Virus record (IMG/VR): IMGVR_UViG_3300012920_000191
Span: 1-28,420 of that record
Reading direction: 5' to 3' (one strand)
DNA length: 28,420 bases
Origin: a virus
Every line of letters starts with the position of its first letter. Within the stretch, counting starts at the first letter, position 1. The position numbers and the translations under genes are program-made. The notes under the pieces are model-generated. The model saw only the letters and a program-made list of their open reading frames with translations. It had not been told where the DNA came from and did not search any database. Below, in pieces: positions 1 to 28,420 of the stretch.

Positions 1-1
1 A

Positions 2-232
2 GAAGAACTTACTATGCAGATTGCTGATGAGCTTCAGAAACATACAGGAACAAAAGATTTAGCTGTGTATGTTCAAGCTACACATGGATGTATGGAGCAT
101 AGAGGTGTATTGGCTCATAGCTCACTCACTCAGACTACTGAGCTTCGTGGACAGTTCTTCAACCCATCAGTTATACAAGAGTTCTTGGACTATATAAAAA
201 TGCAACAAGTATTTGCTGGTACAAGAACATAA
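2..232 (+). CDS. folE: GTP cyclohydrolase I, C-terminal part (5' truncated by window edge)
   Basis: The reading frame is open from base 2 and ends at the TAA at 230-232, so only about 76 C-terminal residues are present. They carry the GTP cyclohydrolase I signature: IADEL, then THGCMEHRGV, where the Cys is the second zinc ligand of the family, then the RG-x-F and FLDYIK tail. The enzyme converts GTP to 7,8-dihydroneopterin triphosphate, the first step of both folate and 7-deazaguanine (preQ0) synthesis. With the QueD-like and DpdA-like genes downstream, a role in making a deazaguanine for phage DNA modification is more likely than folate supply (inference). A strong terminator follows directly. 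Confidence 0.88.
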   Translation, partial: EELTMQIADELQKHTGTKDLAVYVQATHGCMEHRGVLAHSSLTQTTELRGQFFNPSVIQEFLDYIKMQQVFAGTRT

Positions 233-237
233 CAGTT

Positions 238-295
238 TCCGTGAAGTGCTATCTCACTCCTCTCTCACTCAAACATAGCACTTCACGGATTTTTA
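238..295 (+). terminator. Strong hairpin terminator after folE
   Basis: A perfect 15-bp stem (TCCGTGAAGTGCTAT at 238-252 with ATAGCACTTCACGGA at 275-289) closes a 22-nt pyrimidine-rich loop containing two CTCACTC repeats. It is followed by TTTTTATT. It sits between the folE stop and the MazG-like gene and should separate their transcripts. Confidence 0.85.
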
Positions 296-308
296 TTATG
301 AGAAAAAA

Positions 309-629
309 ATGACACAAGATTTATTTAGACATTTAAGAGCCAATGCATCATCAGATAAACAAATGAATACTTTAGATGCAAGACAACAATTATTAGTAGT
401 TACTATGGAGGAGTGTGGTGAACTGATTCAAGCATGTTCGAAGCTCCTTCGTAGAGCTACTCTTTATGATGAAGACAATAAGCATGTAGACAATCTTAAA
501 GAAGAATTGGGAGATGTGTATACTATGTTGCATTTGATGGTTGAGTGGGATGTTGTATCATGGACTGAAATTGAAGAAAGAATGCAAGTTAAAAGAGAAA
601 AACTTTCTAAGTGGTCTGAGTTAATTTAG
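309..629 (+). CDS. mazG: MazG-like nucleoside triphosphate pyrophosphohydrolase
   Basis: A 106-aa, mostly helical protein with the all-alpha NTP pyrophosphatase metal motif: EECGE at residues 34-38 and EELGD at 65-69 (the EExxE...ExxD pattern). The family hydrolyses NTPs, dNTPs or (p)ppGpp-like nucleotides to monophosphates plus PPi. Phage MazG proteins are thought to adjust nucleotide pools or host starvation signalling, but the substrate cannot be read from sequence. The ATG at 309 lies just downstream of the folE terminator. The next gene follows after 8 bases with its AGGAG site overlapping this stop, so it probably heads a small-gene operon. Confidence 0.82.
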   Translation: MTQDLFRHLRANASSDKQMNTLDARQQLLVVTMEECGELIQACSKLLRRATLYDEDNKHVDNLKEELGDVYTMLHLMVEWDVVSWTEIEERMQVKREKLSKWSELI

Positions 630-637
630 GAGTATAT

Positions 638-892
638 ATGAAAATTTTTATGATATCTATAGTGATGTGGTGGGCCGATCCTATGACTATTCCGTGGCCT
701 GGAAACGATGCTGTTGAGATACAAACACAATATGGTAAACAATTATATTTTGAAACTTTAGAAGATTGTTATAATCATGTAGATGATAATTTAGATCATC
801 TAGTAAGGTTTGGACATATGTATTATCCAACAGCTGATGCAGTAGGAAAAATTATTTGTGTTGAAAAGGAGATGTATTATGAACATTCGTAA
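638..892 (+). CDS. Hypothetical protein, 84 aa
   Basis: I do not recognise a family. The N-terminus is short and hydrophobic (MKIFMISIVMWW), then the protein is acidic and aromatic-rich with three Cys. The hydrophobic start could be a weak signal peptide or anchor, but no clear cleavage site is visible. AGGAG at 628-632 is well placed for the ATG at 638. It overlaps the next gene by 14 bases, which argues for a real, translationally coupled gene. Confidence 0.7.
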   Translation: MKIFMISIVMWWADPMTIPWPGNDAVEIQTQYGKQLYFETLEDCYNHVDDNLDHLVRFGHMYYPTADAVGKIICVEKEMYYEHS

Positions 893-1073
893 TTATATTA
901 AAAATCTTAATCATATGAATGTTAGCTTTGTAAAGAGTGGTGTTAGAATTGTAGCAGGAGCTCTTTTAATGCTTTCAGGAAACTTAATTATTTCAGCAGC
1001 AGGGTTTGCATTTGTGTTTGCAGAGTTGTTAGGAATTTTAGAAGAGGTAGTGGATAAAAGGTTAGAGAAGTGA
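879..1073 (+). CDS. Small membrane protein, 64 aa
   Basis: I chose the ATG at 879 because AAGGAG lies at 864-869; an in-frame TTG at 858 would lie upstream of that site. The protein has a basic N-terminal third and then a hydrophobic stretch (VRIVAGALLMLSGNLIISA and following, residues about 22-52), enough for one or two membrane segments, and ends in a charged tail. No family is recognised. It overlaps the next gene's GTG start by four bases (GTGA). Confidence 0.7.
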   Translation: MNIRNYIKNLNHMNVSFVKSGVRIVAGALLMLSGNLIISAAGFAFVFAELLGILEEVVDKRLEK

Positions 1074-1474
1074 TAATATATTTAGTGAAGATGATTCACA
1101 AACCATCTCAAAAAGTTTGTTATAAAATAGGTCATACTCAGAAAAAGATAGCAGAAAGATTTTCATCTGAAGAGTATAATGATTTTGATATTACTAGACT
1201 GTCTCACATTTTCTTTTCCCATGATAAGTGGGCATATGCTAAAGTGGCAGCAGAAACATTAGAGTTTGCAATTCAGCAAGTTATTCCTCCTAAGTCTCCA
1301 TCATTCATTATAGAAGATTATTTTAATGTTCCAAGAGATACATTAAAGATAGGAGGAGTTACAGAATTAATTTTTCTCAAAGAAAATCAAACAGAACAAT
1401 TAATTGTTGACAGGTTTAATGTTTTCGTAGATAGTGTAGATAAATTACAAAGAAAATTGAATAGGATTACATAA
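1070..1474 (+). CDS. GIY-YIG-like (T5orf172/MUG113-type) protein
   Basis: A 134-aa protein starting at a GTG that overlaps the previous TGA. The N-terminal half resembles the short T5orf172/MUG113 branch of the GIY-YIG nuclease superfamily: a beta strand IIYLVKM, then CYKIGHT (the YKIG element), then a conserved Arg-Phe (AERF), and later an AAETLEFAI helix that could supply the catalytic Glu. Such proteins occur in phages, and their substrate is usually unknown. The match is a pattern match only, and nuclease activity is not established. It overlaps the following QueD-like gene by one base (TAATG). Confidence 0.5.
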   Translation: MIIYLVKMIHKPSQKVCYKIGHTQKKIAERFSSEEYNDFDITRLSHIFFSHDKWAYAKVAAETLEFAIQQVIPPKSPSFIIEDYFNVPRDTLKIGGVTELIFLKENQTEQLIVDRFNVFVDSVDKLQRKLNRIT

Positions 1475-1923
1475 TGATTAAGAATATTTTTTCTAAGGAT
1501 GATAATAAAGTGAATAAGAAATATGTTTGGGTTACATTTGAAAAGGAGGGATTGCATAAGTATCCTGCTGCTCTAGATGATCCTAAACTAGCTACAGGAG
1601 GTTGGGATGATGTTTCGTTTCTTGGTTATCTTCATCGTCATATCTTTAAGTTCAGGGTGCAAATTGAGGTCTTTACCGACGACCGCGACATCGAGTTTAT
1701 TCAATTCAAACGTTGGCTTCAAAGACTGTATGATATGGCATCGGACAGTGGAGGGGAAGACGACGTCACTGAAATGCTTAACTTGGACTTTAAGTCCTGT
1801 GAGATGATTGCTGATGAACTTGCAGCTAAAATTTTACATAAATACCCTGGTAGAGATTTGGTAATAGATGTAAGCGAAGATGGAGAGAACGGCGCTAGCT
1901 GCTATTACTATAAACATTCTTAA
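1474..1923 (+). CDS. QueD/6-pyruvoyl-tetrahydropterin synthase-like T-fold protein
   Basis: A 149-aa protein that follows the QueD/PTPS layout: a first His (H28), an HxH pair (HRH, H54 and H56) expected to bind zinc, the FxxFK element (residues 75-79), a SCEMIADELA helix at the place of the family's PTxExLA, and a C-terminal V-x-E strand (E135). QueD turns dihydroneopterin triphosphate, the FolE product, into 6-carboxytetrahydropterin en route to preQ0. The usual catalytic Cys just before HxH is missing here (SFLGYLHRH), so the chemistry may differ. Proximity to folE and the transglycosylase-like gene supports the call. Confidence 0.5.
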   Translation: MIKNIFSKDDNKVNKKYVWVTFEKEGLHKYPAALDDPKLATGGWDDVSFLGYLHRHIFKFRVQIEVFTDDRDIEFIQFKRWLQRLYDMASDSGGEDDVTEMLNLDFKSCEMIADELAAKILHKYPGRDLVIDVSEDGENGASCYYYKHS

Positions 1924-1938
1924 CTATCAGAGGAAGTC

Positions 1939-2166
1939 ATGGATAAATTTAGAAACTATATTCCAGAAGCAGATTATGCAGATGTTCGTAAGTATCTTAA
2001 AAAATTAGGCAAAGGTAAAGATGTTACTTTTGTTGACAATGATGGTAAGACTAAACAGACTGGAAAGTTTAATGGTCTTATGAGAAGAGGTCCATTTACA
2101 TATGCTAAGGTAGAACATGGAAGAGAAATGTCTCTTGTTCCACTGCCACAAATAATGACTAAATAA
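1939..2166 (+). CDS. Hypothetical protein, 75 aa
   Basis: A small basic, Gly/Lys-rich protein with a possible beta-strand core (DVTFVDNDGK, TGKFNGLM, TYAKVEHG). No family is recognised. AGAGGAAG lies just before the ATG at 1939. It ends immediately before a late-promoter sequence, so it is the last gene of the first small-gene operon. Confidence 0.7.
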   Translation: MDKFRNYIPEADYADVRKYLKKLGKGKDVTFVDNDGKTKQTGKFNGLMRRGPFTYAKVEHGREMSLVPLPQIMTK

Positions 2167-2169
2167 ATA

Positions 2170-2177
2170 TATAAATA
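2170..2177 (+). promoter_or_regulatory. T4-type late promoter (TATAAATA)
   Basis: A perfect TATAAATA followed by CTA matches the T4 late -10 element recognised by gp55 sigma. Transcription would start near 2183, about 19 bases before the ATG at 2202, giving a short leader that carries the ribosome site. Confidence 0.6.
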
Positions 2178-2201
2178 CTAAGTGAATTGAAAGGTTATAT
2201 T

Positions 2202-3065
2202 ATGTCTACAACTGAATTTTGTCATATTGCACCCACGCCACATCTAAGTTTAACTGATGGACGTCCTGTCCATTTAGTACTTGCTCATTTGATTGAAACA
2301 GATGAGGAGTATGTTAACTTTTATCTAGAACAAAAAGAGAAATACAATTGTACCATTATTATGGACAACTCTGCTTTTGAAATGTATAAGCAAGGTCGTC
2401 CTATGTACGATTCAGGTCAATTGATTCCTATGGCTGAAAAGATCAAAGCTGACTATATTGTTATGTCAGATTATCCTGATAATGATCCAGAGGAAACTAT
2501 TGAAGCTGCAATGGTGCAAGCACCTGTTATTAAAGATAGTGGATTCAAAACATTCTTTGTCCCTCAAGGTAGAAAAGGATCTGTAAAAGATTTAGAGTAT
2601 GGATTTAGGTTTGTTGCCAATAATCCTAAACTTGTTGATTATGTAGGTGTATCTATCCTAGCAGTACCTTTAGCATATGATGTAGAAAAAGATAACAAAC
2701 TACAAAGATTCAATGCTCGTTTAAGGTTTATGTATCAGATGGATAACAGTCCACATCTTTCTAATATCAAATACAACGGAACAAAGATTCACTTTTTAGG
2801 AATGGTTGATGGTCCTAATGAGATCATGTTCATGTCACCATTCCACAAGTATATTGATACATGGGATTCGTCGGCAGCTGTATGGCTCGGATTGAATGGA
2901 ATGAAGTTTGATGAAACACCTACAGGTCGTAGACAAGGAAAATATGAAGAAGAAGTTGACTTTAACTTCAAAACAGAAGATGATGTAAAGATTAGTATGG
3001 CTAAAGATAATATGGAGTGGATTGATAAGATCACTGCAGCTTATCTAAGTAAGTTGGAGTTATAG
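2202..3065 (+). CDS. dpdA: tRNA-guanine transglycosylase-like protein, probable DpdA-type DNA 7-deazaguanine transglycosylase
   Basis: A 287-aa protein with a TGT-like TIM-barrel pattern. MDNSAFE (54-60) occupies the place of the TGT DSGGFQ substrate-binding loop. LGMVDGP (199-205) matches the TGT LMGVGxP strand. YIDTWDSSA (218-226) matches the GVDxFD segment that carries the nucleophile Asp (D219 or D222 here). TGT enzymes swap guanine for a 7-deazaguanine, and the phage DpdA branch is known to do this in DNA. It is shorter than bacterial TGT and I see no zinc CxCxxC motif. The ATG at 2202 has AAAGG upstream; an in-frame TTG lies at 2187. The family is fairly clear; DNA as substrate is inferred from context. 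Confidence 0.65.
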   Translation: MSTTEFCHIAPTPHLSLTDGRPVHLVLAHLIETDEEYVNFYLEQKEKYNCTIIMDNSAFEMYKQGRPMYDSGQLIPMAEKIKADYIVMSDYPDNDPEETIEAAMVQAPVIKDSGFKTFFVPQGRKGSVKDLEYGFRFVANNPKLVDYVGVSILAVPLAYDVEKDNKLQRFNARLRFMYQMDNSPHLSNIKYNGTKIHFLGMVDGPNEIMFMSPFHKYIDTWDSSAAVWLGLNGMKFDETPTGRRQGKYEEEVDFNFKTEDDVKISMAKDNMEWIDKITAAYLSKLEL

Positions 3066-3066
3066 T

Positions 3067-3303
3067 ATGGCATTTGAATGGAATCGTATTCACAAACATG
3101 AAGATAACATTGAAATTGATGTTACCGATCGTGTATTTGAATATGTATTTGAATATTATGGAGTAGAAGAATTATCTGAACTAACTCAAGAGCAAATCTC
3201 TCAGATAGAAGATTTCAGAGATAAGCTCAATGAGTTTTCTGTTATGCAGATTGGGTTTAGTAATTTGATCAATCAGTGGGAGAATGAAAATGACGAAGAT
3301 TGA
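3067..3303 (+). CDS. Hypothetical acidic protein, 78 aa
   Basis: A very acidic, helical protein (many E/D, ending ENENDED) with no recognised domain. GGAG at 3056-3059 is well placed for the ATG, which follows the transglycosylase-like stop by one base. It overlaps the next gene by 14 bases. Translational coupling to its neighbours is the main evidence that it is real. Confidence 0.72.
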   Translation: MAFEWNRIHKHEDNIEIDVTDRVFEYVFEYYGVEELSELTQEQISQIEDFRDKLNEFSVMQIGFSNLINQWENENDED

Positions 3304-3613
3304 ATACAAATATAATGAAGATAAAATCTTGAAAGAGATTTACAATTATATTACATCAACCTACAATCAACATTATGTTGGTAAGGGTGCTGTTCAGACT
3401 ATTGATGTCTGGGACAATATGGGTATAGCAGAAGAGATGTGTATGGGTACTTTAGTAAAGTATGCGATGCGCTTTGGTAAGAAGGACGGTAAGAATCCTG
3501 ATGATCTAAAGAAACTTATTCATTATGCTATCCTAGCATATAATTTTAGTTTTATGGAGAAAGATAATGATGATACATCTAGCGAGCGAGACATCAACGT
3601 CGAGTCTGTCTGA
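3290..3613 (+). CDS. DUF3310-like phage protein
   Basis: A 107-aa protein. The core GIAEEMCMGTLVKYAMRFGK followed by KNPDDLKKLIHYAILAY resembles the phage DUF3310 (SaV-like) pattern, in which an N-x-x-KY-x-x-R helix precedes KN-x-x-DL-x-K. The family's biochemical function is not known to me. Of two in-frame ATGs (3284 and 3290) I chose 3290 because GGGAG at 3278-3282 is then spaced seven bases from it. It overlaps both neighbours. Confidence 0.6.
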   Translation: MTKIEYKYNEDKILKEIYNYITSTYNQHYVGKGAVQTIDVWDNMGIAEEMCMGTLVKYAMRFGKKDGKNPDDLKKLIHYAILAYNFSFMEKDNDDTSSERDINVESV

Positions 3614-4067
3614 GTTTATTAATACTCAAGTACAGCCTAATGCAATTGATCTCAAAGTAGACAAAGTCTTTAGATTAGAACCTAAAGAGTTTAAGATCAG
3701 TGAAGAAGAAAAGAAACATAGGGGATCGGTCGAGATCCTACCTGACGAGCAAGGATATTATAATTTAGTACAAGGTACGTATGAAATTATTATGGAAGGG
3801 ATTATTAGTATTGGAAGTGATGAAGCTGGATTTGTTATTACACGTTCAACACTGAATAGGAATGGATTGTTTATTACATCTGGATTGTATGATAGTGGAT
3901 ATGAAGGAGTAATGGCAGGAGCTCTTCATGTTGGCGGTGGTCCTGCTAAAATTAAAAAAGGAACAAGGGTTGGCCAATTCTTGCTATTCAAAGCAGAATC
4001 ACTCAGTTCCTATGATGGTGATTATGGCACCGGCAAAGACCATGATAAGAAATATGGAGTACATTAA
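3567..4067 (+). CDS. dUTPase / dCTP deaminase family protein
   Basis: A 166-aa trimeric-fold nucleotide enzyme. Visible motifs are N-x-IDL near residue 25, TRSTLNRNG (92-100), GLYDSGYEG (106-114), KGTRVGQ (131-137) and the nucleotide-closing YDGDYG (149-154). D109 in GLYDSGYEG matches the catalytic Asp of dUTPases. The Glu that dCTP deaminases carry a few residues later (VLEF) appears replaced (AGAL), so dUTP hydrolysis seems likelier than deamination, although the C-terminal Y-x-G-x-Y is deaminase-like. It would keep uracil out of phage DNA and feed dTMP synthesis. GGAG at 3556-3559 supports the ATG at 3567, which lies inside the preceding gene. Confidence 0.72.
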   Translation: MMIHLASETSTSSLSEFINTQVQPNAIDLKVDKVFRLEPKEFKISEEEKKHRGSVEILPDEQGYYNLVQGTYEIIMEGIISIGSDEAGFVITRSTLNRNGLFITSGLYDSGYEGVMAGALHVGGGPAKIKKGTRVGQFLLFKAESLSSYDGDYGTGKDHDKKYGVH

Positions 4068-4930
4068 TGGAAATTAAAGTTTCATTCGAAGAACTTAGGA
4101 AGAAGAAACTATTTGTAGCAACACCAATGTATGGTGGCCAATGTCATGGAATGTATACAAAGTCAATGTGTGACTTGTCTGCGATTTGTGCAAAGTATGG
4201 TATTGAGATGAGAGCATATTATCTGTTCAACGAATCTCTTATTACACGAGCTCGAAACTATTGTGTTGACGAGTTCATGAGATCTGGTTATACACACATG
4301 ATGTTTATCGATTCTGATATTGGATTTAATCCTAATGATGTATTAGCACTTATGGCATTACAAGGATCAGAACCTGGTGAGGATCCGTATGATGTCATTG
4401 GAGGACCTTATCCTAAGAAATGTATTTCATGGGAAAAAGTTATTGCTGCTGTCAACAAAGGTGTAGCAGATGAAGACGCTAACATTCTGGAGAACTACGT
4501 GGGTGACTATGTGTTTAATCCCGTTTTAAAGCCCGGAGAGACGGCGGAAGTAAGATTGGACAAGCCTGCTAACGTGTTAGAAATTGGCACCGGTTTTATG
4601 ATGACTAGAAGGAATACTTTCGAGAAATTTAAGGAAGCATATCCAGATTTTTCATATAGACCAGATCATGTTCGTACAGAACATTTTGATGGTAAGAGAG
4701 AGATTATGATGTACTTCCAAGCTCTGATTGATCCACAATCAAAAAGGTATCTATCAGAAGATTATATGTTCTGTCAATGGATTCGTAACATTGGAATGGA
4801 AACTCATATCTGTCCTTGGATGCAATTGCAGCATGCAGGTAGTTATGTGTTTGGTGGTAGCTTACAACATCTTGCTTCTGTAGGTGCAGCAGCAACTGCT
4901 GATGTCAGTAAGATTGGTAAAAAGAAATAA
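4067..4930 (+). CDS. GT-A fold glycosyltransferase-like protein
   Basis: A 287-aa protein opening with a Rossmann-like strand (LFVATPMYGG), then an N-E-x-LITRARN helix and HMMFIDSDIGF, whose D-S-D (82-84) fits the metal and nucleotide-sugar DxD of GT-A enzymes. A GTGFMMTRR segment and an SEDYMFC acidic stretch follow, as in many GT-A acceptor-side loops. The sugar and acceptor are unknown. The place between a dUTPase-like gene and the sliding clamp makes DNA base glycosylation conceivable, but a lipopolysaccharide or protein acceptor is equally possible. It starts at ATG 4067, overlapping the upstream TAA by one base. Confidence 0.6.
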   Translation: MEIKVSFEELRKKKLFVATPMYGGQCHGMYTKSMCDLSAICAKYGIEMRAYYLFNESLITRARNYCVDEFMRSGYTHMMFIDSDIGFNPNDVLALMALQGSEPGEDPYDVIGGPYPKKCISWEKVIAAVNKGVADEDANILENYVGDYVFNPVLKPGETAEVRLDKPANVLEIGTGFMMTRRNTFEKFKEAYPDFSYRPDHVRTEHFDGKREIMMYFQALIDPQSKRYLSEDYMFCQWIRNIGMETHICPWMQLQHAGSYVFGGSLQHLASVGAAATADVSKIGKKK

Positions 4931-4939
4931 GGATATATT

Positions 4940-5620
4940 ATGAAAATTAGTAGTGAAACTTTAAATATTTTAAAAAACTTTTCGTCAATTAACAATTCAA
5001 TTTTGATTAGACCAATGGAAGGAGATGTTGGAAAACTCTCTACTGTGTCTACTCAGAAGACGATTATGGCTAAGGCTATTATCAAAGAAGAATTTAAAAA
5101 AGAATGTGCAATCTATGAACTATCAAGATTCTTAGGTACAGTAAGTTTGTTTGATGATCCAGATTTTGAATTTGAGGACAATCATGTGTTGATTTCTTCT
5201 GGACAACAGGCTACAATATATCGATATGCTGATCCACAGAGTATTGTGTCAGCACCAGAGAAAGATGTATCTATTGTTGATCCCGATGTTGAATTTTTCC
5301 TCAATGTCGATGATCTTAGTAGTTTAGTAAAAGGATGTTCAGTTTTGGGATTGCCAGAAGTAGCTATTGTAGGAGATGAGAAGAATATTAGTCTTCAAGC
5401 TATGGACAGTAAGAATCCTAATAGTGATAATCATAAGGTTGTCGTAGGAGAAACTGACAAAGAATTTAGTATGATTCTTAAACCAGAAAATCTTAAACTT
5501 GTCAATAGTAATTACAATGTAAGAGTTTCTGCTAAAGGAATCGTAGAGTTTAGCAATTCATATGTGAGTTATTGGATTGCAACAGAAGCGTCATCAACAT
5601 TTAAAAATAAGGAGAAGTAA
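4940..5620 (+). CDS. 45: Sliding clamp, DNA polymerase accessory protein gp45
   Basis: A 226-aa protein, close to T4 gp45 (228 aa). It opens with the clamp's characteristic MKISSETLNILKNFSSIN, followed by a mainly beta, low-complexity-free sequence as expected for the two-domain clamp ring. The homotrimer encircles DNA, holds polymerase gp43 for processive synthesis and, in T4, activates late transcription with gp33 and gp55. The call is supported by position: gp44 follows shortly downstream, as in T4-like phages. AAGGATAT precedes the ATG. Confidence 0.88.
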   Translation: MKISSETLNILKNFSSINNSILIRPMEGDVGKLSTVSTQKTIMAKAIIKEEFKKECAIYELSRFLGTVSLFDDPDFEFEDNHVLISSGQQATIYRYADPQSIVSAPEKDVSIVDPDVEFFLNVDDLSSLVKGCSVLGLPEVAIVGDEKNISLQAMDSKNPNSDNHKVVVGETDKEFSMILKPENLKLVNSNYNVRVSAKGIVEFSNSYVSYWIATEASSTFKNKEK

Positions 5621-5905
5621 ATGACACAACTGACCGCGCAAGACATTGCTAATGTTTTGCAAATTATTGACCTTGCTGCACAGCGAGGTACTTTTAGAGG
5701 TGCCGAACTTTCAAGTATTGGAATGGTACGAGATAAATTAGAGCAAGTGCTGAGGCCACCAGAAGAGCAGGCACCTCAAGCTCCTCAAGGGGAACTTAAT
5801 TTTGATACGGAAGCAGGAACTGTTTCTGAGAAAATTGAAGATGCTGAAAGTGAGGAAAAGGATGCCGTGGCCGAGAAAAAACAGACCTCCAAAGGGAAGG
5901 CGTAA
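5621..5905 (+). CDS. Hypothetical protein between gp45 and gp44, 94 aa
   Basis: The N-terminal half is a compact helical segment (LTAQDIANVLQIIDLAAQRG ... GMVRDKLEQVL). The C-terminal half is a low-complexity Pro/Gln/Glu/Lys tail that is probably disordered. GGAGAAG precedes the ATG, which directly abuts the gp45 stop. Similar small proteins sit here in T4-like cyanophages, but no function is known to me. Its 3' end contains a second, overlapping ORF in another frame. Confidence 0.75.
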   Translation: MTQLTAQDIANVLQIIDLAAQRGTFRGAELSSIGMVRDKLEQVLRPPEEQAPQAPQGELNFDTEAGTVSEKIEDAESEEKDAVAEKKQTSKGKA

Positions 5906-5954
5906 AATAGGTTCTGCTAAAAGGATAGCAAGAAGAAAGAACCGTAAAAAATAA
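5862..5954 (+). CDS. Very basic 30-aa mini-protein overlapping the upstream gene
   Basis: Thirty residues starting MPWPRKNRPPKGRRKIG and ending RRKNRKK; about half are Arg or Lys. The ATG at 5862 follows GAGGAAAAGG, a good ribosome site, and the ORF runs 49 bases past the stop of the overlapping frame, so the extra length is not explained by that gene. I recall similar Arg/Lys-rich mini-proteins beside gp45/gp44 in T4-like cyanophages. Nucleic-acid binding is the obvious guess from charge, but no function is shown. Confidence 0.6.
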   Translation: MPWPRKNRPPKGRRKIGSAKRIARRKNRKK

Positions 5955-5970
5955 TTGAGGTGTTTATATT

Positions 5971-6909
5971 ATGTTAGAAGATTTTTTGTGGGTTGAAAAG
6001 TATCGCCCTAAATCTGTAAGTGAATGTATTCTTCCAGAAAATCTCAAGCAGACTTTTCAGAAGTTTATTGAACAAGATAATGTTCCTAATCTAATCTTAG
6101 CAGGCGGTCCTGGTGTAGGTAAGACGACAGTTGCTAAAGCTATGTTAAACGAGCTTGGCAACTCGTCTTATGTTATCAATGGATCATTGTTTGGTAATAT
6201 TGATACTTTAAGGAACGATATCAAAAACTTTGCTTCAACGGTTAGCTTTGACTCAAAGCGTAAGTATGTAATACTCGATGAAGCAGACTACCTTAATCCA
6301 CAGTCTACACAACCTGCCCTAAGAAACTTTATGGAAGAGTTTTCTAAGAACTGTGGCTTCATTCTTACCTGTAACTATAAGAATAGAATCATTGAGCCTC
6401 TTCAATCAAGATGTTCATTGATTGACTTCAATATTCCTAAGAAAGAAAAAGCAAGTCTGGCTAAACAATTTTATACAAGAATGCTAGAGATTCTAGATCA
6501 AGAGAATATCAAGTATGAAGATAAAGTAGTAGCAGAATTGGTTTATACTTTCTTCCCTGATTGGAGAAGGGTTCTTAATGAATTGCAAAGGTATAGTGTA
6601 AATGGTATTATTGATACAGGTATCTTTACTAACCTGAATGAAGAAAAGTTCAAAGAACTTGTTACTTCATTGAAGGAGAAGAAGTTTACTGAAATGCGTA
6701 AATGGGTAGCTTCCAATCAAGACTATGATTCTAATGTTATCTTTAGAAAGTTGTTTGATCATAGTTATGATATGCTTGAACCAAGTTCAATTCCACAACT
6801 AGTTATTACTATTGCAGACTATCAATACAAAGATGCTTTTGTAGCTGATCATGAAGTAAACATGGTTGCATGTCTAGCAGAGATTATGATTAACTGTGAA
6901 TTCAAATGA
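5971..6909 (+). CDS. 44: Clamp loader large subunit gp44 (AAA+ ATPase)
   Basis: A 312-aa AAA+ protein of the T4 gp44 / RFC small-subunit type (T4 gp44 is 319 aa). Visible are the N-terminal WVEKYRPKS box, Walker A GGPGVGKT (45-52), Walker B ILDEAD (101-106), sensor 1 TCN (133-135) and the SRC arginine-finger motif (146-148). With gp62 it forms the loader that uses ATP to open gp45 and place it on primer-template junctions. TTGAGG precedes the ATG at 5971. Its stop overlaps the next small gene (ATGA). Confidence 0.95.
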   Translation: MLEDFLWVEKYRPKSVSECILPENLKQTFQKFIEQDNVPNLILAGGPGVGKTTVAKAMLNELGNSSYVINGSLFGNIDTLRNDIKNFASTVSFDSKRKYVILDEADYLNPQSTQPALRNFMEEFSKNCGFILTCNYKNRIIEPLQSRCSLIDFNIPKKEKASLAKQFYTRMLEILDQENIKYEDKVVAELVYTFFPDWRRVLNELQRYSVNGIIDTGIFTNLNEEKFKELVTSLKEKKFTEMRKWVASNQDYDSNVIFRKLFDHSYDMLEPSSIPQLVITIADYQYKDAFVADHEVNMVACLAEIMINCEFK

Positions 6910-7070
6910 GAAAGATTTGGAGAATATGGGCAAAAACTATAGGAAGCAAAATAGGTGACGAAAAAGAAAGCGACATCGCTGCGGCATTACGTACTGTATG
7001 GGTTGTTACTCATTTGGTGGCTTGCTTTTTTATTATCGCACATAATGGAATAAAATTAGGATGGTTTTAA
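6906..7070 (+). CDS. Small membrane protein, 54 aa
   Basis: It starts at an ATG overlapping the gp44 stop and ends exactly one base before the GMP reductase ATG. Residues 1-30 are basic and amphipathic (MRKIWRIWAK...), and residues about 30-46 form one membrane helix (TVWVVTHLVACFFIIA). A similar small protein follows gp44 in T4-like cyanophages as I recall. Function unknown. Confidence 0.7.
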   Translation: MRKIWRIWAKTIGSKIGDEKESDIAAALRTVWVVTHLVACFFIIAHNGIKLGWF

Positions 7071-8060
7071 ATGCGAATTGAAGAAGATATTAAATTAGAT
7101 TATAATGATGTTTTACTAAGACCAAAAAGGTCTACTCTATCTTCAAGATATGATGTAGACATGAAACGTACTTATAAGTTTTTGCATAGTAAGAAGGAAT
7201 GGACAGGTATTCCTATTATGGCATCCAATATGGATACTGTTGGAACACCAGCTATGCATCAGTCACTTTTAGAATATGACATGATTACTTGTCCTGCAAG
7301 ACATTACCTTAAAAATGACCTTATGGCATTTAAAGGTGATAATATTTGTATGATGGGTGGACTTGAAGATATTTCTATTCTTACTACTCATAATATTAAA
7401 TGGGATTTTGTAGGAATAGATGTTGCTAATGGTTATACTATTTCAGTGATTGACGCAGTTAAGTCATTACGTCAACATATTCCAGAATCTACTATTGTGG
7501 TCGGTAATGTAGTAACTGCAGATATGACACAAGAGCTAATTCTAGCAGGAGCTGATATTATTAAAGTAGGTGTAGGTCCAGGATCAGTTTGTACTACTAG
7601 AATTAAGACTGGTGTTGGATATCCACAACTATCTGCAGTTATGGAATGTGCAGATGCAGCTCATGGCATGAACGCTCATATTATAGCAGATGGTGGTTGT
7701 ACCAACTCTGGTGATATAGTAAAGGCATTTGCAGCAGGTGCAGACTTTGTTATGATTGGTGGTATGTTGGCTGGTCATGATGAATGTGATGGTAAAGTGG
7801 TAGATGGCAAGATGCAATTCTACGGAATGGCTTCAGAATCAGCTATGTCAAGACACAATGTACCTCATAGAGAATACAGAGGAGTAGAAGGTAAGACAGT
7901 TGAAGTTCCTTATAGAGGACCTGTAAAAGAAACACTTATTGATATTTTGTCTGGTATTAGGTCTGCTTGTACATATGTTGGAGCAAAGAGAATAAAATCG
8001 TTGTCTAAATGTGCAACTTTCGTTAAAGTAAAAGATACTCATAATAGGATATTTGAATGA
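7071..8060 (+). CDS. guaC: GMP reductase
   Basis: A 329-aa IMPDH/GMPR-family TIM barrel. It has LDYNDVLLRPKR at the start, the catalytic loop GPGSVCTTRIKTGVGYPQLS with the thioimidate-forming Cys174, the ADGGC strand, GADFVMIGGMLAGHDE and YRGVEGK. The TGVGYPQ loop and the lack of a CBS insertion indicate GMP reductase rather than IMP dehydrogenase. It converts GMP to IMP with NADPH, diverting host guanine nucleotides from RNA into IMP and hence adenine nucleotides. It lies inside the clamp-loader operon, between gp44 and gp62, which is unlike T4. Confidence 0.93.
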   Translation: MRIEEDIKLDYNDVLLRPKRSTLSSRYDVDMKRTYKFLHSKKEWTGIPIMASNMDTVGTPAMHQSLLEYDMITCPARHYLKNDLMAFKGDNICMMGGLEDISILTTHNIKWDFVGIDVANGYTISVIDAVKSLRQHIPESTIVVGNVVTADMTQELILAGADIIKVGVGPGSVCTTRIKTGVGYPQLSAVMECADAAHGMNAHIIADGGCTNSGDIVKAFAAGADFVMIGGMLAGHDECDGKVVDGKMQFYGMASESAMSRHNVPHREYRGVEGKTVEVPYRGPVKETLIDILSGIRSACTYVGAKRIKSLSKCATFVKVKDTHNRIFE

Positions 8061-8284
8061 CTTGGATTAATGTAGATGATAAGATGCCTGCAGTTGGGCA
8101 GAATGTATGGTATTATTTTGAACCTGTTGGTAAGCACCGTGGTACTTTCGATGGATACTATGTAGATGAAGAAGGTAAAGAGTGGAAGGGAATGCATATG
8201 TTCTCTTGTGACTATGGTTGGCTTACTGGTGATGTGACTCATTGGCACCCTGACCAAGAGGAGAAACCTGATGGGCCTATTTGA
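8057..8284 (+). CDS. DUF551-like small protein, 75 aa
   Basis: The protein opens with TWINVDDKMPAVGQNVWYY and has VTHWHP near the end, the pattern of phage DUF551 proteins (WI-x-V-x-x-x-x-P ... VTHW-x-P). The function of the family is unknown. The ATG overlaps the GMP reductase stop (ATGA), and the 3' end overlaps the gp62 start by 14 bases, so it is embedded in the replication operon. Confidence 0.7.
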   Translation: MTWINVDDKMPAVGQNVWYYFEPVGKHRGTFDGYYVDEEGKEWKGMHMFSCDYGWLTGDVTHWHPDQEEKPDGPI

Positions 8285-8651
8285 TCTAATCAATAAAATA
8301 AGCCACTCGAAAGATGTCAGTGATGTGACAGCTAATGATATTGCTGTAGATTATGTTCCTTTTGTTGTCAATAAAACATTATCATATCATCCTGATTCTT
8401 TGATTTATGCTAACGAAATGAATCAAAGACAACATCTAGATAAACAACTTCAATTTCAGTTTTACCTAAATAGTCTTAGACCTAGGAAGCGTTTTGCTAA
8501 ATGGGTTAAAGCTGAAAAGGTAGATAATTTAGAAGCAGTGAAGTTATCATTTAATTATAGTAATGAAAAAGCATTGCAGATAATAGATCTCCTTAGCGAT
8601 GAACAAATAAATGAAATAATAAAGGATCGCACAGGTGGAGTTGAAAAATGA
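8271..8651 (+). CDS. 62: Clamp loader small subunit gp62
   Basis: A 126-aa protein matching the short gp62 of T4-like marine phages. It has DYVPFVVNKTLSYHPDSLIY near residue 27, ANEMNQR, an LRPRKRFAKWVK basic segment and a YSNEKALQIIDLL helix at the C-terminus. T4 gp62 is longer (187 aa). It is the non-ATPase partner of gp44 in the 4:1 clamp loader. Position before regA agrees with T4 synteny. The ATG at 8271 lies within the upstream ORF, and the stop overlaps the regA ATG. Confidence 0.85.
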   Translation: MGLFDLINKISHSKDVSDVTANDIAVDYVPFVVNKTLSYHPDSLIYANEMNQRQHLDKQLQFQFYLNSLRPRKRFAKWVKAEKVDNLEAVKLSFNYSNEKALQIIDLLSDEQINEIIKDRTGGVEK

Positions 8652-9043
8652 GTTTAATAGATTCACTCGTTGAAGTGAAGCTGAATGATAGTGAAGATTT
8701 TCTAAAGGTTAGAGAAACACTAACTCGAATTGGCGTAGCTTCTCGAAAAGATAAAACATTATATCAATCATGTCATATCTTACACAAACAAGGCAAATAT
8801 TACATAGTACATTTCAAAGAACTTTTTGCTTTAGACGGTAAACCAACAAACATTTCAGATCAAGATGTAGCTAGAAGAAACACTATAGCTAATCTATTGT
8901 CAGAATGGAAACTAGTATCTTTAGTTGATTCAAACAAAATTAAAGATCCTATTGCACCATTAAGTCAGGTTAAGATTGTTGGGTTCAAGGATAAAGAAAG
9001 TTGGGACTTGGTTACTAAGTATAGTATTGGCAGAAAGAATTGA
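8648..9043 (+). CDS. regA: RegA translational repressor
   Basis: A 131-aa protein (T4 RegA is 122 aa). It begins LIDSLVEVKLNDSEDFLKVRETLTRIG, followed by a Lys-rich QSCHILHKQGKYYIVHFKELF strand pair and DVARRNTIANLLSEW, the recognisable RegA core. RegA binds AU-rich start regions of early mRNAs, including those of replication genes, and blocks ribosome binding late in early phase. Its place directly after gp62 matches T4 order. The ATG overlaps the gp62 TGA. The frequent AU-only stretches around starts in this window are plausible targets, but none was tested. Confidence 0.9.
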   Translation: MSLIDSLVEVKLNDSEDFLKVRETLTRIGVASRKDKTLYQSCHILHKQGKYYIVHFKELFALDGKPTNISDQDVARRNTIANLLSEWKLVSLVDSNKIKDPIAPLSQVKIVGFKDKESWDLVTKYSIGRKN

Positions 9044-9225
9044 TAGAAAAACAAAAAATATTTGAACGTAATCCTGATACAGGAGTTATTCGTTGGAGAT
9101 ATGTTGGTGAAGATCCAAACGATTATGGATGGCCAAATTATGGAAACATTTTAGACGAAGAGAAAAAAGATAATGAAGTTCGAAGAGTTCGTAATGGAAG
9201 TGGACTTTCCAGTCCACGAGTTTAG
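9040..9225 (+). CDS. Hypothetical protein after regA, 61 aa
   Basis: A short charged protein (FERNPDTGVIRWRYVGEDP core) starting at a TTG that overlaps the regA TGA, consistent with coupled translation. No family is recognised. It overlaps the following oxygenase-like gene by 53 bases in another frame. The TTG start and large overlap lower confidence, but the start-stop coupling pattern matches the rest of the operon. Confidence 0.55.
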   Translation: MIEKQKIFERNPDTGVIRWRYVGEDPNDYGWPNYGNILDEEKKDNEVRRVRNGSGLSSPRV

Positions 9226-9706
9226 TAAAAAATTTAAATATCAAATGATTAATGTTTTTAGCTATGACAAGATAGCTATGAACGGAGATACATCAGGATA
9301 CAATACACACTTTGACGATCCTGAATACACTCCTATCATTGGACAAAAGTTTGAAGAAGTAGTAAAAGATATTTTTGATGTAGATGAAAAATCCAGACCA
9401 ATAAAGACTTGGATTTATTGTCAGAACAATAAAAGAAACAAAAGCGTTTGGCATAGCCATGTTAACACTTGCACTGTTAATGGAGTATTTTATATTGACC
9501 CTCCTAAAGAAGGTGGAGGGCTACAATTATTTTTAAATGGTTTTGTTGATACTATTCAACCAAAGAAAGACAAATTGTATTTGTTCCCATATTGGATGGA
9601 TCATAGACCATTACCACAAGAAGATGATGATTGGCGCATAAGTGTTAATGTTGAATATTTTTGTCGACAGAGGCCTGTAGTTAAACAAACAGGAATTATT
9701 TGGTAG
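9173..9706 (+). CDS. 2OG-Fe(II) oxygenase-like phage protein
   Basis: A 177-aa protein with the jelly-roll oxygenase layout of many T4-like marine phages: WHSHVNTC (H94, H96), NGVFYIDPP strand, LYLFPYWMDHRP with H144 as the distal iron ligand, and WRISVNVEY where R155 would bind 2-oxoglutarate. The usual HxD is HxH here, so the iron triad is not fully canonical. Substrates of these phage enzymes are unknown; protein or nucleic-acid hydroxylation is possible. The ATG at 9173 is used; another in-frame ATG lies at 9194. It ends just before an early promoter. Confidence 0.62.
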   Translation: MKFEEFVMEVDFPVHEFSKKFKYQMINVFSYDKIAMNGDTSGYNTHFDDPEYTPIIGQKFEEVVKDIFDVDEKSRPIKTWIYCQNNKRNKSVWHSHVNTCTVNGVFYIDPPKEGGGLQLFLNGFVDTIQPKKDKLYLFPYWMDHRPLPQEDDDWRISVNVEYFCRQRPVVKQTGIIW

Positions 9707-9709
9707 CTG

Positions 9710-9737
9710 TTGACTTTCAAAAAATATATATTATATA
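9710..9737 (+). promoter_or_regulatory. Early sigma70-like promoter for the Hsp20 cassette
   Basis: TTGACT at 9710-9715 is followed after 16 bases by TATATA at 9732-9737 (alternating AT allows 16-18). It is preceded by AGCTG, as in the promoter at 19629. Expected start near 9744, directly at the first thermometer hairpin. Confidence 0.65.
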
Positions 9738-9745
9738 TATTACAT

Positions 9746-9796
9746 GGATACCGCGGGTGCGGGTCCTTCTACAACCTTGCTTAGTCAAAGGAGGTT
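9746..9796 (+). promoter_or_regulatory. ROSE-like RNA thermometer in the hsp20 leader
   Basis: Two hairpins fill the leader. Hairpin 1 (9746-9766): GGAT-A-CCGC pairs with GCGG-GTCC around a GGGT loop, with one bulged A. Hairpin 2 (9773-9796): AACCTTGCTT pairs with AAGGAGGTT around AGTCA, leaving only G9779 unpaired, so the whole Shine-Dalgarno is masked. The UUGCU opposite AGGA with its single extra G is the hallmark of ROSE elements, which control small heat-shock genes in alphaproteobacteria by melting on warming. The ATG lies four bases after hairpin 2. Structure was judged by eye. Confidence 0.78.
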
Positions 9797-9799
9797 AAC

Positions 9800-10273
9800 A
9801 TGACAGGCAATACTTTTACGTTCCCTCGTGGAGCATTTGTTGGTTTCGACCATATTTTTAATGATCTAGAAAGAATGGCAACAGCTCATCAGAAGGATCA
9901 TTATCCCCCACATAACGTAGTAAAGAATACTGAGGATGAGTATCTTATTGAACTCGCCGTAGTAGGATTTAAAGAAGAAGATATTGATATTACGATGCAT
10001 GATGGTATTCTTACTATCAAAGGTAATCGTGATAAGAGACGTAATCAGGATCTTTATGTACATAAAGGTATCAGCGGTCGTAAATTCGAAAGATCATTTA
10101 GACTTTCAGAATTTGTAGAAGTCACTGGAGCAGATCTTGAGGCAGGATTATTAACGGTCCATTTGGAAAGAATCCTTCCCGAAGAAAAGCGTCCTCGTAA
10201 AATTTCAATCAATAAATTGCGAGGTAAAAAAAATGACGGAACTAGTGCTGAACTACTCAACGAGTCTACTTGA
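9800..10273 (+). CDS. Small heat shock protein, Hsp20/IbpA-type
   Basis: A 157-aa alpha-crystallin-domain protein. An N-terminal arm with GFDHIFNDLERM is followed by the beta-sandwich YLIELAVVGFKEEDIDI, DGILTIKG, a GISGRKFERSFRL segment and GLLTVHLERILPEE, with an I-S-I motif after PRK at the C-terminus for oligomer assembly. It is an ATP-independent holdase that keeps unfolding proteins soluble. Hsp20 is known from T4-like marine phages and may help capsid or replisome folding. AAAGGAGG before the ATG is a near-perfect ribosome site that is masked by the predicted thermometer. It overlaps the next ORF by 41 bases. Confidence 0.93.
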   Translation: MTGNTFTFPRGAFVGFDHIFNDLERMATAHQKDHYPPHNVVKNTEDEYLIELAVVGFKEEDIDITMHDGILTIKGNRDKRRNQDLYVHKGISGRKFERSFRLSEFVEVTGADLEAGLLTVHLERILPEEKRPRKISINKLRGKKNDGTSAELLNEST

Positions 10274-10445
10274 AAGAATCTGGGAAAACTTAAAAGGTTT
10301 TGGAAAAAGTATGGTAGCTGCAAGACAAATGCAAGCTAACAGAGAGATTGCAGAGCATTTGTGGAGAACTGGCGAATACAATAGTTATCACGATGCTTAT
10401 CAATCACTTAACGAAAAAACCCTTAAGCAATTAGGAATCAAGTAA
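10233..10445 (+). CDS. Small protein with DUF1127-like C-terminal motif, 70 aa
   Basis: The central segment (SMVAARQMQANREIAEHL) and the LNEKTLKQLGIK tail echo the L-x-D-x-x-L-x-D-I-G-I pattern of DUF1127 proteins, and a clear DUF1127 protein follows directly. I read it as a divergent relative, with modest certainty. Alphaproteobacteria encode many such mini-proteins. GAGG lies upstream of the ATG at 10233. The stop overlaps the next ATG by one base. Confidence 0.65.
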   Translation: MTELVLNYSTSLLERIWENLKGFGKSMVAARQMQANREIAEHLWRTGEYNSYHDAYQSLNEKTLKQLGIK

Positions 10446-10618
10446 TGTTAGATTTTCTTAGAACATTCTTTTCACTTGATAAGCCCCCAATTGATAGACG
10501 TACTTATAACGATTTACACAAACTTACTGATAGAGAACTAAACGATATTGGTATTTCTAGATGTCAAATCGCTATGGTAGCTAGAGGAATTGATCCTCAG
10601 AAAGGTTGGTCAAAATGA
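10445..10618 (+). CDS. DUF1127 (YjiS-like) mini-protein, 57 aa
   Basis: A short protein containing the DUF1127 core: RRTYNDLHKLTDRELNDIGI followed by SRCQIAMVARG. In alphaproteobacteria, Arg-rich DUF1127 proteins act in RNA turnover (CcaF1 of Rhodobacter binds RNA) and in phosphate or stress responses. A phage copy could alter host RNA metabolism, but that is inference. It starts at the ATG overlapping the previous TAA and ends in the ATGA that starts the pseudoazurin gene, so the cassette is translationally coupled. Confidence 0.82.
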   Translation: MLDFLRTFFSLDKPPIDRRTYNDLHKLTDRELNDIGISRCQIAMVARGIDPQKGWSK

Positions 10619-11043
10619 AGACACTTGCTTTTTACTTAGCATTATTTGGAATGGTTTTTGCTGTTGGTTCAGCAAACGCTAAGACAATTGAAATGCTTAA
10701 CAAAGATGACGCTGGAAACAAAATGGTTTACAGTGAAGAAATAGCAAGAGTTGGTACAGGTGAAACTATTACTTGGGTGCCAACATCTAAAGGTCACAAT
10801 GTCGAATGGGTTGCAGGACCTGATGGAGTTGAACTTCCTAAGAAGTCTAAAAATGGCAAAGAAGTTTCTATGACATTTGAATTACCTGGCATCTATTATT
10901 ATTGGTGCACACCACACAAAGGCATGGGCATGATTGGTCTTGTCGTTGTAGGTGATGACGTATCTAATAAGGATGCAATTGCCAAAGCTAAGGCATTAGG
11001 TAAATCGAAGAAGAAACTTAAAACACTTTTAGGAGAACTATAA
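10615..11043 (+). CDS. Pseudoazurin (exported type I blue copper protein)
   Basis: A 142-aa precursor. Residues 1-22 form a signal peptide (MKTLAFYLALFGMVFAVGS, cleavage after A-N-A). The mature part has the cupredoxin copper site: H61 in KGHNVEW, then C98, H101 and M106 in WCTPHKGMGM, with the pseudoazurin C-x2-H-x4-M spacing. The ALGKSKKKLKTLL tail also fits pseudoazurin. These periplasmic carriers pass electrons to nitrite reductase, cytochrome oxidases or peroxidases. I chose the ATG at 10615 (overlapping the upstream stop) over the in-frame TTG at 10606. As an auxiliary metabolic gene in a phage this is unusual. Confidence 0.92.
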   Translation: MKTLAFYLALFGMVFAVGSANAKTIEMLNKDDAGNKMVYSEEIARVGTGETITWVPTSKGHNVEWVAGPDGVELPKKSKNGKEVSMTFELPGIYYYWCTPHKGMGMIGLVVVGDDVSNKDAIAKAKALGKSKKKLKTLLGEL

Positions 11044-11090
11044 TGTGGCCTTACACAGAAGACGAACTTGAGTTCATTAACAAAACATAA
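11043..11090 (+). CDS. 15-residue micro-ORF MWPYTEDELEFINKT
   Basis: The ATG overlaps the pseudoazurin stop (TAATG) and the ORF ends seconds before a terminator. I recall tiny proteins opening MWPYT or MWPWT in T4-like marine phages, which supports it being a translated element, but evidence from one sequence is thin. Its 3' end also forms the late-promoter-like CATAAATA. Confidence 0.4.
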   Translation: MWPYTEDELEFINKT

Positions 11091-11093
11091 ATA
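11086..11093 (+). promoter_or_regulatory. Late-promoter-like CATAAATA
   Basis: CATAAATAG at the end of the micro-ORF fits the N-ATAAATA late motif of T4-like marine phages. A start near 11099 would fall inside the terminator hairpin, so readthrough would be needed to express the Cys-rich gene. It may be chance. Confidence 0.35.
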
Positions 11094-11095
11094 GA

Positions 11096-11118
11096 GGAGC
11101 GGGAAACCGCTCCTTTTT
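11096..11118 (+). terminator. Rho-independent terminator ending the Hsp20-pseudoazurin cassette
   Basis: GGAGCGG (11096-11102) pairs with CCGCTCC (11107-11113) around a GAAA tetraloop and is followed by TTTTT. This GC-rich stem stands out strongly against the AT-rich surroundings. Confidence 0.92.
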
Positions 11119-11132
11119 AGTTGGAGGTGTAC

Positions 11133-11282
11133 ATGGAAGGTCTAAGAAGAACTTGTAATTCATGTGGATGTGATTGTCACTGCTATTCACCTGATTGTCC
11201 TAAATGTCCTAATGATGTTTGTACTAAATGTGAGTGTGGTAATCAAGAAGATATTCCCAGCTCATTTACTAAGAGAAACTAA
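11133..11282 (+). CDS. Cysteine-rich mini-protein, 49 aa
   Basis: TTGGAGGTGTAC gives a strong ribosome site before the ATG at 11133. Ten of 49 residues are Cys, in the run CNSCGCDCHCYSPDCPKC and then C-x2-C-x-C, with one His. This suggests a small zinc- or other metal-binding protein or a knuckle-like fold; I cannot assign a family. It lies between a terminator and a small ORF, with its stop overlapping the next ATG. Confidence 0.7.
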   Translation: MEGLRRTCNSCGCDCHCYSPDCPKCPNDVCTKCECGNQEDIPSSFTKRN

Positions 11283-11485
11283 TGGCCAGAAAACAACAAA
11301 ACTATCTTGAAGTAAGAATAGGTCAGCTCAAAGAAGATCAGCAGAAATGCAAAGACTCTTATGATAAAATGTGGTATAATAGATTAATACAAGAATTAGA
11401 TTGGGCTCAACAAATGAACAACAAACCTACTCATAATTGTTTTATGGGTGGCAATACAACCGGAGAAAAAGAAATATGGACTTAA
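11282..11485 (+). CDS. Hypothetical helical protein, 67 aa
   Basis: A charged protein whose main part is helical (YLEVRIGQLKEDQQKCKDS and YNRLIQELDWAQQM), with heptad-like spacing that could make a coiled coil, and a short C-terminal tail. No family is recognised. The ATG overlaps the previous TAA, and the 3' end overlaps the lysozyme start by 10 bases. Confidence 0.7.
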   Translation: MARKQQNYLEVRIGQLKEDQQKCKDSYDKMWYNRLIQELDWAQQMNNKPTHNCFMGGNTTGEKEIWT

Positions 11486-11919
11486 ACAGACTTAGAGAAG
11501 AACTCGAAATTGACGAGGGAGTGAAATATGAAATTTACTTGGATCATTTGGGCTATCCTACTTTTGGCATTGGCCATCTTATTTTGGAAAGTGATCCAGA
11601 GCATGGACTTGAAGTCGGAATATCTATATCCGAAGATAGAGTCGTCGAAGCCTTTGAAAGCGATGTAGAAACAGTATTATCTGATTGTGAAATTCTTTAT
11701 CCTGATTTTTATGATCTTCCAGAAGAAATGCAATTAGTAATAGCTAACATGATGTTTAATATGGGCAGACCAAGATTATCAAAATTTAAAGGAATGAAGA
11801 AAGGTGTAGATGAAAGAGATTGGAACAAAGCAGCCGACGAGATGGTCGACAGTAACTGGTACAGACAAGTCACAAACAGAGCAGAAAGACTCGTTCAAAG
11901 AGTCAGAGCAATGGCCTAA
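11476..11919 (+). CDS. e: T4-type lysozyme (GH24 endolysin)
   Basis: A 147-aa relative of T4 lysozyme (164 aa). The catalytic triad is in place: E14 in EIDEG, D23 in YLDHLGYPTFGIGH and T29, the same spacing as T4 E11/D20/T26. The C-terminal WNKAADEMVDSNWYRQ and NRAERLVQRVR segments also match. It cleaves the N-acetylmuramic acid to N-acetylglucosamine bond of peptidoglycan at lysis. I chose the ATG at 11476 rather than the upstream in-frame ATG at 11437, because residues align with T4 from there. No signal peptide is seen, so a holin must exist elsewhere. Confidence 0.93.
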   Translation: MDLNRLREELEIDEGVKYEIYLDHLGYPTFGIGHLILESDPEHGLEVGISISEDRVVEAFESDVETVLSDCEILYPDFYDLPEEMQLVIANMMFNMGRPRLSKFKGMKKGVDERDWNKAADEMVDSNWYRQVTNRAERLVQRVRAMA

Positions 11920-11991
11920 CAAATACACTCAAAGAGACTGGGATAGAACTGTAGGTTGGGGCAAAGTACCTGACGAGTATAAAAAATCTAA

Positions 11992-12020
11992 TTGACTTTT
12001 AATTCTAAATAAAGTATTCT
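11992..12020 (+). promoter_or_regulatory. Early promoter for the PiT-like permease
   Basis: TTGACT (11992-11997), 17-base spacer, TATTCT (12015-12020). The predicted start near 12027 places a perfect hairpin at the very 5' end of the mRNA. Confidence 0.6.
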
Positions 12021-12029
12021 CTATATAAC

Positions 12030-12053
12030 AAGTATAAGAATCAGCTTATACTT
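12030..12053 (+). promoter_or_regulatory. Leader hairpin before the permease gene
   Basis: AAGTATAAG (12030-12038) pairs perfectly with CTTATACTT (12045-12053) around AATCAG. No T-run follows, so it is not a terminator. It could protect the 5' end of the transcript or serve as a protein-binding dyad. The ribosome site GGAG follows about seven bases later. Confidence 0.55.
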
Positions 12054-12071
12054 AACTATGGAGAAATTACT

Positions 12072-13031
12072 ATGGAACTAGTAACTCTATGGATGGCTGT
12101 TGGTTTTTTATTTGCAGCTTATTCCGTAATAGCAAACGATTCTGTGCAAACTCTCGGCACATGGATTGCTTCAAACAATGAGAGATTTAACTGGAAGACG
12201 ATGTGGATTGCCGCTTCGTCTGTTTTATTATGGGCACTATGGTATGGTTGGTATATGTATGGTGGAGACATCTCGTATGGCCGACTTAATAAAATACCAT
12301 TTCAAGAAATACAATGGTATCATGCAGCAGCTCCTGGTCTGTTATTAATACTGACTAGAGTAGGAGTTCCTGTTAGTACATCTTTCTTAGTATTATCAGC
12401 ATTTGCTTCTACATTTGTTTTAGAAAAAATGTTAATGAAGTCTATGATGGGATATGCAGTAGCAGCAGTTGCAGCATATGCTCTTTGGTTAGGTATTACT
12501 AAAATACTTGACGAAAACAAACCAGTAAAAGAAGAACACAAAGTTTACTGGAGAGTCGGTCAATGGTTCACTACAGGATTCTTGTGGTGGACGTGGTTGT
12601 CTCATGATATGGCTAACATTGCTGTATTTCTTCCTAGAGAAATCCCAGTAGATTTGATGGTTGTGATCAGCGCAGTCTTTGTAGTTGGACTATGGTATAT
12701 GTTTAGAGAAGGCGGTGGTAAGATTCAGAATATTGTCTTAGAAAAACATAACACTCGATATGTCCGAAGTGCAACTATCATTGATGGTGTCTATTGGATT
12801 ATTCTATTCTTCTTTAAAGAACTCAATGATATTCCAATGTCTACAACATGGGTGTTTGTTGGTCTTCTTTGTGGTAGAGAGCTAGCAATGGCTACTATGA
12901 CTGGTAAAGAAAAGTTCAAAGTAGTGTTTCCTCTGATTGGTAAGGACTTTCTCAAGATGATGGTTGGACTTGCAGCTTCAGTTGGAGTTGTATTAGCAAT
13001 ACATTATGTGATTGTTCCTGCCGGTTTGTAA
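12072..13031 (+). CDS. PiT-like inorganic phosphate permease
   Basis: A 319-aa polytopic membrane protein with about eight or nine hydrophobic segments and two inverted halves, each carrying the PiT family marks. The N-half has FAAYSVIANDSVQTLGT (ND at 22-23) and VPVSTS (99-104). The C-half has WLSHDMANIAVFLPR (178-182) and IPMSTTWVFVG (254-264). PiT carriers import phosphate with Na+ or H+ through these ND and PxST elements. It is shorter than bacterial PitA (about 500 aa) and lacks the large central loop. With its own promoter and terminator it is a stand-alone unit. Substrate is inferred; sulfate or another ion is possible. Confidence 0.72.
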   Translation: MELVTLWMAVGFLFAAYSVIANDSVQTLGTWIASNNERFNWKTMWIAASSVLLWALWYGWYMYGGDISYGRLNKIPFQEIQWYHAAAPGLLLILTRVGVPVSTSFLVLSAFASTFVLEKMLMKSMMGYAVAAVAAYALWLGITKILDENKPVKEEHKVYWRVGQWFTTGFLWWTWLSHDMANIAVFLPREIPVDLMVVISAVFVVGLWYMFREGGGKIQNIVLEKHNTRYVRSATIIDGVYWIILFFFKELNDIPMSTTWVFVGLLCGRELAMATMTGKEKFKVVFPLIGKDFLKMMVGLAASVGVVLAIHYVIVPAGL

Positions 13032-13038
13032 AAAACGG

Positions 13039-13067
13039 TTGACTTTTTAACCGAAAGGCGCTATGTT
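13039..13067 (+). promoter_or_regulatory. Early promoter for gene 43, overlapping a terminator
   Basis: TTGACT (13039-13044), 17 bases, TATGTT (13062-13067). The -35 lies within a small dyad (CGGTT...AACCG, 13036-13053) and the -10 lies in the 5' arm of the hairpin at 13057-13080. Confidence 0.5.
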
Positions 13068-13085
13068 TAATCATAGCGTCTTTTT
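13057..13085 (+). terminator. Hairpin terminator after the permease gene; possible gp43 operator
   Basis: GGCGCTATG (13057-13065) pairs with CATAGCGTC (13072-13080), one G-U pair, loop TTTAAT, followed by TTTTT. It fits a terminator for the permease transcript. It also sits 14 bases before the polymerase start, where T4 gp43 mRNA has a hairpin bound by its own product. Confidence 0.75.
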
Positions 13086-13098
13086 CTATGGATATGTT

Positions 13099-15621
13099 AT
13101 GAAATTTTATACAAATATCAGTCAACGCGGTGACAATATTCTTGTGCGTGGGTATGAGAATGGACAAAGGTTCAATCGTAAGATTCCTTATAAGCCTTAT
13201 TTGTTTATCCAATCTGATAAGCAAACAGACTATAAGTCTCTTGATGGGATCTCTGTTGACAAGTTAGAATTTGATTCACTATCTGGTGCACGCAACTTCA
13301 TCAAACGCTACAGTGATGTGTCGGGCTTTTCTTATTATGGCCTAACAAATTTTATGTATGTCTTCATTAATGACTACTTCCCTGGCGAAATACAATATGA
13401 CAGTTCTCTTGTCAAGATTGTAAATATTGATATCGAGGTTGCAGCTGATGATGGTTTCCCTTCAATTGAGGAAGCCACAAAACCTGTGACAGCTGTTACT
13501 ATGTCATGTAAAGGCAAGTATCTTGTACTTGGTGTGGGTGAATTCGAAACTGACCGTAAAGATGTTGTGTATATTAAATGTTATGATGAAGACCATCTAC
13601 TCCGAAAGTTTTTAGAAGTGTGGACTTCTAAGCAATGGAGTCCAGATATTGTAACTGGTTGGAATGTTGAGTTCTTTGATATTCCATATATGGTCAATCG
13701 TATCCGTAGAGTTCTTGGTCAAACGTCAGCTAATAAGATTTCCCCTTGGAATATTATTGGCAACAAAGTGATTGAGTTTTCTGGCAATCGTACAGAAGTT
13801 CCAGATCCTGTTGGACTTACTGTTCTTGATTATCTTCCTCTCTACAGAAAGTTCTCATTCACTAACCAAGAATCATATAGACTCGATAACATTGCTAATA
13901 TTGAACTAGGAGAGAAGAAGTTAGACTATTCTGAGTTTGATTCCCTTCTTGAATTGTACAAGAAAGATTATCAAAAGTTTATTGAGTATAATATTAAAGA
14001 CGTTGAACTTGTAGATAGACTTGATGATAAACTCAAGTTTATTGAACAAGTATTAGCACTGGCATACAACGGAAAGGTCAACTATATTGATACTTTCCGT
14101 TCGGTGCGTATGTGGGATGTGATTATCCATAATTACTTAATGAAAGATAACATAGTTGTACCACAAGCAAAAGTGAAGGATAAAGAGAGACAGATTGAAG
14201 GTGCGTTTGTTAAAGAACCTCAAGTTGGTATGCACAAGTGGGTTGTTTCATTTGATCTAAACTCTCTTTATCCTCATCTCATTATGCAATATAATATATC
14301 CCCTGAGACATATGTAAATACTATAGACAATGTAGGGGTAGAAAATATTCTATCAGGCAAACTCAATGATCCTGTTTTACGTAAAGAACTGATTGATTCC
14401 AATCTAACAATATGCCCGACAGGTTGCACCTTTGATAAAGACTACAGAGGATTCTTGCCTAAACTTATGTCGCAATTGTATGATGATAGAACAGTATATA
14501 AAAAGAGAATGATTGAAGCAAAGAAGGAATATGAAAAGAATCCTTCTAAAGAATTAGAAGCAAAGATTGCACAGAATCATAACATGCAACTTGCTAAAAA
14601 GATTCAGCTGAATAGTGCATATGGTGCTCTAGGAAATAATTACTTTAGGTGGTTTGATCCTCGATATGCTGAATCTATTACTATGTCGGGCCAACTATCT
14701 ATCAGATGGATGGAGAATAAGATCAATGAATATCTTAACAAAATATTTAAAACAGAACAGGTTGATTACGTTTTGGCGTGCGATACAGATTCAATGTATA
14801 TTACTCTTGACAAACTTGTTAATCAAGTATATGAAAAGAAGACATCTCCAGTCACTGATACGAGTACCAGGAAGGTGGTCAACTTTTTGGACCGAGTATG
14901 TCGAGAAAAACTGGAACCTTTTATTGATTCATGTTATAAAGAGCTTGCTGAATATGTTTGTGCGTACGAACAAAAAATGTTCATGAAGCGAGAAAATATA
15001 GCTGATAAAGCTATATGGACTGCTAAGAAAAGATACATCATGAATGTTCATGATTCAGAAGGTGTTAGATATGATGAACCAAAACTGAAGATAATGGGTA
15101 TCGAGGCTGTTCGTTCTTCTACTCCTGCTGCTGTTCGTCAATACATCAGAGAAGCTCTAAAATTAATTATGAGCACGAACGAAACCAATGTTCAAATGTT
15201 TATTAAACAATGCCGAGAAAACTTTAAGCAGCTACCATTTGAGGACATTGCTTTCCCTCGTGGATGTCGCGGTTTGGATAAATATACAGACAATGTAAAT
15301 CTTTACAAGAAGGGAACACCTATTCATGTAAAAGGTGCTCTAGTATACAACGAGTTATTAAAGAGAAACAAATTAACACTAAGATATGAACCAGTAAGAG
15401 AAAATGATAAGATTAAGTTTTGTTACTTGAGAGTTCCTAATCCAACTCAAACTCATGTTATCTCAGTCCCTGGTGTGTTGCCTAGACAACTAAATCTAGA
15501 ACAATATATTGATTATGATATGCAATTTGATAAGGCCTTCATTGAGCCAATCAAACATATACTTGATGCTATTGATTGGAAAGTTGAAAAGATAGCTACA
15601 CTTGAAGACTTCTGGTCGTAA
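13099..15621 (+). CDS. 43: DNA polymerase gp43 (family B)
   Basis: An 840-aa replicative polymerase (T4 gp43 is 898 aa). The exonuclease domain has VNIDIEVA (D111 and E113, matching T4 D112/E114), WNVEFFDIPY and YNIKDVELVDRL. The polymerase domain has motif A SFDLNSLYPHLI (D386), motif B KKIQLNSAYGALGNNYFRW, motif C ACDTDSMYI (D562, D564) and AKKRYIM. No intein or split is seen. I chose the ATG at 13099 because T4-like alignment starts at MKFY; the frame is open to an ATG at 13063 inside the terminator hairpin. Works with gp45, gp44/62 and gp41. Confidence 0.97.
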   Translation: MKFYTNISQRGDNILVRGYENGQRFNRKIPYKPYLFIQSDKQTDYKSLDGISVDKLEFDSLSGARNFIKRYSDVSGFSYYGLTNFMYVFINDYFPGEIQYDSSLVKIVNIDIEVAADDGFPSIEEATKPVTAVTMSCKGKYLVLGVGEFETDRKDVVYIKCYDEDHLLRKFLEVWTSKQWSPDIVTGWNVEFFDIPYMVNRIRRVLGQTSANKISPWNIIGNKVIEFSGNRTEVPDPVGLTVLDYLPLYRKFSFTNQESYRLDNIANIELGEKKLDYSEFDSLLELYKKDYQKFIEYNIKDVELVDRLDDKLKFIEQVLALAYNGKVNYIDTFRSVRMWDVIIHNYLMKDNIVVPQAKVKDKERQIEGAFVKEPQVGMHKWVVSFDLNSLYPHLIMQYNISPETYVNTIDNVGVENILSGKLNDPVLRKELIDSNLTICPTGCTFDKDYRGFLPKLMSQLYDDRTVYKKRMIEAKKEYEKNPSKELEAKIAQNHNMQLAKKIQLNSAYGALGNNYFRWFDPRYAESITMSGQLSIRWMENKINEYLNKIFKTEQVDYVLACDTDSMYITLDKLVNQVYEKKTSPVTDTSTRKVVNFLDRVCREKLEPFIDSCYKELAEYVCAYEQKMFMKRENIADKAIWTAKKRYIMNVHDSEGVRYDEPKLKIMGIEAVRSSTPAAVRQYIREALKLIMSTNETNVQMFIKQCRENFKQLPFEDIAFPRGCRGLDKYTDNVNLYKKGTPIHVKGALVYNELLKRNKLTLRYEPVRENDKIKFCYLRVPNPTQTHVISVPGVLPRQLNLEQYIDYDMQFDKAFIEPIKHILDAIDWKVEKIATLEDFWS

Positions 15622-15638
15622 AACTAATGGAGTAAAAT

Positions 15639-15899
15639 ATGTCTGATGATTTTGATTTTGGTTTTAGTTTAGTAGATGAAGCTGAACTAGAAGCCGTACA
15701 AAAAGCTGCTTCAACAGCAGAAGCTGCATCCTCAACAGCTATGGAGATGCAAACAAAGATTGATAAACTGTATAACATGATCATGCCACTGTTAAACAAT
15801 CTTCAACAAAATCCAGAAAAAGAATATATCTATTGGCCAAACAGGACAGATAAGATTGAACTTTTTAGAGATAAGTTGTTAGCGGTTTATAAATCGTGA
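15639..15899 (+). CDS. Small acidic helical protein after gp43, 86 aa
   Basis: It has an acidic N-terminus (SDDFDFGFSLVDEAELEAV), an Ala-rich helix that could form a coiled coil (KAASTAEAASSTAMEMQ), then a YNMIMPLLNNL helix and a charged tail. I recall a comparable small protein after gp43 in T4-like cyanophages; its function is unknown. The ATG at 15639 follows an AATGGAG site, and the stop overlaps the next GTG start. Confidence 0.75.
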   Translation: MSDDFDFGFSLVDEAELEAVQKAASTAEAASSTAMEMQTKIDKLYNMIMPLLNNLQQNPEKEYIYWPNRTDKIELFRDKLLAVYKS

Positions 15900-16813
15900 T
15901 TCATTTTCTAGCTCTTATAACTTCTATATCAATAGCTGGTGTTGCAGCGTGGTATTCAATTATTGGATTGATGGCCATCTTTGCAGCTGCAGCTATTCCT
16001 ATAGCTATTATGGGAGCAGTACTTGAAGTAGGTAAATTGGTAACTGCTTCATGGTTATATCAAAATTGGAAAGAAACAAACTTTCTGTTGAAATCCTATC
16101 TAACATTATCAGTAGTTGTTTTAATGTTTGTTACTTCTATGGGAATCTTTGGATTTTTATCTAAAGCTCATATTGAACAAACACTAAGCACTGGTGACAA
16201 TTCATTACAAATATCACTTATAGATTCAAATATTAAAAGAGAACAAAGGAGAATTACTAGTGCAGAGACAGTTATTAATCAACTCGATAAATCGGTCCAG
16301 ACGCTCATCGACTATGACAGGATCAGAGGAAATGAAGGCGCGATTGCAACAAGAGAAAGACAGAAAGACGAACGTATTCTCCTTAACGGAACAATTGAAG
16401 AAGCAGCCAAACAAATCGGAATCTTACAATCCGAAAAGTTAGTTTTAGAAAAAGAACAGCTACAATTAGAAGCCGAAGTTGGACCAATAAAATACATTGC
16501 TGCCTTAGTCTATGGAGAGACATCAAAACAGCAATTGGAAGAAGCTGTAAGATGGGTGATTATCATTATTATCTTTGTGTTTGATCCTCTAGCAGTTTTA
16601 CTTCTACTAGCAGCAAACCAAGGTCTTAGCAACAAGTTTTCTAACAAAAAAGAATCAAGAACTTTCTTTGAAAAGTTTGAAGAAGCAGTAAATGATGAAC
16701 CTGAAGAAGACACTGTTCCTTTGAAGTTTACAAAGACAAAACATCCAAAAAGAAAGTTCATAGATTCAGGAAGAATAGAAATAGATAAAGATAATTTAAC
16801 TGAGTTCAAATAA
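15896..16813 (+). CDS. Membrane protein with long coiled coil, 305 aa
   Basis: It starts at a GTG overlapping the previous TGA. There are three N-terminal membrane segments (about residues 3-22, 23-48 with AVLEVGKLVTASWLY, and 68-88 with VVLMFVTSMGIFGFLSKAH), a charged coiled coil at about 105-195, one more strongly hydrophobic helix (VRWVIIIIIFVFDPLAVLLL, 219-238) and a basic cytoplasmic tail. I recall similar proteins between gp43 and uvsX in marine T4-like phages, annotated only as hypothetical. Membrane attachment of replication or blocking of superinfection are possible, neither shown. Confidence 0.8.
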   Translation: MIHFLALITSISIAGVAAWYSIIGLMAIFAAAAIPIAIMGAVLEVGKLVTASWLYQNWKETNFLLKSYLTLSVVVLMFVTSMGIFGFLSKAHIEQTLSTGDNSLQISLIDSNIKREQRRITSAETVINQLDKSVQTLIDYDRIRGNEGAIATRERQKDERILLNGTIEEAAKQIGILQSEKLVLEKEQLQLEAEVGPIKYIAALVYGETSKQQLEEAVRWVIIIIIFVFDPLAVLLLLAANQGLSNKFSNKKESRTFFEKFEEAVNDEPEEDTVPLKFTKTKHPKRKFIDSGRIEIDKDNLTEFK

Positions 16814-16816
16814 CTG

Positions 16817-16845
16817 TTGAATTTTAAATGGTTACGTTATATAAT
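16817..16845 (+). promoter_or_regulatory. Promoter for uvsX
   Basis: TTGAAT (16817-16822), 17-base spacer, consensus TATAAT (16840-16845). AACTG stands before the -35, similar to the other early promoters here. The ribosome site AGGAG lies shortly before the ATG at 16872. Confidence 0.75.
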
Positions 16846-16871
16846 ATGAAGATAACAATTAGGAGAATCAA

Positions 16872-17927
16872 ATGAGTGAATTTTTTCGTAATCTAGTCGA
16901 GGAAATAAAAGATGAAGATACTAACATTGCTGCTGACGGCACTGGGTCAAGTGAGTTTACAGGTACAATCGATACTGGTTCGTATATACTTAATGCTGTA
17001 CTATCAGGTTCCATATATGGTGGAGTGCCTAATAACAAAATTACAGCATTCGCTGGTGAAAGCGCCACTGGTAAAACTTTCTTCGTACTTGGAATCCTCA
17101 AGCGCTTCCTTGATGATAATCCAACTGGTGGTATCGTCTACTACGACACTGAGGCAGCTGTAACAAAAATTATGATGGAGCAGAGAGGTATTGATACCAC
17201 TCGAGTCATTATAGCAGAACCAGATACTATTCAAAAATTTAGAACTCATGCTTTAAAAGTTATTGAGTCGTATGAAAATCAAAAGAATGCTCCTCCTATG
17301 ATGTTTGTTCTCGATTCATTGGGAATGCTATCAACATCTAAAGAGATGACTGATACAGCAGCTGGAAGTGATACAAGAGATATGACTAAAGCTCAGGTTA
17401 TCAAAGCCACCTTCAGAGTACTAACACTTAAACTTGCTAAGATTAAGGTGCCTATGTTGGTAACTAATCATGTATATGATGTGGTTGGTTCTTATGTACC
17501 AATGAAAGAGATTGGTGGCGGTACTGGATTGAAGTATGCTGCATCTACAATTGCTATGTTAGGTAAAAAGAAAGATAAAGAAGGTACAGAAGTAGTAGGT
17601 AATATTATTAAAGTTAAAACATACAAGTCTCGTTTCTCAAAAGAAAATAAAGACGTCGAAGTCCGCTTATCATTTGACAAGGGTTTAGATAGATATTTTG
17701 GTCTATTGCCTTTGGCAGAAAAATATGATATAATCAAAAAAGTTTCCACTAGATATGAACTGCCTGATGGTAGTAAAGTATTTGGAAAAGCAATTAATCA
17801 AGAACCAGAAAAGTATTTTACTAAAGACTTGCTGGATAAACTTGATGATGCAGCAAAACAAGAATTTAGTTATGGACAGGATGAATATGATAGAGAAAAC
17901 GATACTGGAATGCTTAACGACGAATGA
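16872..17927 (+). CDS. uvsX: UvsX RecA-like recombinase
   Basis: A 351-aa recombinase (T4 UvsX is 391 aa). It has Walker A GESATGKT (62-69), Walker [11 protein letters not shown] (144-153), a [13 protein letters not shown] element and the [12 protein letters not shown] segment near the DNA-binding loops. It coats single-stranded DNA with ATP, pairs homologous strands, and drives recombination-dependent replication and repair with gp41 and UvsY/gp59-type helpers. It has its own promoter. The last 41 bases overlap the gp41 start. Confidence 0.95.
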
Positions 17928-19266
17928 ACCTTATGCTCGTAAGGTTCTTCCTTTCCTAAAAAGAGAATATTTTCATGATAACTCTGAACGGTTGTTGTTT
18001 GGAGTTATTGATGACTATGTAAAGAAGTACAATGGTATTCCAGTAAAGACAGCATTAGAAGTAGAGGTCGATAAGTTAGAGAACTTATCTGATGATCAAT
18101 ATAGTACATTGGGCGATTATATTAAGCAGCTGGGTAATCCAGATGTTGATCTAACATGGGCTATTGATAATACAGAAAAGTGGTGTCAAGACAAAGCAGT
18201 ATATAATGCTGTAATGGAATCAATTAATATTATTGATGACAAGACGGGTAAAAAATCACGTGGAAGTATTCCAGAAGTACTTACTCAAGCTCTATCAGTA
18301 TCATTTGATAATCATATTGGCCACGACTTCTTAGAAGACAGCGATCTTCGTTTTGAATTCTATCATACTAAAGAAGAAAAGATTCCGTTTGATTTAGAAT
18401 TTTTTAATAAGATTACTAAAGGGGGATTGAGTAGAAAATCACTTAACATTGCACTTGCAGGTACAGGGGTTGGTAAATCATTGTTCATGTGTCATTGTGC
18501 AGCGTCTAATCTCATGTTAGGTAAAAATGTTCTGTATGTTACATTAGAAATGGCAGAAGAGAAGATTGCTGAGCGTATAGATGCAAACTTGCTTAATGTT
18601 ACAGTCGATGAACTTTCTATACTACCTAAAGATGCATATGATAAAAAAGTAGACAGAGTAAAAAATAAAACTAATGGTAGATTGATTATTAAAGAATATC
18701 CTACAGCATCTGCTGGTAGTACTCATTTTAGACATCTACTGAATGAACTTAAAATTAAACGGAACTTTGTTCCAGATATCATATATATCGACTATCTGAA
18801 TATATGCATGTCATCTAGATTGAGAGGTGGCAACAATGTCAATTCGTACACGTATGTTAAAGCAATTGCAGAAGAGCTACGAGGTCTCGCAGTGGAATTT
18901 AACTTGCCAATCGTCAGTGCAACACAAACAACTAGATCTGGTTACGGAGCTAGTGATGTGGGGCTTGAAGACACCTCGGAGAGCTTTGGTCTTCCGGCCA
19001 CTGCTGACTTTATGTTTGCGCTTATTAGCACAGAAGAACTCCAAGACTTAAACCAGTTAATGGTTAAACAACTTAAAAACAGATACGCAGATCCCACCAT
19101 CAACAGAAGATTTGTCCTAGGTATTGATAGACCAAAGATGAGATTGTTTGATGCGGATATTTCCCAACAACAGGGAATAATGGATGGACCTGATATTCCT
19201 GTGTTTGATAATACAGATACAGGACAAAGGTTTGATAAAGAAAAACTTAAACTATTGGAGGTATAA
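17887..19266 (+). CDS. 41: Replicative DNA helicase gp41 (DnaB-like)
   Basis: A 459-aa helicase (T4 gp41 is 475 aa). The N-terminal domain has [20 protein letters not shown] and [20 protein letters not shown]. The RecA-like domain has Walker A AGTGVGKS (191-198), [20 protein letters not shown], Walker [10 protein letters not shown] and [12 protein letters not shown]. It forms the hexamer that unwinds the lagging-strand template and recruits primase gp61. The open frame extends upstream to 17755, but T4 alignment starts at MIEK; I chose the ATG at 17887, spaced six bases from GGACAGG, over the ATG at 17881 which touches it. Confidence 0.94.
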
Positions 19267-19344
19267 ATGATTGTAGTAGGTTTTTTTGTTGCAGCTAACA
19301 TAGTGCACTTTGTAGCAACCGGTTCTTTGTGGAGCACGTTTTAA
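19267..19344 (+). CDS. 25-aa hydrophobic mini-protein
   Basis: The ORF begins directly after the gp41 stop behind GGAGGTATAA and ends overlapping the next ATG (TAATG). Nearly all of it is one potential membrane helix (VVGFFVAANIVHFVATGSL). No family is recognised; the coupling at both ends argues that it is translated. Confidence 0.5.
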   Translation: MIVVGFFVAANIVHFVATGSLWSTF

Positions 19345-19625
19345 TGGGTATTAAGCATCAAACTTATTTTGATAATGGCAAATGGACTGTGTATGAAATA
19401 GAAACTGATCAAGAAATTGCATTCTTTGATCATAATGAAGATGCATTAGAGTATTGTCAGTTTCTCAATCTAGGAGGAGCGTTTGATGGATACACGCCTA
19501 GGTTTATGTTTAATGGAGATACAAAGTATCATAACATTGTTGCCCAGGAAATAGATCCGTCATACTTCGAAAGCACATCAAAAGAAATAGATATTGACGA
19601 TTATTTTTCAAATACTTCATATTAG
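19344..19625 (+). CDS. Hypothetical protein, 93 aa
   Basis: An acidic, aromatic-rich protein with an anti-parallel strand look at the N-terminus (TYFDNGKWTVYEIETDQEIAF) and a helix with EDALEYCQFLN. No domain is recognised. I chose the ATG at 19344, which overlaps the mini-protein stop, over an in-frame GTG at 19329. It ends the gp41 transcription unit just before an early promoter. Confidence 0.72.
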   Translation: MGIKHQTYFDNGKWTVYEIETDQEIAFFDHNEDALEYCQFLNLGGAFDGYTPRFMFNGDTKYHNIVAQEIDPSYFESTSKEIDIDDYFSNTSY

Positions 19626-19628
19626 CTG

Positions 19629-19657
19629 TTGACCTTTTTCTTAGAATAAACTAAGAT
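19629..19657 (+). promoter_or_regulatory. Early promoter for the zincin/wall-hydrolase/asnB unit
   Basis: TTGACC (19629-19634), 17-base spacer, TAAGAT (19652-19657). AGCTG precedes the -35 exactly as at 9705. GAGGAGAGAG lies before the ATG at 19682. Confidence 0.6.
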
Positions 19658-19681
19658 GTATATATAAATGAGGAGAGAGTA

Positions 19682-20104
19682 ATGCAGATTATTGAAGTGT
19701 TTGGTGGAAAAGATCAAGCTGTTGAAACTTTGGTTGAAGACTATGCAGCTTATGTAATGTACGAAATATTCAATATTAAGAAATCCTTCGACATTCAAAT
19801 TGAGATCGGGTCACATGATACTCAAGGAGGATGTGTAGCTTTAGAAGGGAATGAGTTTCATGTAGAAATAGATGAAGATATAGAGCACGAAGAATTAGCT
19901 ACTTGTGTTTTTCATGAGATGGTTCATGTCGCTCAACATCTTTTGAACAAACTTACTGAGAAAAATGGTAGATCATATTGGTATGGAGAAGATCATACAG
20001 ATACTCCTTACTTAGATAAACCATGGGAAAAAGAGGCTTATATTCAACAAGAGGTTATTCTTTCCAAATATAAAGAATCTCTGAAGGAGGGGATCTATGC
20101 TTAA
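19682..20104 (+). CDS. Zincin-like metallopeptidase-fold protein
   Basis: A 140-aa protein with the metal-binding helix CVFHEMVHVAQHLL (HExxH at 78-82, with a further His at 86) and a downstream PWEKEAYIQQE helix that can supply the third ligand, as in phage SprT/gluzincin-like proteins. The preceding strand EIDEDIEHEELAT is acidic. No signal peptide is visible, so a cytosolic target is likely. Substrate unknown. It overlaps the wall hydrolase start by eight bases, and that gene's GAAGGAGGGG site lies inside this ORF. Confidence 0.65.
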   Translation: MQIIEVFGGKDQAVETLVEDYAAYVMYEIFNIKKSFDIQIEIGSHDTQGGCVALEGNEFHVEIDEDIEHEELATCVFHEMVHVAQHLLNKLTEKNGRSYWYGEDHTDTPYLDKPWEKEAYIQQEVILSKYKESLKEGIYA

Positions 20105-20621
20105 GAAACTTTTTGCAATATCAGCTTTAATGTTGATATCTTCCTGTCATCCAGCTATTGCATATTCAAAAGCAGATGCAGAATGTCTAGCTCAGAATGT
20201 TTATTTTGAAGCTAGAAATGAAAGCACAAAAGGACAGCTAGCAGTAGCTTTTGTTGTTCTAAACAGGGTAAGCGACAAACGATATCCTAATAGTATTTGC
20301 GAAGTTGTATACCAAGGTCCAACAAGGCCTTCTTGGAAAAATAAAGCAGTATACTATCCAGTAAGGCATCGTTGTCAGTTTTCTTGGTATTGTGATGGAA
20401 AATCTGACAAAGTGAGAGAAGTTAGTGTTTATAAAGATCTATATACTTTAATGAGTGCTTTCTTGTTTAAGTATGAAAATGGGTTCTTCAAGAATCACGA
20501 CTTCACTAAAGGAGCTACTCATTATCATGCAGACTATGTTCGACCAGAATGGGCTGCATCAAAAACTAAAACTGTAACAGTGGGAACACATATTTTTTAT
20601 AGGTGGGAAGTTGCTAAATGA
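20097..20621 (+). CDS. SleB/CwlJ-type cell wall hydrolase, probable lipoprotein
   Basis: A 174-aa protein with an N-terminal lipoprotein signal (KKLFAISALMLISSC, lipobox Cys17) followed by a Hydrolase_2 domain: ECLAQNVYFEARNES with the catalytic Glu38, GQLAVAFVVLNRV, RYPNSICEVVYQG, CQFSWYCDGK and GATHYHADYV. Family members cleave peptidoglycan as lytic transglycosylases or amidases. A membrane-anchored form in a phage could aid lysis alongside the T4-type lysozyme or remodel the wall during infection. The stop overlaps the Fe-S carrier start (ATGA). Confidence 0.9.
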   Translation: MLKKLFAISALMLISSCHPAIAYSKADAECLAQNVYFEARNESTKGQLAVAFVVLNRVSDKRYPNSICEVVYQGPTRPSWKNKAVYYPVRHRCQFSWYCDGKSDKVREVSVYKDLYTLMSAFLFKYENGFFKNHDFTKGATHYHADYVRPEWAASKTKTVTVGTHIFYRWEVAK

Positions 20622-20923
20622 TTAGCTTAACAGAATCAGCTAAACAATATCTTGAAAAAGTTAGAAAAGATGATTATGTTACATTAGGAGTCAAAGGAGG
20701 AGGTTGTTCTGGGTTTCAATATGTTTGGGACTTTAAGAAGAACCTCCCAGACGTTAAATGGGGTGATCCTATAGAAGGTGTCTTGGTCTTAGATCCTATG
20801 GCAGAATTATTTGTAGCAGGATGTACAGTTGATTATGTAAATGAACTTGGTGGTTCATATTTAAAAATTATTAATCCTAATGCTACAGCCTCTTGTGGCT
20901 GTGGAGAAAGTTTTGCGGTGTAA
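20618..20923 (+). CDS. A-type iron-sulfur carrier (IscA/ErpA/HesB family)
   Basis: A 101-aa protein with the three conserved Cys of A-type carriers: C30 in GGGCSGF and the CGCG pair near the C-terminus (C93, C95), plus LTESAKQYL at the start and a VDYVNELGGSYLKIINPN segment. It accepts and delivers Fe-S clusters. Similar genes are known in marine T4-like phages. Its neighbours include a glutaredoxin, which suggests support for redox or Fe-S enzymes during infection. It overlaps asnB by one base. Confidence 0.93.
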   Translation: MISLTESAKQYLEKVRKDDYVTLGVKGGGCSGFQYVWDFKKNLPDVKWGDPIEGVLVLDPMAELFVAGCTVDYVNELGGSYLKIINPNATASCGCGESFAV

Positions 20924-22572
20924 TGTGTGGAATAAATGGTATTTCAGAAACTAATGTATCTTTAGTTTCTCAGATGAATAAAGTGACAAATAGAAGAGGA
21001 CCTGATGGCTCTGATGTTTGGCATGACGATAAAGTAACTTACGGACATAATCTGTTATCAATTATGTCTAGTACTCCTATTCACCAACCATACCATTATA
21101 AAGATATAGTAATGGTTTTTAATGGAGCTATCTTTAATTTTAGAGAGTTAGGTTCTGGTGAAAATGATACGCAAGTCTTAGCAGAAGGATTACAAAAAGA
21201 AGGTAAAAACTTTCTTACTAAATGTAGAGGAATGTGGGCAGTTAGTTGGTATAACAAAACTACTAACAAACTTTTTCTCGCAAGAGATTATTTTGGTATT
21301 AAACCACTTTATTATACTGTAAAAAATAATAACATTCAATTTTCATCTAGTGCACTAGCTCTGCAAAGTTCTAGATTTTTAGACTACTTTTCATTTGGTC
21401 TGTTTAGAATTTTTGGTTATGTGCCAGGACCAAAGACTTTATTTGCTGATGTATCTAAATTGTGTCCAGGAGAAGTATTAGAATTTAATTTAGTTAGTAG
21501 AAAACATTCTACAGAAAATTTATGGCACTTTTTAAAATTTGATTCTCCAGTAAAATATAATCGTAACCAATTTGTCAATTCTGTCAAAACAGCTGTAGAG
21601 GAATCTGCATATGGATTTAGACAAAAAGGTGTGTTTTTATCAGGAGGATTGGATTCGACCTCGGTTGCATATTTTTTAAACGAGAAGAAAACATTTACCA
21701 CAAAGTATAATAATACAACCAAACAGAAGTATAATGATGATAGTCAAGCAGCTTTGAAGTTTGCAAATGATCTTAAATATAATCACACAGAAGTTTTAAT
21801 CACACCAGAAAACTTTACTGATTCTATAGTCGAATCTATTCAAGCACTTGAACTTCCAGTTTATAATATTAACGGTCCATCTTATTGGTATACTAATAAG
21901 TTCTTAAAAGAAAGAGGAACAGTAGTTACATATTCTGGAGATGGAGGTGATGAAATGTATTGTGGTTATGGTAACCATGATAATTATGGCAAACATGAAG
22001 ATCCGTTTATAGATCATTATAGAGCAGTAGGAGTTCCTCTTTCAAAAAGAGTCAATTGCACTCCAGAAATAAGTGAAAAAGAATATTCAAAATATATGCA
22101 TTCTTGGTTTCCTACATCAACATGGGGCAACGATCATTTAAATAATTGTTTGTTTATAGAAATGATAACAAGAGTTAGCGAAGACTTTATTACAAGATGT
22201 GATAAGTATGGATCGTACTTTGGTATGGAACAAAGATTCCCACTTTTGAACATGAAACATTATATGTATATCATGAATATTCCATCTAAGTTAAAAATGA
22301 AGGATGGAGGAAAAGGTAAGTTTTTGGCTCGGGATGGATTCAAGGATACATTACCGGATTACATAGTAAACAAAAATAAAACAGGATGGGCAGTTCCAAG
22401 AGAGTGGCCGACACAACATCCTTCAGTAAAATCCAAACTTCGTAAATTAGTAAAGTCGTCATTAGATAATAAATTTGAATCAAAAGTGGATTGGAAGTCA
22501 CACGCACCTAAGAATGCTATGGCTGGAGTTTACTTTAAAGTTTGGGCATCAACAAATGGAGTAAAATTTTAA
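20923..22572 (+). CDS. asnB: Glutamine-hydrolysing asparagine synthetase-like protein (AsnB family)
   Basis: A 549-aa two-domain enzyme. The class II glutaminase has Cys2 as nucleophile (MCGINGI), RRGPDG (25-30), VFNGAIFNF and LARDYFGIKPLYY. The synthetase domain has the PP-loop VFLSGGLDSTS (SGGLDS 240-245), TYSGDGGDEMYCGY and KNKTGWAVPREW. The family makes Asn from Asp, Gln and ATP, but phage and surface-polysaccharide members may amidate other acids. The ATG at 20923 must be the start because Cys2 needs exposure; the longer open frame to 20893 is not used. It ends overlapping the glutaredoxin ATG. Confidence 0.9.
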   Translation: MCGINGISETNVSLVSQMNKVTNRRGPDGSDVWHDDKVTYGHNLLSIMSSTPIHQPYHYKDIVMVFNGAIFNFRELGSGENDTQVLAEGLQKEGKNFLTKCRGMWAVSWYNKTTNKLFLARDYFGIKPLYYTVKNNNIQFSSSALALQSSRFLDYFSFGLFRIFGYVPGPKTLFADVSKLCPGEVLEFNLVSRKHSTENLWHFLKFDSPVKYNRNQFVNSVKTAVEESAYGFRQKGVFLSGGLDSTSVAYFLNEKKTFTTKYNNTTKQKYNDDSQAALKFANDLKYNHTEVLITPENFTDSIVESIQALELPVYNINGPSYWYTNKFLKERGTVVTYSGDGGDEMYCGYGNHDNYGKHEDPFIDHYRAVGVPLSKRVNCTPEISEKEYSKYMHSWFPTSTWGNDHLNNCLFIEMITRVSEDFITRCDKYGSYFGMEQRFPLLNMKHYMYIMNIPSKLKMKDGGKGKFLARDGFKDTLPDYIVNKNKTGWAVPREWPTQHPSVKSKLRKLVKSSLDNKFESKVDWKSHAPKNAMAGVYFKVWASTNGVKF

Positions 22573-22820
22573 TGTACAAAATATACACTACAGATAGTTG
22601 CGGATTCTGTACTGCCGCAAAAATGTTAATGAATGAACATGATATAGCATTTAAAGAGATTCGTCTTCTAACAGAGGATCAAAAGAAATCTTTTAGAGAT
22701 GATGGATTCACTACAGTTCCACAAATTTGGGATTCCTCAGGAGGTTATATCGGAGGCTATCAAGAACTCAAAATGAGTTTATCCGAATCAAATATTTCAG
22801 AAACTTTTTTAACAGAATAG
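22572..22820 (+). CDS. Glutaredoxin
   Basis: An 82-aa protein with the glutaredoxin CGFC active site in YTTDSCGFCTAAKMLM, the cis-Pro TTVPQIW and the glutathione-binding GGYIGGYQEL. It reduces disulfides with glutathione and in T4-like phages usually supports ribonucleotide reductase. It is the last gene of the unit that starts at 19682, and its ATG overlaps the asnB stop. Confidence 0.94.
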   Translation: MYKIYTTDSCGFCTAAKMLMNEHDIAFKEIRLLTEDQKKSFRDDGFTTVPQIWDSSGGYIGGYQELKMSLSESNISETFLTE

Positions 22821-22823
22821 TTA

Positions 22824-22851
22824 ACTTTTTTTGTTTTTTCTCAAAAAAAGT
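22824..22851 (+). other. A/T-rich perfect hairpin next to the first repeated promoter
   Basis: ACTTTTTTTG (22824-22833) pairs with CAAAAAAAGT (22842-22851) around TTTTTTCT. It follows the glutaredoxin stop. The T-rich arm precedes the loop on the plus strand, so it is a poor forward terminator. Its 3' arm abuts the -35 of the next promoter. Confidence 0.45.
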
Positions 22852-22899
22852 GTTGCCTTTTGTTAGAAAATGTGTGATAGTATAACTATAGAATGAGGA
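22848..22899 (+). promoter_or_regulatory. Promoter module copy 1 (52-bp repeat)
   Basis: TTGCCT at 22853-22858, then 17 bases, then GATAGT at 22876-22881, inside a 52-bp unit that recurs at 23074 with three mismatches. The -10 region holds the dyad ATAGT-ATA-ACTAT. It drives the 54-aa ORF at 22907. Confidence 0.7.
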
Positions 22900-22906
22900 G
22901 TAAGCA

Positions 22907-23071
22907 ATGAAAAGTATTAACAAATTAAAAAATGACATAATTAACGCAACAGGTGATATTGAAGTGTTTGGTGAGCCAACTGATATATTGGAAGCAGTTG
23001 CTAAGCAAAACAATGTTTCTTTTGAAAAAGTACAAACACTTTATTATAAATTATTAGAAGGTAATGGCTAA
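22907..23071 (+). CDS. Hypothetical protein, 54 aa
   Basis: ATG at 22907 after a GAGGAGT site supplied by the repeated promoter module. It is a small, mixed-charge protein (opening MKSINKLKNDIINATG) with a predicted C-terminal helix (VSFEKVQTLYYKLLEG) preceded by EAVAKQNN, which resembles a helix-turn-helix-sized fold but without a match I can name. It ends three bases before the second promoter module. Confidence 0.65.
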   Translation: MKSINKLKNDIINATGDIEVFGEPTDILEAVAKQNNVSFEKVQTLYYKLLEGNG

Positions 23072-23073
23072 TT

Positions 23074-23125
23074 AAGTGTTGCCTTTTCTTAGAAAAGGTG
23101 TTATAGTATAACTATAGAATGAGGA
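23074..23125 (+). promoter_or_regulatory. Promoter module copy 2 (52-bp repeat), drives the structured RNA
   Basis: TTGCCT at 23079-23084, 17 bases, TATAGT at 23102-23107. Two dyads lie in it: CCTTTTC-TTA-GAAAAGG in the spacer, perfect only in this copy, and TATAGT-ATA-ACTATA over the -10. They look like operator sites. Predicted start near 23114. Confidence 0.72.
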
Positions 23126-23372
23126 ATGAGAGATGAAAGAACCATAGCGATAGTAACGGACTTGTTAGCGAAGGAGAAGTTGAGCAGTTGAAAGATACAT
23201 AAGTCTCAGAAACAGAAGCTAGCAGGGGTTTACAAGTCTGGTACGACTCAGGGAACCTTTAGCCGAATGTAGATAGTACCCCTCCTAGAGTAAGGCATTA
23301 GCCACCAGGGTAGGTCTCTAGGAGGATGGATTGAAGAACTGACCTACCTTAGAGCCGGTAATAACCGGCTCG
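23114..23372 (+). ncRNA. Candidate structured non-coding RNA with pseudoknot
   Basis: About 260 bases with higher GC than their surroundings, no ORF beyond 21 codons, and their own promoter. Pairings seen by eye: GGACTTGT (23158-23165) with ACAAGTCT (23232-23239); AGGGG (23224-23228) with CCCCT (23279-23283); CCTCCTAGAG (23281-23290) with CTCTAGGAGG (23316-23325); AGGGTAGGTC (23307-23316) with GACCTACCTT (23341-23350); GGC-ATTA-GCC (23294-23303). The 10-bp pairs at 23281/23316 and 23307/23341 interlock as a pseudoknot. It matches none of the RNA families I checked from memory (tRNA, tmRNA, RNase P, 4.5S, group I intron, HDV ribozyme). Function unknown. Confidence 0.62.
23352..23371 (+). terminator. 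GC-rich 3' hairpin of the structured RNA
   Basis: GAGCCGGT (23352-23359) pairs perfectly with ACCGGCTC (23364-23371) around AATA. The following GTCATTTC is only weakly U-rich, so termination may be partial, with readthrough into the gene at 23399. Confidence 0.55.
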
Positions 23373-23398
23373 TCATTTCATGATAGAGAGGAGATATT

Positions 23399-23662
23399 AT
23401 GAGTTTCAATAAGTTTCTAAATCAAGTGTTGACTCCAACACAAGATTCCCCTAATATAGTAGAAAGACCTGATCTGCCTGTTCATGGCTCTCCACAAGAC
23501 CGTGGTTCAGCTGATCGTTATTATGGTCGCCCATATGATCCTCATTGGTATCCTATGGGAACTGGAAAAGGCGAGCGCATAGAATCTATTTTTATGTCAG
23601 AAGCTCAAATGGAAGAATACCGTTACGGTTGGGACAACGAAGAAGATAGAAAGGTTTGGTAA
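23399..23662 (+). CDS. Hypothetical protein, 87 aa
   Basis: AGAGGAGATATT before the ATG gives a strong ribosome site. The sequence is polar, Pro/Tyr/Arg-rich and likely disordered in the first half (RPDLPVHGSPQDRG, YYGRPYDPHWYPMG), with a C-terminal acidic helix (MSEAQMEEYRYGWDNEED). No family is recognised. It lies directly after the structured RNA and could be read through from its promoter. Confidence 0.7.
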   Translation: MSFNKFLNQVLTPTQDSPNIVERPDLPVHGSPQDRGSADRYYGRPYDPHWYPMGTGKGERIESIFMSEAQMEEYRYGWDNEEDRKVW

Positions 23663-23663
23663 G

Positions 23664-23897
23664 ATGACAAACACTAATCAGAAAGTTCATAGTTACAGAG
23701 GTTACGAGTATAAGTTTGACAATGGTAATCATACATTGTCTTATCCAGCAACAGGAGATGCATACGATCTTAAATATTCGTTTATGCATACTCTAGATGA
23801 TTCTGGAGTGCCTGACCATAGTGAGATTGAGCAAGTTATTGATCATTGGATTGATATGAGTCCTACAGTAGAAGAAATAGATTGGAGTACAGTATGA
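23664..23897 (+). CDS. Hypothetical protein, 77 aa
   Basis: A small acidic protein that begins with a tyrosine-rich beta-like stretch (VHSYRGYEYKFDNGNHTLSY) followed by a helix (SEIEQVIDHWIDM). No domain is recognised. It starts one base after the preceding stop and overlaps the next gene by four bases (ATGA), so it belongs to the same translational unit. Confidence 0.7.
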   Translation: MTNTNQKVHSYRGYEYKFDNGNHTLSYPATGDAYDLKYSFMHTLDDSGVPDHSEIEQVIDHWIDMSPTVEEIDWSTV

Positions 23898-24112
23898 GTA
23901 ATCAACGACGAGGAACGTGGCATAAGGCCACAGCTATGGATAATGGTAGCGAAATGCGCCTTTATTCGTTCATTAAAAGGTGTAGAACGGCCTTACAGGA
24001 TGAGGGCATGGAAGATGCATCATTCTATTTTGAGATGATAGAAGATCACCTCAAAGCTGGAAAATCTCTTCCTACAGATGAAAAAGGTGTTTCACGTCTA
24101 CTAGGATTGTAA
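23894..24112 (+). CDS. Hypothetical protein, 72 aa
   Basis: I chose the ATG at 23894, in the ATGA overlap with the preceding stop, over an in-frame TTG at 23882. The protein has a basic N-terminus and two helices (EMRLYSFIKRCRTALQDEG and ASFYFEMIEDHLKAGK), then a short tail (KGVSRLLGL). No family is recognised. It ends one base before a late-promoter motif. Confidence 0.7.
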   Translation: MSNQRRGTWHKATAMDNGSEMRLYSFIKRCRTALQDEGMEDASFYFEMIEDHLKAGKSLPTDEKGVSRLLGL

Positions 24113-24120
24113 CATAAATA
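24113..24120 (+). promoter_or_regulatory. Late promoter (CATAAATA)
   Basis: CATAAATATAG, seven of eight bases of the T4 late element and fully within the N-ATAAATA form reported for marine T4-like phages. It lies 29 bases before the next ATG in a true intergenic gap. Confidence 0.55.
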
Positions 24121-24148
24121 TAGCGTACAATAAATTTGAGGGTGCGTT

Positions 24149-25474
24149 ATGTTAACTTTTGCTGAGCAACAATCTGTAGATATTGAAACACTTGAAGCGG
24201 TAGTTCCGTTTCCGTTTACTGTTGGAATAGAAGGTAGTGTTATTAGAGTAACAGCAAAAGCTGTTGATAGGGTTGAAGCAAAAAATAAAATTGAAAGCAA
24301 TCTTAAATCTAATAATATTTCATTCAAAGATGGTGTAAAGGCTTCTAGTTCTATTGAAGGATTTAAAACTATCGATGCAACATTTAATGACGGAAAAGTT
24401 TATCGGATTTTTGTTAAGCCAAACAAACAATCAGGAGCAGGTGCTGAAACAACTGCTCTTGGTGAATGCTTTCAAGCCTATGCAAGTTCAGCAAGACAAA
24501 TCAAAGGTGGCGACTTGGTGAGTCCAGATGAAGTGTTTGAATTAGATTCAAAAAGAAATGCAGATGCCGACAGACCATTAAAGAAGACACAATCACTTCC
24601 AGCTAATTGGCAATATTCAGGCTTTACTATAGCCAATCAATTGAACTCATTTTTAGGTAGTGGAACTTATACATTCCATAGAGGAAGTTCACTTGTTGAT
24701 AGATTAGAAAGTGAATTTCAATATCATAAGAAAAAACAAAAGATCAACATAAGAGATATCAACAAATGGTCTCCTGCAGACATTTGGGCTGCAAAGAAAA
24801 ACTTTAAAATGCCTTCAGGTCATTTTTCTAGTTTAGCTGATTACAATCAATTTTTATTAGAAAAATTTAGAACAAGAGATTTGGTAGGAGTATCACTTAA
24901 AGTATTAGGAATAGGAAAGACAGCAAAGCTAGAAGTTTTTAATGATCAAGATACAGCAGCTGCTGGCGTATCACTTATTGGATTTACTACAACTTTGACT
25001 TCTAAAGACGTATATGTTCATTTCAAGAAAAATGGTAAGAATGGTTCTATGCAACTAAGAACTTTCTCTTCTGGTAAGTCAGGATGGCAAGGTGAAATTA
25101 AAGGAGCAGCTGCAGCAGGTGGTAAAATTGGTGGCGGCGTTTTAGAAGCGTTTTATAAAGATGTTGATAATAGAACAAGATTTATTGATCAAGGCAAAGC
25201 AAAAAGACATGTAGATAGAGTAACTCCAGAATTTATAGCACAAATGCATGCAATGTATAATGCTGTTGCTCCTTCTATGATTTCATTAGAAGACATGGAA
25301 AAATTTTTAAGAACTAAATCAGTTGGAGATCGGTATAGTAAATTCTTAGCTTTACAATATGCTAATCTTTTAGCTGGCTTATCAGTTAAGAAACAACAAC
25401 AAGTACTATCAGATGTTGTAGGATATGCTTCTTCATCGACTTCATTTAGTGCTGTGTTTATTAAATACTCGTAG
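24149..25474 (+). CDS. Conserved-looking phage protein of unknown function, 441 aa
   Basis: I do not recognise this protein with certainty. Features: an N-terminal part with beta-strand pattern (VVPFPFTVGIEGSVIRVTAKAV), then IDATFNDGKVYRIFVK followed by a Gly-rich GAGAETTALGECFQAYAS segment, which could be a nuclease or nucleotide-binding active site (D...VxK...E); a second Gly/Ala-rich strip (GEIKGAAAAGGKIGGG); and a helical C-terminus. A late promoter precedes it and the DUF6267-like gene follows after six bases, so the two probably work together, perhaps on DNA ends or in the virion. Confidence 0.78.
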   Translation: MLTFAEQQSVDIETLEAVVPFPFTVGIEGSVIRVTAKAVDRVEAKNKIESNLKSNNISFKDGVKASSSIEGFKTIDATFNDGKVYRIFVKPNKQSGAGAETTALGECFQAYASSARQIKGGDLVSPDEVFELDSKRNADADRPLKKTQSLPANWQYSGFTIANQLNSFLGSGTYTFHRGSSLVDRLESEFQYHKKKQKINIRDINKWSPADIWAAKKNFKMPSGHFSSLADYNQFLLEKFRTRDLVGVSLKVLGIGKTAKLEVFNDQDTAAAGVSLIGFTTTLTSKDVYVHFKKNGKNGSMQLRTFSSGKSGWQGEIKGAAAAGGKIGGGVLEAFYKDVDNRTRFIDQGKAKRHVDRVTPEFIAQMHAMYNAVAPSMISLEDMEKFLRTKSVGDRYSKFLALQYANLLAGLSVKKQQQVLSDVVGYASSSTSFSAVFIKYS

Positions 25475-25480
25475 GTAATT

Positions 25481-26704
25481 ATGAAAAGATTTGTTACATA
25501 CTTAGAAGAATCAAAAAATACTCATATGGAGCATATCGAGGATATGATATTCAACGATGGGGTTGAAGGCGCTCGATTAGCTATTACTTCATTACAAAGA
25601 CTTAGAAACATGCTAGCAGGTAATTCAAACAAAGAGTTTGACATTACAGTTAAGTGGGATGGTGCTCCTGCTATATTTGCAGGAATTGATCCTTCAGATG
25701 GAAAGTTTTTCGTTGGAACAAAAGGAGTGTTTAACAAAAATCCAAAACTTAACAAAACAGTATCTGATATTAAGAAAAACCATTCAGGTGATTTGGCAAC
25801 TAAATTAGAGATAGCTCTCAAGCATTTGCCAAGCATAGGAATTAAAGGAGTGGTACAAGGTGATTTATTATATACGAAAAGCGATCTTAAAACTAATAGT
25901 TATGATGGAAATGACTATATTACTTTTCATCCTAATACCATTGTTTACGCGGTACCTAAAGGTTCGAAACTCGCTCGTCAAATCTCAACGTCAAAAATTG
26001 GAATCGTTTGGCACACCTTATATAGTGGAAACGACTTACAAAGCATGCAGGCAAAATTTGGTGTGGACATTACAAGGAAACTTAAAAAGAATAAAAATGT
26101 ATTTTTTACGGATGCTAACTATCGAGACCAATCTGGTAAAGCTACGTTTACAGCATCTGAAACCTCAGAAGTTACGTCTCATCTATCTAAAGCAGGTTCT
26201 ATTTTCCGCAACCTTCCTAGTGGTTTTATTAAATTAATATCTGAGGATGAAGAAATCAAAGTAAGAATAAAATCATTCTTAAACAAATATGTTAGGGAAG
26301 GCAAACCATTTCCAGAACCTAAACAATTATCTAAAGACTTATTTGATCACATAGATCAATATTATCAAAAAGAAGTTGACAAGTATAAAACAGAAAAAGG
26401 TAAGGACGGAGCTAGAGCTCGTAAAAACAAATTTAATGCTGTACTATCTGAACCAAACAAACTTATTTCATTGTTTGAGTTCTTTAATGAAATAGTGCAA
26501 GCTAAATTAAAAATAATAAATAAATTACATCAAGCAGAGGGTCTTAAAACTTTCTTAAAGACTTCCAATGGTCTCAAAGTAACTGATAGAGAAGGATACG
26601 TAGCCATTGATAAAATGAAAGGTGGGGCTGTGAAACTTGTAGACAGGTTAGAATTTAGCAAAGCTAACTTTAGTAGTGATGTACTTAAAGGATGGCAAAA
26701 ATAA
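25481..26704 (+). CDS. DUF6267-like protein with nucleotidyltransferase (ligase/capping-type) motif
   Basis: A 407-aa protein. The motif VKWDGAPAIFAGI fits motif I (KxDG, the Lys that takes AMP or GMP) of covalent nucleotidyltransferases such as RNA/DNA ligases. It is followed by FFVGTKG (motif III-like) and GVVQGDLLY with DYITFHP (motif IIIa-IV region). I recall closely similar cyanophage proteins annotated DUF6267. The C-terminal half is Lys-rich and helical (FLNKYVREGKPFPEPK onward). Ligase-type activity is inferred; motif V (KxK) is not clearly located. It forms a late pair with the preceding unknown gene. Confidence 0.68.
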   Translation: MKRFVTYLEESKNTHMEHIEDMIFNDGVEGARLAITSLQRLRNMLAGNSNKEFDITVKWDGAPAIFAGIDPSDGKFFVGTKGVFNKNPKLNKTVSDIKKNHSGDLATKLEIALKHLPSIGIKGVVQGDLLYTKSDLKTNSYDGNDYITFHPNTIVYAVPKGSKLARQISTSKIGIVWHTLYSGNDLQSMQAKFGVDITRKLKKNKNVFFTDANYRDQSGKATFTASETSEVTSHLSKAGSIFRNLPSGFIKLISEDEEIKVRIKSFLNKYVREGKPFPEPKQLSKDLFDHIDQYYQKEVDKYKTEKGKDGARARKNKFNAVLSEPNKLISLFEFFNEIVQAKLKIINKLHQAEGLKTFLKTSNGLKVTDREGYVAIDKMKGGAVKLVDRLEFSKANFSSDVLKGWQK

Positions 26705-26716
26705 TGGGATTAGATA

Positions 26717-28357
26717 ATGGCAGTATCAAAACAGCAAAGAATAGCTCTTAAGGATAGAGGTCTGTGGAATTATTCTACAAATAGACCCAATTCTGAATTT
26801 CATGGACTAATTCAAAATTACAGGGATATAGATGATCTTATATCTGATCCTAAGATTCCTCTTGTTCCTAAAGAGAAGATGTTTGTAGTTACAGATGAGA
26901 ACTTTGATCTTAAAGCTACACGACAAAGGCTTAAAGATCAACGTAAGTGGGATCATAGAAATAAATGTCCTAAGGATCCAAATGAGTATTGGCCTGTAAT
27001 AGTTAATAAAGAGTTACAACATAAACATACTATTGTCAAGGCAGATGTTCCGCCTCCTCCTCCACCGCCAAAAGAAAAAATTAAATCTAAATATATTCCT
27101 CCTGTTAAAGAGAACACTAATCCAGTTAAAAATGATAAACTGGCATTTAGAGACGTTGGTATAGAAAAGATAGACAAGTTGTTATGGATTAAAGAAGATC
27201 GAGGTGGATTTGGAATTAAAGATAGGGATGGTCCAATTTATGATTGGCAATGTAATGTCCAGGACATTTTAAAATATGCATTTGAAAGAGGAACAGTATT
27301 GCAAGCTGGAGGTAACTGTGGCATGTATGCTAGATTCTATGCTAATTATTTTAATAAGGTAATTACAGTAGAACCTGAAGGTCTTAACTTTGAATGTTTG
27401 TCATACAATTGTTCTGATACTAATAAGTTTGATGTCAGAAGAGGTGCATTGTCTAATTATATGGGAACGTGTACAGTAACAGGAAGTTATAGAAACTGTG
27501 GCATTTTTAGAATTAAACAAGAGTCTGGTGATATTCCAGTATTTACTATTGACAGCTTAGACTTACAAGAATGCGATCTTATTCATTTGGATCTAGAAGG
27601 TCATGAAGATCGAGCGCTCAAAGGAGCACTTGAAACCATCAAAAAATTTGAACCAACAGTTATTACTGAAAGAGGTAGAGCTCGAGGATGGTTGACAGAT
27701 CTTGGTTACAAAGAAGTAAAATTAAGAAAGCAAGATACATTATTCTATAAACCTCATAAGAAAAAAGAAGTAAGAAGAAGAGATAAAGTAATTATCTGTG
27801 GTTCTGGATTTTCTGCAGAAAAACTAAAAGATATGAATACAAGAGATGTTAATATTGTTACTATTAACAATTCGTGGATGCTATCAGATAAATGGAATAT
27901 TAATGTTCATGCACCAGATCATCCTAGAGATAGAAGACCAGAACCAACCAAAGATAAAAGAATAATCAGTGCTAGTGGAGAAGGATATATTAAAGCAGTT
28001 AATAAACATGGTGGATTAAGGAATTGTGGATATTCAATTACGCTTGCTGGATCTTATTGGGCATTGGAAAATCTTGATCCTAAACAAATTGGATTTATTG
28101 GTTGTGACATGAACTATAAACCAAACAATGAAGGTCATACTGCTTTTTATGGTGTAGGCCTGGACATTAAAAAAAGAAAGAAACCAGATCCAGATCAAAT
28201 GGCAGAAAGATACGGCAAAGATAATCCAGAAGAATATCTAAGAAGTGTATATCAAAGATTTTATGATATAGCTAAATCAAAGGGTGTTGAAGTATTTAAT
28301 ATTTCTGGTGAAGAAAATACAAGACTTCCATATCCTATGAAGACTGATTTTTTATAA
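26717..28357 (+). CDS. FkbM-type methyltransferase fused to N-terminal repeats and a C-terminal Rossmann-like domain
   Basis: A 546-aa multidomain protein. Residues about 8-45 and 68-105 are two related repeats (LKDRGLWNYSTNRPNS and LKDQRKWDHRNKCPKD). A linker with seven prolines follows (112-118). Residues about 180-345 are an FkbM-like SAM methyltransferase: LQAGGNCGMYARFYANYF (GGNCG at 198-202), VITVEPEG and LIHLDLEGHED. Residues 355-546 begin VIICGSGFSAEKL and contain ITINNSW-like and IGFIGCDMNY segments, resembling DUF115/sialyltransferase-like Rossmann domains that handle sugars. It could decorate virion or host glycans. Late-region placement suggests a structural or virion-linked role. 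Confidence 0.72.
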   Translation: MAVSKQQRIALKDRGLWNYSTNRPNSEFHGLIQNYRDIDDLISDPKIPLVPKEKMFVVTDENFDLKATRQRLKDQRKWDHRNKCPKDPNEYWPVIVNKELQHKHTIVKADVPPPPPPPKEKIKSKYIPPVKENTNPVKNDKLAFRDVGIEKIDKLLWIKEDRGGFGIKDRDGPIYDWQCNVQDILKYAFERGTVLQAGGNCGMYARFYANYFNKVITVEPEGLNFECLSYNCSDTNKFDVRRGALSNYMGTCTVTGSYRNCGIFRIKQESGDIPVFTIDSLDLQECDLIHLDLEGHEDRALKGALETIKKFEPTVITERGRARGWLTDLGYKEVKLRKQDTLFYKPHKKKEVRRRDKVIICGSGFSAEKLKDMNTRDVNIVTINNSWMLSDKWNINVHAPDHPRDRRPEPTKDKRIISASGEGYIKAVNKHGGLRNCGYSITLAGSYWALENLDPKQIGFIGCDMNYKPNNEGHTAFYGVGLDIKKRKKPDPDQMAERYGKDNPEEYLRSVYQRFYDIAKSKGVEVFNISGEENTRLPYPMKTDFL

Positions 28358-28360
28358 ATA
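28353..28360 (+). promoter_or_regulatory. Late promoter (TATAAATA) overlapping the FkbM-fusion stop
   Basis: Perfect TATAAATA followed by TAAC; its bases include the TAA stop of the upstream gene. A start near 28366 would give a leader of about 30 bases for the gene beginning at 28397. Confidence 0.6.
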
Positions 28361-28396
28361 TAACAAAGCAACGAGTAAGCCTAAGGGAAACCTCAT

Positions 28397-28420
28397 ATGG
28401 AAAAGAAAAAGAAACAAAAA
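28397..28420 (+). CDS. Start of a Lys-rich ORF, cut by the window edge
   Basis: ATG at 28397 with TAAGGGA about eight bases upstream and a late promoter before it. Only eight codons (MEKKKKQK) are visible, so no function can be given. Confidence 0.5.

Follow-up and report, generated by a model that had tools for sequence, protein, structure and literature searches.

The hsp20 gene carried by the viral genome fragment analysed here (28,420 bases in full, designated the window) is preceded by a short leader composed of two hairpins, the second of which hides the Shine–Dalgarno (SD) sequence. Judged from sequence comparison, a ROSE-type two-hairpin leader of this kind, by which bacteria keep the chaperone untranslated in the absence of warmth or stress, is present on nearly every sampled marine T4-like phage hsp20 gene, and, based on structure and homology, these phage leaders almost certainly represent a viral ROSE-like branch outside the curated families of Rfam. 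The leader would quite probably act as a phage-encoded ROSE-like regulatory element in which the SD is closed at low temperature and opened by warming or stress, and temperature-responsive translation through it is considered likely.

Architecture of the hsp20 leader in the window

The virus record that constitutes the window carries T4-like genes encoding RegA, a clamp loader, a family B DNA polymerase and UvsX. Its hsp20 gene (positions 9800 to 10273, + strand) specifies a small heat-shock protein (sHSP) of the IbpA class with a length of 157 amino acids, which is matched by Pfam HSP20 (3.6e-18) and PHROG 432 (7.9e-37) and in which equivalents of Arg93 and Tyr34 are both present. Shortly downstream, at positions 10606 to 11043, lies a small gene for a cupredoxin, the start of which resembles a signal peptide (Pfam Copper-bind; PHROG 'PetE plastocyanine').

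Folding of the leader reproduced both the coordinates and the pairing put forward in an earlier, sequence-only reading of the window, i.e. two hairpins, the second masking the SD and leaving one G unpaired. Hairpin I (9746 to 9766, + strand) is arranged as GGAU-(A9750 bulge)-CCGC-GGGU-GCGG-GUCC. In hairpin II, the ROSE hairpin (9773 to 9796, + strand), AACCUU-G-CUU pairs with AAGGAGGUU such that the ribosome-binding site is masked and a single G (9779) is left unpaired, all bases of the SD AAGGAGGU (9788 to 9795, + strand) being paired in the leader-only fold. The UUGCU at 9777 to 9781 (+ strand) corresponds to the U(U/C)GCU motif as defined in PMC3669281, which is a signature of ROSE-like thermometers (PMC3669281, PMC11182007). 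The features by which the ROSE-like class is recognised, namely a position in the 5′ UTR of an sHSP gene, two to four hairpins with the SD in the 3′-most of these, and an imperfect UUGCU/AGGAG pairing with an unpaired G, were all observed in the window. The earlier wording 'exactly such', used in likening the element to the ROSE elements of alphaproteobacterial sHSP genes, is not supported as it stands, the element being of the short, two-hairpin type. Taken by itself, the leader is unremarkable, since its folding energy is close to chance (z −1.07; 31 of 200 shuffles were as stable) and its Rfam score is sub-threshold, and its status as a real element was therefore decided by comparison with relatives.

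Upstream of the leader, a T4-late-like promoter box, TATATATA (9732 to 9739, + strand), exhibits seven of eight matches to the TATAAATA consensus. As hairpin I starts 7 nt after this box, the transcript probably starts with hairpin I or immediately upstream of it. A box of the TATA(A/T)ATA type was found to end a few nucleotides before hairpin I in ~50 of 55 distinct upstream regions, and the exact TATAAATA is present in ~20 relatives, including Melnitz and Mosig; exact octamers of the late-promoter type were not enriched within the window. The T4 late promoter pattern has previously been used in the form 5′-TATAAAT-3′ (PMC3037559, PMC9004378). A possible −35 element, TTGACT (9710 to 9715, + strand), is situated 17 nt before TATATA (9733 to 9738) and is weakly conserved, with a score of 3.6 of 6 in relatives versus 3.1 in shuffles. 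In view of the late-type box and this weak −35 enrichment, the early promoter originally assigned to the site was rejected as the preferred reading, late transcription from hairpin I appearing to fit the sequence better. In two loci (L003 and L009), inverted repeats (GGTTTACAATCAAATTGTAAACC; TTCCTGAACAGGAAG) were observed right before the TATA box, ~20–45 nt before hairpin I, where they may represent an upstream terminator or an operator.

Conservation and homology of phage hsp20 leaders

A search of viral contigs yielded 80 hsp20 loci, the leaders of which fold into the same two hairpins. The two-hairpin leader was also identified in the isolate phages Melnitz, Mosig, HTVC115P, C48C1, Syn33, S-RIM12, S-RSM4, ACG-2014e and AG-345-P14, is shared by Atu_ph07 and Phosso, two jumbo phages of rhizobia, and was detected in 12 additional phage records, among them S-PM2, P-HM1 and PA5oct, a jumbo phage of Pseudomonas. 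A census of 79 distinct leaders from phage hsp20 genes showed U(U/C)GC opposite the SD in 75 and the strict U(U/C)GCU in 68 (45 UUGCU and 23 UCGCU; a further 7 carry UUGC(A/G)), indicating that the UUGCU/AGGA pairing with its extra G, as claimed for the window, is conserved among relatives. The four exceptions are the divergent S-TIM54 and the sub-clade formed by L027, L029 and L096, in which an A replaces the normally unpaired G of the motif (UUACU). The motif and its unpaired G are kept in phages of cyanobacteria, SAR11, OM43, rhizobia and Pseudomonas. Furthermore, all 79 leaders possess a single bulged purine in hairpin I (69 G and 10 A), and the pair beneath it is almost always U-G or C-G. 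At 20 °C, the median predicted probability of an unpaired SD was 0.08 for 58 distinct hsp20 leaders versus 0.42 for 125 other gene starts on the same contigs, a comparison in which the leaders share descent, so that the sequences behind its p-value are not independent of one another.

Several of these loci display additional features. In L051 (281–323) and L050 (13–55), a second hairpin-I-like element (GGAAGAU-G-CCGC...GCGGGUCUUU) occurs directly after TATAAATATA and before another small gene, the product of which resembles the window protein encoded at 5621 to 5905; judging from its sequence, hairpin I may thus be a reusable 5′ module. L096, a phage-like contig assigned to a Muricauda bin, contains a permuted tmRNA gene of alphaproteobacterial type (1053–1430), the end of which lies 9 nt upstream of the match to the ROSE model. 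Within the window clade, codon 3 of hsp20 (at 9806 to 9810 in the window) usually keeps a GC complementary to the ROSE motif despite a Gly/Ser change.

Covariation was assessed in two alignments. In a MAFFT alignment of 14 leaders, for which no structure was used, RNAalifold recovered both hairpins, and compensatory changes were seen in 8 of the 14 pairs. When 56 distinct rows were fitted to the model, 98.8 % of cells were paired (versus 82.4 % in shuffled and at most 63 % in slid controls), and 107 cells were changed on both sides (versus 19.6 in shuffles and 16 or fewer in slid controls), with two-sided, compensatory changes in seven of the eight pairs of hairpin I and two of the six modelled pairs of hairpin II. 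This 56-row alignment is biased towards structure by construction, a bias of which the 14-leader alignment is free; a further MAFFT alignment, of very diverged leaders, misaligns hairpin II and was not used for that hairpin. The compensatory changes sought in the hsp20 leaders of related phages were accordingly found in both hairpins, and covariation together with hsp20-specific model matches rules out a chance origin of the leader structure.

A covariance model generated from the window relatives (R1) was applied to 346 kb of sequence from 66 loci and returned 58 matches at E-values of up to 1, of which 56 are hsp20 leaders and the remaining two represent one site in two related contigs. In whole records, the largest of 490 kb, R1 usually matched the hsp20 leader alone, the extras being one weak match in S-RSM4 and two in G012. 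No R1 match at an E-value of 0.01 was obtained in 150 Pseudomonadota genomes. An extended model derived from the R1 hits (R2) recovered all 12 leaders of the additional phage records, which had been absent from model building (E-values of 7e-7 to 0.06). In 100 Pseudomonadota genomes, the top R2 match (27.9 bits, E-value of 0.03) was a leader in front of a gene for a Pseudomonas-type IbpA that starts with MSNVLSLAPLFRQSVGFDRF, and no downstream ORF was found for its other bacterial match.

At the gathering threshold, Rfam returned no match at the window leader, and none of the tested phage leaders reaches the cut-off. The ROSE family match anticipated for the window was obtained over the full length of ROSE_3 (RF02523), although at 18 bits it falls below the cut-off of 43 (E-value of 0.15 over 4,227 families); having missed the gathering cut-off, the window leader is not a filed member of the curated ROSE_3 family. 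Sub-threshold ROSE_3 matches were located exactly at phage leaders, the best being that of Melnitz (34.1 bits), with L100, L099 and L055 at 33.9, 32.2 and 27.3 bits, respectively. The ROSE_3 model scores 69 bits on the P. aeruginosa ibpA leader; ROSE_2 (RF01832) scores 100 bits on that of E. coli ibpA and matches no tested phage leader. Used as positive controls were L083 (OQ572409.1) and L084 (MG065691.1), two UNVERIFIED 'phage' records that apparently consist of bacterial DNA with P. aeruginosa-like and E. coli-like ibpA genes, respectively, and their ROSE leaders. The reciprocal model matches indicate that the phage leaders are homologous to ROSE_3 members, and conservation, covariation, the specificity of the phage model and its retrieval of a bacterial ibpA leader together identify the window leader as ROSE-like in both its sequence and its structure.

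In a tree of 80 Hsp20 proteins, the deep branches of which are weak, phage Hsp20s fall within the IbpA class. The lineage of the window constitutes its own phage clade (19 phage rows, support 100/99) outside the alphaproteobacterial IbpAs that were sampled; Hsp20s of cyanophages and pelagiphages are positioned in other groups, and those of rhizobial jumbo phages are closer to bacterial IbpAs. A search of bacterial genomes with a closer Hsp20 alignment gave 13 loci, 5 of which are phage-like by leader and tree. The suggestion that the phage acquired chaperone and switch from an alphaproteobacterial ancestor was rejected as stated, given this separate phage clade and the nearest Rfam family being ROSE_3, which matches P. 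aeruginosa ibpA; such a capture may still have occurred in deep time, with nothing in the tree showing it.

Possible control by temperature, self-repression or other means

According to the favoured reading, transcription, probably from the T4-type late promoter, would begin at hairpin I, which would protect and organise the 5′ end of the mRNA. At low temperature, the imperfect hairpin II with its unpaired G would keep the SD closed, and upon warming it would melt or refold with the coding region, allowing 30S binding and Hsp20 synthesis. By analogy with E. coli IbpA, free Hsp20 oligomers may additionally hold the leader shut until misfolded phage or host proteins pull the chaperone off, in which case Hsp20 output would track protein-folding stress late in infection. 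Hairpin II of the window is similar in predicted stability to that of the tested P. aeruginosa element (free energies at 37 °C of −5.6 and −4.7 kcal/mol, respectively). For the isolated hairpin, melting was predicted to be gradual and to occur at 55–80 °C in phages and bacterial controls alike; because it is gradual and high in the controls too, the calculation cannot reveal a switch at sea temperature. The two-hairpin leaders of Pseudomonas confer heat-induced translation and melt according to structure probing, hairpin I not being temperature-responsive (PMC3669281).

Access to the SD may alternatively be set by an exchange between two mRNA states rather than by melting, the ROSE hairpin competing with a hairpin in which UUGC (9777 to 9780) pairs with GCAA in codons 3 and 4 (9807 to 9810, + strand), a partner predicted by folding that would free the SD. 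When 18–45 nt of coding sequence were included, the predicted pairing of UUGC shifted to the coding region and the SD opened in the window and many relatives, to a degree that varies with the stretch folded, and for some of the clade members with a two-state fold the predicted transition is steep between 10 and 30 °C. Codon 3 of the clade is mostly GGC or AGC, which are rare in the window (46 of 410 Gly and 26 of 407 Ser codons, respectively). Conversely, GCAA is missing in other clades (L027, L032 and L050), cyanophage leaders are without the two-state fold, the prediction changes with folded length and the shared codons are explicable by descent, so that we regard the exchange as unlikely. 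The refolding with the coding region may reflect either an artefact of the modelling or a genuine open state, the rare codons fitting the latter while being confounded by descent. Quite unlikely, too, is a constitutive leader devoid of sensing, in which hairpin I stabilises the 5′ end and hairpin II damps or delays translation: it would fit the gradual predicted melting and the possible stabilisation of transcripts by 5′ hairpins discussed in PMC3669281, yet a plain complement of the SD would damp translation equally well, whereas U(U/C)GCU and its unpaired G are retained across the phages of diverse hosts.

Temperature may also act indirectly, with the leader serving mainly as an aggregation sensor through which Hsp20 represses its own 5′ UTR until misfolded protein sequesters it. 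Open-ocean hosts experience small temperature changes, which favours such a sensor. The positions equivalent to Arg93 and Tyr34 are highly conserved among 94 phage Hsp20 rows (91 R and 3 K; 91 Y and 3 F), and the bulged purine of hairpin I is retained in every leader of the census while its flanking pairs covary, as would be expected for a protein or tertiary contact; in Pseudomonas, moreover, hairpin I is not the temperature-responsive part (PMC3669281). The IbpA protein of E. coli binds its own 5′ UTR and blocks translation via Arg93, with Tyr34 also being required, and Arg93-dependent self-repression, in which Tyr34 mutants fail as well, has been reported for E. coli, Cedecea and Vibrio (PMC10474464). 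However, the Arg marks the IbpA class in general, being present in 33 of 45 bacterial rows (the other 12, of another class, carry a G), and may be structural, and hairpin I is not established as an IbpA binding site. Given the conserved Arg and Tyr positions and the invariant bulged purine, an aggregation sensor based on self-repression deserves serious consideration, by itself or combined with thermosensing, although a leader acting mainly in this manner is considered the less probable case. IbpA-style self-repression, with which thermosensing is compatible, is on this analogy put forward tentatively. A full proteostasis circuit in T4-like phages is a more speculative extension of the same analogy: phage Hsp20, encoded by a late gene, would silence the mRNA it is made from for as long as no misfolded proteins of capsid or host titrate it, the bulged purine would belong to the site recognised, and temperature would act as one of several inputs. 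The translational repressor RegA, encoded nearby at 8648 to 9043 (Pfam Translat_reg, 1.1e-43), would be another candidate ligand, regA and hsp20 being neighbours in the window and several cyanophages, but the leader is also found in phages with hsp20 away from regA and matches bacterial ibpA leaders, which renders a RegA binding site highly improbable.

Comparison with known systems

In agreement with the earlier statement that no phage ROSE element had been described, none was found in the open-access literature, and a survey of cyanophage S-CREM1 that used Rfam listed RNAs of other kinds but no ROSE. The hsp20 gene belongs to the core genes of T4-like cyanophages (PMC3037559), and no account of the control of its translation was found in the open-access literature. 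A putative Pho box, ATTCAAACTCGCTTAAATA, was described in 2024 upstream of hsp20 in S-PM2d, with no PhoB binding and no phosphate response (PMC10976474). In S-PM2 (L171), this string contains the ROSE anti-SD strand and is followed by AAAGGAG and the start codon; the Pho-box reading of the S-PM2d site is contradicted by the published gel shifts (PMC10976474). In P-HM1 (NC_015280.1; L168, 256–310), the annotated GTG start of hsp20 sits at the start of hairpin I and the ROSE element ends at an ATG ~50 nt downstream, and the annotated start is therefore probably wrong.

The comparison thus corrects two annotations, i.e. the supposed Pho box of S-PM2d and the start codon of P-HM1, and widens the ROSE class beyond bacteria to include viruses. 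A near-universal leader would give abundant marine viruses an RNA that directly couples chaperone supply to heat or folding stress, which is relevant to infection in a warming ocean. Furthermore, dozens of diverged natural ROSE sequences reveal important positions, such as the near-invariant bulged purine of hairpin I.

A 2024 paper lists lambda cIII and SPbeta blyA as the earlier phage RNA thermometers and adds a fourU element (PMC11182007), located in a gut phage near a sigma-70 gene. These systems are temperature-responsive mRNA structures of phages (PMC4166951, PMC11182007), as the leaders described here would be, but differ in architecture and associated genes, none being a ROSE element and none acting on a chaperone. 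The resemblance to IbpA self-repression (PMC10474464) comprises an IbpA-class sHSP, the Arg93 and Tyr34 equivalents and a ROSE-like leader, the phage side being known from sequence. As in the classical ROSE elements found in rhizobia and in enterobacteria (ROSE_2, RF01832, in the case of E. coli ibpA), an sHSP gene has its SD masked by U(U/C)GCU, although the classical elements consist of three to four hairpins (PMC3669281) and the phage leaders of two. Compared with the short ROSE of Pseudomonas ibpA (ROSE_3, RF02523; PMC3669281), the phage leaders are distinguished by their location in a phage genome, a probable T4-late rather than sigma-32 promoter, a shorter hairpin I and scores of 18–34 bits versus the cut-off of 43. 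Both nevertheless consist of two hairpins within ~60 nt in front of an sHSP gene, with U(U/C)GCU opposite the SD, and both share the bulged G above a U-G pair in hairpin I (GCGGGAU-G-CCG in P. aeruginosa) as well as reciprocal covariance-model matches.
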